A stretch of DNA of 64,000 bases from Fibrobacteria bacterium (GTDB lineage Bacteria; Fibrobacterota; Fibrobacteria; UBA11236): the NCBI GenBank assembly GCA_025360005.1, contig JANYDA010000003.1, forward strand, positions 1 to 64,000, read 5' to 3'. A program made the position numbers and the translations under genes. The notes below the pieces were generated by a model, which made no database searches, was not told the DNA's origin, and worked only from the letters and a program-made list of their open reading frames with translations. Positions 1-64,000 of the stretch are shown here, piece after piece; position 1 is the stretch's first letter, and each line of letters opens with the position of its first letter.

Positions 1-1
1 C

Positions 2-2665
2 CTTTCCAACCGGTTCCAGGGCCGCATTTCCATCGGCAAGATCAACTTCTACCTGGGGGCCAGCTTCATGGTGGGCGGCAAACCCCTGAAAGCGGTGGAA
101 GCCTTCGAGAAGGTCACGCCGGACAGCCGGATATACGGGCCCGCCTGTCTGGGCCAATTGCAAGCCATGTTCGAATCGCATCAGGACGATTCCCTCGTGA
201 TCAAGTACCGCGCCTTCATGGCGGCGGACATATTCGATGAGAAGCTGTTCCCCCCGGCCCGTTACCTGGCGGTCCAGAGCGCTTATGAGTTGGGCCAGGA
301 TTCGCTGGTGGAAAAGGTAATGACCGCGGGGGGCAACAAGAACGCGTACCACTTCAAGTCCTTGTTCGTCTACGCCAAATCCCTGGTGCGCCAAAAGAGG
401 TTCGGCGAGGCCCGCGGCGTGCTCGTCACCCTGGTCAGCGAATCGCAAATCGACAAGCGCCTGCATAACCGGGCCGAATTGGCGCTGGCCCACCTCAACT
501 TCGAGGAAAGCCATTATGAACAGGCCCTGAAGGGTTACCAGAACCTGTTGGATCAACAGGGCTTCCAGGCGGAAGCGCTGTACGGCATGGTGTGGGCCAA
601 TATCCGCATGGGAGATCTGGACGCGGGCGAATTCATCCTGAAGAAGCTCATCGCGCAATATCCCGACAATCCCTGGGCCATCGAAGGCTTCAATGTGCTG
701 GTCCGCAAGGTGATGCTCAAAGCCAAGAACGAATGGGCTTTCCGGCTGCAAGTGGACAAGGAGAACGAGCAACTGAAGGAGTTCAACAAGAAACTGCATG
801 ATCGCGAGGACGGCAAGCAGATGACGGACGATCAACTGGCGGGCGTCAAAGCCAAGCTGGACAAGGCCGCGGCCGCGCTCGCCAGGCAGAAACCGCTATC
901 GCCGGAAGCCATCGCCCGGCTGTACCAGCAAGGCCTGGGCCTCTGCGACTTCGTCGAGGAACGCTACAAGAGCGGCGAGTACTCGGAGCAGACCTTCAAT
1001 AAGGAGCGGGAGACGGTGCTGGCCAAGCTGGTCGATCCGGCGCACATCAACGATAAGGTGGCGGATTCCGCAGCTGCCGACTCCATTGGATTCCGCAAGC
1101 AGATCAAGCAGAAGCTGTTCGAGAGTCGCGCGTTGGCCTTGGATATCCATGTGCTGCACAAATCCTGGCTGGAGGAATTGCTCAAGTACACGCAGAAGAG
1201 CCTCAACCTGGAATTGGCCGCCCTGCGCGCCGACTCCAGCAAGGCCGGAGAGCGTACGGAACTGTCCAAGCGTTCGCGCATCCTGGCCGATGATATCTCG
1301 GAACGCCTGGCGGGCAAGGCGGACGATATCCTGCGCCGCATCCGCGAGCTGGGGGAGGATCCCAATTCCAACGGCATCATGGATTGGCTCCTCTTCCAGA
1401 AAGGCTATCTCAATTACGGCCTGGAAGAGGACGGCCTCAAGAAACGCATGGCCTCCTTCCAATGGCTGGAAGCCCAAGCCGGCGGCAACCTGCCTATAGC
1501 GCAATCGGAACCCACCTTGGATCCGGAATCCTTCGAGGCGCCGTGGAAGGAATTGATCGAGAAGTTCCCGGAATCCCCGTGGCGCCCGGCGGCCCTTTAT
1601 TACATGGGCTATACCCAGACCCTGCGCGGCGAGACCGTTTCCGGCCTCCATTACTTCGAGGAGTTGGCGGGCAAATTCCCGCAATCGCTCTATTCGCAGC
1701 AAGCGCTCATCTTTATCGGCGAATACTATTTCAATGAGAACAAGCTGGAAAAGGCCGCCGAGGCTTACGACAAGGTTTTGGACTACGCGGATTCCAAGTA
1801 CTTCGAGCAGGCCCTGTACAAGCTGGCCTGGACCCGCTACCGCGCCAATTCATACAAGACGGCCATCAGTTCCTTCACCTTCATACTTGAGGAATCCGCG
1901 CGCAAGACCAAGGCGCAGCAAAGCAAATCGGCGCTGACCAGCGAGGCCCTGCAATTCGCGGCCTTGTCCATCGCGGAAAGCGATACCAGCGGCGACGGCG
2001 GCCTCAAGCAGAGCAAGGCCTTCGCCGACAAGCTGGGCGACTCCCGCCTGGGCGCTAAGCTGCTGCATCGCATGGCGGTCATCTATACCCAGGCGGGCCG
2101 GATGGACAGATCCAAGCGCGCCCTGGAAGCCTTGATGAACGGCTATAAGGACTATGAGAAGATGCCGGAAGCCCTGATGGAATTGGGCCGCGCCTATGAG
2201 AAGGAACAGAACTACAACCGCGCCGCCGAGGTGCGCGAGAAGATCTTCCGCACCTATTGCCGAGGCAGCGATTGGTACAAAAAGGTTGGATCGCCGGAAG
2301 CCCAGGCCAATGCGGACTCCGTGAGCCAGCAGGCCATCGAGATGGTGGCGCGCCACTACCTCTATGAGGCCAAGCAATTGGCGAATGCGACCGGCGACGG
2401 AGCGCGCACGCGCGAGTCCTACTACCGCAAAGCCGTTTCCGCGTACGACGCCTTCCTGGCGATTTATCCGGAAAATCCCAACCGGGCTAAGTACAATTAC
2501 CAGGAAGCGGAAGCCTATTATTCCCTGAACGAGTTCGGGGCGGCGGCCAAGAAGTACATGCAGGTTTCCAAGCTGGCGGATCCCAAGCTCAAGAAGACCG
2601 CCGCTTACAATGCCATCGTGGCGGCGCAGGAAATGCTCAAGAAGACGGAAGATGAGAAGAAGTAG
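2..2665 (+). CDS. Large TPR-repeat protein, 5' end outside the window
   Basis: The frame is open from the left edge and the codons before the first ATG (68) still read like TPR protein, so the N-terminus is missing; at least 887 residues are present. Helix-turn-helix repeats of TPR type recur along the whole length, for example around residues 135-200, 500-600 and 650-720 counted from the ATG at 68. Conserved small/aromatic positions are visible in pieces such as ALYYMGYTQ, FIGEYYFNENKLEKAAEAY and MELGRAYEKEQNYNRAAEV. A charged, probably coiled-coil stretch lies around residues 225-290. TPR arrays mediate protein-protein contacts; no enzyme motif is visible. Its 3' end overlaps the next lipoprotein gene by 14 bp, so the two are probably translated together and may form one envelope assembly. 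Specific function unknown. Confidence 0.85.
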   Translation, partial: LSNRFQGRISIGKINFYLGASFMVGGKPLKAVEAFEKVTPDSRIYGPACLGQLQAMFESHQDDSLVIKYRAFMAADIFDEKLFPPARYLAVQSAYELGQDSLVEKVMTAGGNKNAYHFKSLFVYAKSLVRQKRFGEARGVLVTLVSESQIDKRLHNRAELALAHLNFEESHYEQALKGYQNLLDQQGFQAEALYGMVWANIRMGDLDAGEFILKKLIAQYPDNPWAIEGFNVLVRKVMLKAKNEWAFRLQVDKENEQLKEFNKKLHDREDGKQMTDDQLAGVKAKLDKAAAALARQKPLSPEAIARLYQQGLGLCDFVEERYKSGEYSEQTFNKERETVLAKLVDPAHINDKVADSAAADSIGFRKQIKQKLFESRALALDIHVLHKSWLEELLKYTQKSLNLELAALRADSSKAGERTELSKRSRILADDISERLAGKADDILRRIRELGEDPNSNGIMDWLLFQKGYLNYGLEEDGLKKRMASFQWLEAQAGGNLPIAQSEPTLDPESFEAPWKELIEKFPESPWRPAALYYMGYTQTLRGETVSGLHYFEELAGKFPQSLYSQQALIFIGEYYFNENKLEKAAEAYDKVLDYADSKYFEQALYKLAWTRYRANSYKTAISSFTFILEESARKTKAQQSKSALTSEALQFAALSIAESDTSGDGGLKQSKAFADKLGDSRLGAKLLHRMAVIYTQAGRMDRSKRALEALMNGYKDYEKMPEALMELGRAYEKEQNYNRAAEVREKIFRTYCRGSDWYKKVGSPEAQANADSVSQQAIEMVARHYLYEAKQLANATGDGARTRESYYRKAVSAYDAFLAIYPENPNRAKYNYQEAEAYYSLNEFGAAAKKYMQVSKLADPKLKKTAAYNAIVAAQEMLKKTEDEKK

Positions 2666-5633
2666 CGCGCGCATAACTTATTCGGTCCTGGCCGCCCTCG
2701 CCCTTATTTTATCGGGGTGCGGCGCGTTCAAGACGCTTAAGAAGGATGCCGGAAAGGGTACGGCACCGCCTCCCGCGGAAGTGAAGGCGACCGCGCCCAA
2801 GGGGGATAGCGCGGGCACCGTGGATGCCGGCCTCAAGCATGCGGATTCCACCAAGGCGCCTACCGCTTATGCTTCCGAACTCTATTTGGAAACCCTGGAT
2901 AATTACCTCTCGGTGGCTCCCAACGATGAGAAAACCCCGGAAATCCTGGTGTGGAAGGGGAACCATCTTTATAACAAAGGGGAATTCGAGAAAGCATTGC
3001 CGCTTTACGAGGACGTACGCAAGCGCTTTCCGCAAAGCCCGCAAAGCGCGGAAGCTTCCCAGATGGCGGCCCAATCCTATGCGCAAGCGGGCCGCCTGGA
3101 AGAGGCTGAGAAGATCTACCGCACCATGCTGAAGGGTAACGACGCCGCTACCGTGTCGGAAGCCAAGGAAAGGTTGGCGCAGTCGGTCTATCTGCAGGCG
3201 GAAAAGGCCGAAAAGGAAGGCAAGCTGCAAACCGCTTCCGAAATCTACCAACGCATCCCCAAGGAATTCCCCGCCGCGGAAATCGCCCCCGTGGCCATGT
3301 TCAATGCCGGCGTGATGCAGGAGAAGCAGAAGAAGTGGAAGGACGCCATCGCCATCTACACCCTGTTCTTCGACGCCTTTTTCGAATCCAAGCTTCTTTC
3401 CAAAGTGCTGTTCCGGGAAGCCAAATGCCGCGAGCAGGACGGGCAATGGCAGATCGCCGGAGACAAGTACCTCAACCTGGCGCGCGCGCATCCGGAAAGC
3501 CCGGAGGCGGAACCGTCGCTTTACAATGCCGGCTTCGCCTATTTGAACGGCTCGCTACCGGATTCGGCGGCGCGCGCCTTCGAGGCATATGCCAAGAAAT
3601 TCCCTGCCAAGGAGGAAGCGCCCAATCTCCTCTTCCGGGCGGTAGAGCTTTTCGGGGAAGCCAAGAACTGGGACAAGGTGGCGGAATTGCAATCCCTGTT
3701 CACGCGCCTCTACGCCACGGATAAGGGCCGTCTCATCCAGGCCCTGTGCATGGGCGGGACCGCGGCCTTCCAGCGCGGCCATCGCGAGGAGGCGGTCCAA
3801 TTGATGGGGCGGGTGGTCTCCGAGTTCGCGGCCCTGAAAACCGCCAATCCCACCCCGCGCTTCTATGCGGCCCAGGCCCAGCACACCTTGGGCGAAATCG
3901 CGGCCAAACGCATGCGCGAAGCCGTCATCCGCCCCGGTGCCTATGACGCCGATCTCAAGGTCAAGACCGGCCTCCTCAAGAACTCCGTGGACGAATACCT
4001 CAAGGTATTGGACTATCGCATCGTGGATTGGACCTTGCGGGCCGCGTATTCATTGGGCCAAAGCTTCGAGGACTACGGCACGGGAGTCTACGCCAGCCCG
4101 CGAAAAACCGCCCGATCCGCCGCCGATCAACTGGATAGGGAAGAGGACGCCATGGCGGCGCTGTCGGCCGCGTACGCCAAGGCCCAACAGCAATACCTGC
4201 AGGTGTTGACCATCGGCCGCAAGCAGGAAGTCAACAACCGGTGGGTGGGAGAGGCCAATACCCGCCTGATATCCATGGCCACCCGGTATGAGAGTTACCA
4301 GATCAAGGCCATGGCCCAGGTGCCGCTCTTGATCCGCGTGGACGCGGGCACACCGGAAAAGGCCATCGCCGGCAAGCTCCAGCAAATCAGCCGCATCGCC
4401 CCTTACCATGATCAGAGCATGAAGTACTTCATGGCCTTCCTGGATATCGCCCAGGAATACGATCTGGATCCGAAAACGGTGGACACGCTCGGCAGCAATA
4501 TCCTGCATAGCATGCGCGCGCTTGGGACCCACTACATCGACGCGGCGGATCTGGCGCGCTCGGCCCCTTTCCCGGGCGGCTTCCAGCCCATGGAACGCTT
4601 CTTCTACCAAGTCAAGCTCCTGCAGGAGGGCATCCCCAAGCTGGAGGAGAAGGCCATCGATTTCTTCCGGCAAGGGCTGGACTTCGCGGCGAAATACAAC
4701 CTCAAGACCGATCCGCTGTACGATAGCCTGCGCATCTCGCTGGGGAAGGCGGCCTACATCCAGGCCAAGTGCCTGGATCTCCTTTCCTCCGAGGCCCTGG
4801 TCAAGCCGCCCATCCCCACGGAAGCCGGTCCCGAACAAAGGAAAACCTACCAGGAGAAGATGGAGGCGGTGGGCTACCAATTGCAGGATCAGGCCCTGGA
4901 CAAGTACCATAAGCTGATCGACAAGGTGGTAACCGGCGCGATACCTACGGAATGGGGCGAGCTGGCCTATGCCAGGTTGTTCCAGATCGAACCGGACAAA
5001 TGGACCCGGACCAGCGAGCAGGATACCATGGTTGATGTATATACCGGCAAGGAATGGTCCGTGATGGGGACGCAACCGGGTAAGGACAATCTGGATTGGA
5101 AGAAGGCGCGCAAGGGTTTGGTGCCCAACCTCGCCTATCCGGAGGAAGTCAAAGCCACCCCGCGTTTCCTTTGGTGCGGAGATAAAGGCCTGGGGCCTAA
5201 GATCGATACCTCGGTGGCGACTTATATCCCCTGGAAGCAGATCTGGGCGCAATACCCGTTTGCGCTGCCGCCGCACGTGCAGAAACTGGAAGTGGAAGTG
5301 GTGGCGCAGCAGGAATGGGCCGTCCTGATCGACAAGGACACCGTGCTCACGCAGAAAGCCTTGACGGGTTCCTGGAACAAAGGCGTGACCAGGGACGTTT
5401 GGCCCTTGCTCGCCAACAAGCTGACGGCAGGGGATCATATGTTCCGTATCGTGGCGCAGAACCAGAAGCCCGCGGAAGGCTTCGGCGTATGGGCCCGGCT
5501 GCGCATCCGCTATAAGCTGGCCGGCGCGGGAGCGGTTTTCCCCTGGAACCAGGCCGCGCCCACGCCGGAATACTTAAAGGGCCTTTTGGAGCGCGAGATC
5601 CCCATCCAGAATTTCACCGGTAGGGCGAAATGA
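2652..5633 (+). CDS. TPR-repeat lipoprotein
   Basis: About 993 residues from the ATG at 2652. That start is preferred over the upstream in-frame ATG (2610) because it gives a classical lipoprotein signal: basic MRRSSAR, a hydrophobic core, then the lipobox LSGC. The mature protein should be lipid-anchored, in the outer or inner membrane. TPR repeats occupy roughly residues 50-400 (for example LVWKGNHLYNKGEFEKALP and QMAAQSYAQAGRLEEAEKI). The middle is helical. The last ~190 residues look beta-rich and may be a ligand or partner-binding domain. It overlaps the preceding TPR gene by 14 bp, and its TGA overlaps a possible downstream start as ATGA. Similar TPR lipoprotein arrays occur in envelope and motility machines, but I cannot assign one here. 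Confidence 0.85.
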   Translation: MRRSSARITYSVLAALALILSGCGAFKTLKKDAGKGTAPPPAEVKATAPKGDSAGTVDAGLKHADSTKAPTAYASELYLETLDNYLSVAPNDEKTPEILVWKGNHLYNKGEFEKALPLYEDVRKRFPQSPQSAEASQMAAQSYAQAGRLEEAEKIYRTMLKGNDAATVSEAKERLAQSVYLQAEKAEKEGKLQTASEIYQRIPKEFPAAEIAPVAMFNAGVMQEKQKKWKDAIAIYTLFFDAFFESKLLSKVLFREAKCREQDGQWQIAGDKYLNLARAHPESPEAEPSLYNAGFAYLNGSLPDSAARAFEAYAKKFPAKEEAPNLLFRAVELFGEAKNWDKVAELQSLFTRLYATDKGRLIQALCMGGTAAFQRGHREEAVQLMGRVVSEFAALKTANPTPRFYAAQAQHTLGEIAAKRMREAVIRPGAYDADLKVKTGLLKNSVDEYLKVLDYRIVDWTLRAAYSLGQSFEDYGTGVYASPRKTARSAADQLDREEDAMAALSAAYAKAQQQYLQVLTIGRKQEVNNRWVGEANTRLISMATRYESYQIKAMAQVPLLIRVDAGTPEKAIAGKLQQISRIAPYHDQSMKYFMAFLDIAQEYDLDPKTVDTLGSNILHSMRALGTHYIDAADLARSAPFPGGFQPMERFFYQVKLLQEGIPKLEEKAIDFFRQGLDFAAKYNLKTDPLYDSLRISLGKAAYIQAKCLDLLSSEALVKPPIPTEAGPEQRKTYQEKMEAVGYQLQDQALDKYHKLIDKVVTGAIPTEWGELAYARLFQIEPDKWTRTSEQDTMVDVYTGKEWSVMGTQPGKDNLDWKKARKGLVPNLAYPEEVKATPRFLWCGDKGLGPKIDTSVATYIPWKQIWAQYPFALPPHVQKLEVEVVAQQEWAVLIDKDTVLTQKALTGSWNKGVTRDVWPLLANKLTAGDHMFRIVAQNQKPAEGFGVWARLRIRYKLAGAGAVFPWNQAAPTPEYLKGLLEREIPIQNFTGRAK

Positions 5634-5686
5634 GGATTCCCGGAGCGCTAAAGTCCCCGCCGGAAAGGTCGATAACCAGGAACGGA

Positions 5687-6118
5687 ATGATCCCCCTTAA
5701 TGCCCATGTTCGCCGTGTAGCCCTGACCGTTCTGGTGATGGCCGCAGCCATGGCTCTGGCCGATCAGAAAAAGGCCAAGCCGGAGACTACTGCCGGTTCG
5801 GGATCCAGGCAAGGGAAAGCGGCTGCCGTCACTCTCCCGGATGCGGATATCCCTTCGGCTTTGGCAGGCAAACATCCCGAGGCCGGCGCCCGTCCCGCCA
5901 AGGAATCCGGCAAAGCGGCGCCCGCTTTCGAAGAATTGAATTTCAACCGCACTTTGGTAATCGAAGGAAAGGTCGAAAAACCGGCGGTTCAGTTTACTTT
6001 GCTGAAAGAACCTCCCCCCGAAAAGGAAATCCGATTTGAAACCAGCTTCCTTCAGAATATATTGAAGCTGGATCGGGAAAATACCTTCTCGGCGGGGGAG
6101 ACTTATGGGCACGAATGA
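5687..6118 (+). CDS. Small exported protein of unknown function
   Basis: About 143 residues from the ATG at 5687, which follows an AGGAACGGA ribosome-binding site and gives a normal signal peptide (MIPLNAHVRR, then a VALTVLVMAAAMALA core). An upstream ATG at 5630 overlaps the preceding stop as ATGA and could also be used, adding 19 residues. The mature part is Lys/Ala/Pro-rich and probably disordered to about residue 95. A short beta-like stretch follows (FNRTLVIEGKVEKPAVQFTLL), and the tail is predicted helical. No family recognised. It is third in the four-gene overlapping set with two large TPR proteins, so a small accessory subunit of the same envelope complex is a reasonable guess. Confidence 0.65.
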   Translation: MIPLNAHVRRVALTVLVMAAAMALADQKKAKPETTAGSGSRQGKAAAVTLPDADIPSALAGKHPEAGARPAKESGKAAPAFEELNFNRTLVIEGKVEKPAVQFTLLKEPPPEKEIRFETSFLQNILKLDRENTFSAGETYGHE

Positions 6119-6866
6119 AAACCGGGACGGAATCCCAGCATCCGCATGTTTTGGCCGGGCCTCCGCTGCTGCGTTAGCCGCACTGTTGATCCTGGCCCCG
6201 GTTTCGGCTCCGCTCGCCGCGGTTGCCCCGCACGCCGTCGGCACGGCTTCGCTGCCGGACCCGGATTCATTGGCTTGCCGCATTGCCGATCGGTACGGCG
6301 CCGCCGAGTTTTACAAGATCAATTCCATCCATTTCGTTTTCAACGTCCATTTCAAAGACAAGGTCATGGCGCGGGAATGGACATGGTTCCCCAAGGCGGA
6401 TAGCGTGATCTATAAGGGGCCGGATGCAAAGGGTCTGCATATATCGGCGGCTTATTCCCGTAAAAACACATACAGCATGGGGTCGGAACCGGTAGGCTCC
6501 ATCGACAAATCCTTCATCAACGATCAATATTGGTTGTTGTTCCCCCTGCATCTGCGCTGGGACAAGGGCCTAAGCTTTCGCGTGGCTCCGGCGGTGAAAC
6601 CCGGCGAAGCCTACCAGCTTACGGCCACCTATTCTTCGGCGGGAGGTTATACGCCGGGCGATGCCTACGACCTGTTCGTGGATTCCAGCGGCATGATGAA
6701 GCGTTGGATTTACCGCAAAGCAAACTCGGCCCAGCCCACGCGCGAGGCCATGTGGTCGGAGCCCAAAGGATTCTCAGGAGTGGGGATTTCCATGGAGCAT
6801 CCCGGCACCGATCCGGGTTTCAAGCTCTGGTTTTCCGACGTGAAGGTTGCCGCAGGACCCACCTGA
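6105..6866 (+). CDS. Exported protein, possibly LolA-like fold
   Basis: 253 residues, starting inside the previous gene (14 bp overlap) behind a GGGGGAG ribosome-binding site. An unusually long N-region precedes a hydrophobic stretch (AAALAALLILAPVSAPLAA, about residues 21-39), consistent with a Sec signal peptide. The mature domain is rich in aromatic beta-strand-like segments (INSIHFVFNVHFKDKV, REWTWFPKADSVIYKG, YWLLFPLHLRW). It resembles the half-barrel seen in LolA-type or lipoprotein-sorting-like proteins, but I cannot see a diagnostic motif, so this is inference. Last gene of the + strand set; convergent with gpmI, with only 55 bp between the stops and no obvious terminator. Confidence 0.7.
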   Translation: MGTNENRDGIPASACFGRASAAALAALLILAPVSAPLAAVAPHAVGTASLPDPDSLACRIADRYGAAEFYKINSIHFVFNVHFKDKVMAREWTWFPKADSVIYKGPDAKGLHISAAYSRKNTYSMGSEPVGSIDKSFINDQYWLLFPLHLRWDKGLSFRVAPAVKPGEAYQLTATYSSAGGYTPGDAYDLFVDSSGMMKRWIYRKANSAQPTREAMWSEPKGFSGVGISMEHPGTDPGFKLWFSDVKVAAGPT

Positions 6867-6921
6867 AGCCGTAGGTTTCATAACGGCCTTAGCATCGCGG
6901 AGCCATGCGGCCCAGGCCCGC

Positions 6922-8574
<1,653 letters not shown>

Positions 8575-8720
8575 GATGAACCCCTGGCGACGAATGAGAC
8601 CCAAATATAGCACAACGGTCCGGTCGCGATGCGAAGGCGCAGTCAAGGCCGTTCTCCGTTGCGAGGCGCGAACCCTAGCCCAAACTACGAACGTGGCCGG
8701 CGGGTAAAGTCTAAAGAGGG

Positions 8721-10721
8721 TCAGAAACGCCGACGCGGTGGTTTGCCATCGCCCGACCGCGGTTGGAAAGGCTTGCCGGCGCGGCCCGGTTTGCCCGGCC
8801 GCGTATCGGCATCCGTTCTTAGGCCATCGTCGCGCGCGGGCCTGTCCGCACGATTCGCGCGCGGCGGCTTTCCGGGCCGGACCTCGCGCGGAGGCTTGTC
8901 CGTTTTGAAGGGACGCTGCGGTTTATCCGCACGGAATGGCCGTTGCATTTTGCCCGCCGGGAAGGAGCGATAGGCCGGCTTCGCCGGCTTCTCATCGCCC
9001 AACTCCGGTTCGTCCTCATCGCCCTTCTCGGTCAATTCCGTTCTGGACTTGTCGATGCGGTTCAGGATGCCGTAGCGATCGGGAATGAAGAGGACCATGA
9101 CTTCCAGATTGTCCGTGCCCGGGAACATGTCCAAGGGCACGACCTTGGAAACCATGAATCCGGATTTGCGCCATTGGTTCACCTCCTTGGGGAGCGTGTC
9201 CAGGTCGCAGAAGATATGCAGGACGCGCGCGGGATTGCGCGCGGCCAGCGCGCGGATGACGCCGGGCTCGGTGCCTTGTCGCGGAGGATCCAGCAGCAGC
9301 GCTTCCGGCTTGTCGGCCATGGCGGGAGGCAAAAGCTTTTCCAGGCTCTTGACCTGGATGCGCCCCGATTTGAAACGGCAATGGGAGTCCGGATCCGCGG
9401 CAGCCATCTTCTGGGCGGACTCGATGGAAACCGAACCCAGATCCACGCCCAGGGCTTCCCCATAGGAACGGCCCAGATGCAAAGTGAAGAACCCGAATCC
9501 GCTGTACAGATCGAGCAGGCGATATTCCGGTTTGGGCTTCAGGAGCTGATCGGCCTTTTCCAGGAACGCGGGCAAGATGGATGCATTCACTTGGCAGAAG
9601 GCGGTGGGGTGGAAGGCGTACGTCCGGTCCAGGACCTTGAGATGCAAATCGTCCGGGCCGAAGATTTTTTTCAGCTTCCACGGACCTTCGGAGGTTTGCG
9701 CCTCGAAATAATAATCGGAGCGGCTGGCGTCGAAGAACATGAAGGCGGAAACGGTCTTGGGATCCGCGTCTTTGAGATGCTCGCCCAGCAATTTGGCCTT
9801 GCGGACCACGTCCGCGCTGAGGCGATGCACATTGAAAAGAACGGTAAAGCGCGCATAGTCGCCGCGGATGATCAGGTAGTTCAGGGCATGCGCCAGGCTG
9901 GCATAGGCCGGGGTGTTCAGCTTGGCGAGGATGAACGCATAGATGAGCTTATGCTCTTTAGGTTCCACGAGGGATTCCGCGCCGGCGCGGGGATTGGCGG
10001 CGGAACTGCTCTCGGTCAGGAAAGTAAGTTCAAAGCGGCCCTTGAGGCTCACCACCCTGCGCTTGGTGGTGGTGCGGTAACCGCGCGGCTTAGGGGAGGG
10101 GAGGATGCGGTTGGGCTTGTCCGGCAAGCCGCGGGCGGTCCAGAATTCCTGAAGCGCCTTGTTTTTCAAATCCAGTTCCAGGGCATAGTCCAGTTTGGAC
10201 AAGGGTTCCGGATGGTTGAAGCCCTGCACCAAATCCGGCGCGGCGCGACGCGCCGATTGCATGAGCAGATCCGCGAAGCGGACTTCGCCATCGTCCACGG
10301 GAGCCGCGAACCTTGGGCGCGGGTTTTCTCCGCGGCGCGGCGCGGGACTGCGGCGCGGGTCCTCACCCTGCCGGAGAGGCTTGTCGCCTCGTAGCGCAGC
10401 GTTCCCGCTTCCATCGCCGTCCCTTCCGGCCGTGAGGGCTTTTACAGCCTTTACCCCATAGCGGCTTTTCCGATCGGCGGCGGCAGGGGCGAACCGGCCG
10501 GAACGGGCGGTTCGATCCTTGTGTTCGGCCTTTTCCATTCCCGGTTCCGGCTCCATCAAGCGGCCGCCGTGTTCGCCGTTGCGGGCGTCGCGTGGCTTGC
10601 CGGAGAAACGGCCTTTCCGCACGCGCCCGCGGCGGCCATGGCTCTTGATGGGCTCATCCGATTCCTGGCGTACAGGTGGGCGGCGGGCTCCGGGAAACTG
10701 ACTACGGTTGGACTTTCGCAT
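8721..10721 (-). CDS. TrmA/RlmD-family RNA uracil methyltransferase with long basic tails
   Basis: S-adenosylmethionine-dependent RNA (uracil-5)-methyltransferase family. The catalytic core lies at roughly residues 145-560 of 666. Motifs: the SAM-binding LLDLYSGFGFFTLHLG, the DPPRQG motif, a Cys in HIFCDLDTL at the position of the family nucleophile (usually SCNP), and DMFPGTDNLEVMVLF carrying the conserved Glu. The core is flanked by an N-terminal extension of about 140 residues and a C-terminal tail of about 100 residues, both rich in Arg, Lys, Gly and Pro, with near-repeats such as RPFRADKPQ/RPFKTDKPP. Such tails probably bind RNA or ribosomal precursors. No TRAM domain or 4Fe-4S Cys cluster is evident, so calling the target U1939 or U54 would be a guess. 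The true start could lie further in, because the N-tail has no strong ribosome-binding site. Confidence 0.85.
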   Translation of the reverse strand: MRKSNRSQFPGARRPPVRQESDEPIKSHGRRGRVRKGRFSGKPRDARNGEHGGRLMEPEPGMEKAEHKDRTARSGRFAPAAADRKSRYGVKAVKALTAGRDGDGSGNAALRGDKPLRQGEDPRRSPAPRRGENPRPRFAAPVDDGEVRFADLLMQSARRAAPDLVQGFNHPEPLSKLDYALELDLKNKALQEFWTARGLPDKPNRILPSPKPRGYRTTTKRRVVSLKGRFELTFLTESSSAANPRAGAESLVEPKEHKLIYAFILAKLNTPAYASLAHALNYLIIRGDYARFTVLFNVHRLSADVVRKAKLLGEHLKDADPKTVSAFMFFDASRSDYYFEAQTSEGPWKLKKIFGPDDLHLKVLDRTYAFHPTAFCQVNASILPAFLEKADQLLKPKPEYRLLDLYSGFGFFTLHLGRSYGEALGVDLGSVSIESAQKMAAADPDSHCRFKSGRIQVKSLEKLLPPAMADKPEALLLDPPRQGTEPGVIRALAARNPARVLHIFCDLDTLPKEVNQWRKSGFMVSKVVPLDMFPGTDNLEVMVLFIPDRYGILNRIDKSRTELTEKGDEDEPELGDEKPAKPAYRSFPAGKMQRPFRADKPQRPFKTDKPPREVRPGKPPRANRADRPARDDGLRTDADTRPGKPGRAGKPFQPRSGDGKPPRRRF

Positions 10722-10763
10722 GGGAACGCCAAGGTAGGAAAATACGCGGCCCCTTTGTGCCGC

Positions 10764-11132
10764 TCAGCCGAATCCGCCGGCCTGGCGCAGCAGATCGAAG
10801 AAGCGGGGATGGCGTCCCAGCGGCTCCTTTAAAGAGAGGCGCACGTTGGGATAGCGTTCGCTTAAAACCTTGAACAGCGCGGGAATATCCTCCAGGACGT
10901 GCTTTCCCGAGAAGAAAAACAGGGGCAGCACGTGGATTTCCTCCGCGCCGGCTGCCACGGAGACCGCCACCGCATGCTCCAAATCGGGCTGGAGGAGAGT
11001 TAAAAAGGCGGCTACCACCGTCAGGCCTTGCGAAGCTTCCTGGAGTTTTGCGGCCAACTCCTCCATTTCCTCCAAGGTCTTTTGGGTCCTGCTGCCATGG
11101 CCCAAAAGGATCAATACGGGATTGGTTTGCAA
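10764..11132 (-). CDS. cbiX: CbiX-type sirohydrochlorin chelatase, short form
   Basis: 122 residues, the size of the small homodimeric CbiX chelatases that insert cobalt, nickel or iron into sirohydrochlorin. The two metal-binding histidines are visible: His12 in LLGHGSR and His78 in FFFSGKHVLEDIP. The surrounding HVLPLFFF segment is typical. It stands alone: no cobalamin or siroheme genes flank it, and I saw no cobalamin riboswitch upstream. Metal and pathway therefore remain open. The stop lies 42 bp before the TrmA-like gene, which may be co-transcribed. Confidence 0.85.
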   Translation of the reverse strand: MQTNPVLILLGHGSRTQKTLEEMEELAAKLQEASQGLTVVAAFLTLLQPDLEHAVAVSVAAGAEEIHVLPLFFFSGKHVLEDIPALFKVLSERYPNVRLSLKEPLGRHPRFFDLLRQAGGFG

Positions 11133-11321
11133 GGGGATTTTCCTTTATGTCCGATGTCAAGGTCCCGATAAAGTTAATAACGTGCATCCGGTGCGTGCCA
11201 TGCGCCGAACGGCTTGGAAACGGCCCGGGGCGGTAAACTTTCACCGCGGTATCGGCGGATGGCCGGCCGCAAAAGTTGCTTCCCGACACTGATTAAGGCT
11301 AAAATAAGGAACTTCAACGCG

Positions 11322-11645
11322 ATGGGCATATTAATGGCGCAGTCGAGCATTAAAATTTCCAGTCATGAAGGCGAACCTTGCATCGAGATTAAAGGAGAGT
11401 GGGATCAGCCCAGTCTCGACGCTCTCATCAAGGCCTTCCAAAAGACCCTTTCCAAGGTGGAATCCCGTCTCTTCCTGAAACTCACGGAAGCGGACTATCT
11501 GGACAGCGCCGGCTTGGGCGTCATCATGTTCAACATGAATGAGTTGGCCAAGCGCAGCGCGAAATTGATCCTGCTGGATCCCTCGGAAGAGATGAGGCAG
11601 ATCCTGCGTACCACTTCTTTAGACAAGGTTCTGGAGATCCGTTAG
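11322..11645 (+). CDS. STAS-domain anti-anti-sigma factor-like protein
   Basis: 107 residues from the ATG at 11322, which follows AAGGAAC; a second in-frame ATG lies at 11334. The whole protein is one STAS domain of the SpoIIAA/RsbV type. The phosphorylatable Ser in DSAGLGVIMF is present, as is the usual EIKGEWDQPSLDAL start and a C-terminal helix (MRQILRTTSLDKVLEI). Such proteins are switched by an anti-sigma-factor kinase and a phosphatase in partner-switching cascades. No kinase, phosphatase or sigma factor is adjacent, so its partner is elsewhere. Confidence 0.9.
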   Translation: MGILMAQSSIKISSHEGEPCIEIKGEWDQPSLDALIKAFQKTLSKVESRLFLKLTEADYLDSAGLGVIMFNMNELAKRSAKLILLDPSEEMRQILRTTSLDKVLEIR

Positions 11646-11978
11646 AACTCATAAAGTCCTGCGCTCTCGGCGCTGCGATTCCCCGTCGGCCGCCGGCTCC
11701 CGCACTTGATAACATTCGCTTAACGCCTTGGCGTCGGCGTCAAGAAAAGAAAACCGCTCCGGACCTTGTTCCAGGAGAGCTTCGGTTTTTCCGAACGCCC
11801 GGCGCCCGTAGTCCTAGGAAACCCTAGTCCGGGACTACCCTCCCCATAAACTCATCCCCACATCGTAGCCGTCCCTCCGCCCTTTGAGTATATTTTGGGC
11901 ACTATCGGCTTCCGGGCCCCGCGGAACGGGGCATGCGCGCATTCGGGCGCCGGCTCCGGGTGCCGTAAAGGGAGCAAG
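11646..11978 (+). other. Intergenic region with two hairpins before gcvT
   Basis: 333 bp without a gene. At 11750-11790 an AAAACCG arm pairs with CGGTTTTT around a bulged inner stem (CTCC/GGAG); the trailing T-run makes it a plausible terminator for the STAS gene. At 11808-11838 a perfect 7-bp dyad (GTAGTCC / GGACTAC) encloses a second small stem (TAGG/CCTA). I see no glycine riboswitch pattern. The TATATT at about 11890 could be a -10 element, but no good -35 accompanies it. Confidence 0.45.
11750..11790 (+). terminator. Possible rho-independent terminator after the STAS gene
   Basis: Arms AAAACCG and CGGTTTT enclose a bulged inner stem and end in a run of five T. It lies about 105 bp past the STAS stop. 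The long interrupted stem makes this a moderate call. Confidence 0.4.
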
Positions 11979-13094
11979 GTGACTGCAGGAAAAAAGACCC
12001 CGCTATACGATTCCCACGTGGCCCTCAACGCCAAGATGGTGCCCTTTGCGGGATTCAGCATGCCGGTGCAATATTCCGGCATCCGCCAGGAGCACGAGGC
12101 GGTCCGCAAGGCCGTGGGGCTGTTCGACGTCTCCCACATGGGTAACTTCTTCGTTACGGGGAAGGGAGCCCGCGGGTTCCTGCAACGCGCCACGGTCAAC
12201 AACGTGGACAAGCTGCGGGACATGGACGCGCAATATTCGGCCCTCTGCTATCCCAACGGCACCGTAGTCGACGATATCCTGGTCTATCGCCTGGGGCCGG
12301 AGCGTTTCAAACTGGTGGTGAACGCCTCCAACATCGACAAGGATTTCGCCTGGCTCGAAAACCTCCGCAAGGAGGATAAGGAAGGCGGGGACATGGCGCT
12401 CCGCAACGCCAGCGAAGAGCTGGGCATCCTGTCCCTGCAAGGCCCGCGGGCTTTGGACGTGGCGCGCCAGGTGATGGAATCCGACCCGGCCCTGGTGGCC
12501 ACCTACAAGGCAGGCCGCGGCAAGGTACTGGGCGTGGATACGCTTTACAGCCGCACCGGCTATACGGGCGAAGACGGGTTCGAATTCTTTCCGGAGAACA
12601 AGGATCTGGCGAGCCTGTGGGCGCGCTTGCTGGAAGCGGGATCCCGTTATGGTATGCTGCCCATAGGGCTGGGGGCCAGGGATACCCTCCGCCTGGAAGC
12701 GGGGTATTCCCTGTACGGCCATGAGCTCAGCGACAAAACCAACCTTATCGAAGCCGGGCTATCCTGGATCACCGATTTCGCCAAAGGGGATTTCATGGGC
12801 CGTCCCGCGCTGGAACCCAAATCCAGACCGGGCGGCATGGAACGCAAAATCGTCGGCATCGAGTTGTTGGAATTGGCCATCCCGCGCGAAGGCTGCCTTA
12901 TCCGGGCCGGCGGCAAGGACGTGGGCGTGGTGACCTCGGGGACCATGTCGCCTACCTTGAACAAGGGAATCGCCATGGCTTACGTGGTCGTGGAGCAAGC
13001 CAAAATCGGGACGGAACTGGAAGTGATGATCCGCGACGCCGGGAAAAAGGCCAAAGTGGTTTCCCGGAATTTCTATAAACGGGCCAAAGCCTGA
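11979..13094 (+). CDS. gcvT: Glycine cleavage system aminomethyltransferase (T protein)
   Basis: Tetrahydrofolate-dependent T protein that transfers the methylene group from the H-protein aminomethyl intermediate. I place the start at GTG 11979, which has an AAAGGGA ribosome-binding site 5-8 bases upstream and gives 371 residues, the usual length; the open frame extends further upstream but codes nothing family-like. Motifs: TPLYDSHVALNAKMVPFAG, VGLFDVSHMG, the RTGYTGEDGFE segment, LGARDTLRLEAGY, and the C-terminal barrel segment TSGTMSPTLNKGIAMAYV. gcvH and gcvP are not in the window. ftsK follows after 13 bp, so the two may share a transcript. Confidence 0.95.
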   Translation: MTAGKKTPLYDSHVALNAKMVPFAGFSMPVQYSGIRQEHEAVRKAVGLFDVSHMGNFFVTGKGARGFLQRATVNNVDKLRDMDAQYSALCYPNGTVVDDILVYRLGPERFKLVVNASNIDKDFAWLENLRKEDKEGGDMALRNASEELGILSLQGPRALDVARQVMESDPALVATYKAGRGKVLGVDTLYSRTGYTGEDGFEFFPENKDLASLWARLLEAGSRYGMLPIGLGARDTLRLEAGYSLYGHELSDKTNLIEAGLSWITDFAKGDFMGRPALEPKSRPGGMERKIVGIELLELAIPREGCLIRAGGKDVGVVTSGTMSPTLNKGIAMAYVVVEQAKIGTELEVMIRDAGKKAKVVSRNFYKRAKA

Positions 13095-13107
13095 AGGGGG
13101 TTCTCCT

Positions 13108-16095
13108 TTGTCCATAAAGACTGCCAAGCGCAAGGCCAAGAAACCGGCGCCCAGGTCCAGGGGCAAGGAAGAATCGGAGGCCGCCGCGGAACCGGGCCAT
13201 TCCCTGCTCAAGGAAGCTTGGGGTCTGCTGCTGTTGTCGGCTTCCCTGGTCACCGTCATCGCCTTGCTGTCAGGGTTCGCCAATTCCGGAACGGGTAGCG
13301 CCAATATTCTCGGTCCTTATCTGGGCGACTGGTGGGCCTTCACCCTGAACCAGTTCGCGGGCGGCCTGCCCGTGGTCTTCCTGGTGGCCGCGGCCACTAC
13401 CCTGGCATTCAAACTCATCCTGGCCAAAGGCGGCTTGCGCATGCGGTTGGTGCTGGCCTTAACCCTGCTTTTCGTCGCCACCGGCATCCTCCTCAGCATC
13501 AAGAACATCGCCAGGCCGGAATTGCGGGCATCGGATTACCAACTTTCCGGCGGCTACCTCGGGAATTTCCTGGTCCAGAAATGTTTCCTGCCCGTTTTCG
13601 GAACGGGCCAGTTCGGCCCTTACCTCGTCACCGCCATCGGAACCCTCTTCATCCTCATCTGGGGATTCCGCATGAGCGTGGTTTCCGTCTCGGAGAAATC
13701 CGCCGCTTCCCTGGTATTCGTGGGCCGGCCTTTCTTTCTGGGCCTACGCAGACTATGGAGCAAACCGGAAGGCCAAGACGGGGAGGAACAATCGGATGAT
13801 CCTCACGATGATGCGGCCATCGCGGCCGCGGAGATAGCCAAGGCGCGATCCGGAAGCAAAGCGGAACGGGCGCGCATGGCATCGGCCAAATTCCCCCTTG
13901 CGAAAGCGGAGACGGATGCCGGTCCGGACGGCAAGCGCAGGCGCGGGACGGACCCGGACGGGGGCGAGGCCGCCGATGAGCGCTTCGCCACCGGTTCCCT
14001 GCAGAAGTCCCCGGTGCTTTCCGGCAACGGCCTCCTGGGTAACGTTAAGGATACCGGGTCCGATGCGGATTCCCAGGATGAACGCAGCGAAGCCGACGAA
14101 ATCGACATGAACGATCCGCTCGCCGTGCGCAAGTCCCGCGATCTGAACCTGGAGCGCAAGCGCGTTTCCGAACTCAACGATTGGGAAATCAAATCGCGCG
14201 ATCCGGAAATCGCCGGACTGCTGCAGAAGGAAAAGGCCAGGCTCAAGGCCGAGGCCGCCAAGGCGGCGGAAGAGTCCCAGCCGGTAACGGCTGAGCCGGA
14301 AATGGCAGCCGGTTCCCCCGTCATCGAGAAGTCGGCCAAGAAGCGGAGCCGCAAAAAAGACGCGGCCGACGGCGGCGATGACACGGAGGCGGGCGTGGAA
14401 ACCCGGATGCCTTTGGCGCTCAAGCGGATGACTCCGGATGAAGAGGACGCGAACGATGAGGCCGATGAGGCCGACGGCGAATCCGGAATCGAATCCGATG
14501 CGGATAACGATGGGGGTGACTCCTCAATCGATGCAGCGGCTCCGCTCCGTGCGCGGCCCAAGGTTCCCATCACGCCCAGGCCCCCCAAGCCCGCGCCTGC
14601 GCCCGCTCCTGAGGTCAAGTACGATATCTACCGCGTGCCGTCCCATGACGAGGTCTTCGCGGAACCTCCCAAGCAACCTTTGGAGTTCACCGAAGAGGAA
14701 TTGCGCGAGCAATCCAAGGTGCTCGAGGATCAGCTGATCAATTTCAAGGTGATGGGAAAGGTCACGCAAATCTGCCCGGGCCCGGTCATCACCCGCTACG
14801 AAGTGGAACTGGCGCCCGGCGTGAAGGTAAGCCGCATCAGCACGCTGGCCGACGATTTGGCCCTGGCCCTCAAGGCCAAGAGCATCCGCATCCTGGCGCC
14901 CATCCCCGGCAAATCCGTGGTCGGCATCGAAGTGCCCAACCGCAAGGCCCAGATCGTCTACATCAAGGAAATCCTGCGCGCGGTGGAATTCGCGAAAGAG
15001 GACGACACTCTGAAAATCTGCCTGGGCAAAACCATCGCGGGCGAACCTTACGTGATGGATCTGACGCGGGCCCCGCATCTGCTCATAGCCGGCCAGACCG
15101 GGTCCGGAAAATCGGTTTGTATCAACAGCATCATGGCTTCCTTCCTGTGCTCCAAGTCGCCGGATGAATTGCGCATGATCCTGGTCGATCCCAAGGTGGT
15201 GGAGCTGAAGCCCTATGATGCCATCCCGCATCTGCTCTATCCCGTCATTACCCAGCCGGACGTAGCCGTGCAGGCTTTGAAGTGGTCCACCTTCGAGATG
15301 GATCGCCGTTACGAGGTGCTGGCCCAATGCGGCGTGCGCAACATCAAGGGTTTCAACGCCAAGTTCAAGGAAGGCGTGCTGCCGGAGTCGATGGAGGACG
15401 AGGATAAGAAACTGATGCCCTACATCGTCATCGTCATCGACGAGCTGGCGGATCTGATGATGGTGGCCGGCAAGGAAGTGGAAACCAATATAGCCCGCAT
15501 CGCCCAGAAGGCGCGCGCGGTGGGCATCCATCTGATCCTGGCCACCCAGCGCCCATCCACCAACGTCATCACCGGTACCATCAAGGCCAACCTGCCTACC
15601 CGCATTTCCTTCCAGGTGGCCAGCCAGATCGATGCGCGCACCATCATGGACAAGATGGGCGCGGAGAAGCTGCTGGGCCGCGGCGATATGCTGTTCCGGC
15701 CCATCGAGTTCCCGGAGCCGGTGCGCCTGCACGGCTGCTTCCTGGACGATGCCCAGGCGGAAAAGCTGGCCCTGGTCGCTTCCGAGCAGCATGTCAATTA
15801 CCCGCAGATCCAATCCTTCAACCTGGACGATGATCCTTCCGCCGAGGGCGGCAACGATGAGCCGCGCGACGAGAAGTTCCGCGAGGCCGCGGAGCTGGTG
15901 GCGCAAGTCAAGCAGGCTTCCGTTTCCCTATTGCAGCGCAGACTCGGGATCGGGTACGCGCGTTCTGGCCGTTTGGTGGATCAGCTTGAGCGGGCCGGGA
16001 TAGTGGGGCGTGAACGCGGGAGCAAGCCGCGCGAAGTGCTGATGAACCCGGAGGAGTTGCAATCCTTCCTGTCCTCGGGCCTGAACGACGACTGA
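13108..16095 (+). CDS. ftsK: DNA translocase FtsK/SpoIIIE
   Basis: Septal DNA pump that clears chromosome ends from the division plane. 995 residues from TTG at 13108, with GAAGGGGG as ribosome-binding site. Order: basic cytosolic N-tip; about four membrane segments (near residues 37-57, 80-100, 108-126, 165-187); a long acidic Ala/Glu/Asp-rich linker to about residue 500; the motor with Walker A GQTGSGKS near residues 662-669 and Walker B-like IVIVIDELADLMM; and a C-terminal winged-helix gamma domain (SVSLLQRRLGIGYARSGRLVDQLE) that reads orientation sequences. All key residues are present. Confidence 0.97.
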   Translation: MSIKTAKRKAKKPAPRSRGKEESEAAAEPGHSLLKEAWGLLLLSASLVTVIALLSGFANSGTGSANILGPYLGDWWAFTLNQFAGGLPVVFLVAAATTLAFKLILAKGGLRMRLVLALTLLFVATGILLSIKNIARPELRASDYQLSGGYLGNFLVQKCFLPVFGTGQFGPYLVTAIGTLFILIWGFRMSVVSVSEKSAASLVFVGRPFFLGLRRLWSKPEGQDGEEQSDDPHDDAAIAAAEIAKARSGSKAERARMASAKFPLAKAETDAGPDGKRRRGTDPDGGEAADERFATGSLQKSPVLSGNGLLGNVKDTGSDADSQDERSEADEIDMNDPLAVRKSRDLNLERKRVSELNDWEIKSRDPEIAGLLQKEKARLKAEAAKAAEESQPVTAEPEMAAGSPVIEKSAKKRSRKKDAADGGDDTEAGVETRMPLALKRMTPDEEDANDEADEADGESGIESDADNDGGDSSIDAAAPLRARPKVPITPRPPKPAPAPAPEVKYDIYRVPSHDEVFAEPPKQPLEFTEEELREQSKVLEDQLINFKVMGKVTQICPGPVITRYEVELAPGVKVSRISTLADDLALALKAKSIRILAPIPGKSVVGIEVPNRKAQIVYIKEILRAVEFAKEDDTLKICLGKTIAGEPYVMDLTRAPHLLIAGQTGSGKSVCINSIMASFLCSKSPDELRMILVDPKVVELKPYDAIPHLLYPVITQPDVAVQALKWSTFEMDRRYEVLAQCGVRNIKGFNAKFKEGVLPESMEDEDKKLMPYIVIVIDELADLMMVAGKEVETNIARIAQKARAVGIHLILATQRPSTNVITGTIKANLPTRISFQVASQIDARTIMDKMGAEKLLGRGDMLFRPIEFPEPVRLHGCFLDDAQAEKLALVASEQHVNYPQIQSFNLDDDPSAEGGNDEPRDEKFREAAELVAQVKQASVSLLQRRLGIGYARSGRLVDQLERAGIVGRERGSKPREVLMNPEELQSFLSSGLNDD

Positions 16096-16098
16096 CTC

Positions 16099-16665
16099 CT
16101 AGCGGTCCTTGAACATCCGTGCAACCGCCCGGGCGCATGTTTCCGCTATCTCCGCTTCGGGGAAAGGCATGTCGTCCTCCAGCCATGCGATCAGGAAACC
16201 CATTACCGTCGCGGCGGCCGCATCGCAGAAATATCGCTGCCATATTTTTTCCTGTTTGGATTTTCCGAACCGGTGCCTGAATTTTTCCCGGACCATTTCG
16301 CCGATCCGATGCTTCAGATGCGACGTGAAAACATCCCCGCTTTTCCGCCCGATCATGGCCTTGGCCAACGCTAAATTGCGGCCCGCGTGCCGGAAGAGCG
16401 GTAGCAGATCCGGTCCGTCCGCCGCCGCCCCGGGCTTGGCCGGATCCCCGGCCTCGAAAAACCGGATACCCAGGTTCTCCGGTCCCGCCAAGAGCAGCTG
16501 ATCCTTGCTTTCGTAATGCGAATAGAATGTGGAGCGTCCCACGTTCGCCCTGTCGATGATTTCCTGGACAGTTACGTTCTCGTAGCCTTTCTCAAGGATC
16601 AAGGCTATCAGGGATTCGGACAGGATCTTCTTGGTTTTTTGAATGCGGCGATCTACGGATTCCAT
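16099..16665 (-). CDS. TetR/AcrR-family transcriptional regulator
   Basis: 188 residues from the ATG at 16665, preceded by CAGGAAAA; a longer frame reaches 16752 but has no comparable signal. The N-terminal HTH is clear: TKKILSESLIALILEKG, then VTVQEIIDRANVGRSTFYSHYESKDQLL. The remainder is an all-helical ligand/dimer domain of low conservation, ending in a hydrophobic segment (AAAATVMGFLIAWLEDD) typical of the TetR C-terminal class often found in Firmicutes. It is divergent from the DUF2141-hydroxylase operon. A palindrome at 16754-16771 between the two, just past a TATAAT on the minus strand (16777-16782), suggests it represses itself and the operon. The ligand is unknown; a lipid or fatty-acid-like molecule would fit the neighbour. 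Confidence 0.9.
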   Translation of the reverse strand: MESVDRRIQKTKKILSESLIALILEKGYENVTVQEIIDRANVGRSTFYSHYESKDQLLLAGPENLGIRFFEAGDPAKPGAAADGPDLLPLFRHAGRNLALAKAMIGRKSGDVFTSHLKHRIGEMVREKFRHRFGKSKQEKIWQRYFCDAAAATVMGFLIAWLEDDMPFPEAEIAETCARAVARMFKDR

Positions 16666-16753
16666 TTTTTCCTGAACTTTCCCGCGGATATGTCCGGTAA
16701 CGGATATCCGCGCCTTTCCGTTTTTGCACCACTGCAGAAAGCGGCCTATCATT

Positions 16754-16771
16754 AAGCGTTATCGAACGCTT
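16754..16771. promoter_or_regulatory. Palindromic operator candidate for the TetR regulator
   Basis: AAGCGTTATCGAACGCTT is a perfect 7-bp inverted repeat with a 4-bp spacer, the size and shape of TetR-family operators. It sits in the 133-bp divergent region between the regulator (start 16665) and the DUF2141 gene (start 16799). A TATAAT element on the minus strand lies at 16777-16782, so the dyad would overlap the start region of the regulator's transcript and the upstream part of the promoter of the other operon. Confidence 0.6.
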
Positions 16772-16798
16772 TGTTCATTATAACTAGAAAGGCCCAAT

Positions 16799-17239
16799 AT
16801 GAAACGAGCCGTTTTCTTTTTGATCACCGCCCTTTGCGCCCTTGCCTGGGGGGAAGGGTCCCCGGGCAGGGGCGAGCTGGCCTTCCAGGCCCGCGGCTTC
16901 GCCGGCGATACGGGACAAGCGGTGATTTTTCTTTACCGCGAAGGGGATAAAATTCCCAAAGCCCCGTACCGGGTGGCGGTGGGCGGGATTTCCTCGCGTA
17001 AGTCGGACCTCGTCTTCCCGGATCTCCCTTACGGGGAATATGCCGCCATCCTTCTCCATGATATCAACGGCAACCAGGAAATCGATCATTCGCTGGGCAT
17101 CCCGAGCGAACCGCTGGGCTATACCAACGGGTGGAAGCTAGGGCTTTTCTCCGGGATGCCCACTTTCAAGAAATTGAAATTCCGCTTTTCCCTAACCTCA
17201 CCCATGCAAGTTATTCCCATCGTTTTCAGGAAGAAATGA
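16799..17239 (+). CDS. DUF2141-domain secreted protein
   Basis: 146 residues with a Sec signal peptide (MKRAVFFLITALCALAWG). The mature domain matches the DUF2141 pattern: a DLPYGEYAAILLHDINGNQEIDHS segment with the Asp/Asn-rich D-x-N-G-N loop, then GIPSEPLGYTNG and a Phe-rich C-terminal strand ending in PIVFRKK. It is an immunoglobulin-like periplasmic or secreted domain of unknown role. Its stop overlaps the next gene's start as ATGA, so it is co-translated with the hydroxylase-family membrane protein. Likely controlled by the divergent TetR regulator. Confidence 0.85.
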   Translation: MKRAVFFLITALCALAWGEGSPGRGELAFQARGFAGDTGQAVIFLYREGDKIPKAPYRVAVGGISSRKSDLVFPDLPYGEYAAILLHDINGNQEIDHSLGIPSEPLGYTNGWKLGLFSGMPTFKKLKFRFSLTSPMQVIPIVFRKK

Positions 17240-18240
17240 ACCTCATGCAACCTAAGGAAACAACAATGCACATCGCCATCAGAAAAGCCGTCACCTATGG
17301 GCTTTATCCATTCCTTTTGGCCGCGGTATTGGGCGTGATTTACCAGTCCATCCAGATGCATTGGGATTACAAGACCGTCTATTGGCTAACGACCCTCTTC
17401 CTTTTGGCGACCCTGATCGCGTCGGAGTCCTTGTTCCCGTATTCCAAGGCCTGGTCCATGACGCCGGCCAACTTCCTGCGGGATGTGAAGTACATAGCCA
17501 TGAATGCGCCCACTATCGGATTGACCAAGGCCGCTTTCGGATATTTCCTGATTTGGTTCAGCGAAACCCATCAGGGCCTTTTTACCCACGCTCCGGTGCT
17601 GGCGGCTACCGTTGTTTTTCTCCTGGTCTTCGAATTTTTCCAATACTGGTTCCATCGGCTGAGCCATCAGGCCCAGGGACCGGTAGGAAGATTCCTTTGG
17701 AGAGCCCATGCCGCGCATCATTTGCCGGACCGGGTATACGTCATGATGCACGCTGTTTTTCATCCCATCAACGCGCTTATTTCCACCGCCATCATCCAGT
17801 TGCCGTTGGTACTGCTGGGTATCCCCCCTGCCGCAGCCATGGCGGCGACGCTGCTTATCGACCTGCAAAGCCTGGTGTCCCATTTCAACGTGGATATCCG
17901 GGCCGGATGGCTCAACTACCTTTTCATAGGCACCGAGACGCATCGGTTCCATCATAGCGCGGAAAGCAGGGAAGCGGGTAACTTCGGGAATACCCTGGCG
18001 ATTTGGGATCTGGTCTTCGGGACGCATTATTACCGGCCCGGCAGGAAACCGGAAAAGCTGGGAGTCGCCGATCCGCAAGCCTATCCGGGCTCGGGCGAAG
18101 TCCTGGCCGTCCTGGCCTTCCCTTTCACTAGGAGACCAGGGCATGTGATTGCGGACCGTACAGGGACGGGATCGGGACCGGGGTCCCGTTTAGCAGATGC
18201 GGGGAGGAGCGCGGACGCCGGGGAGAGGGGAAGGGCTTAG
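17236..18240 (+). CDS. Fatty acid hydroxylase / sterol desaturase family membrane protein
   Basis: About 334 residues from the ATG at 17236 (ATGA overlap with DUF2141, AGGAAG site); an ATG at 17266 with an AAGGAAAC site is an equally good start. Four or more membrane segments surround the di-iron histidine boxes of the family: HRLSHQ, HAAHH and, near the C-terminus, HRFHHS, with a further FHPIN motif. Such enzymes hydroxylate or desaturate lipids and carotenoids with O2. The substrate cannot be read from sequence. The C-terminal ~30 residues (Gly/Arg-rich) look like an unconserved extension. Its stop overlaps that of ruvB on the other strand by 4 bp. Confidence 0.9.
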   Translation: MNLMQPKETTMHIAIRKAVTYGLYPFLLAAVLGVIYQSIQMHWDYKTVYWLTTLFLLATLIASESLFPYSKAWSMTPANFLRDVKYIAMNAPTIGLTKAAFGYFLIWFSETHQGLFTHAPVLAATVVFLLVFEFFQYWFHRLSHQAQGPVGRFLWRAHAAHHLPDRVYVMMHAVFHPINALISTAIIQLPLVLLGIPPAAAMAATLLIDLQSLVSHFNVDIRAGWLNYLFIGTETHRFHHSAESREAGNFGNTLAIWDLVFGTHYYRPGRKPEKLGVADPQAYPGSGEVLAVLAFPFTRRPGHVIADRTGTGSGPGSRLADAGRSADAGERGRA

Positions 18241-19262
18241 AGCAGCTCTTCCTGGGAAGAGGGGGCGGCGGGCGGGATCAGGTCCAAGTGCCGGTAGGCG
18301 TTGGCCGTTGCCTGGCGGCCGCGCGGAGTGCGCTTGAGGAAACCCAACTGGATGAGGTAAGGTTCGTAAACTTCCTCCAGCGTTTCCGTCTCCTCGCCCA
18401 GCGATGCGCCCAAGGTGGAAAGCCCCACCGGGCCGCCTTCAAACTTGTTGATGATGGTTTTAAGGATATTGCGATCCATCTCGTCCAGGCCGCGCGGATC
18501 GATCCCCAGCATGTCCAGGGTTTTGGAAACAATCGTTCCGTTGATCACGGTGGTGCCCTTGACCTGGGCCACGTCCCTGCAGCGGCGCAGCACGCGATTG
18601 CCCACGCGCGGCGTGCCGCGACAGCGGGCGGCCAGGAGTTCCGTGCCTTCCGGGGCCAAGTCCACCTTCAGAATGCGCGCCGAGCGTTGCAGGATTTTCT
18701 TCATCTCCGCGTCCGAATAGGTTTCCAGGCGGAACGTGATGCCGAAGCGGTCGCGCAGGGGAGAAGTGAGCATGCCGGTGCGCGTGGTGGCGCCTACCAG
18801 GGTGAAACGCTTGAGCGGCAGGTTGATGCACTTGGCGGAGGGACCGGATTCCAGCATGATGTCGATCTTGAAATCCTCCATGGCCGGGTAGAGGAACTCC
18901 TCGATCACGCGGCTTAGGCGGTGGATCTCGTCGATGAAGAGCACGTCGTTGTTTTCCAGATTGGTCAAGAGGCCCGCCAGCTCGGAAGGCTTGTCCAGCG
19001 CGGGCCCGGAGGTGATCTTGAGGTTGGCCCCCATTTCCCTGGCGATAATATGCGCCAGCGTGGTTTTGCCCAATCCCGGCGGTCCCGCGAAGAGGATATG
19101 GTCGATGGGCTCCTTGCGATCGCGCGCGGCCTGCAGGAAAACGCCCAGGCTCTCCTTCAGCTTCTCCTGGCCGATGAAATCGGAGAGCGTGGCGGGCCGC
19201 AGGGAGAGATCCTGATCCTGATCGTCCCCGAATTGTTCGGGCGCTATGATACGTTCGGCCAT
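18237..19262 (-). CDS. ruvB: Holliday junction branch-migration ATPase RuvB
   Basis: 341 residues, the normal length. AAA+ motor that, with RuvA, drives branch migration. Walker A GPPGLGKT at residues 60-67, Walker B LFIDEIHRL, sensor region VGATTRTGML, arginine-finger region SPLRDRFGI, and the C-terminal winged helix ending GFLKRTPRGRQAT. It lies 7 bp behind ruvA. Confidence 0.97.
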   Translation of the reverse strand: MAERIIAPEQFGDDQDQDLSLRPATLSDFIGQEKLKESLGVFLQAARDRKEPIDHILFAGPPGLGKTTLAHIIAREMGANLKITSGPALDKPSELAGLLTNLENNDVLFIDEIHRLSRVIEEFLYPAMEDFKIDIMLESGPSAKCINLPLKRFTLVGATTRTGMLTSPLRDRFGITFRLETYSDAEMKKILQRSARILKVDLAPEGTELLAARCRGTPRVGNRVLRRCRDVAQVKGTTVINGTIVSKTLDMLGIDPRGLDEMDRNILKTIINKFEGGPVGLSTLGASLGEETETLEEVYEPYLIQLGFLKRTPRGRQATANAYRHLDLIPPAAPSSQEELL

Positions 19263-19269
19263 AGGTACG

Positions 19270-19872
19270 CTACACTTCCTGCAGGGCCTGGGTTATCAAT
19301 TGGCCGGTCATGGCCTTGTCGCCCAGACGATCGATTGCCTTTTGCACGGCCGCCTGCGCCGCCGCATCCTTCACGCCCAGGGTGATCAAAGCCAGCACGG
19401 CATCGCGAGCCGCCTCGCCGCCGGCATCCAGCATGGCCGGTTTGCCGCCTACCGGCGCCTGCAAATCCATCTTGGTCAGCGAGGTCCGGAGGGAGGCGAC
19501 CATCACTTCCGCCGTCTTCTTGCCGATCCCCTTGAGTGCGGTGAGCCCGCGGATATCCCCGCCGATGATCATCTGCGCCAATTGATGGGGCGGCACCGCG
19601 GACAGGATGCGCAACGCCAGCCTGGGACCGATTCCGGAGACGCCCAGCAGCTTAAGGAAGATGGCCTTCTCCACCGCGTTCTGGAAGCCGTACAATTCCA
19701 GGCTCTCTTCGCGGACATGGAGATAGGTTATGATTTCGACGGTTTCGCCCTCCCGGGGATACATCTCGGCCGTGCGCAGGGAAACGTCCACGCCCATGCC
19801 TACGCCGCCCACGTCGATGACCAAACGAGCCGGTTGGCGATGAGCCAGTTTGCCGCGGAGGAATTCGATCAT
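19270..19872 (-). CDS. ruvA: Holliday junction DNA-binding protein RuvA
   Basis: 200 residues from the ATG at 19872 (GGGAAAAAG upstream); the frame extends 45 codons further without homology. OB-fold start MIEFLRGKL, two helix-hairpin-helix motifs (LLGVSGIGPRLALRIL and LKGIGKKTAEVMV), an acidic/flexible linker, and the C-terminal RuvB-binding domain (DAVLALITLGVKDAAAQAAVQKA). Together with ruvB it is cut off from ruvC and yebC by an opposite-strand gene. Confidence 0.96.
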   Translation of the reverse strand: MIEFLRGKLAHRQPARLVIDVGGVGMGVDVSLRTAEMYPREGETVEIITYLHVREESLELYGFQNAVEKAIFLKLLGVSGIGPRLALRILSAVPPHQLAQMIIGGDIRGLTALKGIGKKTAEVMVASLRTSLTKMDLQAPVGGKPAMLDAGGEAARDAVLALITLGVKDAAAQAAVQKAIDRLGDKAMTGQLITQALQEV

Positions 19873-20038
19873 CTTTTTCCCATGTCGCCCGGCGGCCTTG
19901 CGGACCGGGACTGCCTGTGCATTCTGCGCCTGATCGACCTGTCCGATACCCGGCCGGGACGTTCCTACGTAGGTGAAAGTTAGCAAAAGCGTCCCGCTTG
20001 CCGCCATCTCCGGGTGGGCGGCGGCCCGGGAATTAACT

Positions 20039-20044
20039 TATAAT
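20039..20044 (+). promoter_or_regulatory. TATAAT -10 element for the LURP-one/scramblase-like gene
   Basis: A consensus TATAAT lies 46 bp before the ATG at 20090. No convincing -35 sits at the usual distance, so this is a partial promoter call. Confidence 0.4.
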
Positions 20045-20089
20045 GCGCTACGCGCTTACCATTCGGCCACCCGTATCCCGGAGCGGATC

Positions 20090-20680
20090 ATGTTGAATCG
20101 AAAAACCTTTTTCATCCGTGAGCATGTGGGTTTCATGAAGTTCTCGGACACCTACGATATCCTGGATCCGGAGACCAAGGCGCAACTGGGCGTGGCCAAG
20201 GAGAAGCCGGGTCTTATCGTGCATCTGCTGCGGTTCCTGGTAAACAAACGGTTCCTGCCCACCAAGGTCTTCATCTACCAGGGGGCCAAGCCGGAAGACG
20301 AAAGTGGTCTGCTGTTCAGCATCCAGCGAGGGGTGTCCCTGTTCGCTCCCAAGGTGGACATTTGCGATGCCAACGGGAGATCGGTGGGATACCTCCGCAA
20401 CAAGATTTTCTCGATTGGCGGAGGCTTCAACGTATTCGATGCGTCCGGCCTGCAATACGCGCAGGTGAAGGGGAATTGGAAAGGGTGGACGTTCCGGATC
20501 CTGGATATGGCCGGGCAGGAAATAGGGACCATCACCAAAAAATGGGCCGGGTTGGGCAAAGAGCTTTTCACCAGCGCGGACAATTACATGATTGGGTTGC
20601 ATCGGGACGCCGACCCCGGAACAGCCGTGCTGCTACTGGCCGCCGGGCTGGCCATCGATATCATCTATAAGGAAAAGTAG
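20090..20680 (+). CDS. LURP-one-related / phospholipid scramblase-like protein
   Basis: 196 residues from the ATG at 20090 (GGAGCGGATC upstream). The fold pattern is that of the LOR/scramblase beta-barrel: FFIREHVGFMKFSDTYDILD, then repeated G-x-hydrophobic strands, FSIGGGFNVFDASGLQYAQVKGN, FRILDMAGQEIGTITKKW, and a hydrophobic terminal helix (GTAVLLLAAGLAIDIIYKE) like the buried C-helix of scramblases. Function in bacteria is unknown. It is inserted on the opposite strand between ruvC and ruvA, convergent with ruvC (35 bp) and divergent from ruvA (217 bp). Confidence 0.75.
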   Translation: MLNRKTFFIREHVGFMKFSDTYDILDPETKAQLGVAKEKPGLIVHLLRFLVNKRFLPTKVFIYQGAKPEDESGLLFSIQRGVSLFAPKVDICDANGRSVGYLRNKIFSIGGGFNVFDASGLQYAQVKGNWKGWTFRILDMAGQEIGTITKKWAGLGKELFTSADNYMIGLHRDADPGTAVLLLAAGLAIDIIYKEK

Positions 20681-20715
20681 CCGGAGCGCGCGTCCCGGGC
20701 AGGGCGCCCTGGGTA

Positions 20716-21195
20716 CTACGCAGGCTTACCCGCCTGGATCAAATGGCAGAAAGCGATCGCGAGCGCGTCCGCGGCATCCGCAGGCGTGGGCGGTTGCTTC
20801 AGGCCCAAATGCGTTTGGATCATCGCTGCCACGCGTTCCTTGCTGGCCCGCCCGGTTCCTACGGTGGCCTTCTTCACCATCCGGGGAGCATATTCAAAAA
20901 TGCCGATGCCCATGGACTGGGCGGCCACCATGATGGCGCCGCGCGCATGCCCCAGGATCAATGCCGATTGCGGGAACCGGGCGAAGAAGATGCTTTCCAG
21001 GGCCAACTGGGCCGGGTCGTATACGACCATGAGGGCCTGGAGCTCCCGGTGCAACTGTTCCAGGCGAAGGGGAAGGGGCGCTCCGTCCTTGAGGCGGATG
21101 ACGCCGTATTCCAGGACGCGGATCCGGTTATCGCGCTTTTCCAGGAAAGCATAGCCGGTGCGATGGGTGCCGGGGTCTACCCCGAGGACGATCAA
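20716..21195 (-). CDS. ruvC: Holliday junction resolvase RuvC
   Basis: 159 residues. Catalytic acids Asp7 (GVDPG), Glu67 (LALESIFF), Asp140 and Asp143 (PADAADALAIAFCH) are all visible, as is TGRASKERV. The start is a TTG that overlaps the yebC stop as TTGA, so it is translationally coupled to yebC. Confidence 0.96.
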   Translation of the reverse strand: MIVLGVDPGTHRTGYAFLEKRDNRIRVLEYGVIRLKDGAPLPLRLEQLHRELQALMVVYDPAQLALESIFFARFPQSALILGHARGAIMVAAQSMGIGIFEYAPRMVKKATVGTGRASKERVAAMIQTHLGLKQPPTPADAADALAIAFCHLIQAGKPA

Positions 21196-21935
21196 AGGTT
21201 TTCCAGTTCCTTCTGATCGAATTCCGCGTTGGTGTGGACGTTCTGCACGTCATCCTGTTCGTCAAGCGCTTCCAGGATCCTGAGCACCTTTTCCGCGTCT
21301 TCGCCGGTCACCTTCACCATGTTCTCGGCGATCTTGACCACTTCCGAAGCGATGGGCTTCAGGCCTTTCTTTTCCATGGCTGCCAGGATGGCATGGAAAT
21401 ACTCCGGTTCCACCTTCACCTCGTATTCGCTGCCGGAGGAGTCCAAATCGTCCCCGCCGTTCTCGATGATGAATTCAAAAAGCGCATCCTCGCCGATGGC
21501 TTCCTTGGCCAGGGTGATGATGCCCTTGGATTTGAACATCCAGGCCACCGATCCGGCCTCGCCCATGTTGCCGCCGTTCTTGCTGAAGATATGCCGCATC
21601 TCCGCCACCGTACGGACTTTGTTGTCCGTCATCGTGTCCACCATGATGGCCGTGCCGGCGGGACCGTAGCCCTCATAGGTAATTTCCGAATAGGTGACGC
21701 CCTCCAGCTCGCCCGCGCCCTTGGCTATCGCGGTCTCGATATTCTTATTGGGCATATTGGAGCCCTTGGCCTTTAGGATGGAGGCGCGCAGGCGCGGATT
21801 GCCTTCCGGATCGGAACCGCCCATGCGCGCGGCCACGGTGATTTCGCGCAGGATGCGGTTGAAGACCTTGGCCCGCGCCGAATCGATCTTGGCTTTTTTA
21901 CGCTTGGTGGTTGCCCATTTGGAATGGCCGGACAT
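21192..21935 (-). CDS. yebC: YebC/PmpR-family protein (TACO1-like)
   Basis: 247 residues, the family length. N-terminal MSGHSKWATTKRKK and FNRILREITVAAR motifs, GPAGTAIMVDTMTDNKVRT and GSVAWMFKSKG are diagnostic. Recent work ties this family to translation of proline-rich stretches as well as to transcriptional regulation; which applies here cannot be told. Classical position upstream of ruvC, overlapping it by 4 bp. Confidence 0.96.
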   Translation of the reverse strand: MSGHSKWATTKRKKAKIDSARAKVFNRILREITVAARMGGSDPEGNPRLRASILKAKGSNMPNKNIETAIAKGAGELEGVTYSEITYEGYGPAGTAIMVDTMTDNKVRTVAEMRHIFSKNGGNMGEAGSVAWMFKSKGIITLAKEAIGEDALFEFIIENGGDDLDSSGSEYEVKVEPEYFHAILAAMEKKGLKPIASEVVKIAENMVKVTGEDAEKVLRILEALDEQDDVQNVHTNAEFDQKELENL

Positions 21936-21975
21936 GAGAGGAGCTCCCTGCGGTTTACCGGTTAGAGGTCAGATT

Positions 21976-22091
21976 CAAAGTGCAAAGTGCAAAAGTAAAA
22001 ATTGAAAGCGAATGCGGGGAAGGGGGCGGAATCCTGACGGCGGAGGGGCCCCCTTGTGCATTTTTCACTTTGCCTTCTGCCTTTTGCCTTC
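21976..22091. repeat. Imperfect inverted repeat with low-GC arms at the amidase 3' end
   Basis: In otherwise GC-rich DNA the left arm (21976-22007) is built of AAAGTGC-like units. The right arm (22059-22091) is the inverted counterpart, with CTTTTGCC-like units. Between them a GC stem AGGGGG (22021-22026) pairs with CCCCCT (22049-22054). The right arm runs into the amidase gene and encodes its Lys/Gln-rich end. It looks like a small mobile or REP-like hairpin element; only one copy is visible here. Confidence 0.5.
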
Positions 22092-23711
22092 CTTCGTCCC
22101 TCCGCCCACCTGGCTTTTCCGGTACTTGTCGATGGCTTTGGCCAGGCGTTCGGCGATTTGCTTCTGTCCTTTTTCCGAGCCCAGGATGCGGCGATCTTCG
22201 TCATTGGTCAAATAGCCCATTTCAAAGAGCACGGCGGGCATATAGGCGCCTACCAATACGTAGAATCCGGCTTGGCTGGCGCCTGTCGCATACTTGCCGA
22301 TGGGGAAGCCGCCGAATTCCAGGATGATATCTTCCGCAAAGCCTTCGCTTTCCTTGGAGAACAGGTTGAGTTGATGCTCCAGCAGGATCCATTCCACCGG
22401 AGAAATTTCGGCCTTGCTCTTGCCGCTTTCCTCGCTGATGGCTTCGTTTTCCCGGCGGGCCAGAGCCTTGTCCTCTTCGCTCTCGCCTTCCCGCAGAATG
22501 TAAGCGGTGAATCCGGCCACGGATTTCTTGCGCTTCATGGAACCGCCGATGGAGTTGCAATGCAGGCTGATGAAAAGATCCCCGCCTTGCCCCGAAGCGA
22601 ATTTGGGCCGCTCCGGCAGGCTGATGAACTTATCCTCTTCGCGTGTCATCAAAGCTTTGTATCCCAGCCTGGAAAGCTCGGCTTTAAGCTCCTTGGCCAC
22701 CGCCAGGGTCACCTGGGCCTCGTTGACGCCGGCCACCATGGCGCCCTGGTCCTTGCCGCCATGGCCCGGATCGATGATGATGGTGGCGACCTTGGAGAAT
22801 ACCTTCTCCTTGCCCGCATCCACGGCCATGGCCTCGTTTTCCACCGCGGCCTTTTCCTTTTCCCGCCGCTCGCTTTTCTCTGTCTTCTTCCGCACCGTTA
22901 CCTGATATGCCTGGGTCTCGCCGGAGTAGGCCACTTCCACCGTATCGATGGCGCGGGGAATGTTCAACGTCACTTGCACCAGATCCTTCTCCTGCACCGT
23001 CTGGATGTTCTTCACAAGGCCCTGTCCCGGGGTCTTGAGGGGATATTGCGGAGAGACTCGCCCGCCTTGGAATTTCAGGATGAAATGGGGCGGTACCCAA
23101 AAGCTTTCCCATTCCATGGGCCCGGCGGTGCGCAAGGAGACCAGGGTTCCGTTCTCGCGTTCCTCGCTGCCCACGCCCAGGATGTTGGCGCCTCCGGGCA
23201 GGGATACGGTTTTCGCGAGGGGCTTTTCGGTTTTCTCGGCCGGCTCCGGAGCAATGGGGGCGGACTCGGGGATGTCGATGGCCAGGCCAAGCTTCCTCTT
23301 CACCAGGCGCAGCAGCGGATTGACTGGCAGGTAGAGGAATTCGGCGCCGCGGCGCACGGGATAGACAAGATTGCAGACTTCGTCCCCCACGTTCATATAT
23401 GGATTGTCGAGGGTGAAGAACCATTTTCTGCCGCTGGAATCCGGGAGGATGAATTTCTGGCGATCCGGCACCCAACCGCCCTCGCGGCCGAACAGGCTTT
23501 CCAGGAATTGGGAGGAGACATAGCGGACGCCCTCGAAGGAGGTATCCGCGAAGGTACCCCCCTGCCATCCTCCGGCGGCCCCGTTCGCTTCCCGGTTTTC
23601 CGCGCCTTGGTTTTGTCCGCCCGGACTTTGAACCGCGGGGACGGGCCTCAGAGTGATGGTGGCGTGGATCGTGACGGCGATCAGAAAAGGGAACAGGTAT
23701 TTCGCGGACAT
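22065..23711 (-). CDS. N-acetylmuramoyl-L-alanine amidase (Amidase_3)
   Basis: 548 residues with a signal peptide or anchor at the N-terminus (MSAKYLFPFLIAVTI). Residues about 55-150 resemble a copper-amine-oxidase-like or substrate-recognition beta domain, followed by an AMIN-like segment. The catalytic zinc amidase occupies about 310-535, with IIIDPGHGGKDQGAM (Zn His), FISLHCNSI (Zn His) and LFEMGYLTNDEDRRIL (catalytic Glu). It cleaves the peptide stem from glycan strands during cell separation. The last ~10 residues (EGKRQKAK) come from the right arm of an adjacent repeat, so the native C-terminus may have been replaced. smpB ends 3 bp upstream. Confidence 0.93.
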   Translation of the reverse strand: MSAKYLFPFLIAVTIHATITLRPVPAVQSPGGQNQGAENREANGAAGGWQGGTFADTSFEGVRYVSSQFLESLFGREGGWVPDRQKFILPDSSGRKWFFTLDNPYMNVGDEVCNLVYPVRRGAEFLYLPVNPLLRLVKRKLGLAIDIPESAPIAPEPAEKTEKPLAKTVSLPGGANILGVGSEERENGTLVSLRTAGPMEWESFWVPPHFILKFQGGRVSPQYPLKTPGQGLVKNIQTVQEKDLVQVTLNIPRAIDTVEVAYSGETQAYQVTVRKKTEKSERREKEKAAVENEAMAVDAGKEKVFSKVATIIIDPGHGGKDQGAMVAGVNEAQVTLAVAKELKAELSRLGYKALMTREEDKFISLPERPKFASGQGGDLFISLHCNSIGGSMKRKKSVAGFTAYILREGESEEDKALARRENEAISEESGKSKAEISPVEWILLEHQLNLFSKESEGFAEDIILEFGGFPIGKYATGASQAGFYVLVGAYMPAVLFEMGYLTNDEDRRILGSEKGQKQIAERLAKAIDKYRKSQVGGGTKEGKRQKAK

Positions 23712-23714
23712 GCG

Positions 23715-24179
23715 CTAGGCCCGGTTCCTTTCCTTGAGGGCCCGATCGATTTCGCGTTTGGCTTCCTGCTTGTGCTTATCCTGGCGCTTGTCACGGTCTT
23801 CCTTGCCTTTGCACACGCCGATTTCCAGCTTAAGAAGGCTGCCTTTGAAATAGGCCTTCAAGGGGATGATGGTGAACCCTTTCAGATCGGTGGCGTCCTT
23901 CATCTTGGTGATCTCGGACTTATGCGCCAGCAACTTGCGCTCGCGGCGGGGGAGATGGTTATAGATGTTGCCCCAGTTGTATTCGTTGATATACGCGTTC
24001 ACCAGCCAAATCTCGGCGTTGCGGACCACCACATAGGCCTCCGCCAATTCCAGCTTGCCTACGCGGACGGATTTCACTTCCGTTCCGGACAGCATGATGC
24101 CCACCTCGTAGGTATCGAGCACATGGTATTCATGCCGCGCTTTGCGGTTGAGGATTTCCGGCATGACTTTTCGGTTCAT
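23715..24179 (-). CDS. smpB: SsrA-binding protein SmpB
   Basis: 154 residues. tmRNA partner in trans-translation. Conserved LNRKARHEYHVLDTYEVGIMLSGTEVKSVR, the EIWLVNAYI segment and NHLPRRERKLL, then the basic C-terminal tail (KEDRDKRQDKHKQEAKREI) that folds in the ribosomal A site. No tmRNA gene was recognised in the window. Upstream, at 24204-24232, a GCCAAGC/GCTTGGC dyad has no T-run. Confidence 0.96.
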   Translation of the reverse strand: MNRKVMPEILNRKARHEYHVLDTYEVGIMLSGTEVKSVRVGKLELAEAYVVVRNAEIWLVNAYINEYNWGNIYNHLPRRERKLLAHKSEITKMKDATDLKGFTIIPLKAYFKGSLLKLEIGVCKGKEDRDKRQDKHKQEAKREIDRALKERNRA

Positions 24180-24291
24180 ATCGCCAATTTAGTAAGATGG
24201 GCAGCCAAGCGTCCCCGGGCGGAAGGCTTGGCGTTCGGCGGCCCCACGGAACGGAAGCGATAAGTTAAGGGGGAGTTACGACCAGAAAAGG

Positions 24292-24618
24292 CTAGTCGTC
24301 TTTTTTGCCGGCATCGGAATCCGGCTCCGTGCCGTCCGAGTTGAGGACATTCTTCAATTCCTTGCTGGCCTCGAAAATGGGTTTGAGTCCGGCATCGATA
24401 TGCACCATCTCGCCGGTGCGGGGATTGCGGGCCGTGCGGGCCTTCTTCTCCTTCACCTTGAAGCGTCCGAAACCGCGGATCTCGATATTCTTTCCCTGCA
24501 CCAAGGACTTGGCGATGGCATCCAAAAAGCATTCCACGATGATTTTGGTATCCACCTGCGTCAACCCGGTGCGGGCCGCGATCTCATCCACGATGTCTTT
24601 TTTGGTGACGTTCCCCAT
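24292..24618 (-). CDS. HU/IHF-family DNA-binding protein
   Basis: 108 residues from the ATG at 24618, preceded by CAGGAG; the frame extends ten codons upstream without a site. The HU/IHF fold is clear: NVTKKDIVDEIAARTGLTQ, the dimer core, EIRGFGRFKVKEKKARTARNPRTGEMV (beta arm with the intercalating Pro), and KPIFEASKELKNVL. The tail is acidic. IHF-like rather than HU-like by the RGFGRF segment, but one gene alone does not decide. Confidence 0.92.
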   Translation of the reverse strand: MGNVTKKDIVDEIAARTGLTQVDTKIIVECFLDAIAKSLVQGKNIEIRGFGRFKVKEKKARTARNPRTGEMVHIDAGLKPIFEASKELKNVLNSDGTEPDSDAGKKDD

Positions 24619-24646
24619 AGGGCTCCTGTGGTCCGTAACAGTAGGC

Positions 24647-24675
24647 ATAATAACACTTTAGGAAAGGCCAAGCAA
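24647..24675 (-). promoter_or_regulatory. Sigma-70-type promoter for the HU/IHF gene
   Basis: On the minus strand TTGCTT (24675-24670) and TATTAT (24652-24647) are separated by exactly 17 bp and end about 28 bp before the ATG at 24618, leaving room for a short leader with the CAGGAG site. Confidence 0.6.
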
Positions 24676-24813
24676 GACCGGGAAAACCTTTTTTCGCCGG
24701 AAAACCGGAGCCTTGGCGCCTGCTGCGGCGGAGAAGAGCTGCGAGTGTAAAGCCAACCGGCGGCTATCGCCCTGCAAGCGTGTTAAGGTTCCGGATTCTC
24801 GCGCCGATTGCCG

Positions 24814-26304
24814 CTAAGACCATTGCTTGAGCTTGAAAAGGACCACCTTGTTCAATGGATCCAATTCATAAGCTTTGGTGAGATAGGCGCGGGCGCGTTC
24901 CGGTTGTTTCAGGTTTTCAAAGGCCAGGGAAAGCTGGACCAACGTGGGAACATGATGCGAGTCCGCCTTCAGGGAGGCTTCCAGATGGCGGATGGCCTCC
25001 TTGTACTGGCCGTTGCCGTTGAGCAGCACGCCTACGCGATAATGCGCTTGGGCCAAATCGGGATTCAGCTCCAGCGCCTTAAGGAAACTCTCCATCGCCT
25101 CCGTACGCAGGCCTTGGATGACGGAGGGAAGCATCTCCCTGGAGGCATAGGAAAGTTGCAGCTCGCCCAGATTGTACCAGGTATTGTAGTCCTCCCGGTT
25201 CATGGCCAGCTCGGCGCGATATTCCTTTTCCGCATCCTTTTCTTTCCCCAAGTGGTACAGGGCCATGCCCAATTGCCCATGGGCCTTGGCATTCTGCGGT
25301 TCCAGCCTCAACACTTTGCGGAACGCCGTTTCGGCATCTTTGTAGTCGCCTTCCAACTGGGCCTTGCGGCCTTGCTGGTAAAGCGCGGGCGCATAGTCCG
25401 GCTTGAGCTTCAGCGCGGTTTTCAGGGACTTGCCGTAGTCCGGATGCGATGGGCCCATTTCCACTTCCATGGTTCCCAAGGTTGTCAGCATGGTCAATTC
25501 GCCGGGATGGTCCTTGAGCAAGGCATGCGCGGCCGCGAAGGCCTTCTCCACCTTGCCCAGCCGGTATTGCGCTTCCACCAACTGGACTTTAACCCGGATG
25601 TCGTCCGGTTTCAGGGCAAGCAACTGTTGGGCCGTGCCCAGGCCTTCCCGATAGTTGCCGGTGGACAGGAAAACATCCGTGGCCGTGGAAAGCAAGGCGA
25701 TATCCCGCGTCGGCACGCGCAGTACCCGTCGCATGGGTGTTACTGCCTTCTTTATATCCCCGGTGGCGACGAAAAGGTCGGCGACCTGGCGTAAGGCGGC
25801 GAATTCCTCCGGGGAAGGCGGCAGCTCCGCAGAAACGTTTTCGGCCTCTTCCTCATCGGCGCCGCCGGCGATCCCTTGCGAGCCGGCTCCTCTGCCGTCC
25901 CGCGCTTCCGCTTCCGCGCCTTCGACTCCGCCGTGCGCTGTGGACTTCGCATCCCCCTTTGCCTGGTTGTCGAGCGCCTTGGCGCGCGGATCGGCCACTT
26001 CCGTGCGGGATTGGTCCTCGTCGCCCTCATCCGAAGAGGGTTCCGCTTCCTGATCGAACGCGGCGCCTGGGGGCTGATCGCCCGCGGCGGCATCGCCATC
26101 GATTGCACCGGCTTCCCCCTGGACGGAGGCTACCTTGGCCCCGCCGCGGCTATGGATGTCCGCTTTGGCTGACTTGCCTTTCAATCCGAAAACGATCGCG
26201 ATGGCGCTTAGCCAGACCACGCCGGAAATGATCGCAACGATCTTGATCAGCTTGGCGCCTTTGGGCCGCTTACCGGAAATTCGTTTCCAAATCTTGTCCA
26301 GCAT
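24814..26304 (-). CDS. Membrane-anchored TPR protein
   Basis: 496 residues. A basic N-tip (MLDKIWKRISGKRPKG) and one membrane helix (LIKIVAIISGVVWLSAIAIVFGL, residues 19-41) anchor it. Residues about 45-165 are a low-complexity Ala/Glu/Asp/Gly linker. The rest is TPR repeats, for example ALYQQGRKAQLEGDYKDAETAFRKVLRL, AHGQLGMALYHLGKEKDAEKEY and AHYRVGVLLNGNGQYKEAIRHL. Likely a scaffold on the membrane. Specific role unknown. Confidence 0.85.
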   Translation of the reverse strand: MLDKIWKRISGKRPKGAKLIKIVAIISGVVWLSAIAIVFGLKGKSAKADIHSRGGAKVASVQGEAGAIDGDAAAGDQPPGAAFDQEAEPSSDEGDEDQSRTEVADPRAKALDNQAKGDAKSTAHGGVEGAEAEARDGRGAGSQGIAGGADEEEAENVSAELPPSPEEFAALRQVADLFVATGDIKKAVTPMRRVLRVPTRDIALLSTATDVFLSTGNYREGLGTAQQLLALKPDDIRVKVQLVEAQYRLGKVEKAFAAAHALLKDHPGELTMLTTLGTMEVEMGPSHPDYGKSLKTALKLKPDYAPALYQQGRKAQLEGDYKDAETAFRKVLRLEPQNAKAHGQLGMALYHLGKEKDAEKEYRAELAMNREDYNTWYNLGELQLSYASREMLPSVIQGLRTEAMESFLKALELNPDLAQAHYRVGVLLNGNGQYKEAIRHLEASLKADSHHVPTLVQLSLAFENLKQPERARAYLTKAYELDPLNKVVLFKLKQWS

Positions 26305-26493
26305 GGGACAACCCTCTCCGGCGCGCAGGCCGGTCCTTCTGGATTCTAGGGGTAGGCGCTTACTTGTACAAGCCCAAGCCGTCCGCTGAACCGGGCGGTC
26401 CGGGCCGGAATTTTCGGGCGAAAGGATTCCACTCCGGCGGAACCTTCGCGGCCGATTGCGCTTTTGGGGACGATGGAGGATTTGCGGGCGGTC

Positions 26494-27351
26494 TCAGCCG
26501 TCGACGAGATCGCCCGGACTTTGTCCGTCCGGACCCTGTCCGCCCGGACCTTGCAGCGAATAGAACCTGGGCCGGTCGGCGGTGAGGCGGCTGAAGCCCA
26601 GGGAACGGTTGGCTTCATAAAGCAGCAAGGACAAAGCCACGCTGGCATTGAAGGAATGGGCGCCGGGGGCCATGGGGATTTTAACCACATAGGTGCAGGC
26701 GCGCCGCACATGGGGCGGAATGCCGCGATCCTCGCCGCCCACCACGAATACCACCGGACCATCGTACTTGCCCTTGGCCATGTCCACTTCGCCGTCCTCT
26801 TCCAGGCCGATGATGGTGTAGCCTTCGTTGCGCAGCGATTTCAATTCCTTTTCGATGTCGCCCACCTGGCAGATGGCGATCGACTCCAGCGATCCGGCCG
26901 CCGTCTTGGCCACGGCGGGCGTCAGTCCCGCGCCGCCCTTGTTGTGCGAGAGCACCACGTCCGCGCCCATGCATACGGCGGATCGGATGCATGCGCCCAG
27001 ATTGCGCGGGTCTTCCATCGCGGCGGGAACCACTATCATGGGAGCGTAGCCGGCGCGTTTGGCGGCCACCAATTCCTTTTTCACCTCTTCCCAATTATCC
27101 CAGGAACGGGTGTTGCAGAAGGCGAGCACGCCCTGATGGGCGCCCTTGTACCATTGGTCCAAACGTGCCTTGGGCAATTGGTGGACGCGGATCTTCTGGG
27201 CATCGGCCATTTTCTGCAGCTCATGCAGGCGGTGATTCTGGCCGCCATGCAAAAGGACCAGATGGTTGATCTTACCGGGGGATCCGCGCAGCAGGGCTTC
27301 TACCGCGTGCACCCCGGCTATGATGGAGGATTCATCGACCTGTTTGGGCAT
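26494..27351 (-). CDS. rlmB: 23S rRNA (guanosine-2'-O)-methyltransferase RlmB-like (SpoU)
   Basis: 285 residues. N-terminal substrate-binding domain (IIAGVHAVEALLRG) followed by the knotted SPOUT domain with its three motifs: AAMEDPRNLGACIRSA, VVFVVGGEDRGIPP and KIPMAPGAHSFNASVALSLLLYE. RlmB methylates G2251; TrmH-type tRNA specificity is less likely with this N-domain. The last ~20 residues (QGPGGQGPDGQSPGD) are a repeat-encoded extension. It begins one base after the carA stop, so it is in that operon. Confidence 0.9.
   Translation of the reverse strand: MPKQVDESSIIAGVHAVEALLRGSPGKINHLVLLHGGQNHRLHELQKMADAQKIRVHQLPKARLDQWYKGAHQGVLAFCNTRSWDNWEEVKKELVAAKRAGYAPMIVVPAAMEDPRNLGACIRSAVCMGADVVLSHNKGGAGLTPAVAKTAAGSLESIAICQVGDIEKELKSLRNEGYTIIGLEEDGEVDMAKGKYDGPVVFVVGGEDRGIPPHVRRACTYVVKIPMAPGAHSFNASVALSLLLYEANRSLGFSRLTADRPRFYSLQGPGGQGPDGQSPGDLVDG
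26514..26558 (-). repeat. Three tandem 15-bp units inside the rlmB 3' end
   Basis: Units begin CCGGAC on the + strand at 26514, 26529 and 26544; the first two differ at a few positions and the third has drifted. They encode the Gln-Gly-Pro-rich pentapeptides at the C-terminus of the methyltransferase. Confidence 0.6.
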
Positions 27352-28593
27352 TCAGCGCGCCGCCGACTTGCGCGCGGCGGATGAGTCGCCCGCTCCGGGG
27401 GCTCGCGCCGCGCCCGCGGCTTCGGCGGGAACGGATTTGGAGGCATGCTTCTCGATCTCGGCGAAGAACTCCTCGAACAAGTAATGCGAGTCCTTGGGGC
27501 CGGGGGAGGCTTCCGGATGGTATTGCACCGAATAGGCCGGCAAAGTGCGATGACGCAGGCCGGCCACCGTCTGATCGTTCAGGTTGACATGGGTGACTTC
27601 CACGTCCTTGCTATCCAGGCTTTTGGGATCCACGGCGAAGCCGTGGTTCTGGGAAGTGATTTCCACCTTGCCGGTGCGCAAATCCTTGACGGGATGGTTG
27701 GCGCCGCGATGGCCGAACTTGAGCTTGAAAGTGGCGCCGCCCAGGGAGCGCGCCAGGAGCTGGTGTCCCAGGCAAATGCCGAAGATGGGCTTAACGCCCA
27801 GCAAGCCCTTGATAGTATCCACGGCATAGTCCAGGAGCGCCGGATCGCCGGGCCCGTTGGAAAGGAAGATGCCGTCAGGATTGATGGCCAGGATGTCTTC
27901 CGTCTTGGCGTCCGCGGGAAAGCGGACCACCTCCGCGCCTTGCGATTGCAGTTTGCGGAGAATGTTGTATTTGATCCCGTAATCCAACGCGGCGATCTTG
28001 TACCGCGCTCGCTTATCGTGGATGGGACGGAAGCTGAGTTTGTTTTCGCCCTCGTTCCAGCCTTCGCTTGTCCGGATGGTTACCTGCTTCACGAAATCGA
28101 TATACGTGAAGGACGGTACCGCTTTGGCCTTGGCCAGCACGGCTTGGACATTGTAGTCGCCCACCACGATGATGCCGTTCTTGGCGCCCGTCTCCCGCAG
28201 GATGCGCGTCAGGCGGCGCGTGTCCACGCCCTGGATGCCGGGGATGTTGTTCTTCTTCAGGTATTCGGAGAGCGACCAGGCGTGCTTGCCGCGGCCTTCA
28301 TCGGCGCGCCAATTGGATGGGTACTCGCAGCAATTTTTCACCACCAGGCCGGAGACCTGGATCTTTTTGGACTCGACATCCTCCGGATTGATGCCGTAGT
28401 TTCCGATTTCCGGATAGGTCAAGGTGACGATTTGCCCCGAGTAGGAAGGATCTGTTAGGATTTCCTGGTAGCCGGTCATGGAGGTATTGAAGCAAACCTC
28501 TCCGCCCAAACCCTCCCGGGCGGCCTCGTGCTCGGCTCCGAAGGATTCGCCTTCGAAATAGTTTCCGTCTTCCAGGGCAAGTATGGCTTTCAT
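27352..28593 (-). CDS. carA: Carbamoyl-phosphate synthase small subunit
   Basis: 413 residues. Glutamine amidotransferase subunit supplying ammonia for carbamoyl phosphate (pyrimidines, arginine). N-terminal LEDGNYFEGESFG, MTGYQEILTDPSYSGQIV; class I amidotransferase domain with IFGICLGHQLLA (nucleophile Cys), GHRGANHPVKD and YHPEASPGPKDS (His/Glu). The last ~30 residues are an Ala/Ser-rich extension. carB is not in the window, which is a little unusual. It follows the TatB-like::5-FCL fusion by 33 bp. Confidence 0.95.
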   Translation of the reverse strand: MKAILALEDGNYFEGESFGAEHEAAREGLGGEVCFNTSMTGYQEILTDPSYSGQIVTLTYPEIGNYGINPEDVESKKIQVSGLVVKNCCEYPSNWRADEGRGKHAWSLSEYLKKNNIPGIQGVDTRRLTRILRETGAKNGIIVVGDYNVQAVLAKAKAVPSFTYIDFVKQVTIRTSEGWNEGENKLSFRPIHDKRARYKIAALDYGIKYNILRKLQSQGAEVVRFPADAKTEDILAINPDGIFLSNGPGDPALLDYAVDTIKGLLGVKPIFGICLGHQLLARSLGGATFKLKFGHRGANHPVKDLRTGKVEITSQNHGFAVDPKSLDSKDVEVTHVNLNDQTVAGLRHRTLPAYSVQYHPEASPGPKDSHYLFEEFFAEIEKHASKSVPAEAAGAARAPGAGDSSAARKSAAR

Positions 28594-28626
28594 TCAGAAT
28601 CTCCGCGCCGATCGATTTCCCCGCAA

Positions 28627-29424
28627 TCACGCATCCGCGCGCGGGGCGGAGAAGACCAGGATCCTCTTCTCCGAGATGACGGCGTCCATAAGCTGATCAT
28701 GCGGGTCCAAAGTTAGGTTTTTCTGCGTGATTTGCACGTCGAAACCCAACCCGGCCCGTATCGTCCGCTTGCCGGCCAGATAGCGATCATAAAAGCCCAA
28801 GCCTTTGCCCAATCTGCCGCCCCGGTGGTCGAAACACAGGCCGGGAACCAGCACCAGATCCGGCTCCGGAGCCCCGTCCTGCCGGAGCTCCGGCCTGGGC
28901 TCCAAGATTCCGAAGGCGCCCTCCGCCAAATCCTTTTCCGGATTGGAAACCCGGGCCATGCCCAGCGTCGGCTTGTCATCGCTTTTAAGGACGTAGGGAA
29001 CCAACAGGGTTTTTCCATCGCTCAGGATCCGCTGCAGCAGGGGCTCGGTGTCCAGCTCGTCCACGGTCCCGGAAAAGCAGGCGATCACTTTGCTGTTTTT
29101 ATAACTGGGCCATTCCCCCAACCGCGCTACGATGGCCTCGGCCGCTTCGGCGCGCTCCCCGGCCGGCACGGCCTGGATCTGCCCCTTGGCCCAGGTACGC
29201 ATCCCTCCCTTGTCGTGCTGCACCTTGGCGCGTTTGTCGTTGGCCTCCGCTTCCAAGGTGATGGATTCCAATTGCGATTTCACGTCCGACTGGATTTGGG
29301 AAACCTTGCGTTTCAGCTTCCCGAATTCGCGCATCACCTTGCCGAGTTCCTTGGGCTTGACAAGGATTACCACAAGAGCCACGACTACGCCGAATTCTCC
29401 TACGCCCAGGGAGTCGAAGATCAT
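28627..29424 (-). CDS. TatB-like domain fused to 5-formyltetrahydrofolate cyclo-ligase
   Basis: 265 residues in one uninterrupted frame. Residues 1-60 look like a Tat translocase TatB/TatA subunit: a short membrane helix with an acidic residue at position 10 (GVGEFGVVVALVVILV), Pro24, then a charged amphipathic helix and coiled coil (ELGKVMREFGKLKRKVSQI). The usual hinge Gly is absent. From about residue 75 a complete 5-FCL (MTHFS) follows: VDELDTEPLL, LLVPYV, EPDLVLVPGLCFDH and the nucleotide-binding GGRLGKGLGFYDRYL. 5-FCL converts 5-formyl-THF to 5,10-methenyl-THF with ATP. Met75 is preceded by a purine-rich AGGGAGG, so a separate 5-FCL could also be made by internal initiation, though spacing is tight. 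It lies in the order tatA-tatC-this gene-carA, exactly where tatB is otherwise missing. Confidence 0.85.
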   Translation of the reverse strand: MIFDSLGVGEFGVVVALVVILVKPKELGKVMREFGKLKRKVSQIQSDVKSQLESITLEAEANDKRAKVQHDKGGMRTWAKGQIQAVPAGERAEAAEAIVARLGEWPSYKNSKVIACFSGTVDELDTEPLLQRILSDGKTLLVPYVLKSDDKPTLGMARVSNPEKDLAEGAFGILEPRPELRQDGAPEPDLVLVPGLCFDHRGGRLGKGLGFYDRYLAGKRTIRAGLGFDVQITQKNLTLDPHDQLMDAVISEKRILVFSAPRADA

Positions 29425-29662
29425 GGGACTGACACGGGGAAGAAAGGATATAGGGAATAGGAGGTTGAGAAATGCGAAGGCGGCTGTGGATGCCTGTCGT
29501 CGGGCGTTAGGAAAAAAGCGGTCATGGGCGGCATAGGCGTTGCCCCCGCTGCCATGAAAAGCAAACCCCTTGGATTTTTGCTTTTCGGCCGAGGCAGAAT
29601 GCCCGACGTCCGAGGAAAATCCCTCTCTAAGAACCCATGCTTACTCTCAACGCTCCGTGCTT
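29425..29662. other. Intergenic DNA between tatC and the TatB-like fusion
   Basis: 238 bp with no credible gene. Part of it probably carries the leader of the fusion gene. I saw no clear promoter or hairpin. Confidence 0.5.
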
Positions 29663-30397
29663 TCATACTGCGCTCTCTTGCGCAGACTTTTTCTGCGCGA
29701 TCTTGCATATCCCGATCGAAATCACGTACAGCACGCACAACGGCACGGCCATCATCACCTGCGAAACCGGATCCGGCCCCGGTGTGAGAATGGCCGCCAC
29801 GGTGAAGATGACGATAACGGCATACCGGAAAAAGCTCCACATGCCTCCGGCGGTGATCAGGCCCATGCTGGCCAGTACATAGGCGACCACGGGCAATTCG
29901 AATATCACGCCGAAGGCGAGCATGAATTGGCTGATGAAAGAGGCGAAATCGCCTTGCCGCCAATTCTGGGTGATGGCGCCTTTGGTGTAGGTGGCCAGAA
30001 AGGCCAGCCCCGCCGGCAACACCGCGAAATAGGCGAACGAGGCGCCCACGGCGAACATGATGATGGAAGAGAAGAACGCGATCCCGAAAACGCGCTTCTC
30101 CTTGGCGAAAAGGGCAGGCGCCAAAAAGCGCCAGACGTTCCACATAATCCAAGGGAAGGCCAGGATGACGCCGGAGATCAGCGACATCTTGAAGCTCGTC
30201 ATCAAGGTTTCCATGGGGGACGTGGCGATCAGATCCACCTTGAGATGCTGCTTGGTGAGGGGGTAGGCGATGACGAACCAGATTTTCTCCCAAAAGCCGT
30301 ACGCTATAGCGGAGGCGACCATAACGCCGATCATGATGCTGATGAGGCGGGAGCGGAGTTCTGAGATGTGGTCCCAGAAGGTGAATTCGGAGTCCAA
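29663..30397 (-). CDS. tatC: Twin-arginine translocase subunit TatC
   Basis: 244 residues with six membrane segments. Family motifs: N-terminal FWDHISELRSRL (signal-peptide binding face), FPWIMWNVWRFLAPALFAKEKR, FGVIFELPVV and the late ILTPGPDPVSQ. It is the receptor for Tat signal peptides. It lies 71 bp after tatA and 238 bp before the TatB-like fusion. Confidence 0.96.
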   Translation of the reverse strand: MDSEFTFWDHISELRSRLISIMIGVMVASAIAYGFWEKIWFVIAYPLTKQHLKVDLIATSPMETLMTSFKMSLISGVILAFPWIMWNVWRFLAPALFAKEKRVFGIAFFSSIIMFAVGASFAYFAVLPAGLAFLATYTKGAITQNWRQGDFASFISQFMLAFGVIFELPVVAYVLASMGLITAGGMWSFFRYAVIVIFTVAAILTPGPDPVSQVMMAVPLCVLYVISIGICKIAQKKSAQESAV

Positions 30398-30468
30398 GTG
30401 GTTTTCGGGGAGGTGGGAGGGAAGAGAATGGGGCCGGCACCGGGATGTTACCCGGACGCCGGAACGAC

Positions 30469-30672
30469 TCAGGACTTGGGGGGTTCCTTGGCTTCGGGCG
30501 AGATAGACTTGGCTTTTTCATCAGCCTCATCCGTGCCGGCCATGGAGGTTTTGAAGTCGCGGATGCCTTTGCCCAGGCCTTTGGCGATTTCCGGGATCTT
30601 CTTTCCGCCGAAAAGCAGAATAACGATCAAGAGGATGATGATGAGTTCCATGGGTCCAAGACTGCTGAGCAT
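30469..30672 (-). CDS. tatA: Twin-arginine translocase subunit TatA
   Basis: 67 residues from the ATG at 30672, which has an AGGAGG site 5 bases away; the open frame upstream is not coding. N-terminal helix GPMELIIILLIVILLF, the FGGKKIPEIAKGLGKGIRDFK hinge and amphipathic helix, then a short charged tail. Pore-forming subunit of the Tat system. Confidence 0.96.
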   Translation of the reverse strand: MLSSLGPMELIIILLIVILLFGGKKIPEIAKGLGKGIRDFKTSMAGTDEADEKAKSISPEAKEPPKS

Positions 30673-30698
30673 GACTACCTCCTGCCGAGACTGAGACA

Positions 30699-30707
30699 AG
30701 TATAGCA
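30699..30707 (-). promoter_or_regulatory. Extended -10 promoter element for tatA
   Basis: On the minus strand TGCTATACT is an extended -10, ending about 26 bp before the tatA ATG. A -35 at the right distance is poor, as is common with extended -10 promoters. Confidence 0.45.
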
Positions 30708-30828
30708 AAAACCCGGAAAATCCGCTTGCAATGACTGGGTGGCGCTCGCTATTCAGGGCGCATAGGCCCAATCCGAACCCGGATCGACCGATATGGTCTT
30801 TGCGCCGGAGCCGAATTTCCCAAATGGG

Positions 30829-32019
30829 TCATCCCGGGTTCTGAATGGGCTCCCGCGGTTGAAGCCAGGCATCCAGCAGCAAGCCCTCCTGCCACTTCAT
30901 CCACTTGGCGGCCTCCATCATCTTAGGGCGCGAGTTGGCGCCGGTAAGGGCTACCGCGGTCAAGGTGGATTTGGTCGCCAGCAGGGAGGGATCCATTTTC
31001 AGATCCTCGGCTATCTTATCGCGCACGGCTTTGAGATGGTTCAGCACGGTAGAGCTGGGGCTGGGGGCGACTCTGCGTGGCGGGCGCAAGGGTTGCGGCC
31101 AATCGCTTTCAGAAATCCCCAAAGCCTGCTGGAACACTTCCTGGTACCCGGCCTTGATCTTGGAATTGAGGCGCGAGGGCAGGGAGGGCACATGTTCGGG
31201 GGCGCCCTCTTGCGGAACTGCCATGGCGAAACGCAACAGGATGTCCGAAGGCAGAACCTTATAGCTGGGCAGATCCAAATCCTTGGCGGTTTGATCCCGG
31301 AATTTCCACAGCGCCTGCAAGACCGCCAACTGCCGCGGGTAAAAGCGCGAAGATCCATCGATGCGCCAGGTGTTTTCCAGATCCACTTCCTTGGATTTGG
31401 CCGTGGCCTTCACCAGTTCCCGGCAACACTCTTCATGCCATTCCAGGCGATTCTTTTCACGCAATTCCCCTGTCAGGGCATCGTACAGGCCGGGCAGGAA
31501 GAAGGTGTCCTGCGCGCCGTACTGCAGCATTAAAGGCGGCAGGGGACGTTGGGACCAGTCCGCTTTCTGCTGATCTTTTTTCAAGGTAGCGCCGAAATAG
31601 GCATTCACCAAGGCCGCCAGACCGAAGGCGGGTTTTCCGAGAAATTGGGCCGCGAGCATGGTGTCGTAGACGCGATGGGGGCGGAAGCCGGAGGACTGGT
31701 AGAGCATGCGCAGATCGTAGTCGGCGCCATGCAGCACAAGGATCTTGTCCGCCAGCTTCTTGAGGAAGCCGTCCAGGTTGATTTCGCTCAACGGGTCGAC
31801 CAGATAGCAGCGATCGCCGACCAGAATCTGGATCAGGCAGATCTTGGCGAAGTAATGATGCATGCTGTCCGCTTCCAAATCCAGGAAGACGGTTTCCACG
31901 CTATCCATGGCTTTCAGAAGCTTCCCCATAGCAGGGCCGCTATCGACATAATCGATGGGAAAATCGGGTTGGCTTGGCTGGATGGTATTCAAAAGGGAAG
32001 ATGTGTCATCGGATTGCAT
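30829..32019 (-). CDS. rnd: Ribonuclease D
   Basis: 396 residues. 3'-5' exonuclease of tRNA and other structured RNA maturation. DEDDy motifs: FLDLEADS (D, E), LHGADYDLRML (D), and YGAQDTFFL (Y, D). The following region contains the HRDC-like domain with WKFRDQTAKDLDLPSYKVL. Separate from the tat operon by 156 bp, same strand. Confidence 0.94.
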   Translation of the reverse strand: MQSDDTSSLLNTIQPSQPDFPIDYVDSGPAMGKLLKAMDSVETVFLDLEADSMHHYFAKICLIQILVGDRCYLVDPLSEINLDGFLKKLADKILVLHGADYDLRMLYQSSGFRPHRVYDTMLAAQFLGKPAFGLAALVNAYFGATLKKDQQKADWSQRPLPPLMLQYGAQDTFFLPGLYDALTGELREKNRLEWHEECCRELVKATAKSKEVDLENTWRIDGSSRFYPRQLAVLQALWKFRDQTAKDLDLPSYKVLPSDILLRFAMAVPQEGAPEHVPSLPSRLNSKIKAGYQEVFQQALGISESDWPQPLRPPRRVAPSPSSTVLNHLKAVRDKIAEDLKMDPSLLATKSTLTAVALTGANSRPKMMEAAKWMKWQEGLLLDAWLQPREPIQNPG

Positions 32020-32213
32020 TTATCTTTGTTACATAACGCTTTATGGTTCAATGGGTTAAGAAAAACTTAAAAGTCGTCCCCAACCCGGGCGCTCTGAAAA
32101 GGTAAAGTACAAAAATTCGATTTTGGGGGGGCGATTTTATGCCGCCAGGGCAAGATTTCTAGCTTTGCCCCTCTGCCTCCCATGCGGGAGAGGAATGAAT
32201 CGAAGGGAAGTGA

Positions 32214-33209
32214 ATGGTTCGGCGGGCATTGACGGGAATCAAACCCACCGGTGAACCCCATGTGGGGAATTGGCTGGGCGCCATCCGGCCGGCCTTGGAG
32301 TTGGCCGATAGCTATGAGACGTTCTACTTCATCGCCGATTACCATGCCCTCAACATCATCTACGATGCCGGTTCTTTGCGGCAAAATTCCCTTTCCATCG
32401 CCGCCACCTATCTCGCCTTCGGCCTGGATCCCAATCGATCCGTTTTCTACCGGCAAAGCGACATCCCGGAAGTCTTCGAGCTGGCTTGGATCCTGGCTTG
32501 CTTTACGCCCAAAGGGCTGATGAACCGGGCCCATTCCTATAAGGACGCGGTGGCCAAGAACCTGGCGGCGGAAAAGGATCCTGATTTCAATATCAATATG
32601 GGCCTGTATTCCTATCCCGTGCTGATGGCGGCGGACATATTGCTCTTCTCCGCCAACGTGGTGCCCGTGGGCGCGGATCAAAAGCAGCACGTGGAAATCG
32701 CGCGCGACATCGCCGAGCGCATCAACCACAATTACGGGGAGGCCTTGTTCACCCTGCCGGAGCCCAAAATCGATGATCAGGTCAAGACCATCGTCGGCTT
32801 GGACGGGCGCAAGATGAGCAAGAGTTATGACAATACCATCCCGCTTTTCCTGGACGAGAAACCGCTCCTGAAGCGCATCAATCAGGTAGTCACCAATTCA
32901 CAAGCTCCCGACGAGCCCAAGGATCCCGACCAGAGTTCGGTTTTCCAACTGCACAAGCTGTTGCTGACTCAGGCGGAGGAGACCGCCCTGCGCGCGCGCT
33001 ACCAGGCGGGCGGGATGGGGTGGGGCCAGGCCAAGAAGGATTATTTCGATGCCTTGAACGCAAGGCTGGAAGGCCCGCGTAAGGAATACCGGCGCCTGTT
33101 GGCGGATCCCGCCGCTTTGAATGCCATTCTTGCGCAGGGCCGGGATAAGGCCCGCGCCCAGGCTTCCCCGTTTCTGGACAAGGTGCGGGGCGCCATCGGC
33201 ATCCGGTGA
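32214..33209 (+). CDS. trpS: Tryptophanyl-tRNA synthetase
   Basis: 331 residues, normal for the bacterial enzyme. TGIKPTGEPHVGNWLGAIRP carries the HIGH-type motif; MAADILLF and DQKQHVEIARDI are typical; KMSKS is intact. A GAAGGGA site precedes the ATG. The 194 bp upstream contain a GGGCAAG/CTTTGCCC hairpin but no recognisable T-box. Confidence 0.96.
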   Translation: MVRRALTGIKPTGEPHVGNWLGAIRPALELADSYETFYFIADYHALNIIYDAGSLRQNSLSIAATYLAFGLDPNRSVFYRQSDIPEVFELAWILACFTPKGLMNRAHSYKDAVAKNLAAEKDPDFNINMGLYSYPVLMAADILLFSANVVPVGADQKQHVEIARDIAERINHNYGEALFTLPEPKIDDQVKTIVGLDGRKMSKSYDNTIPLFLDEKPLLKRINQVVTNSQAPDEPKDPDQSSVFQLHKLLLTQAEETALRARYQAGGMGWGQAKKDYFDALNARLEGPRKEYRRLLADPAALNAILAQGRDKARAQASPFLDKVRGAIGIR

Positions 33210-33273
33210 GACGGGCATAGATCAATCGATGGCCGGCGTCCCTTGCGGATGGCCGGCAGCAAAGGAGGACGGC

Positions 33274-33888
33274 ATGAGTTTCACCCTGGAGACGGGGGCG
33301 CAAGCCCCGGAATTCGAACTTCCCGCCAGCGACGGCAGGATCCACCAATACAAGGATCTCCGCGGCCAGAGCGGCACCTTGATTTTTTTCACATGCAACC
33401 ATTGCCCCTACGTGGTAGGGAGCGAGGACCGCATGAAAGCCTTGTTCGCCACTTGCGAAAGGCTGGGCATCACCATGACCGCCATCCACTCCAACGAGAC
33501 CAAGGAGCATCCTTCCGATGATTTCGACGCGGTGATAGCGCGCGTGCGGGAAAAGGGTTTCCGCTGGCTCTCGCTGCAGGATGACAAGCAGTTGGTGGCG
33601 CTGGCCTATGGCGCCGAGCGCACTCCCCATTATTTTCTGTTCGATAAGGATGACCGGCTTGTCTATTCCGGACGCATGGACAACAGTCCCCGGGATGCTT
33701 CCAAAGCGGAAACCCACGAACTGGAAGACGCCATCGCGGACATGCGCGGTGCGCGCACCGCCAAGGTGCCCCGCACGGAGGCCATCGGCTGCAACATCAA
33801 ATGGTGGGACAAGGAAAAACATTGGATGCCCAAGGAAGCCTGCGATTTGGACTACCTATATCTGCGGGAGCCTGCCAGCCGGGCTTAG
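33274..33888 (+). CDS. Thioredoxin-like protein with CNHC motif
   Basis: 204 residues from the ATG at 33274, with a near-ideal AAAGGAGG site. A Redoxin/AhpC-TSA domain with FFTCNHCPYV: Cys41 and Cys44 form the C-x-x-C redox pair. The PHYFLFDKDDRLVYSGRMDN segment is typical of this cytosolic thioredoxin-like family. No signal peptide. The final ~50 residues, with CNIKWW, are the usual end of the family. Probably a peroxide or disulfide reductase; the partner is unknown. 19 bp before the radical SAM gene. Confidence 0.9.
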   Translation: MSFTLETGAQAPEFELPASDGRIHQYKDLRGQSGTLIFFTCNHCPYVVGSEDRMKALFATCERLGITMTAIHSNETKEHPSDDFDAVIARVREKGFRWLSLQDDKQLVALAYGAERTPHYFLFDKDDRLVYSGRMDNSPRDASKAETHELEDAIADMRGARTAKVPRTEAIGCNIKWWDKEKHWMPKEACDLDYLYLREPASRA

Positions 33889-33907
33889 CCGGCGGCCGAG
33901 GCGTCCC

Positions 33908-35044
33908 ATGTCTGAACGCCCCCAAGCCTATCGCGTGCGCCCGGAGGCGAATCCGGACAACCGGTTCGCTTCCGTCACGGTGGCTTGGGAAGAGGGCGTG
34001 GAACTGCCGCAAACCCTGCGCATCCATGCGGAGACGGCCCGTAGCATCCTTTCGGAAAATTCCAGCCCGGACATCCCGTTCCGGTTCAGCCTCAACCCGT
34101 ACCGGGGCTGCGCCCATGCCTGCGCCTACTGTTACGCGCGGCCTACGCATGAATACCTGGGACTGGGGGCGGGCACGGATTTTGAAACCCAGATCTATGC
34201 CAAGATCAACGCCGCGGAATTGCTGCGTAAGAAACTGGCGTCCAAATCCTGGGTGCGCGAACCCATTACCTTCTCCGGCGTGACGGATTGCTATCAACCG
34301 GCGGAAAGCAAGCTAAGGCTCACGCGCGCCTGCCTGGAAGCCTGCGTGGAGTTCCGCAATCCCGTTTCCGTGATCACGAAATCGACTTTGGTGGTGCGGG
34401 ACCTGGACGTGCTGACGGAATTGGATCGGGTGGCCGGTGCCGGCGTGGTGCTTTCCATCCCCTTCGCGGATGAGAAAACCGCCCGGCTGATCGAGCCTTT
34501 CGCCGCCCCTCCGGATCTCCGCTTCCGCGCTTTGGAAAAGCTCAGCCGCGCGGGTTTGCGAACGGGTATCTCCCTGGGCCCGGTGATTCCGGGACTCAAT
34601 GACAGCGATATTCCCGCGCTCCTGGCGCGAGCCAAGGATTGCGGAGCCGCCTTCGCCTTTTACGTTATGTTGCGCCTTCCCGGCAGCGTGCGCGAGGTTT
34701 TCCTGGAACGCATCAAAACGCATTTGCCGGAGAAGGCGGGGAAGATCGAGCATCATATCCGGGAAGTCCGAGCGGGCGCGCTTTACAGCGCCGATTTCCG
34801 CGACCGCATGGCCGGTACGGGAACCATGGCGGATATGGTGGATAAGCTGTTCCGGATCCACGCCCGCAGGCTGGGATTGGAAACCGGCGAACGGATGGAG
34901 GATCGGGAAGCCCGCGCCGCCGGCGGAGAAGCCTATAGCCGCGGGGCGGCCTGGGTGCAGAGCAAGGCGGCGCCCGGGAAGACGGGGACGACCGCAGCTA
35001 ACCGAAAGGGACTAACCGATCAACTCGATCTTTTCCCAACCTGA
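33908..35044 (+). CDS. Radical SAM protein of the SplB-like / PA0069 group
   Basis: 378 residues from the ATG at 33908; the longer frame overlaps the thioredoxin gene and is discounted. The iron-sulfur motif C-x3-C-x2-C is Cys68, Cys72 and Cys75 in NPYRGCAHACAYCYARP. TFSGVTDCYQPAE and LGPVIPGLNDSD are characteristic of the PA0069-type family related to spore photoproduct lyase. Substrate unknown. Its C-terminal ~40 residues are a variable tail. Confidence 0.9.
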   Translation: MSERPQAYRVRPEANPDNRFASVTVAWEEGVELPQTLRIHAETARSILSENSSPDIPFRFSLNPYRGCAHACAYCYARPTHEYLGLGAGTDFETQIYAKINAAELLRKKLASKSWVREPITFSGVTDCYQPAESKLRLTRACLEACVEFRNPVSVITKSTLVVRDLDVLTELDRVAGAGVVLSIPFADEKTARLIEPFAAPPDLRFRALEKLSRAGLRTGISLGPVIPGLNDSDIPALLARAKDCGAAFAFYVMLRLPGSVREVFLERIKTHLPEKAGKIEHHIREVRAGALYSADFRDRMAGTGTMADMVDKLFRIHARRLGLETGERMEDREARAAGGEAYSRGAAWVQSKAAPGKTGTTAANRKGLTDQLDLFPT

Positions 35045-35068
35045 ACTCGGAGGACGATTGGACGGAAG

Positions 35069-35569
35069 ATGGCTTTCGGCCAGGCCGCCGTGCAAGGGCC
35101 GGGGACACGCCTCACGATGAAGCCGAACCAGAAAGAGCTCAATGAGTTCCTGTTGGACCTGGTGGAATTGCTGGGGAAGCATTTCCCGGGATGTTTCGAC
35201 AGAACGAAAGTCGTCGGGGGAAACGGGGGTCTGTCCCTGATCCTGAGACGGGGCGGGGGCGGATACGACTCCGAACTGGAGATAAGCACGGACCGGTGCC
35301 GGGCCGCCTATCGTATCGGCGAAGTTACCCATGATCCCGGCTGCCACGGCGACAGGCAGGGGATGTTCTCGGCGGTGATGGGCGACCTCATCGCCATTTT
35401 CTCGGATCGGTTGTTCGCGGTATCCGGGTACGCCTCGGGGAAGTTCCTGGCCGGGGCATTTTACCGGGACAGGGATTCCGCGGAGGCGGTTGCCGATTTT
35501 GCGTCCGGCCATCCGGAATGCGATCGCATCGTGGTGAAAAAGTGGGGCGCTCCGGAAGCGGCGGTTTAA
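35069..35569 (+). CDS. Hypothetical protein
   Basis: 166 residues; a second in-frame ATG at 35117 is possible. Soluble and mixed alpha/beta: ELNEFLLDLVELLGKHFPG, SLILRRGGGGYDSELEI and a hydrophobic core around residues 100-125. No family recognised, no signal peptide. Follows the radical SAM gene on the same strand after 24 bp. Confidence 0.5.
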   Translation: MAFGQAAVQGPGTRLTMKPNQKELNEFLLDLVELLGKHFPGCFDRTKVVGGNGGLSLILRRGGGGYDSELEISTDRCRAAYRIGEVTHDPGCHGDRQGMFSAVMGDLIAIFSDRLFAVSGYASGKFLAGAFYRDRDSAEAVADFASGHPECDRIVVKKWGAPEAAV

Positions 35570-35692
35570 TCCGGGCCGGCGACCAAGGCGCTTATTCCCG
35601 CCGCGATCTCCATAAAAAAGCGGCCCCAAGCCCGGCTGAAAAAGCGGCGAAGGGATATATGCAGGAAATGGATCCGGAGTGGGAGCGAGCGG

Positions 35693-36625
35693 TCAGCGGG
35701 GCTTGCGGAAACAGTGAACGCGATAGGCCCAGAGTCCACGCTTAAGAGTGCGGTACTGGAAGTAGGTAGCATAGGCGTTACCCAGTTTCTCGGGGCTGGT
35801 GAAGCCCAGTTTCGCCAACAACCAGCGCAGCGGGATAAAGATCAGCCCGAACCGGAAAATGGCCCGGGCATGCGGGATAACGTCGGCGCTGATATCCTCC
35901 CCGTGCATTTCTTGGAATCCAGCCGCGGACGCGTACTGTTGCAATTCTTCGCCGGAGCAGAGATGGGGAACCGCCCAGCCGGACAGGAAACCGGCATATT
36001 GCCTGGCTTGCCCGGCATCCCTGGGGTTTCCCGCCCGGAAACCATCCGCAATCACCAGGCGCCCTCCCGGCCTGAGCAAGGCGAACATGGCAGCCACCCA
36101 GGCGCATTTGTCCACGGCATGATCGAAACTCTCCACAGCCCAGACAATGTCGAAGCTTTGGGGCTTGAAGGCGGGCTCGTGGAAATCGTTGACGCTGAAG
36201 CGGGCCGAGCCGCCCGTATCGGCGCTTTTGCCGTTGCGGCTTTCCCGCGCCGCGCGCTTGCGTTCCGAAGCCGCGGCGAAAGCTCGCGCGAGCCGCGCCT
36301 GGTTTTCCACCAGGGTGATGCCCACGCAACGGCAGCCCATTTCCCGCGCCAGGAATATCGAGGATCCCCCCACGCCGCAACCGGCATCCAGCAGCCGATC
36401 CCCGGCTTTGAGGCCCGCCAATCCGGCCAGGTACCGCACCATGTTTTCCGTTGGGTTACCGCCGCGCGGCAAATCCCTATCGAAACCATAATGCATGTGA
36501 TGGTGCCAATCGGTCTGGTAGTACTTGAGATAGTCCTCCGTAGTCGCCTGGTAATAACGACGGACCTGTTCCTTGATGGCTTTGCCGGAGGGGGATGATT
36601 CGATGGCCGGGATCGCTTCCTGCAT
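35693..36625 (-). CDS. Class I SAM methyltransferase, tocopherol/sterol-methyltransferase-like
   Basis: 310 residues. SAM motif LLDAGCGVGGSSIFLAREMGC and post-motifs FDIVWAVESFDHAVDK and LLRPGGRLVIADGF. The N-terminal IKEQVRRYYQATTEDYLKYYQTDWHHHMHYG and the C-terminal FRFGLIFIPLRWLLAKLG resemble gamma-tocopherol or sterol C-methyltransferases and related plant-like lipid methylases. Substrate unknown. 4 bp after the aminotransferase, which follows metF: one operon. Confidence 0.87.
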   Translation of the reverse strand: MQEAIPAIESSPSGKAIKEQVRRYYQATTEDYLKYYQTDWHHHMHYGFDRDLPRGGNPTENMVRYLAGLAGLKAGDRLLDAGCGVGGSSIFLAREMGCRCVGITLVENQARLARAFAAASERKRAARESRNGKSADTGGSARFSVNDFHEPAFKPQSFDIVWAVESFDHAVDKCAWVAAMFALLRPGGRLVIADGFRAGNPRDAGQARQYAGFLSGWAVPHLCSGEELQQYASAAGFQEMHGEDISADVIPHARAIFRFGLIFIPLRWLLAKLGFTSPEKLGNAYATYFQYRTLKRGLWAYRVHCFRKPR

Positions 36626-36629
36626 CGTT

Positions 36630-37841
36630 TCAGTCCTTGTCCGCGCTTTGCCGGGGCGCCGCGCCGCGCGGTGATTGCGCGCGCGCAGCTGCCAGGGCCG
36701 AAATCCGCCCCAGGCCTTCGCTGAATTCCGTCTCCGGCCCCAACAGGCTTATCACCAGGCGGCAACCCTCCTCGAACCCGAAGAGATGCCCCGGATAGAC
36801 GTACACCCTGCCGGTTTCGATCAATTCCTGCGCGAGGGATTCATCCTCCTCGTCCAAGCGTAAATCCAGAACCAGGTACCAGCCTGCTTCCGGCCGCAGG
36901 ATCCGCATGCATTGGCTTTCCGCCGCGAGCCGCTCAGCCGTGGCGAGGTTGGCGCGCAAGCGGGCCAGGATGGCGGTTTGGACGGCACGATCCAGTTTCA
37001 GCAAATCTCCCGCGGCATCCTGCACCGGCGTGTTGACGGAAAGGAACGCGTCCGCGATCCATTCCAAATGCCCCAGGGCGGCTTGGACCGCTTCCCGCGC
37101 CCCCCCCACATGGATCCATCCCAATTTCAATTGCGGCAAACCCAGCATTTTCGAGAAGCCGTTCAAGGTGAATACCAAGGGACCGGAGGATGCGACGGGC
37201 AGGAACGCCCGATCGCCAAGCAAGTAATCGCGGAACACCTCGTCCACTATCAAGGCCAGGCCGTATTCCGCGGCGAAATCCAGGTAGGCCCGGATTTCCG
37301 AGGCATCCGCGAGATGGCCGGTGGGATTGTTGGGGTTGACCAGGATCAGCGCCTTGCAGCGGGTGGAAACCAGGCTGCGCAGGAACCCGAAATCGGCCCG
37401 CCAGCGGGTGTCCCGCCGCAGGGGGTAACGTACGAGTTTCACGTGCTCCAGGTCCGCCAAGGCGTCGAAGAGGGGATAGCCGGGAATGGGAATCAGGATC
37501 TCGTCCCCCGGGTCGCAGAGAAGCTTGAAAAGGAAGGCATAGGCTTCCGAAGTGCTGGCGGTGAGGATGAGATCCTCTGCGCTTACTTCCGGACCGCGGG
37601 AAGCGTAGTAGGCGGCGATGGCGGCGCGGGTTTCCGGTTTGCCCCGCGGCGAGGGCCGGTACCGAAGCACGGAAGGCCGGTTGAGCAGGGCCGGGATGCC
37701 TTCCGGATACGGTATGCCGGCGAGGGTGGGGTTCGCCAATGTCATATCGAGGATCCGCGCGCCGGCGGCTTCCAGGGAAAGCCTGGCCCGCCACTGGGGA
37801 TTGAGGGCTTCCGGCGCGTTCCCGAATCTATGCGAAAACAT
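36630..37841 (-). CDS. Class I/II PLP-dependent aminotransferase
   Basis: 403 residues from the ATG at 37841; the frame extends further but would overlap metF. Fold type I landmarks: LTASTSEAYAFLFKLL, ILVNPNNPTGHLADASEI, IVDEVFRDYLLGD, and LNGFSKMLGLPQLKLGW with the PLP Lys. Substrate unknown; position between metF and a methyltransferase suggests methionine or another amino acid of the one-carbon network, which is inference. Confidence 0.88.
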   Translation of the reverse strand: MFSHRFGNAPEALNPQWRARLSLEAAGARILDMTLANPTLAGIPYPEGIPALLNRPSVLRYRPSPRGKPETRAAIAAYYASRGPEVSAEDLILTASTSEAYAFLFKLLCDPGDEILIPIPGYPLFDALADLEHVKLVRYPLRRDTRWRADFGFLRSLVSTRCKALILVNPNNPTGHLADASEIRAYLDFAAEYGLALIVDEVFRDYLLGDRAFLPVASSGPLVFTLNGFSKMLGLPQLKLGWIHVGGAREAVQAALGHLEWIADAFLSVNTPVQDAAGDLLKLDRAVQTAILARLRANLATAERLAAESQCMRILRPEAGWYLVLDLRLDEEDESLAQELIETGRVYVYPGHLFGFEEGCRLVISLLGPETEFSEGLGRISALAAARAQSPRGAAPRQSADKD

Positions 37842-37864
37842 GGGATGGGACGGCCGGGCCGCCT

Positions 37865-38770
37865 TCAGGGCTTGGCGGCCTTGGCGGGCTCCGGGGTAAC
37901 CTGGAAGTGACCCAGCTTGCGCAGGTTTTCCGTGATGCGGGCGGAGGAATGCGATTGGTTCAGCGAGTACAGATGGATGCCGGCGATGCCGTTCTTCAAA
38001 AGGTCCAGGCACTGGGCGGTGGCGAATTCGACGCCGCGCTGGGTCACTTCTTCCGGCTTACCGGCGCCCAGGAACGCCACCATGGAATCCGGAATGAGGC
38101 ATCCGGACAATTCCTTGAAGCGGGCCAATTGGCCCAAGGAAAGCACGGGCATGATGCCCGCCACCAAAGGCATGGTCACGCCCTTGGCCGCGCATTTGTC
38201 GCGGAACCGGTAGAAATTCTCGTTGTCGAAGAACATCTGGCTGATGGTGAACCGGGCCCCGTTGTCCTGCTTCAGTTTCAGGTAGTCGATATCGGTATCC
38301 GGGTCCGACGCCTCCATGTGCTTTTCCGGATAGAAGGCGCATCCGATTTGCAGCGCGAATTCCGCGCGGATGAATTTTATCAGATCGGAGGCATGGGCGA
38401 AGCCGTCCGGATGCGGCTTGAAGGTCTTGTCGCCTTTGGGGGGATCCCCGCGCAAAGCCAGCACGTTGCGGATGCCGGAGTCCGCCAGGGTTTGCAGGAT
38501 GTCCCGGAGTTCCGCCTTGGAGTGGCCCACGCAGGTGAGATGGGCCATGGTTTCCACGCCCAGCTCATCCTGGATACGGGAGACCAGATCGATGGTTTTG
38601 GAACGGGTGGATCCGCCGGCGCCGTAGGTCACGGAGATATAGTCGGGAGACAGCTTGGAGATCTCCGCCATGGTGGCGTAAAGGGTGGCCCAGCCTCCCG
38701 TGTTTTTGGGAGGGAAGAGCTCGTAGGAAAGGGTAGGCGTACCGTTATCGAGTTTGGCTAGGATTGTCAT
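37865..38770 (-). CDS. metF: Methylenetetrahydrofolate reductase
   Basis: 301 residues. NAD(P)H/FAD-dependent reduction of 5,10-methylene-THF to 5-methyl-THF for methionine synthesis. YELFPPKN, YISVTYGAGGSTR, LALRGDPPKGD, GCAFYPEKH and FFDNENFYRFRDKC are conserved. First gene of a three-gene operon with an aminotransferase and a methyltransferase; divergent from the MauE-like gene across 62 bp. Confidence 0.96.
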   Translation of the reverse strand: MTILAKLDNGTPTLSYELFPPKNTGGWATLYATMAEISKLSPDYISVTYGAGGSTRSKTIDLVSRIQDELGVETMAHLTCVGHSKAELRDILQTLADSGIRNVLALRGDPPKGDKTFKPHPDGFAHASDLIKFIRAEFALQIGCAFYPEKHMEASDPDTDIDYLKLKQDNGARFTISQMFFDNENFYRFRDKCAAKGVTMPLVAGIMPVLSLGQLARFKELSGCLIPDSMVAFLGAGKPEEVTQRGVEFATAQCLDLLKNGIAGIHLYSLNQSHSSARITENLRKLGHFQVTPEPAKAAKP

Positions 38771-38832
38771 ATTAAGGGTATGAAGATTAGCAATTCCGGG
38801 TCGGGCCTCCCATAAGTAAGTATTTTTCCCGC

Positions 38833-39546
38833 ATGAAAAAACCGGTTTTCATTGGCGCTTTCTTCTTCAGCATTCTTCTGGCCGCGGCCAACAACCTCAT
38901 CAGCAAGCACTCGGTGGAATGGATAGGGAGCCCGGAGGTTTTGGAAAAACCCTCCGGGTGGCCCAGTATGTCTATCGTACAAGGGATCCAGGCGGGATTG
39001 AAAGTGGCCTGGAAAGGCTTCCGGGAGCATGAAGTCCTGATCCTGGGCGGCCTCTTTGCCGTTATCGCGGTCATGTACGTGCTTGGGCGCAGCCGCAATA
39101 TCATGTTGGGCGTCATGATCCGGACAGTATTCCGCACCGCCTTGGGGCTCATGTTCCTGAGCGCGGCCTGGCCCAAGTTCGCCAGTCCCAAAGGCTTCGC
39201 CATCCTGGTGGCGCAGTACCAGTTCCTGCCGCATTTTCTGGTCAATGCCTTTTCCGTTTGGTTGCCGGCTTTCGAGATCACCGTCGGCCTGGGTCTCATC
39301 CTTACGCTTTGGGAAAAGGAATTCTCGGCCTTGGTGGGCGTGCTGCTCTTGATGTTCATCGTGGCTCTGGGCCAGGCCTTGGTCCGGGACTTGGGCATCG
39401 CCTGCGGGTGCTTCGATATCGAAGGTGCGCAGGATGCGGGGGACGCCTGGTTTTCCCTAATCCGGGATTTGGTGTTGCTGGTTCCCGTCGCCTGGCTGAC
39501 TTTGACCGGGGGCCGCCGCTACCTCCTTTGGCGGCGCGCCCGCTGA
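38833..39546 (+). CDS. MauE/DoxX-family membrane protein
   Basis: 237 residues, with about five membrane segments. The MauE/DoxX signature is visible in the C-terminal half: ALGLMFLSAAWPKFASPKGFAILV and LGIACGCFDIEG (Cys pair). MauE-type proteins help disulfide formation or electron transfer. The N-terminal ~90 residues contain one extra helix and a loop of unknown function. A strong terminator follows at 39598-39621. Confidence 0.8.
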   Translation: MKKPVFIGAFFFSILLAAANNLISKHSVEWIGSPEVLEKPSGWPSMSIVQGIQAGLKVAWKGFREHEVLILGGLFAVIAVMYVLGRSRNIMLGVMIRTVFRTALGLMFLSAAWPKFASPKGFAILVAQYQFLPHFLVNAFSVWLPAFEITVGLGLILTLWEKEFSALVGVLLLMFIVALGQALVRDLGIACGCFDIEGAQDAGDAWFSLIRDLVLLVPVAWLTLTGGRRYLLWRRAR

Positions 39547-39597
39547 AGCGCGTAGCGGAGCGAGGGCGGAACGCACCATTTGGTGCAAGGACCGCTT

Positions 39598-39621
39598 CCG
39601 GAACAGCCGCGTTCCGGTTTT
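39598..39621 (+). terminator. Rho-independent terminator after the MauE/DoxX gene
   Basis: Perfect 7-bp stem CCGGAAC / GTTCCGG around a 6-base loop, followed by TTTT. A separate palindrome GCACCATTTGGTGC lies at 39573-39586 just before it. Because the terminator would lie inside it, a start before 39622 for the next gene is unlikely. Confidence 0.8.
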
Positions 39622-39738
39622 AAGCGCGCCCCTCCTGCATTCTATTTCCCGATTGGCGTTATATTTGGGGCATGGGGTGCAGCCGTCGCACCGGGAGGAT
39701 TTGCCCTGTTCGATTCCGCTTGCTGGCGCCTGGCGCCG

Positions 39739-40653
39739 ATGCTCCTGCTTTGCATCCTACCCGTCCGGTCCATGGATCTGTTCCTATCCGCATCCGAAGG
39801 GTATACCCATTATGATGCGGTGGATTTCAACCGCGTGCTGACCTTGATGGAGAAGACAACCAAGGAAAAAGGATTCAATCCCTATGCCGTGAACAAGTTC
39901 GACGGCCACCCGCAGAATGCCTTGACCTTGGGCGTGAAGCGCGGCCCGTGGGCGTTGGGGCTGGAGGCGGAGTTCTGGGTGGAGAAGTTCACGCAAACCG
40001 AAGTCCCTTTCGATTTGGAAAATGCGGAGCGCGATTACCGCGTCACCTGCGATTCCCTCCGCAACCCCAATTACAAATCCAAATCCCTGTTCGGATGCAT
40101 CGAGGCCTCGGAGACTTTCGATTTCCTTCCCATCACCTTGCAACTGTCCTATGCGAAGGAATTGGCGCCTTGGTTCCGCGTGGGCGGAGGCTACGGCGCC
40201 GGCATTCTGGCAGGCTCGGCGCATATAGAGATGACGGCCAAATACTACGGGGCCAACGCCATCCCGGACGATCATATCGATTTCCAAATCTGGCCGGGCG
40301 TCAACATCGTCCAGAAGGCCTTTGCGGACGCGGAGTACCTGCCTTGGAAATGGTTGGGCATAGACTGGCGCGTAGGCTGGCGCATATCCAGCGTGCAGGG
40401 CCTGACCCTGAGGAACCAGCAGGGTTCTTCGAGGATTTTCAGCAGCGTGTTCCCGGACGCCAAGGACGGGGCCCATATGTACTTCCAATCCTTTACATCA
40501 AATCCAAATGACGATAAGATCTATGTGGGCACGGAGGCGGATGCGCGGGCCAAGGCCGAACATGAGCCCGGATCCAGCTTCCATCTGGTCAATGGCGATT
40601 TCACCGGATGGTTCGTGGCCCTTAAGCTCAACCTCTACTGGAGGGACATATGA
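39739..40653 (+). CDS. Outer-membrane beta-barrel-like protein
   Basis: About 304 residues from the ATG at 39739; a CTG at 39706 has a much better GGGAGG site 7 bases upstream and would give a cleaner signal peptide, so the true start is uncertain. A hydrophobic stretch (MLLLCILPV) starts the protein. The rest alternates hydrophobic and polar residues in barrel-like strands, with aromatic ends such as GPWALGLEAEFWV, WFRVGGGYGAGILAG, WLGIDWRVGWRI, and a terminal FVALKLNLYWRDI. Likely exposed in the outer membrane; function unknown. Its stop overlaps the next start as ATGA. Confidence 0.7.
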   Translation: MLLLCILPVRSMDLFLSASEGYTHYDAVDFNRVLTLMEKTTKEKGFNPYAVNKFDGHPQNALTLGVKRGPWALGLEAEFWVEKFTQTEVPFDLENAERDYRVTCDSLRNPNYKSKSLFGCIEASETFDFLPITLQLSYAKELAPWFRVGGGYGAGILAGSAHIEMTAKYYGANAIPDDHIDFQIWPGVNIVQKAFADAEYLPWKWLGIDWRVGWRISSVQGLTLRNQQGSSRIFSSVFPDAKDGAHMYFQSFTSNPNDDKIYVGTEADARAKAEHEPGSSFHLVNGDFTGWFVALKLNLYWRDI

Positions 40654-41855
40654 AGCCGGTAACTCACAGGATACCCCCCGGTTCCGGAAGGCGTCCCGGC
40701 CGGTGGACGATGCGCGCCGCCATTGCCGCCTCCGCTCTGGCGGCCTTTGCGGCCATGGGCGCCGTTTCCGCCATTTCAGCGATTTCCATCTGCTGGCTTT
40801 CGGCCTGTAGTAAGCCCAGTTCCGATTTCGGAACGGCCGCCCAGATAGTGGACAAGGACGGCTTCGTGGTCCTGGATCCCGGCAAACCCTCCGACAGCCT
40901 GCGCTTCGCGTCCCTTAACATGAGCATCGGCTTCCCGGTTTCCCAGCTGTTGTTCACCAACATGGATGATACGGCCGTGGCCTATGTGGTCCTGGACTCC
41001 CTATTCAAACGCTATCAGCGCGGAATTCCCAGCGAACGGCTCAAAGGCATGGCCCAGGCCATCAAGGATCTGAATCTGGACGTGGTGGGGCTCCAGGAAG
41101 TCATGTCCTTTACCAAGGACGGCATCAAGATCAACGATTTCCTGCCCGAACTGGTGCAAGCCATCAAGGATGCGGGCGGACCCGCTTATATAGCCTACAG
41201 CAATCCCCTGAACGATACCCTGCTTTCCGGCCGATTGGACGGGAAGCGCATAGACATTGCCTTCCACGAGGGGAATGCCATGCTGGTCCGCCCCGGTTTC
41301 CAAGTGCTCGATAGCGCCCGCTTCATCTATTTCTCCCTGCTTCCCATCCCCACCAACAAAGGCACCAAGACCCAGCGTTGCCTGGGCTATATGAAAATCA
41401 AGAGTCCCAACGGCATCGTATGGCAGGTCTATAATACCCACCTGGAAGTCTTCGAGGAATTCAGCAGCGGGCAGGCCCTGGAATTGCGCAAGATAGTCGA
41501 CAGCCTGAAGGTCAAGGATGCCAGCGGGAAGGATGCCGCCCCCCAAATCGTGATCGGGGATTTCAATGTGGATCCGAATACCAACGCCCACTCCGTGATG
41601 ACGGAAGGCGGGTTCCGGGATACCTGGGATCTGTTGCCGCACGATTCCGCCTTTACCTGCTGCGTTGCCGCTAGCGCGCTCTGGAACCCGGACACCACCT
41701 TCTCCAACCGCCGCATCGATTTCATCTTCGCGCGCCATATCGTCAAGGTCCTGGATCATGAAATCGCCCTGAAGGAACCATTCCTCACCTCCACGGGAAC
41801 GCGCTTGCTGGCCACCGATCATCGCATGGTCTGGACCCGGATCGTGGGCCAATAG
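40650..41855 (+). CDS. Endonuclease/exonuclease/phosphatase-family lipoprotein
   Basis: 401 residues from the ATG at 40650 (ATGA overlap); an ATG at 40710 would give a shorter, more normal signal region. Lipobox LSAC near residues 50-53 predicts an acylated protein. EEP motifs: GLQEV, NTHLE, IVIGDFNVDPNTNAHS, RRIDFIF and the terminal ATDHRMVW (catalytic Asp-His). Could be a nuclease, sphingomyelinase-like or phosphoinositide phosphatase-like enzyme; not resolvable here. Confidence 0.87.
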   Translation: MKPVTHRIPPGSGRRPGRWTMRAAIAASALAAFAAMGAVSAISAISICWLSACSKPSSDFGTAAQIVDKDGFVVLDPGKPSDSLRFASLNMSIGFPVSQLLFTNMDDTAVAYVVLDSLFKRYQRGIPSERLKGMAQAIKDLNLDVVGLQEVMSFTKDGIKINDFLPELVQAIKDAGGPAYIAYSNPLNDTLLSGRLDGKRIDIAFHEGNAMLVRPGFQVLDSARFIYFSLLPIPTNKGTKTQRCLGYMKIKSPNGIVWQVYNTHLEVFEEFSSGQALELRKIVDSLKVKDASGKDAAPQIVIGDFNVDPNTNAHSVMTEGGFRDTWDLLPHDSAFTCCVAASALWNPDTTFSNRRIDFIFARHIVKVLDHEIALKEPFLTSTGTRLLATDHRMVWTRIVGQ

Positions 41856-41860
41856 CAGCC

Positions 41861-42283
41861 ATGTCCCAACCGGAATCTGCGGATACGGTATATGATCCAA
41901 TCCGCAAACGCCAAGTAGCCGCCACCCCGGAAGAAGCCGTGCGGCAGGCCGTGCTCCGCTACCTCATCGACACGCTCAAGGTTCCATCCAATCTTATCGG
42001 GGTGGAGTATTCCCTGGCCAACCTGGAGCCAGGCAATTTCCGCCGGGTGGACATAGTGGTCTGGCGCCCCGGCCGGGGCCAATTGGCGCCTTGGCTGTTG
42101 GTCGAATGCAAGGAACCGCGCGTGCGCATAGACGATGCCGCGGCCCTGCAAGCGGGCGGTTACCTGAAAAAAATCCCCAGCCGATTCGTGATGCTTTCCA
42201 ATGGCGCGGATACCCGTTACCTGGAGCGGAACGGAGACGGCTACGCCTTGGCCCGTGGGCTGCCTTTCTACGCTCCGGAGTGA
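41861..42283 (+). CDS. Stand-alone HsdR N-terminal-like nuclease domain
   Basis: 140 residues. Matches the type I restriction HsdR-N domain: EEAVRQAVLRYLIDTLKVP, then a PD-(D/E)xK core with IGVEYSLANLEPGNFRRVDIVVW and LLVECKEPRV, followed by a YLKKIPSRFVMLSNG strand. Such stand-alone domains are common and their role is unclear. No HsdM or HsdS genes are nearby, so it is not a complete restriction system. Confidence 0.85.
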   Translation: MSQPESADTVYDPIRKRQVAATPEEAVRQAVLRYLIDTLKVPSNLIGVEYSLANLEPGNFRRVDIVVWRPGRGQLAPWLLVECKEPRVRIDDAAALQAGGYLKKIPSRFVMLSNGADTRYLERNGDGYALARGLPFYAPE

Positions 42284-42299
42284 AGCGCGGCCTTGATGC

Positions 42300-42447
42300 C
42301 CGGTTCCGCTTTCCCGGTTTACTCGACGCCGGCACTGGACGCGGATCAGGACTTCCCCGGTCCGGCGACGGGCTGCGGCACATCTCCGTACTTCAGGACT
42401 TCGGGTCCGCCCTAGGCATGGATGCGGACGGCTTTCATGTTGGGCAT
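42300..42447 (-). pseudogene. Remnant of an MDR-family quinone oxidoreductase N-terminus
   Basis: Reading leftward from the ATG at 42447, which retains an AAGGAG site, the translation MKAVRIHA then GGPEVLKYGDVPQP is the classic start of zinc-less quinone oxidoreductases. An amber TAG replaces the usual Tyr codon between those two pieces. A one-base loss in the Pro-Gly codons then shifts into GEVLIRV, and homology fades soon after. The rest of the ~320-residue gene is gone; the HsdR-like gene occupies the space. The remaining 276 bp up to the next gene (42448-42723) show no gene. Confidence 0.65.
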
Positions 42448-42723
42448 GGATTCTCCTTGCATGGTTTTGCGAGCCGTGTTCGGCGGCGGCGTCTTCCGTC
42501 AAACTAAATTTTAGTGCGGACAAGCGCGGCACGGAACGATTGAGGACCGTAATCCATTTTCTAAATTCGTTGCGCCTGGATTTTTTCCTCCCGGCGGCGG
42601 CGCTTTCCCGTCCGGGGCTGTTTAAGAAGCGTGTGGATTGCAATTCGGCGGCATTACCGCGTTTTATGAATGCCATCGCGGGGTTTTTCCGGGGCGAGAT
42701 CGCTCCGATGAAGGATAGGGAGT

Positions 42724-43809
42724 ATGAAAACCAGCGGTATGATTTTCCTTATTGCGGCCGGAGCGGGGTTTCTCTGGCCGCTGTCCGGCTGGGCCGCTGC
42801 ATCCAAACCGGCGGCGGAACATCCCGCTCCCGAAAAAGGCGCCAATGCCGCCAAACCCGTCGACAACGATTCCACTCGGGGATTCATCATGGAGATGAAC
42901 GACAATGCGAATGTCGATCTCCGCGCCGGGATGGACAGGCGCTATTCCCTTTCGCCGGGCCTGTTGTTGAATCGGCAGAGACGACCTTACCATGGCTTAC
43001 AGCTGTCGTTGTGCTTTAACCATGCCGCCGCGCTTTGGGGCGGGCAGATTGACCTGTTGGGCAATAGCGTGCGCGGTCCCTTGGACGGCTTCCAATTCTC
43101 CGCCATCGGCAACCTGGCCGGCGATTCCGCGCATGGAATCCAAATGGCGCCGGTTATGAATATCGCCAACGGCACCCTCAAGGGCGGGCAGGTGACGGCG
43201 GGCATGAACGCGGCTCGCGATGTGCAAGGCGCGCAATTGGCCGCGATCCTGAATACGGCCAGGGACGTGGACGGTTGCCAAATCGGGTTGGTGAACCTGT
43301 CGCGTGATATCCGTAACGGTATTCCTTTCGGTCTCGTCAACTACAGCCATACCGGCCTGCACAGCCTTAATCTTTGGACGGACGAGTCGGGGTTCCAGCA
43401 CGTAGGCCTGCTTTCGGGCAGCCGCAACTTCTACACATACCTTTCCGCCGGCGGCGACTGGGCCGCCTCCGGAAGGGCATTGGCATTGGGTGCGGGCATG
43501 GGCGGGCAGATCCCGCTGGGGCCCTGGTTCGGAGCGGCGGACCTAGGCGTCACCGCAATCCGCTATGATTATGATTTCCAGCGGAATGTTCCGGATTTCT
43601 ATGGGAAGGCCCCGGAGTTGTACAAGCTGACGCTGACGGCGGGACGCAAGCTCGTTCCCTATGTCTCCGCTTACGCGGGTTTATCCATGAATGTGTTCTG
43701 GGATCAGAACGACGGACTGTCTTTTCCCATCGGCCATTACCAGAATAAATGGGCCGATGACGTTTATGCCTGGCCTGGCCTGAGCTTGGGATTGCGTCTG
43801 GGCCGCTAG
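42724..43809 (+). CDS. LA_2272-like surface repeat protein
   Basis: 361 residues with a signal peptide (IFLIAAGAGFLWPLSGWAAA). Residues about 90-210 form repeats of G-x-Q/F-x-[SA]-x-[IL]-x-N-x-A, for example GFQFSAIGNLAGDSA, GIQMAPVMNIANGTL, GGQVTAGMNAARDVQ, GAQLAAILNTARDVD and CQIGLVNLSRD, as in LA_2272-type surface repeats. The last third is a beta-barrel-like tail ending LSLGLRLGR. Probably an outer-membrane protein. Its stop abuts the RIO kinase stop. Confidence 0.75.
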   Translation: MKTSGMIFLIAAGAGFLWPLSGWAAASKPAAEHPAPEKGANAAKPVDNDSTRGFIMEMNDNANVDLRAGMDRRYSLSPGLLLNRQRRPYHGLQLSLCFNHAAALWGGQIDLLGNSVRGPLDGFQFSAIGNLAGDSAHGIQMAPVMNIANGTLKGGQVTAGMNAARDVQGAQLAAILNTARDVDGCQIGLVNLSRDIRNGIPFGLVNYSHTGLHSLNLWTDESGFQHVGLLSGSRNFYTYLSAGGDWAASGRALALGAGMGGQIPLGPWFGAADLGVTAIRYDYDFQRNVPDFYGKAPELYKLTLTAGRKLVPYVSAYAGLSMNVFWDQNDGLSFPIGHYQNKWADDVYAWPGLSLGLRLGR

Positions 43810-44661
43810 CTAACGGCCCCATTCCTTTTTCTTGAGGATTTTTTCCTCGTGTTCCAATCGCGCATCCTTGATGGCCGAGAGGACTCCGCCCACATTGGCC
43901 GCCTGTTGGCTTCCTTGGTAAACGCCGGTGAATTCGGTCTCCGGGGAAAGGTTCCCGCGTTGATAGGCGGCCCAGATTTCCTTGCCGAACTCGGTGGCCA
44001 ATAGCTCGGGAGCGAAGGCGCCGAAATAATCCGCCATATTGCGGACATCCCGTTCCAGCATCATGCCGGCGCTGTTGTTTCCCCCTGCGTTCACGGCCTG
44101 GGGCAGATCGATGATAACGGGTCCGCTTGCGTCCACCAGCACGTTGAACTCGGAAAGGTCCCCGTGGATGATGCCGGCCGCGAGCATCCGCACGATTTGC
44201 CGGATCAGGATTTTATGGTATTCCCGGGCAACGTCGGCTTCCAGCGAAAGGTCATTGAGGCGCGGGGCCGGATAACCCTCCGCATCCACGATCAACTCCA
44301 TGATCAGTACGCCGTCGAAGAATCCGAATGGCTTGGGAACGCGGACTCCCGCCGCCGTCAGCTTGTAGAGGGCATCCACTTCGGCGCTGATCCAGGACGC
44401 TTCGGCTTCTTTCTGGCCGAAGCGGGTGCGTTTCCCGATCGCGCGGGCAGTGCGGCTGTTTTTGACCGAGCGGCCTTCCTGGTATTGCACCGCTTGCTTG
44501 AAGCTGCGATTGTTGGCGTCCTTGTAGACCTTGGCGCAGCGCAACTCTTCGCCGCAACGGACTACGTATACCTGGGCCTCTTTGCCGCTTTTGACCTCGC
44601 CCATCACCTCGTCGATGATGCCGTCTTCCATGAGCGGCGCGAGTCTTTTGGGGATTTTCAT
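43810..44661 (-). CDS. RIO-family serine protein kinase
   Basis: 283 residues with an AGGA site. RIO catalytic motifs: SGKEAQVYVV (P-loop), Lys44 in CAKVYK, HGDLSEFNVLV with Asp169 and Asn174, and the metal-binding Asp186 in IIDLPQAV. RIO1-like kinases occur in many bacteria without a settled substrate; eukaryal relatives act in ribosome maturation. No ribosome gene is next to it. Confidence 0.9.
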   Translation of the reverse strand: MKIPKRLAPLMEDGIIDEVMGEVKSGKEAQVYVVRCGEELRCAKVYKDANNRSFKQAVQYQEGRSVKNSRTARAIGKRTRFGQKEAEASWISAEVDALYKLTAAGVRVPKPFGFFDGVLIMELIVDAEGYPAPRLNDLSLEADVAREYHKILIRQIVRMLAAGIIHGDLSEFNVLVDASGPVIIDLPQAVNAGGNNSAGMMLERDVRNMADYFGAFAPELLATEFGKEIWAAYQRGNLSPETEFTGVYQGSQQAANVGGVLSAIKDARLEHEEKILKKKEWGR

Positions 44662-44719
44662 GGATTCCTGGCGCCGGTCCGCGCATTAAGGGGCCGAAAC
44701 CAGGAAAGGTAGTTCCGAA

Positions 44720-45361
44720 TCAGAAATTGTAGGTCAAGCGTAAGGAATTGAGGCCGATTTGCACACCTACTTTTTTATCCCAATCATCAAGATCCGCCTG
44801 GTATCGGCGGCGCCTGGAATTGCCCACGCGGTTGAGGATGATCCCGGTGGTGATCAAGGCGGGCGTGGCCACGACCAAGGCGATGTATCCGACCATGAAA
44901 GTAGCGAACCCCTTGTCGGAGGTTCCGGTCGCATTGCCGTATTGGTCGTAATGTTGGCTGTTCGCTTGATTCAGGCCGGTGGTCATCAGCAGGATGCCGC
45001 CGGCACCACAGGCGATTCCGCCCATTAGAAGGCCGAATCCGGTGCTCTGCATGCGCCGGAAATGATCCCGCCTCTCCGTCATTTCCCCGATATCGGCCAA
45101 AGGCGCGGCTTTGCGGACGTGCGTCGCTGCAGCGGGCGTCTGGATGAAAACGGTGTCATGCTTGGCGGCGATGGGAGCCGAAGGGACCGGATTGTTTTGG
45201 GCCAGCAGAACCGGACTTTCCGAAGGCATATTCAAGCGCGGGGAGGGATCCCAAACGCTAGCATCCGTATTCATAACCTCACCGAGCGAGAGGGTGAAGC
45301 TGGAACAGATAATCGCCGCTGGAATACTTAACATCTTCAAATTAGAGCGAATGGAATCCAC
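44720..45361 (-). CDS. Hypothetical membrane protein with two helices
   Basis: 213 residues from GTG 45361 (GGAG upstream); ATG at 45334 is an alternative. A signal peptide-like start is followed by a disordered stretch (residues 30-95), then two membrane helices (GLLMGGIACGAGGILLMT and FATFMVGYIALVVATPALIT), an Arg-rich turn, and a terminal VGVQIGLNSLRLTYNF. The aromatic terminus resembles outer-membrane proteins but a barrel is not evident. No family recognised. Confidence 0.65.
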   Translation of the reverse strand: MDSIRSNLKMLSIPAAIICSSFTLSLGEVMNTDASVWDPSPRLNMPSESPVLLAQNNPVPSAPIAAKHDTVFIQTPAAATHVRKAAPLADIGEMTERRDHFRRMQSTGFGLLMGGIACGAGGILLMTTGLNQANSQHYDQYGNATGTSDKGFATFMVGYIALVVATPALITTGIILNRVGNSRRRRYQADLDDWDKKVGVQIGLNSLRLTYNF

Positions 45362-45569
45362 TTAGATTCTCCGGTTTTCAGTGTGGGTACGGACGCGTGT
45401 CAAAAGGAAATTGCCTGCTGAAATATAGTTTGCCGTTGCGAATTCGACGATTGGACGGGCGCGCTCCTGGGCTCGCTGCCGGGATTTTACGGACCAAGCT
45501 TGAGGAGAGGGGATGGGCGATTCCGCGCGATTATATTTTACGGAGCCCTGCCCACGCCGGAAGGATGCC

Positions 45570-45710
45570 ATGAAACGTAATTACCGGGACGTCTATTCCT
45601 GGCTGTTGGGCACCAGGGATGCCCATTCCGTTTATCGGAACGTCGGCTTCGGGCCTTTGTCCAATCCGGAAAACATGATGATGCTGAAGAAGGAAAAGAT
45701 CCGCCCGTGA
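45570..45710 (+). pseudogene. Remnant of a GNAT acetyltransferase C-terminus
   Basis: 46 codons from the ATG at 45570, which has a GGAAGGA site. WLLGTRDAHSVYRNVGF and the following P-L-x-N-P-E-x-M-M pattern match the terminal motif of many GNAT acetyltransferases (L-x-T-x-D-A-H-x-L-Y-x-x-x-G-F-x-P-L). The acetyl-CoA-binding segment that should precede it is absent, so this is a truncated gene. It could still be expressed as a short peptide. Confidence 0.6.
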
Positions 45711-46020
45711 AAAAGACATTCGGGAAAAATGCCGCGGGCCTGAGGCATGGCGCTTTTCTTTTACTGGCGACCCCATCTTCCCAATATCAATTAAGCGCGA
45801 TTTACCCCATTTATAAGTAAGCAGCGGTAAGCGGAATGCGCTTGCCGGAATCTCGTTTCATAGCCGTAATTATTGAGTGAAAACAAACACCTGTGTTTGC
45901 GGGCATTTTACTTAAAGGAGAAAATTGGGATAAAAACATTCATTTTGGGGAAGCAAAAAGTTCATTTTTAGCAGCGGATAATATATAGTTTATGCGAGGT
46001 TCCATTGCCCGGGAGATTCC
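45711..46020. other. AT-rich intergenic region upstream of the secreted-protein cassette
   Basis: 310 bp, clearly lower in GC than its surroundings, with no gene. It holds a stem at 45826-45846 (GGTAAGCG / CGCTTGCC, one wobble pair) and a perfect dyad at 45884-45899. A TAATATATAG-like -10 region lies near 45980, some 40 bp before the ATG at 46021. Probably the control region for the cassette. Confidence 0.5.
45884..45899. promoter_or_regulatory. Perfect 16-bp dyad, operator candidate
   Basis: CAAACACCTGTGTTTG: two 7-bp arms with a 2-bp spacer. The 2-base gap suits a protein-binding site better than an RNA hairpin. About 120 bp upstream of the 46021 gene. Confidence 0.45.
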
Positions 46021-46452
46021 ATGAGCATCCGCGCCCTCTTTTTTTTGGCCGCCTTTTCATGCCCGTTGATCGGTGCGGAAACCGTCCGGGAGTTCCGCTC
46101 TTCGCTGGGAGTGGCGAGAATGAGCGTGATTCCGGAGCCGGACGGGGCTGACAGTGTGAGCTCCCAGACGCTTTTCGACGCGGCCATCATGGATACGGCG
46201 ACGGACATTCCGGCATTGTTCTCGCGGACGGATTTCCCGGATGTGCGTTTGGACTTGGTTTACTTGGAAAGGGGAACCTCGGAAGAGTTGCGCTTTCCCG
46301 TCAGGTATTCCCAGGTGGGGGAATGCGTGGCGCGGCATTCGGGAGAATATCAAACGGGCACCAGGGATGAGCGCGCCGTTTCCGTGGTCCGGGACCTGGC
46401 CCAAAGCCTGCATGTGCATATGAAGCAGGCCGCTTCCGGAGAAGCGAAATGA
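46021..46452 (+). CDS. Small secreted protein, unknown function
   Basis: 143 residues with a signal peptide (MSIRALFFLAAFSCPLIG) and a GGGAGA site. The mature part is mixed, with VRLDLVYLERGTSEELRF as a strand pair and a single Cys. No family recognised. Its stop overlaps the next start as ATGA, so it is the first gene of a three-gene cassette. Confidence 0.7.
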   Translation: MSIRALFFLAAFSCPLIGAETVREFRSSLGVARMSVIPEPDGADSVSSQTLFDAAIMDTATDIPALFSRTDFPDVRLDLVYLERGTSEELRFPVRYSQVGECVARHSGEYQTGTRDERAVSVVRDLAQSLHVHMKQAASGEAK

Positions 46453-48248
46453 AGCTGAGCGCACTCTTCGCCGCACTGTGGGGCTTGGCCCCCATTGCCT
46501 CGCACGCATTTTCCTACCCGGCCCTGGATACCACCTCCCATTGGACCATCCAGGATTACGGGTTCAATCCTTCCCAGGGTTTTTACGTGCAAGGCGCGGG
46601 TAAGAATGTTTGGCAGGCAGCCGGGCAACCCGTCAATAAGAGCGTCTTTTACAATTTCGCCGTGCTGGGAGCCACCAAGGATGGAGGCAATCGGCCGATG
46701 ACGGGCCAGGACTTCCTGGGGGAAATGCAAGGCGAAGGGTACATAAGCCGGTACGGTAGCTTCAAAGTGGATGCGAACGTGAGCCTGATAGTGGTGCTGT
46801 TTTTCTTCGATGACGGGAAGTTTGAAGCGACCGCTTATTTCTCCGGGTCCGGCTATTCAAGCCAGAACCGTTGGGACGTATTGCTTCGGATCGATTATGA
46901 CATGGCCGAGTCCGGAAACAACATCTGCGAGTTCCTGTGGAACCGCGCGAGCGAGGGTAGAGCGGTAAGTCCGCCCCAATACCCCCGCAGGGAAGCTTCC
47001 GACGGCCTGTTGAATTTTTCGACGGCATCGGGAGGCCCTTCTTACTGGGCCGCATCCACCCATGAGATTGGGGTCTCCTACCCGCCGTTGGCCAGGGAGT
47101 CCGGCCAGGGAATCGAGAACGCCGGGTTCGCCCGCATTTTGAATGCCTCCAATCCGCAATTCGGAATGGTACTGTGGGGCAACTCCGCCACTCCCTTAGC
47201 GGCTACTTTCAAAGCCTATACGTCCTTTACGGGGAACCCCGATCCGGGCGCGGATATTTCCATGCAACTGCAGTATACCGGCGAATTCGGAGCTTACCCC
47301 AGATACGCTTATGCCGGCAGGGATCAATTGATGTTCCTGCGGCTCAAAGCGCCGGTAAGCGGAGGCACCTACCAGTTCGGAGGAAAGCTTTTCCAACGCA
47401 ACGCTTCGCGGCCGCTGGCGGTCAGCGTGCATCAGCACCCCCAGGACCAGTTGGGCGGGTTCAACTTCGATCCCGATCAGGTGGTGCGCTATACCTCTCA
47501 AGGCGGCCGTACTTTCCGTAACGCTTTGGGCGAACTTTCCGGGGACGAGGATTTGGTGATCAACAGAAGCGGCCAGGGCGGCGTGCCATACCTGCCATTC
47601 AACGGCTATGCGCAGCCCGGACAGGCCATTACGGAAGCGCAATTGCACAACCTGATGACGGCTAATCGAGACGTTTCCGTTACGGGAAGGGAAAACGTGC
47701 GGGAGCGCCGCGCCGATATCTACCTGGTGGATTGGGTGCTGCAGGGGGCAACGGATGCCTGGGAAGCCATGTTCGATTATGGCGGCGCGGATGCCAACGG
47801 GATAGCGCGCGAGGGGGCCGCCGTATTCTGGCCCGCGTTGGCGGGCTCGGGCGCGGACTTCCAGCAAAGGCAATCCCTGCTCAGCGCATTGCGCGCCACC
47901 GGGCTTACCCTGAACATGGATCCCTCGTGGGGAAGCTGCCCATTCGCCGGGTATTGCTGGAATGACGCATCGGCCTGCGGCGGCAAGCGTTGCGGAGCGT
48001 CCTGTCCGCCGCAGGCGTCCGGTTGCCGTTATCAAGCTTACAATTGCGCCAACGAATGCTCGGATGGAAGCATTATGAGCCTGACGGACGTGAACCATAG
48101 CAGTGTGCGTTTCAACGGACAGGCCGCGCCGGGATCTCCCTATTCGGAATTGGATTGGTACCAGCGCGCGCCGGAAGCCTGGGTCAAACCGGGTCGTTTC
48201 GGAGTCGGCTCCATTTCCGGTCCGCTCCCGGCTTTCACGCCCAACTGA
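46449..48248 (+). CDS. Large secreted protein with a Cys-rich end
   Basis: 599 residues with a signal peptide (MKLSALFAALWGLAPIASHA). The body is rich in aromatic and Gly residues. Near residues 510-555 a cluster of eight Cys (CPFAGYC, ACGGKRCGASC, GCRYQ, NCANEC) suggests disulfides or a metal-binding fold, so export to an oxidising compartment is likely. GGAG site 8 bp before the ATG. I recognise no family. It may be a surface or secreted enzyme or adhesin; nothing decides. Confidence 0.7.
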   Translation: MKLSALFAALWGLAPIASHAFSYPALDTTSHWTIQDYGFNPSQGFYVQGAGKNVWQAAGQPVNKSVFYNFAVLGATKDGGNRPMTGQDFLGEMQGEGYISRYGSFKVDANVSLIVVLFFFDDGKFEATAYFSGSGYSSQNRWDVLLRIDYDMAESGNNICEFLWNRASEGRAVSPPQYPRREASDGLLNFSTASGGPSYWAASTHEIGVSYPPLARESGQGIENAGFARILNASNPQFGMVLWGNSATPLAATFKAYTSFTGNPDPGADISMQLQYTGEFGAYPRYAYAGRDQLMFLRLKAPVSGGTYQFGGKLFQRNASRPLAVSVHQHPQDQLGGFNFDPDQVVRYTSQGGRTFRNALGELSGDEDLVINRSGQGGVPYLPFNGYAQPGQAITEAQLHNLMTANRDVSVTGRENVRERRADIYLVDWVLQGATDAWEAMFDYGGADANGIAREGAAVFWPALAGSGADFQQRQSLLSALRATGLTLNMDPSWGSCPFAGYCWNDASACGGKRCGASCPPQASGCRYQAYNCANECSDGSIMSLTDVNHSSVRFNGQAAPGSPYSELDWYQRAPEAWVKPGRFGVGSISGPLPAFTPN

Positions 48249-48254
48249 ATAGGG

Positions 48255-49238
48255 ATGAGGAGGGGATCAATCCAGGCCGGCCTCGCGTTCCGGAAGTTAC
48301 AGGGAGCGTTCATCGCGGCCCAATTGGCGGTAGCCACGGCATCGCCGGTGGCCGCCCTCCCGGTAGCTGCCGGTTCCCCGTTGATTAACCTGGCGGCGGA
48401 ACGCGAAAGTTACCTGCTGGGCGAACCCATCTACCTCCGCATGGAATCGCAGCGCGCTCCGGTCCCGTCCCTGGAAGAAGGATCCTTCCTCCTGGCTATT
48501 CAAGCAGCCGGGGAACCGGAATGGATTTACCATCCGCCCTTACGCTACCGGGCCGGTCCCGCCAAATACGCGGACACCACCGCGCGTGCGCGGGACGGCG
48601 TCCCCATGCATTCCGACCCTGAACGGATCCGCTTCGCGCGGATCATTTGCGCGGACGGGGAGCTGGTGTTCCGGAAACCCGGACGTTACCGGTTGCGCTT
48701 GATTGCCTTGCCCTCCGCTGAAGAGCCCGGAGCCAAGCGGGCCGCCCCGCCGGCTTCGGGCCCCGTTGTATCGGACACCTTGACGGTTTCTTTCCGCGAT
48801 CCATCCTCCGCTGCGGATAAAAAGGCCTACTCGATTTTGGCGCGCAACCCGGGAGAATACGGATTGGCCCTGTATCTGGAAGGCGGGGATCAATTGCGGG
48901 ATGGGATGGCCATTATAGCGGAACTCGCGGCCTCCCAGAGCGCCTATACCCGCGCCGCTTCATTTGTCCTCTCTTCCGATTGGTCCCAGGATTTCAACGA
49001 CTATGCCGGAGGGCTATCGCGTCCTATCGATTTGCAGAAGGCGCTGGCCTGGGCGCAATGGGATAAGGGCAACGGCGCTTACATCCCTATCCGCAACGCC
49101 TATCGGCTAGCGGCGGCGGCGGACCTAGTTTCCAACCGCTCCGGATCCGTTCCGGGATTGGCCGCGGTGCGCGCCCGGTTAGCCTCCTTCCTGGCTTCCC
49201 TGAGCGCGAATGAAGCGGCCTGGTTGAAGTCTTTCTAA
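48255..49238 (+). CDS. Secreted protein of unknown function
   Basis: 327 residues; a hydrophobic Ala-rich stretch (residues 18-40) follows a basic N-tip, consistent with a signal peptide, though the start is not certain. The first half contains beta-like segments (YLLGEPIYLRMESQ, GELVFRKPGRYRLRLIAL) as in immunoglobulin-like domains. The second half is helical (LARNPGEYGLALYLEGG and several Ala-rich helices). 6 bp after the Cys-rich protein. Confidence 0.65.
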   Translation: MRRGSIQAGLAFRKLQGAFIAAQLAVATASPVAALPVAAGSPLINLAAERESYLLGEPIYLRMESQRAPVPSLEEGSFLLAIQAAGEPEWIYHPPLRYRAGPAKYADTTARARDGVPMHSDPERIRFARIICADGELVFRKPGRYRLRLIALPSAEEPGAKRAAPPASGPVVSDTLTVSFRDPSSAADKKAYSILARNPGEYGLALYLEGGDQLRDGMAIIAELAASQSAYTRAASFVLSSDWSQDFNDYAGGLSRPIDLQKALAWAQWDKGNGAYIPIRNAYRLAAAADLVSNRSGSVPGLAAVRARLASFLASLSANEAAWLKSF

Positions 49239-49346
49239 GCGCTTAAGTGCTTACCCTTATTTCGGTGATATCCTTAGTTCGTTTTCCGAATGATCGAAGT
49301 ACGACCAATAAAATAAGGATTAATATGCAATTTAATGCCTAAATAT

Positions 49347-49371
49347 GCTTACTTTAAGTAAGCGGTTTTTT
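49347..49371 (+). terminator. Rho-independent terminator after the secreted-protein cassette
   Basis: GCTTACTTTAAGTAAGC is a perfect 8-bp dyad around one base, followed by GG and six T. It lies about 110 bp after the 48255 gene and before the TIGR02147 gene, so it separates the two units. The flanking 191-bp region (49239-49429) is AT-rich. Confidence 0.75.
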
Positions 49372-49429
49372 GAAATTAACGTTGTAGCGGGAAGTTTGGA
49401 ATAATAAAGTTTGCCTAGGTCAAGCCTGC

Positions 49430-50257
49430 ATGCCAGAAATCTATCAGTACTCCGATTACAGAATATTCCTGAAAGAGCTTCTCGAAGAGAAGAAGAAGGA
49501 GAACCGCCTTTTCTCCCATCGCGCGGTTTTGCAAAGGATGGGCGTGAGTTCTTCCGGATTCCTGGCCAACGTGATCTCCGGTCGCAAGAACCTGACTCCC
49601 GATCAAGTGCAAAAGCTTTCCGCCATCCTGAAATTGAAAGCTGCCGAAGCGCGGTATTTCGAATGTCTGGTGCTTTTCACCCAGGCCCGTTCCCTTGAGG
49701 ATCGCAACGCGCAAATGAAGCGCATGGTGGCCAACCAAAAGGTAGAGACCCGCGCTCTCTCCAAGAAACAGTTGAACCTTTTTTCCAACTGGCATTACGT
49801 GGTGCTGAGGGAAATGCTTTTCTTCCATCGCCTCAAGGATGATTTCCGCGCCGCCGCGCGCATGCTCATGCCGCCCATTTCCACGGAAGAGGTCGAGAAG
49901 GCGGTCAGCGAACTGGAAGCCCTGGACTTCATCGCGAAGGACGCCGAAGGCATTTACCGCCAGAAGGATTCCGCCGTCACCACCGGGGACGAGATACGTT
50001 CTTTGCAAGTGGCCAATTTCCAGATGGAGACCATGGAACTGGCCAAAGCGGCGCTGGATAAGCTGCCGATGCATGAGCGCGACATCTCCTGCATGACGGT
50101 GACGCTGTCCATGGAAAGCTTCGATCAGGTGAAGTCGGAAATCCAGGCATTCCGCAAGCGCATCTCCGCCATAGCCGTGGCCGATAAAGCCTCGGATCAG
50201 GTTTTCCAATGCAATATCCAGTTTTTCCCCGTGACCCGGAAAGAAGGCACGGTATGA
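49430..50257 (+). CDS. TIGR02147-family protein (putative regulator)
   Basis: 275 residues. The family start MPEIYQYSDYRIFLKELLEEKKKENR and SHRAVLQRMGVSSSGFLANVISGRKNLT are diagnostic; the latter resembles an HTH that binds DNA. The rest (FECLVLFTQA, HYVVLREMLFF, DISCMTVTLSMESFDQVKSEI) is the conserved TIGR02147 body. This family is known mainly from Fibrobacter and a few other phyla and its molecular role is not settled. It overlaps the following lipoprotein start as ATGA, a pairing that suggests it regulates or senses through that protein. Confidence 0.9.
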   Translation: MPEIYQYSDYRIFLKELLEEKKKENRLFSHRAVLQRMGVSSSGFLANVISGRKNLTPDQVQKLSAILKLKAAEARYFECLVLFTQARSLEDRNAQMKRMVANQKVETRALSKKQLNLFSNWHYVVLREMLFFHRLKDDFRAAARMLMPPISTEEVEKAVSELEALDFIAKDAEGIYRQKDSAVTTGDEIRSLQVANFQMETMELAKAALDKLPMHERDISCMTVTLSMESFDQVKSEIQAFRKRISAIAVADKASDQVFQCNIQFFPVTRKEGTV

Positions 50258-52677
50258 TCCGGCATAGCAAGACTTGTCTGCGCGCGCTGGCGATTCTGGC
50301 GGCGATCTTGTTCCTCTTCGCCTGCCTGCCGCCCACGGATGAACGCGTAGCGGGAAGCTCTACGGAAGCGGGCAATGCCGGCGGCAAGGTATCCCTGGTG
50401 GACGGTTCTCCGGCCTCGGACGTTTCCGTGGCGCTGGTGGCCCGGAGTTACCTGCCGGATACCCTGGGTTCCCCGGGATTGGGATCCGCGCCTTCGGAAA
50501 TCGCGGGGAAATATTACCGTACCCGTACCGGTACGGACGGCCGCTATAGTTTCAAAAACGTTTCGCCCGGCGACTACCGCATCATAACGATCGGAAACGG
50601 CGTGGGTGCGCTGACGGATCCGGTGGCGGTGGCGGCGGATGGCGGAATGGCCGAGGCCGATCAAATCCTGAAGCCCTTGGGAACCATCCGCGGGGTAGTG
50701 AAAATCCTGGGAGCAATTACCGACACGAACGTCTTTATAATCCCTAAGGGGACCCTGAAAACGCCTCCCAAGGCGAATGGCGCCAGCGGGGGATTCGTGC
50801 TGGATTCCTTGCCGGAAGGCGAGTACGAGCTGGTGCCGCAGTGCTTCTCATGCCAACCGGTGAAACAGGGCTACCGCGTCCGGATCCATGCCGGGCAGGA
50901 TACCCTGCTCACGGACACCTTGTTCGTTTATCCCGAATATTTCAACGACTTTCCCGAGAGCGGCGAATTGGTAGTGAGGGCGGCCTGGCTCCCGCTGGCC
51001 GTGGGCGGAAAGCTCAATCGCAGAAGCGAACTCAATGGGATTCCCTCCTCTGTCCGATGGGAATGGAATGGCGCGCCCTTGGCGGGGAAAAACACATCCG
51101 GTCCCGGCGGGATATCCTTTAGCGAAGCCAGCTTGGATTCGTCCCTGTTCCAGGGAGCCGGGGAGGGTACCTTGCGTGTTACCCTGGAATACCCGGATAC
51201 CGCTATTGCCAGAAGCTGGCATGTGACCCTGGATGCAGCCAACCGCATTTGGCCGCTCAGCGCGGTAAGCGTGGATTCGGCTTTTCCGGTTTCCGGCGCG
51301 CTTAAGCACACTTGGCGTTTCCACGTTGCGGGCAGCCTGCCGCTGGGCCCCGCCGACGTGGCCTTTTGGGGCATCCGCTCCACGGCGGAGGCCAACCAGA
51401 ATGCTTTGCCCGAATGGCTTACCCTGCCCGTGGACAACGGGGTTGAGGCTTCGCTCGCATCCGGAACGGCCGCTCCGCTTTCCTTCATACTTGTGCCGGA
51501 CGCGAAGCTGGGGGGACGGGTGGTACGCCCCCGTTGGGATGAGGCCCTGTCCGATTTCCGGGAGATCCGTTTTCTGGAACGGGCGCAGCTGGGATTCACG
51601 GACTCCCTGGAGCCATCCATGCTCCCGGGCGGGCTGGTAGCGTCGAGGCAGCGCGGGGCCTATCTGGAACAGCGGTACCGCATCGACTCCGCGGGCCATG
51701 TAGAGGAATTGCTGGGACCGTTTCCCCGGACGGCGGCCGTTGACTCGCTATCGATGCCCCGTTTGCTGCTTTTTTACCGCTCCGGAATGGAAGCGGACGG
51801 CTTTGCTTGGGACAAGCCTTTACGGGACGCGGCCATTGCATTGGCCGTGACCCGAGAAGGCCTCGCCGTCCGTCTGGATGGCTCGGGAATGTCCTTGCAA
51901 CTGGCGGACGGCGAACTGACCGTTCTGAAAGCGATGCTGGCGCCGTTGTCGCGCGATCCGCCGGCCCTTTCCGATACGGGCACCATGGTCCCGGGCGGCG
52001 CTTTGGAATACGTCTGGAGCGGCGGGCGCGGGTTGTTGTTCTCACCGGGTTCCGGCTCCCCGGCGGACACCTTGCGGACGGAGCTCAATGCCTGGATGCT
52101 CCGCAACGGCTTGCGGCAGGTTGCCCGCTTCCCCCTTTCCGCGGGAACCAGGTATTTCCTGGCCTTCACGGCAGACGCATCCGGGTTACGTTACACGGGC
52201 GATACCCTGGCCCAGGAAGCCTCCGCCGACGGCGATGGGATCCGGATCAGGGAATACCTGACTGCGGGATCGCCGGGCAAAGCCGGGGATTCGGCGGTAT
52301 TTGAATTCGGTTTGCGCGCAGAGCGCGACAGCCTGGTGGCCTCAGTCGCAGGCGCTTCGGTGGCCTCGCGCCTATTCGGCAGGTTGGAGGGCGGTATGGC
52401 CATCTTTCCCTTGACCGCCCTAGGACCGGTTGCCCCCTCGTTCCTGAATGGACTCCCGGCGCTGAGCACGGGCGGGAACACCTTATCGGGATTCATCGCC
52501 GGTTCCATGATGATCCGCGGCCGCGCCGTGGCGGATCCGGCGCTTTGGCTGGACGGAAGGCCGATTCTCAAAGCCCTGCGGGGACAGGGTGTCCTCTATT
52601 CGCCCGCGGGGGGAGTGGAACGGACCTGGAATTTCAGCGGTCGTAATGAAACCGTTTATGGCTGGGACGGGCTATGA
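50254..52677 (+). CDS. Large lipoprotein with a carboxypeptidase-regulatory-like domain
   Basis: About 807 residues from the ATG at 50254 (ATGA overlap with the TIGR02147 gene). Lipobox LFAC predicts acylation. Just after it, residues about 30-130 contain a carboxypeptidase-regulatory/SpaA-like beta domain (AGGKVSLVDGSPASDVSVAL, TDGRYSFKNVSPGDYRI). The remaining ~650 residues are beta-rich with no recognised motif. Probable surface-exposed partner of the upstream TIGR02147 protein. Confidence 0.8.
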   Translation: MIRHSKTCLRALAILAAILFLFACLPPTDERVAGSSTEAGNAGGKVSLVDGSPASDVSVALVARSYLPDTLGSPGLGSAPSEIAGKYYRTRTGTDGRYSFKNVSPGDYRIITIGNGVGALTDPVAVAADGGMAEADQILKPLGTIRGVVKILGAITDTNVFIIPKGTLKTPPKANGASGGFVLDSLPEGEYELVPQCFSCQPVKQGYRVRIHAGQDTLLTDTLFVYPEYFNDFPESGELVVRAAWLPLAVGGKLNRRSELNGIPSSVRWEWNGAPLAGKNTSGPGGISFSEASLDSSLFQGAGEGTLRVTLEYPDTAIARSWHVTLDAANRIWPLSAVSVDSAFPVSGALKHTWRFHVAGSLPLGPADVAFWGIRSTAEANQNALPEWLTLPVDNGVEASLASGTAAPLSFILVPDAKLGGRVVRPRWDEALSDFREIRFLERAQLGFTDSLEPSMLPGGLVASRQRGAYLEQRYRIDSAGHVEELLGPFPRTAAVDSLSMPRLLLFYRSGMEADGFAWDKPLRDAAIALAVTREGLAVRLDGSGMSLQLADGELTVLKAMLAPLSRDPPALSDTGTMVPGGALEYVWSGGRGLLFSPGSGSPADTLRTELNAWMLRNGLRQVARFPLSAGTRYFLAFTADASGLRYTGDTLAQEASADGDGIRIREYLTAGSPGKAGDSAVFEFGLRAERDSLVASVAGASVASRLFGRLEGGMAIFPLTALGPVAPSFLNGLPALSTGGNTLSGFIAGSMMIRGRAVADPALWLDGRPILKALRGQGVLYSPAGGVERTWNFSGRNETVYGWDGL

Positions 52678-52741
52678 GAGCGACTGAAGCGATCGAGACG
52701 ACCCTTTCGGCGGCGGGATTATTCTTGGAAGGACGGTCCGG

Positions 52742-53188
52742 ATGTTGAAATCCAATCATGCAGAAACCTCCCGTGGCAATGGTACGCGTGAAAACTCGCT
52801 AGCCGGTACCCAGGCCCCCCCCAAAGCCATCCTGATTGTCGATGATGAGTCCTCGATCCGGCAATTGCTGGTCAGTCTGCTTTCTTCGCAAGGCTATCGC
52901 ACGGAATCCGTAGCCGATGGGAGCCTGGCCCTGCGCATCCTGGAAGAGGGTTCCGAAATCGATCTGGTCCTGACCGATCTCGCCATGCCCGGCATTCCCG
53001 GTACCGCCGTCGCCGAATACCTGGCGGAGGCCAGGCCGGAGATCAAGGTGGTTTGCATGTCCGGCGATCCCCGGCCCCATGAGAAAAGCCTGAGGCGCCT
53101 GTTGGAAAGGCGGTCGGTGGATTACCTGCCTAAGCCGTTCACGCCCATGCAGGTCCTGCAGATGGTCAAGCGTTCTCTTGAAGGATAA
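52742..53188 (+). CDS. Single-domain response regulator
   Basis: 148 residues with a GGAAGGA site. An ~25-residue unconserved N-tip precedes a CheY-like receiver: ILIVDDESSIRQLL (acidic pocket), DLVLTDLAMPG with the phosphoacceptor Asp, CMSGDP and YLPKPFTPMQVL with the conserved Lys. No output domain. No histidine kinase is nearby. Confidence 0.9.
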   Translation: MLKSNHAETSRGNGTRENSLAGTQAPPKAILIVDDESSIRQLLVSLLSSQGYRTESVADGSLALRILEEGSEIDLVLTDLAMPGIPGTAVAEYLAEARPEIKVVCMSGDPRPHEKSLRRLLERRSVDYLPKPFTPMQVLQMVKRSLEG

Positions 53189-53232
53189 CGGATGGGAAAG
53201 CGCCGGATCATGCCGGCGGAACGGGGGTAACT

Positions 53233-53484
53233 TTGCGATTAACTATGAAGTGGAAGTCCTTCCGGCAACGCCGCAGGATGAAACGGTGGGCGCGCTTGCT
53301 GATCGAAGCGAAACAAGCCAAGCCCCAATTATTCCATTACCTGGAGGCGTTGGAAACGCGCTTCGAGAGCCAGAGTAGGGAATTGCGCATGTTGCGTTGG
53401 ACCCTCTCGGGGGAGAGGTTCGCCGACTTGGATGAGGAGTTGGATCTTCAGATCCGGCATTCCTGGATAGACGAAGGCCCTTAA
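53233..53484 (+). CDS. Small basic coiled-coil protein, hypothetical
   Basis: 83 residues from TTG 53233 (a CGGGGG site upstream); ATG at 53245 is an alternative. Very basic N-half (KWKSFRQRRRMKRWARL), then a Leu/Glu-rich helix (HYLEALETRFESQSRELRML) and an acidic end. No homology recognised. It sits between the receiver gene and a hairpin, so it may be co-transcribed with the receiver. Confidence 0.45.
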   Translation: MRLTMKWKSFRQRRRMKRWARLLIEAKQAKPQLFHYLEALETRFESQSRELRMLRWTLSGERFADLDEELDLQIRHSWIDEGP

Positions 53485-53487
53485 GGA

Positions 53488-53545
53488 TGTTGAATAAGCC
53501 ATGCCGGCGTCGTCCGGCTTGCGAAGGACGCTGGTTTATTCAACA
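53488..53545. repeat. Inverted repeat between convergent genes
   Basis: TGTTGAATAA (53488-53497) is the exact reverse complement of TTATTCAACA (53536-53545); a smaller GCCGG/CCGGC stem sits inside. A 17-base piece (TTATTCAACACCCTGTT, 53536-53552) recurs with two changes at 57564-57580, at the 3' end of the DUF2461 gene. Probably a bidirectional terminator or REP-like element. Confidence 0.6.
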
Positions 53546-53569
53546 CCCTGTTTTGTTTAGCGCGTCGGC

Positions 53570-55474
53570 CTATTCCAAATAAGTGTAGCCGTACAGTCCG
53601 GAGCGGTAGATGGCCAGGAATTCCTTGCCCTCCAGCAAGGAAATCCGGCCTTCCTTGACGGAAGCGGAAACCCAGGATTCCATGGTGCGCACCAGGTTCT
53701 TGTCGCTGAACTGGACATAATCCAATACGTCCGCCACGGACTCGCCGTCGATCACCTGCTCGATTTGATAGCCTTCCTTGCCTTTGCAGACGATGTGCAC
53801 GGCGTTGGTGTCCCCGAACAGGTTATGCAGGTCCCCCAGGATTTCCTGGTAGGCGCCCACCAGGTACACCGCCACGTAATAGCTTTCTTCCTGCTTGAAC
53901 GGATGCAGGGGAACGCTCCGCGAGAAGTCTCCGGTGCCGATGAAGTGATCGATCTTGCCATCCGAATCGCAAGTGATATCCTGCAAGGTGACGGACTGGG
54001 TGGGCTCTTCGTCCAGGCGCTGGATGGGCATGATGGGGAAGATCTGATCGAAGGCCCATGAATCCGGCAGGGATTGGAACAGGGAGAAATTGCAGAAATA
54101 TTTTTCCGCCAGGAGCATGGGAATACTCTGGAGCTCCACGGGAGGATGTTTCATCTGGGTGGCTAGGCGATCCGCTTTCTGGGCGATGGACCAGAACAGG
54201 CGCTCGGCCATTGCCCGCGTCTTGAGATCCACCATCCCCAGGTTGAACCGATCCAGCACTTCCTCACGCGCCTGCAGGGCGTCGTGCCAGCCTTCCAGCA
54301 TATTGTTGGAGGAATAATTCTTATAGATGGTATGCATCTCGCGCAGGGTCTCATGATCCTGCTCGCCTACGGCGTGGATCTGCTCGTCCCAGAAAGGCGG
54401 GCGCGCCACTTCCAGCACGTTGAACACGAGCACGGAATGGTGCGCCGTCAAAGCGCGGCCGGACTCGGCGATGATGTTGGGGTGGGGGAGATTATGCTTG
54501 TCGGATACCTGGCAAATGGTATAGATGACGTCGTTGGCGTATTCCTGGATGGAATAGTTGACGCTACTGTTGCCGGTGGAACGGGTGCCGTCGTAATCCA
54601 CGCCCAGTCCGCCGCCTACGTCCACGAAATCGATCTTGCAGCCCATGGATTGGATCTGGATGAAGAACTGGGCGATCTCGCGCAGGCCCGCCTTGATCTT
54701 GCGGATGTTGGTGATCTGGCTGCCCAGATGGAAATGGATGAGGCGGATATAATTGAGAATGCCTTCTTCGCGCGCGTAGTCCAGCGCTTCCAAGAGCTCG
54801 GATGAATTAAGGCCGAATTTGCTCTGGTCGCCGCCGGAATCCTCCCATTTGCCGCTGCCGGAACTGGAGAGCTTGATGCGGATGCCCACGTTGGGGGTCA
54901 CGTTCAGGCGCAGCGCCATGTTCTTGATGAGCTTGAGTTCGTTGACCTTTTCCACCACGATGAAAATCTTCTTGCCCATCTTCTGCGCCAGGAGCGCCAG
55001 CTCGATGAATTCCTCATCCTTATAGCCGTTGCAGATGATAAGGGATTCGGGATTGTCCATGATCGCCAGTACGGCGTGCAATTCCGGTTTGGAACCGGCT
55101 TCCAATCCGATGTTGAACTTCTTTCCGTGGCGGACGATTTCCTCCAGCACGGGGCGCTGTTGGTTCACCTTGATGGGGTAGACGTTGTAATACTGGCCCT
55201 TGTAGCCGTATTCCCTGGAGGCGTTGTCGAAGCAATTGGAGATCTGTTCGATGCGATCGTCCAGGATATCCGGGAAGCGCAAAAGGACAGGCAGGCCCAC
55301 GTCCCGGAAGGTGATCTCATCCACCAGTTCCTTCAGATCTATTTCAAACCCGTTGGCCCGCTGCGGGCTCACGGTGGCATGGCCTTTGTCGTTGATGCCG
55401 AAATATCCCGCGCCCCAACCGGCGGTGTTGTAGAGTTCACGGGAATCTTCGATCCGCCACTTGCGCATGCTCAT
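53570..55474 (-). CDS. speA: Biosynthetic arginine decarboxylase
   Basis: 634 residues, the usual length. PLP fold-III enzyme making agmatine for polyamines. YPIKVNQQRPVLEEI carries the PLP Lys; GLEAGSKPEL, IHFHLGSQITNI, VDVGGGLGVDYDGT and IIAESGRALTAHHS are conserved. No speB agmatinase is nearby. Confidence 0.96.
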   Translation of the reverse strand: MSMRKWRIEDSRELYNTAGWGAGYFGINDKGHATVSPQRANGFEIDLKELVDEITFRDVGLPVLLRFPDILDDRIEQISNCFDNASREYGYKGQYYNVYPIKVNQQRPVLEEIVRHGKKFNIGLEAGSKPELHAVLAIMDNPESLIICNGYKDEEFIELALLAQKMGKKIFIVVEKVNELKLIKNMALRLNVTPNVGIRIKLSSSGSGKWEDSGGDQSKFGLNSSELLEALDYAREEGILNYIRLIHFHLGSQITNIRKIKAGLREIAQFFIQIQSMGCKIDFVDVGGGLGVDYDGTRSTGNSSVNYSIQEYANDVIYTICQVSDKHNLPHPNIIAESGRALTAHHSVLVFNVLEVARPPFWDEQIHAVGEQDHETLREMHTIYKNYSSNNMLEGWHDALQAREEVLDRFNLGMVDLKTRAMAERLFWSIAQKADRLATQMKHPPVELQSIPMLLAEKYFCNFSLFQSLPDSWAFDQIFPIMPIQRLDEEPTQSVTLQDITCDSDGKIDHFIGTGDFSRSVPLHPFKQEESYYVAVYLVGAYQEILGDLHNLFGDTNAVHIVCKGKEGYQIEQVIDGESVADVLDYVQFSDKNLVRTMESWVSASVKEGRISLLEGKEFLAIYRSGLYGYTYLE

Positions 55475-55688
55475 CCTAGCCTTAACAATCGTCCGTTCCG
55501 GACGCCGCGCCGTTCCGGGGCGCGGGAGGGAAATTTATCAAATTTTGCGGCGGTGACGGGCCCGGCCCGGGTCAAACCGGGAGAAAGGTGTTACCAAGGC
55601 GTTTCCGGGCTTAGGAGCCGCAGCGGCGGGAAATTTACCTTCACCTTAAGGCCGATCCCTGAAAGACGGCCCCGGAAGGAACATTGCC

Positions 55689-56030
55689 ATGAAGACGGTA
55701 GCCATGAAAAACAAGGCCGGATCATCCAAAGCGGCCTCCAGACGGAAACCCGCCGCGCCCAAGCGCTGGTCTAAACGGGTGGTGGAAACCAGCGACGCCT
55801 TGGATTTGGAAAAGGGCGTTTTCGCCCGGGACAGCGCCCAAGCCATAGCCCGATCCCTAAAGCTTTCGGCGGAGCGGAGCCGGCGCAAGAAAACGGATGC
55901 CTTCCGTTCCGCCATGTCCATGCTCAACTTTTATATCAACCGGGCCGGGAAGAATTTGTCCCCGGGCAGAATACGTATTCTGGAAGCGGCCAAGGAAAAG
56001 CTGCGAGGACTGTTCATGAAAGCGGGTTGA
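55689..56030 (+). CDS. DUF3175-domain protein
   Basis: 113 residues, AAGGAAC site 6 bases away; ATG at 55704 is an alternative. The first ~25 residues are basic and disordered. The core KRWSKRVVETSDALDLEKGVF and RSAMSMLNFYINRAGKNL is the DUF3175 signature. Function unknown. Confidence 0.88.
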   Translation: MKTVAMKNKAGSSKAASRRKPAAPKRWSKRVVETSDALDLEKGVFARDSAQAIARSLKLSAERSRRKKTDAFRSAMSMLNFYINRAGKNLSPGRIRILEAAKEKLRGLFMKAG

Positions 56031-56192
56031 AGGACGCGGCGGCCAGGGAAACAGGGAGGTTACGGGTGGCCGCCCCGGTCGGATGGCGATTGAAACCATG
56101 AGCGAACCCGGTTCGATGGCTTCCGAAATAAATCGCTAACATTCCGGCCTTAGATTAGCACCGTGTCATCCACCTCAACACGGGAGCCTTTC

Positions 56193-57524
56193 ATGAATGT
56201 TCGCAACCTTACCGCCATGGCGGCAATCACCTTACTGGCTTGTTCAGGAATCAGGCCCGCCATGGCGGCGGAGCGCTACGACGGCTGGAGGGACGACGGG
56301 CACGATCGCGGCAGATGGGAGGACGATTGGCGGGAGGAGCGCCGCCACGGCAACGACCGCGATCACGATAAGTTCAGCGTGCAACTGGGCCCTCGCCCGT
56401 ATTTCCTGGTCGACGATATGGACAAGGGCAAGCTGAAGGACAAGCTGGAATCCTGTTCGGAAGGTCCCTTCAAACCCAGCGACTTCTCCATCGGCCACCG
56501 GGGCGGCGGAACCCTGGAGTTTCCCGAAGAGACGCGGCAATCCTATGAGGCCGGCGCGCGCATGGGCGCGGGCATCCTGGAATGCGATGTCACCTTCACC
56601 AAGGATCAGGAACTGGTTTGCCGGCACGATCAATGCGACCTGCATACCACCACCAACATTCTGGCCATCCCCGAGTTGGCGGCCAAGTGCAGCGAACCCT
56701 TCACTCCCTATGATCCCGTCACCGGCAAGCCTGCTTCGGCCAAATGCTGTACCAGCGATTTGACCTTGGCGGAGTTCAAAAGCCTGTGCGGCAAGATGGA
56801 CGGCTTCAATCCCAAAGGCGCCACTCCGGCCGAATATATGGCGGGAACGCCGTCCTTCCGGACGGATTTAAACTCCACCTGCGGCGAAGTGATGAGCCAT
56901 AAGGAAAGCATCCGGCTCATCCAAAGCCTGGGGCGAAAGTTCACGCCCGAAGCCAAGACCCCGGTAGTGTCCATGCCGTTCCAAGGCACCTTTACCCAGC
57001 AAAAGTTCATCCAGAAAATGATCAACGAGTACAAGGATGCCCACGTGAATCCCAAGGACGTGTTCGCGCAATCCTTCGATATCAACGACGTCCTGTACTG
57101 GCTGAAGTACGAACCCAAGTTCGGCAAGCAGGCCGTATTCCTGGATCCCCGCGTGGACCTGCCCGGCGGTTATGCCACTGCGGTGGCCGACATGCAGAAG
57201 ATCGCGAACCAGGGCGTCCGCATCATCGCGCCGCCCATGTGGGCCTTGCTGAAGCCGGGCGCAGGCGGGAAAATCGCGCCTTCGGGTTACGCAGTCGCGG
57301 CCAAGGCGGCCGGCCTGGATATCATCACCTGGACGCTGGAGCGTTCCGGTCCGCTCAAGGCGGGCGGGGGGTACTATTACCAATCCCTGCCGGGCATCAT
57401 CGACAATGACGGGGATACTTACGCGGCCCTGGATGTGCTGGCCAGGAAAGTGGGCGTGCTGGGTATTTTCTCCGATTGGGCGGCAACGGTCACGTACTAT
57501 GCCAACTGCATGGGCATTCCGTAG
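56193..57524 (+). CDS. Glycerophosphodiester phosphodiesterase-like protein
   Basis: 443 residues from the ATG at 56193. A signal peptide ([21 protein letters not shown]) is followed by an Asp/Arg/His-rich tail (about residues 28-60) that may bind metal. The GDPD TIM-barrel core starts [19 protein letters not shown], with the metal and catalytic residues in [28 protein letters not shown] is the late motif. It has Cys-rich inserts (AKCCTSD and others) and is secreted. Substrate could be glycerophosphodiesters. Confidence 0.85.
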
Positions 57525-57578
57525 CCCGTCGGCTGGAGACACGGCCTTTGGCCTCGCGGGGACTTTTTCAACAACCTG

Positions 57579-58244
57579 TTAGAGGTCTTCCAGCACATCG
57601 TTCAAAAAGCGCTCGAAAGGCAGCAATGCCTTGAAGGCCGAGGCGGCTTCCTGGGGGAAGCCGACCGCCGTGACCTCCGCGTCCTTGAGCGGGCGCATCG
57701 CCAGGAATCCTTTGTGGCGCAGCAAATCCAGATGCGGGTGATCCGACGGATATCCTTGCGGCGCCTTTTGCAATGTTTCCCCCGTCATAGCTCCGAATTG
57801 TTTTTTGAAAGCCGGTGCGGTGATGAGGCGGCGGAAGAATTTCCCGTCCTCGGCGATGGCGCTGCGGATGGCTTTCAGCCACGGTGGGGAAGGCATATAG
57901 GCCCCGCCGCCGAGGAAGCAATTACCGGGTTCCACATGCAGGTAATAGCCGGCCCGTTCCTGGAACTTGTTTTCCTTGGCGCTGATATGGGCGCCGAAGT
58001 TGGTCTTGTAAGGCGATTTGTCCCTGGAAAAGCGCGCGTCCCGGAAAATGCGGAAGCCGCACTTGCGCGGATCCAGGCCCTCCACGGATTTGTCGAAGGC
58101 GGCGATACGATGGATGAGTTCGCCCACCAGGGTTTCGAATTCCTCTTTCGACTCCAGGTAGGCGGCTTTGTGCGCCAGGAACCAATCGCGATCATTGTGC
58201 TTCCGGAGATTCGCCAAAAAGGCGAAGGTTTTTTTCGTGACCAT
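57579..58244 (-). CDS. DUF2461-family protein
   Basis: 221 residues from the ATG at 58244, with a GGGGAG site. Conserved FLANLRKHNDRDWFLAHKAAYLES, FRIFRDARFSRDKSPYKTNFG, AGYYLHVEPGNCFLGGGAYMP and PHLDLLRHKGF. Function unknown. Its stop overlaps a copy of the TTTTTCAACA element; it lies 14 bp behind the rlmI-like gene. Confidence 0.88.
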   Translation of the reverse strand: MVTKKTFAFLANLRKHNDRDWFLAHKAAYLESKEEFETLVGELIHRIAAFDKSVEGLDPRKCGFRIFRDARFSRDKSPYKTNFGAHISAKENKFQERAGYYLHVEPGNCFLGGGAYMPSPPWLKAIRSAIAEDGKFFRRLITAPAFKKQFGAMTGETLQKAPQGYPSDHPHLDLLRHKGFLAMRPLKDAEVTAVGFPQEAASAFKALLPFERFLNDVLEDL

Positions 58245-58258
58245 GTTTGCTCCCCGCC

Positions 58259-59440
58259 TCAGCGGGCCCATTTTTGCAGGACGAAGAATTTCAGGTAGCG
58301 CCCTTCCGGAAAGCTCAGATGGTAGGGATGATCGAAGGGCTGCTCGCGGCTTTCCAGCACTTTCAGGCTGCAACGCGTATTCACGCTGCTCTGGTGAAGG
58401 ATCTTGATGAAGATGCTTTGATCCACGTGAGAGGTGCAGGACGAGGAAACCAGGATGCCGCCGTCCGGCAGCTTCTCCAGCGCCTTGGAGTTGATGGTGG
58501 TGTAGGCCTTGATGGCATTGGCCAATTGCTTTTTGTTCTTGGCGAAAGACGGGGGATCCAGGATGATCATGTCGAACGCCCCGGGTTTCATCTCCTTGAG
58601 GAAATCGAAAACGTCCTGGGCCAGAAAGTCCTCTTCATTCACGGCATGGCCGTTGAGGCGGAAATTGCGGCGGCAATATTCGGTGGCGGGCTTGGAAATG
58701 TCCACGCTGACCACGCGCTTGGCCACGGAGGCGGCGTATACGGAAAAGCCCCCGGTATAGCTGAAGCAATTGGCGAGCGTGCGCCCTTTGGCGTACTTGA
58801 TCAAGGCCTGGCGGTTGTCGCGTTGATCCAGGAAAAAGCCGGTTTTCTGGCCTTCGATGACATGGACCAGGAATTTGAAACCGTTCTCTTCGATTTCCAC
58901 TTCCCGCACCTCCGTACCATGCAGGATACCCACCGGTTTGTCGGTCAGGCCTTCCATGGCCCGGATGGACACGTCGCTGCGTTCCACCACGGTCCTGGGG
59001 CTGAAGGCTTTGACCAGGCCTTCAGTCACCAGGGATTTCAGGCCGTCCATTCCGAGAGTATGGAATTGCGCCACCAGGGTATCGCCGTATTTGTCCACCA
59101 CCAGGCCGGGCAGCCCGTCGCTTTCCGCGAACACGGCGCGGTAGGCGTTGGTCCGCGGCGGTAGCCATTCTTCCTTGCGGCGTCGCAGGAGACGGAAGCG
59201 TTCGGCGAAAAAGCCGGCATCGATGGGCTCGTCCTTCATGGTCAGGATGCGGACGGCGATATCGGTGTGGCTGTTATAGTAGCCCACGCCTATGAATTGC
59301 TTGCCCGCCAGAATACGGACCACGGAACCGTCCGGGATGCGGGGCTTGCCGGCCAGGGCGCCGGAAAAGATCCAGGGATGTCCGCCCAATACGTTTTTAA
59401 CGCGCTCGGGAAGGATTTGCAGGGGAAGGATTTCTTTCAT
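58259..59440 (-). CDS. rlmI: rRNA large subunit methyltransferase I-like (RlmI)
   Basis: 393 residues from the ATG at 59440. N-terminal PUA-type domain (LPERVKNVLGGHPWIFSGAL), an EEHD-like middle (RAVFAESDGLPGLVVDKYGD), then a Rossmann methyltransferase with LANCFSYTGGFSVYAASVA, DMIILDPPSFAKNKK and ILVSSSCTSHVD (catalytic Cys). RlmI methylates C1962 of 23S rRNA; closely related paralogues exist, so the target is inferred. Confidence 0.9.
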   Translation of the reverse strand: MKEILPLQILPERVKNVLGGHPWIFSGALAGKPRIPDGSVVRILAGKQFIGVGYYNSHTDIAVRILTMKDEPIDAGFFAERFRLLRRRKEEWLPPRTNAYRAVFAESDGLPGLVVDKYGDTLVAQFHTLGMDGLKSLVTEGLVKAFSPRTVVERSDVSIRAMEGLTDKPVGILHGTEVREVEIEENGFKFLVHVIEGQKTGFFLDQRDNRQALIKYAKGRTLANCFSYTGGFSVYAASVAKRVVSVDISKPATEYCRRNFRLNGHAVNEEDFLAQDVFDFLKEMKPGAFDMIILDPPSFAKNKKQLANAIKAYTTINSKALEKLPDGGILVSSSCTSHVDQSIFIKILHQSSVNTRCSLKVLESREQPFDHPYHLSFPEGRYLKFFVLQKWAR

Positions 59441-59570
59441 GGGGATCCCGGGAAAGATCGGCAAAGCTAGAAAAATGGCCCTTTCTTGACTTCGATTGGG
59501 CGGGAATCTTACCATTACCGAGAAGTCCGCAAGGTTATTGCACGCCTTCCGGATCCGCTAGGAGACCCCC

Positions 59571-60824
59571 GTGAATACTGAAGTAGAGGATGCCCTGAGA
59601 CAGTGGAAGACCGATGCCTGGAAGGCGCCCGGGATGGTCGTCACCTATCACCACAACGTCAGCGACGAACGCGGTAAAAACCGGCTGAAGAATTACATCG
59701 AATGCTCGCTTTGCGAACGCCATTCCGTCGGCGATGATATCCTGGACGTTGGCATCGGGACCGGTAGGGCTTCGCTACCCTTGGCCCGCAAGGGCAAGAA
59801 CGTGACCGGCATCGACAGTTCCGAATCGATGTTGGAAGTAACCCGCAAGCTGGCCGGCGATCTGCCCGTGCGCCTGCTTCCCGGCGACGTGGAAAAGCTT
59901 CCCTTTCCGGACGCGTCGTTCGACACTTCCATGGCCCTCAACGTGGTGGTGCATTTCCGGGCCTGGGACAAGATCATGGGGGAGATGCTGCGGGTGGTGC
60001 GTCCCGGCGGAAGGGTCATCTTCGACGTTTATAGCCTGGAGCATGAATTGGCCGCCGATATCTGTTCCTTGGGCAAAACCGCTTTCAAGGAGGACCCGGC
60101 CGACTTCCAGAACTTCCTCTGCCGCGTGACCGCCGGTGACATAGTGCGCGAGGCGACCCGGCAGGGCGCCACCCTGCGGGCCCTGGTCCCCTTCAACCCC
60201 TTTTCCGGAGTGTCCCGTTGGCCGGCCCTTTTCGGGGCGGTAAACCGTTGGCAGCGAATGCTAAGCTGGTTCCATGAAGACGAACGCCTGTTCCAATGCG
60301 CCCGTTTCCTGGAGGAGGACATCATCGGAAAGCTCCCGGTTTCCTTGGCACCAAAAATCATGGTGGTTCTGGAAAAACATCCCGATCCCGACGCCAACGC
60401 CAGGTGGCTGGAGAACTATCGCCGGATGGATTCCGCTTTGGCGCAAGGGGCGTCCGCGGAAACCCTGGCGCCTTTCCTGGGCCGTTCCGCGGAATCCCTG
60501 CGGGCCGCGTTCGGCGCCCATGCCTCCGATCCGCGATCACGGGCGCTCATGTACCGGATTTGGAAATACCTCCATGCCATAGGCTTTTCCATGCGTCCCC
60601 ACAATTTCTTTCCGGACGAAACGGCGGACCTATTCTGGAACTGGCATTTGGAAGAGGAGGCGGACGGCCGGATAGCGGCCTTTCTGCGGGAATGGCGGGA
60701 GACGCCTTCCGTGCGGCGTACCTTCACCCACCGGGGCGTGCCGTTGGCCGAAGGCCTTCTCTATACCCAAGCGCGCAACCGCTTCCGACTGATGCATCCG
60801 TTTCCGGGTGAGGGGCAAACATGA
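59571..60824 (+). CDS. SAM-dependent methyltransferase with a helical C-domain
   Basis: 417 residues from GTG 59571 (AGGAG site). Type 11 SAM domain in the first 180 residues: ILDVGIGTGRASLPLARKG, LPFPDASFDTSMALNVVVHF and VVRPGGRVIFDVYS. The C-terminal ~230 residues are helical, of unknown function, and look like a substrate-specific extension. It overlaps the GT-B-like gene as ATGA. Confidence 0.82.
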   Translation: MNTEVEDALRQWKTDAWKAPGMVVTYHHNVSDERGKNRLKNYIECSLCERHSVGDDILDVGIGTGRASLPLARKGKNVTGIDSSESMLEVTRKLAGDLPVRLLPGDVEKLPFPDASFDTSMALNVVVHFRAWDKIMGEMLRVVRPGGRVIFDVYSLEHELAADICSLGKTAFKEDPADFQNFLCRVTAGDIVREATRQGATLRALVPFNPFSGVSRWPALFGAVNRWQRMLSWFHEDERLFQCARFLEEDIIGKLPVSLAPKIMVVLEKHPDPDANARWLENYRRMDSALAQGASAETLAPFLGRSAESLRAAFGAHASDPRSRALMYRIWKYLHAIGFSMRPHNFFPDETADLFWNWHLEEEADGRIAAFLREWRETPSVRRTFTHRGVPLAEGLLYTQARNRFRLMHPFPGEGQT

Positions 60825-62077
60825 GGTCCGCGGTGGTCTTTGATCTGGCTCCATCCAATTGGGGCGTTATCGACGCCTATCTGGTCCGCTCGGGACAGCA
60901 TGCGCTGGTCACGCGCGAAGAGGCTTCGCAAGCCCCGGAAATCACCCGGCACGCGGGACGGAGCGCGGCTTTGTCGTCCTTGCTTCCGCCCAAGGAACGC
61001 GGGGCCGCGGAAAATCATATCCGGAGCGTCCTGGATCGCAGCCCCTTCCTTTTCGTGGGCAAGGATTGGGAAGCCTTGTGCGCCAAGCACGGAGTATCTC
61101 CGGACACGATGCGGCAAGCCATGCGCCAGGATCTGGCGGAAGAATGGAATGCGGAAGCCATGCTGGTGGAGGCGCTGGAGTGCGCGCTGTCGCAGTACTC
61201 CATCCGCGCCGTGGTCCTCAACGATGAGTATTCCGCCCAAGCCAAGGCCATCGCCCTGTGGGCCGCGCAACGGAGAATCCCTATCCTGCATCTCTACCAG
61301 GGCCTCGCTTTCGACGGGCACTATCTGGCGAGCGAAAGTTTGTTGGCGGACGCCATCGCGGTTTCCGGACCGCGGGCCGTGGAAACCTTGCAGGACATGG
61401 GTTTGCCGGCCGGCCGTTTGCTTCAGACGGGAAATCCCGCCTGGAGCAAGTATGCGGAGTTGGCCGCCATGAAAAACGAATGCCGGACCGGCCTCGCGAA
61501 ACTGATCGGATGGGGACCGGGTCCGTTGCTGGTATTCGCGACCTCGGCCGCTCCCATCAGGCCGGCCAGTTCCGACCCGGAGATGCTGTCGCATGCCGCG
61601 CGGGCTTTTTTCCGATGCGCGCGCGAAACTGCCGGAAGCCATCCCGCGGCCATTTGGGCGGTGCTGCTGCAGGCTTCGGATCCCGATGCGTTGGAAAAGG
61701 CGCTGGCGACATGGGCGCAGCAGGATGGATTGCCCGCGGGCCGCATCCGTTTTTTCCGCAATGACTCCGAGCTTTTCCTGGCCGCCGCGGAATTGGTGAT
61801 CTCGATAGACTCTTCCCTTGCGGTGGAGGCCATCCTGGCCGGCACTCCCGCCGTCAATGTCCTGACGGACTGGGGCTGGCGTACCGGGCCCGCTTTTGCC
61901 GCCGGCACCGGCGTCATCGAAGCGTCTCCGGAGGGAATCCGCGATCATGTGTTGAAGGCTTTGGAAAGGCGCGCCGCCGATCCGGGCGGCCTGGAGGTGG
62001 CCAAGGCGATCTATCATCCCGCGCAGGCGGGCGATCCGATCAAGAACGTGGTAGATTGGATTACCGGTCTGCCTTAG
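60821..62077 (+). CDS. GT-B-like glycosyltransferase or polymer-synthesis protein
   Basis: 418 residues. Two Rossmann-like halves: an N-half with VVLNDEYSAQAKAIALWAAQRRIPILHLYQG and a C-half with ELFLAAAELVISIDSSLAVEAILAGTPAVNVL, which resembles the nucleotide-sugar-binding end of GT-B enzymes or 2-epimerases. No family can be fixed by eye. The overlap with the methyltransferase gene suggests a shared surface glycan pathway. Confidence 0.7.
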   Translation: MRSAVVFDLAPSNWGVIDAYLVRSGQHALVTREEASQAPEITRHAGRSAALSSLLPPKERGAAENHIRSVLDRSPFLFVGKDWEALCAKHGVSPDTMRQAMRQDLAEEWNAEAMLVEALECALSQYSIRAVVLNDEYSAQAKAIALWAAQRRIPILHLYQGLAFDGHYLASESLLADAIAVSGPRAVETLQDMGLPAGRLLQTGNPAWSKYAELAAMKNECRTGLAKLIGWGPGPLLVFATSAAPIRPASSDPEMLSHAARAFFRCARETAGSHPAAIWAVLLQASDPDALEKALATWAQQDGLPAGRIRFFRNDSELFLAAAELVISIDSSLAVEAILAGTPAVNVLTDWGWRTGPAFAAGTGVIEASPEGIRDHVLKALERRAADPGGLEVAKAIYHPAQAGDPIKNVVDWITGLP

Positions 62078-62125
62078 CCCGGAACGCGCCCGATGGCGCC
62101 CGGCCGCGTGATTGGGAATCCCTAT

Positions 62126-62818
62126 TCAGAAAGAACGATGGCGGCCGAGCATAAAGGCCTCGGCGGCATCCCATCCCGCATTGGCTCCGCGCCATTTGGC
62201 CAAATGCTCCACGGCTTCCAGCGAGCGCGCATGCGGCCAGGGCCGCATTTCCGAAGCGTAGGCTTGCAGGGCTTTCAGCTTGAGCGGCAAAGTTTCCGAG
62301 GCATCCTCGAACCAATTGGGAGCGAACGTCATGGCCGGGTTGGGCATCTGCCAATCCGTACTGGAGGGGACTTCAAAGAAAAGGATGGAGGCGATGGAGC
62401 TTCCCGGCAAAGGCCTGCAAGCGGTGGCCACGGCCCGATGGACCACCCGGTGATCCGCGTTCAGATCCGCGCCATGATGGGTATAGATGATATGGGGGCG
62501 GAGCTTGGCGATCCTGGCTTCCACGGCCTTTACCACGTCCAGCAGCGGGACGGAGTCCATGCGGTTGTCCGGGAACGATTCCAGGGTGGTACCCGCGACC
62601 CCTAGAATGGCGTGGGCCTTGCGCGCCGCCAGGGCCAATTGGGAAAGGCCGTCCGCATGCTTGCGGCGGTCCCGGTCCGGATCGCGGCTGGTCAGCCCTT
62701 CCGCGAGGATATGCACATGGACCCGATCGCCCTTGCGCGCATGCTTGGCCATGGTGGCGCCGCAGCCCAGGACTTCATCGTCCGGATGGGCGGCCACTAC
62801 CAGGATGGTTTTCTTCAC
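62126..62818 (-). CDS. PIG-L/LmbE-family deacetylase
   Basis: 230 residues. Zn motif VVAAHPDDEVLGCG (His11, Asp14) and the late ADLNADHRVVH segment. Family members N-deacetylate sugars such as GlcNAc derivatives. Its start overlaps the preceding methyltransferase stop as ATGA. Confidence 0.9.
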   Translation of the reverse strand: MKKTILVVAAHPDDEVLGCGATMAKHARKGDRVHVHILAEGLTSRDPDRDRRKHADGLSQLALAARKAHAILGVAGTTLESFPDNRMDSVPLLDVVKAVEARIAKLRPHIIYTHHGADLNADHRVVHRAVATACRPLPGSSIASILFFEVPSSTDWQMPNPAMTFAPNWFEDASETLPLKLKALQAYASEMRPWPHARSLEAVEHLAKWRGANAGWDAAEAFMLGRHRSF

Positions 62819-63492
62819 GGGGCGTCCCCGGGTTTGGACGCCACCAGGTTCCAGGTAGCATGCACGCTACCCGGGCCGGGCAGCAATCGTTCCGAGACCT
62901 TGTGCTCCAGGGATTCCATGGTGAAATCCCGGAACAATTCCGTGAGATGGGCCCGGTCGGAAAAATGGACGCGGCCGACGTCGTGGAAAAGGCCGGAGGG
63001 GAAGGACGTGCGGGTAAAGGCATCCTCCGCGCTTTTCCCCAGCGCCGCATCCGAATGCGCCAGGGAGAACCAATCGATGCCGATGTATTTGGCGCCGGGT
63101 TTCATTTTGGCGCGGACCAGGCGCAGGCAATCCGCGATGGCGGACGCGCCGTTATGGGTCAGGGAGCTGCGATCCACGATCATATCGAAAGGACCGGGGA
63201 AGGCGATTTCCCGGGTGAAGTCTCCGGTGGTTACTTTGCCTCGCAATGCGGGGAACCGGGCCAAAAGGTCGGCGACCATGGATGGGCTGCCTTCCATGGC
63301 ATGATAGTCCACGCCCAAGGAAAGGAATAATGGGACGTTGGCCCCCGCGGCGCATCCCAGTTCCAGTACCTTTAGGCCCGCGGTTTCGCCGCGGATATGC
63401 CGTTTGCAGAGCGAGACCAGATCGGACCAGGGCCATTGGCTCATGCCGCCTATCTTGAGGTAGCGGGATTCCCATTCCGCGGAAAAACTCAT
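62815..63492 (-). CDS. Class I SAM-dependent methyltransferase
   Basis: 225 residues. SAM motif VLELGCAAGANVPLFLSLG and FDMIVDRSSLTHNG. Related to methyltransferases found in polysaccharide and flagellin-glycosylation loci. It is upstream of and overlapping the PIG-L gene. Confidence 0.85.
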   Translation of the reverse strand: MSFSAEWESRYLKIGGMSQWPWSDLVSLCKRHIRGETAGLKVLELGCAAGANVPLFLSLGVDYHAMEGSPSMVADLLARFPALRGKVTTGDFTREIAFPGPFDMIVDRSSLTHNGASAIADCLRLVRAKMKPGAKYIGIDWFSLAHSDAALGKSAEDAFTRTSFPSGLFHDVGRVHFSDRAHLTELFRDFTMESLEHKVSERLLPGPGSVHATWNLVASKPGDAP

Positions 63493-63532
63493 GGGGCGGA
63501 TCCGGTGTCCGGGAACTCGCCATAGGCCATGA

Positions 63533-64000
63533 TCATTCGATCACGATGAAGGAGGACGTGGGCATATAGGGGAGGCGCTGGATGCGGTAGGTTCCCAATC
63601 CCAATACTTCCTTGAGGGCCATGGTCTCACCGGGCCAATTGGGATTGTTGATCTCATCGAAACCGATCACGCTTCCCTTCGTCAGCCTATCCTTGAGGAG
63701 TTCCAGGCACACCTTGGTCGGTTCGTAGATGTCGAAATCGAAATAAGCGAAGGCGATGATGGTTTCCGGATGATCTTCCAGGTACTTCTTGAAGGTCTTG
63801 GTCGCGTCGCCTTTCACCAATTGATGTTTGCGGATGTTGGGGATGGGATTGAATTTCTCGTGGCAGGCGAGGATCTTTTCCAGGAAGTCCGCGTAGTTCT
63901 CCGTCACGTTCATGCCGCCCTTCTGGGCATGGCCGGGATCATTGTCGGAAACGGACGGGAAGCCGGAGAAGGTATCGAAGCCCACGATGCGGCGGTTGTA
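63533..64000 (-). CDS. TylF/MycF-like O-methyltransferase, 5' end outside the window
   Basis: The frame is open to the right edge. Residues IVGFDTFSGFP, AFAYFDFDIYEPTK and GFDEINNPNWPGE match the macrocin-type sugar O-methyltransferase family. The N-terminal part, with the SAM-binding Gly motif, is missing. Most likely part of the same surface glycan cluster. Confidence 0.8.
   Translation of the reverse strand, partial: YNRRIVGFDTFSGFPSVSDNDPGHAQKGGMNVTENYADFLEKILACHEKFNPIPNIRKHQLVKGDATKTFKKYLEDHPETIIAFAYFDFDIYEPTKVCLELLKDRLTKGSVIGFDEINNPNWPGETMALKEVLGLGTYRIQRLPYMPTSSFIVIE

Follow-up and report, generated by a model that had tools for sequence, protein, structure and literature searches.

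TatB is usually regarded as a subunit of the Tat core that serves export alone and has a dispensable tail. In the E. coli structure, the side-chain of TatB Glu8 forms a hydrogen bond with TatC Thr208, and TatC Gln215 binds the main chain of the same glutamate; in TatBC structures, the ordered part of TatB stops at the end of its amphipathic helix (residue 63 in E. coli), and the region beyond is mobile or disordered (PMC13323110). The hydrophilic tail of TatB is dispensable (PMC13186574) and, since it is also mobile, a folded domain at its place would be compatible with TatB function. With regard to 5-formyltetrahydrofolate cyclo-ligase (5-FCL), relatives of the enzyme that are not 5-FCLs are also known (COG0212 type; PMC3223725).

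Here, we have analysed a protein in which 5-FCL appears to take the place of the TatB tail. It is encoded by the tatB::fcl fusion ORF, which is located at positions 28627..29424 (-) of the window, i.e. of the whole 64,000-nucleotide stretch of DNA under analysis. An earlier description of a TatB/5-FCL fusion was not found in our search of open-licence papers, and the fusion has apparently been undescribed until now. At a probability of about 0.78, we read it as a bifunctional TatB::5-FCL protein that would serve as the organism's TatB: the N-terminal helix would sit in TatC, with Glu10 within the polar cluster, the amphipathic helix would form part of the signal-peptide-binding cage, and this helix would run on into a cytosolic 5-FCL domain that replaces the mobile tail. 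The fusion would thus tether the enzyme to the translocase and, as three copies each of TatB and TatC are present in solved TatBC complexes, as many as three 5-FCL domains could sit on the cytoplasmic side of a core complex. The fusion would also act as the 5-FCL of the cell: being the only one found in the genome, it must presumably meet the housekeeping need for converting 5-formyl-THF to methenyl-THF as well.

The fused frame and its gene neighbourhood

The fusion ORF (265 aa) opens with an ATG, which is the first ATG/GTG/TTG past the upstream stop, and has no internal stops. Residues 1-58 (29251..29424 (-)) form the TatB-type domain, with a transmembrane helix at about residues 8-22 and an amphipathic helix from residue 24; Glu10 (codon 29395..29397 (-)) corresponds to E. 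coli TatB Glu8 by alignment. The linker that follows, residues 59-72 (29209..29250 (-)), is predicted to form a helix that runs on into the first one of the 5-FCL domain, residues 73-252 (28669..29208 (-)). The latter domain covers the whole PF01812 model (124.5 bits, cut-off 27) and positions 4-182 of 182 of the equivalog TIGR02727 (124.1 bits, cut-off 84.9), and Foldseek places it with the structures 2jcb and 3hy6, at target TM-scores of 0.83-0.90 (2jcb: E=4e-17, TM 0.88). The continuous frame of a TatB-like part and a complete 5-FCL, as had been noted in the initial annotation, is therefore borne out. In the AlphaFold2 model of the fusion (mean pLDDT 89.9), the helices span residues 8-22 and 24-84, the second one running into the enzyme; such a rigid helical arm is not predicted to be general among the fusions, given that the junction is broken and the linker of low confidence in the model of a distant fused homologue.

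The two partner genes adjoin the fusion, as previously noted, and lie upstream of it on the same strand: tatC, located at 29663..30397 (-), matches PF00902 (E=2e-62), and tatA, located at 30469..30672 (-), matches PF02416 (E=6e-18), this being the only PF02416 match in the genome. The upstream neighbour, located at 30829..32019 (-), is what we take to be an RNase D-like gene (rnd), found in the same order in relatives, while the downstream neighbour, located at 27352..28593 (-), is presumably carA-like (carbamoyl-phosphate synthase small subunit) and adjoins the fusion in L126 and L127 too. A common order among relatives is rnd-tatA-tatC-tatB::fcl-(carA)-rlmB, with trpS being divergent.

The source genome is a draft assembly of 4.98 Mb in 65 contigs and 98% complete. 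The search of the whole genome with the tatB model (TIGR01410) ranks the N-domain of the fusion first and tatA second, with the remainder at noise level; given this completeness, the earlier remark that the window holds no other tatB can be extended to the genome, where no better TatB has been found. The 5-FCL matches of the genome are likewise confined to the fusion, a single copy. The Tat pathway of this genome is probably in operation, as a search for Tat clients, conducted through family models only, has returned a likely candidate, an oxidoreductase whose Tat signal is of the MoCo-extended type. As an observation in its own right, a multihaem cytochrome gene at locus L191 (734-3072) precedes a gene that is molybdopterin oxidoreductase-like and encodes a Tat signal of the MoCo-extended type (SRRKFLQ), a gene pair that resembles ActA-ActB of alternative complex III.

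Distribution in Fibrobacterota and the possible purpose of the fusion

We have compared 131 Fibrobacterota genomes, of which 99 have tatC and 126 have 5-FCL, the latter nearly always as a single copy. The one-frame fusion is found in 41 of the 131 genomes, counted by hand from the hits that the N-domain alignment, used as a profile, has in long fcl frames; the fusion usually adjoins tatC, with the 5-FCL usually starting 250-300 bp past tatC. All 41 fusion genomes have tatC, and the N-domain has no match in any of the 32 tatC-less genomes (Fisher p=1e-6, uncorrected for relatedness). A protein search has shown the fusion to be kept in a single frame by four genus mates, four family mates, order and class mates and many distant relatives, which settles a point that the initial annotation had raised for checking. 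A scan of contigs with a subset of the fusions, whose search patterns suit one fusion sub-type, has returned 13 loci, all from Fibrobacterota, with record titles that name Chitinispirillaceae, Chitinivibrionales and Fibrobacter MAGs. Within the genus, pN/pS is 0.02-0.27 for the TatB part and 0.19-0.56 for the 5-FCL part, values that indicate purifying selection on both parts, stronger on the TatB part. The fusion is real and old, and present in many Fibrobacterota. In one genus mate (L006, genome G003), the 5-FCL domain is interrupted by an in-frame TAG and the TatB part is intact; the TAG is either a real lesion or an assembly error.

The group that we infer to be Fibrobacter (g4) keeps rnd-fcl-rlmB, without tatA-tatC at that locus, and those Fibrobacter that have Tat carry a different tatA-tatC, located elsewhere in the genome. 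The Fibrobacter 5-FCLs begin with a hydrophobic helix in 32 of the 32 sequences examined, and in many of them this helix precedes an FGS-like motif plus basic residues; five of the 32 sequences (L156, L159, L163, L165 and L166) come from genomes where neither TatC nor TatA/B was detected. In Fibrobacter, pN/pS is 0.34 for the anchor versus 0.15 for the enzyme, which suggests that the anchor is constrained, but less so than the enzyme. Judging from its position, its motif and the tree, the Fibrobacter helix would descend from TatB, the sequence similarity being not significant, and the N-terminal helix of the Tat-less Fibrobacter-like 5-FCLs is likely a TatB relic that has been kept as an anchor.

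Other arrangements of the two parts also occur. The 5-FCL is soluble in genera g6, g7 and g9. In the 5-FCL tree, which is poorly resolved at depth, the anchor-only forms and some free forms of the Fibrobacteraceae-like family f3 nest with fused forms (support 99), which is consistent with the reduced forms of this family having come from a fused ancestor; the free fcl of g20, g21 and family f7 may be either ancestral or the result of a later split, both being compatible with a tree of this depth. In genus g11 of family f3 (L017 232-2028 (+); L022; L171-L173), 5-FCL is fused to the C-terminus of the RNase D-like gene, in an ORF of about 585-610 aa, with tatA-tatC-mini-tatB located elsewhere. 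In family f5 (L125 3210-5580; L180), 5-FCL is the N-terminus of an ORF of approximately 790-815 residues.

The probable origin of the fusion is a locus at which tatB and fcl lay side by side. We hold the TatB identity with high confidence, and a special purpose of the fusion with confidence that is moderate at best. It may be a passenger, i.e. tatB may have lost its stop before the neighbouring fcl, leaving two independent parts that share coupled expression only; this explanation keeps both the TatB and the 5-FCL assignments of our preferred reading, differs from it in purpose only, and is a serious contender to which we would give somewhat less than even odds. With the TatB tail being dispensable in known systems (PMC13186574), such a fusion could be harmless; several lineages carry the two parts apart, linker length and predicted rigidity vary, and the RNase D::fcl fusion of g11, where fcl is joined to its other neighbour, suggests that the locus is fusion-prone. 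Our analysis has found nothing that connects the chemistry of 5-FCL with transport by Tat. Some lineages manage without the fusion, so neither activity depends on it. A passenger would not, however, be expected to be retained for so long across the phylum, nor does it sit well with the constrained hydrophobic helix (pN/pS below 1) that Fibrobacter 5-FCL keeps even where the Tat genes are missing. Since this helix is kept without tatA-tatC at the locus, membrane attachment of 5-FCL may later have become useful in itself; the findings accommodate coupled expression as well as a useful position at the membrane, with the likely Fibrobacter relic favouring the latter.

A further-reaching idea, which we put forward tentatively and regard as rather unlikely, is that the Tat core may be a membrane scaffold for one-carbon metabolism in this phylum, with 5-FCL benefiting from a place at the membrane, with TatB as the first anchor and with the Fibrobacter TatB domain having lost its Tat function and been stripped down to an enzyme anchor; if this were true, a subunit of the export machinery would have become a means of tethering a cytosolic enzyme. 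The need of the enzyme for the membrane is a question that is directly testable in Fibrobacter, and the natural series of fused, split, anchor-only and soluble forms allows the persistence of gene fusions to be addressed.

Identity of the two domains and the number of products

The N-domain of the window copy (residues 6-70, scanned alone) matches the TatB model TIGR01410 at E=2e-6 and 28.2 bits, which is under the curated cut-off of 56.5 bits, a naming and curation threshold of NCBI rather than a biological feature; in 14 control genomes, the same model has a match in 12 and its cut-off is passed in only three. The other NCBIfam matches of the N-domain are nearly all to Tat families. PF02416 has no match in the window copy, and the search of the N-domain alone against Pfam has returned weak, unrelated matches only; the TatB identity is thus drawn from NCBIfam, from the profile and from the gene context. 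With its TatB part missed by Pfam and placed under the curated tatB cut-off, this genome would look TatB-less to routine annotation.

The comparison of 35 aligned fusions has revealed Glu10 to be the sole invariant residue of the N-domain. The tatB model is matched by 30 of the 35 fusions (best 2e-12) and PF02416 by 18; as a profile against the PDB, the alignment matches the TatB structures 2mi2, 9dzz and 9e02 at 4e-10 to 7e-9, versus 1e-6 for the best TatA, whereas the single sequence compared with E. coli proteins scores slightly higher for TatA (53) than for TatB (43). The hydrophobic moment of residues 25-58 is above that of shuffles (p=0.002), the hinge of the window copy is VKP instead of the usual Gly-Pro, and the TatC of the window keeps the equivalents of E. 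coli TatC Thr208 and Gln215, i.e. of the residues that contact TatB Glu8. Where fcl lies elsewhere (g11, g16, g20 and g21), a free TatB of 53-57 aa is located directly behind tatC; a slot in which this domain occurs both on its own and joined to the enzyme is most readily taken for tatB. Unusually short free TatBs of this kind have been recorded at L094 4159-4317 (+) and also at L096, L098, L103, L118, L119 and L128.

The N-domain could alternatively be a mere membrane anchor of 5-FCL and not a working TatB, with Tat in this organism being a TatA-TatC system. We consider this improbable: the sub-threshold score of the window copy, the tatB-less TatA-TatC loci known in the phylum (as read from Fibrobacter tat loci) and the Fibrobacter 5-FCL helices, which have no Glu at the corresponding place, are in its favour, but it would leave unexplained the invariant Glu, the full amphipathic helix, the TatB-best profile match, the adjacency to tatC and dependence on TatC, the free mini-TatBs in the same slot, and a purifying selection within the genus that is stronger on the N-domain than on the enzyme. 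Taken together, the frame conserved across the phylum, the invariant Glu, the profile that prefers TatB to TatA, the TatC contacts, the mini-TatBs and the dependence on TatC make it most likely that the protein is the organism's TatB, with 5-FCL replacing its tail, and they uphold the initial annotation in this respect.

The same annotation had also suggested that the enzyme may be made separately from an internal start at Met75 (29200..29202 (-)), with an AGGAGG-like site. Met75 does lie at the domain boundary and is kept by the aligned genus members, and two products, i.e. a separate, soluble 5-FCL next to the full-length protein, could arise through this start or through proteolysis; the chance of this appears slim to us, as the actual motif, GGGAGGG, ends directly at the ATG, without the spacing that a ribosome-binding site needs, and is not conserved among relatives, and Met is absent from that site outside the genus. 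An in-frame ATG at the junction with a spaced Shine-Dalgarno is found in 0 of the 35 fusions, compared with a Shine-Dalgarno at the main start of 24 of the 35 (no such site can be recognised there in the window copy). Separate production of the enzyme from Met75 is thus unlikely, and this suggestion is not supported.

That the fused domain is a 5-FCL-like paralogue without 5-FCL activity, of the COG0212 type for which there are examples (PMC3223725), is very improbable, considering the nearly full-length match to the equivalog TIGR02727 above its cut-off, the R-x-G-x-G...D motif that is invariant in the 35 fusions, and the position of the fusion as the only 5-FCL candidate in the genome. Finally, an assembly error, a frameshift or a chance frame, as the 65-contig draft and the TAG in the 5-FCL part of G003 might raise, has a negligible probability: the junction is intact in genus mates, family mates and distant relatives, which excludes the local error for which the initial annotation had proposed a check, and the same one-frame fusion, under purifying selection, has been found in dozens of independent assemblies, among them named records.

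Comparison with known systems

If the proposed functions hold, the fusion contradicts the view that each protein of the Tat core has a single job, with a TatB tail that is often the sole 5-FCL of the cell, and it would provide a natural, folded and enzymatically readable TatB label for studies of core-complex stoichiometry. Known 5-FCLs of bacteria and human (MTHFS, YgfA/Fau; 2jcb, 1sou, human 3hy6) share with the fused domain the complete fold, the model match and the single copy per genome, but they are normally soluble, stand-alone proteins, whereas here the enzyme is joined to a membrane protein. The free mini-TatBs of g11, g16, g20 and g21 occupy the same slot after tatC and have the same helix and Glu, and they end where the linker of the fusion to the enzyme begins. 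With TatB of the three-component Tat systems (E. coli TatB, 2mi2, 9dzz), the fusion shares the N-terminal transmembrane helix with its Glu, the hinge, the amphipathic helix and the neighbouring tatC; it differs from them in the gene order, which is tatA-tatC-tatB instead of tatA-tatB-tatC, in the hinge of the window copy, which has no Gly, and in the folded enzyme of 180 residues that is located in place of the mobile tail of the E. coli-type TatB.
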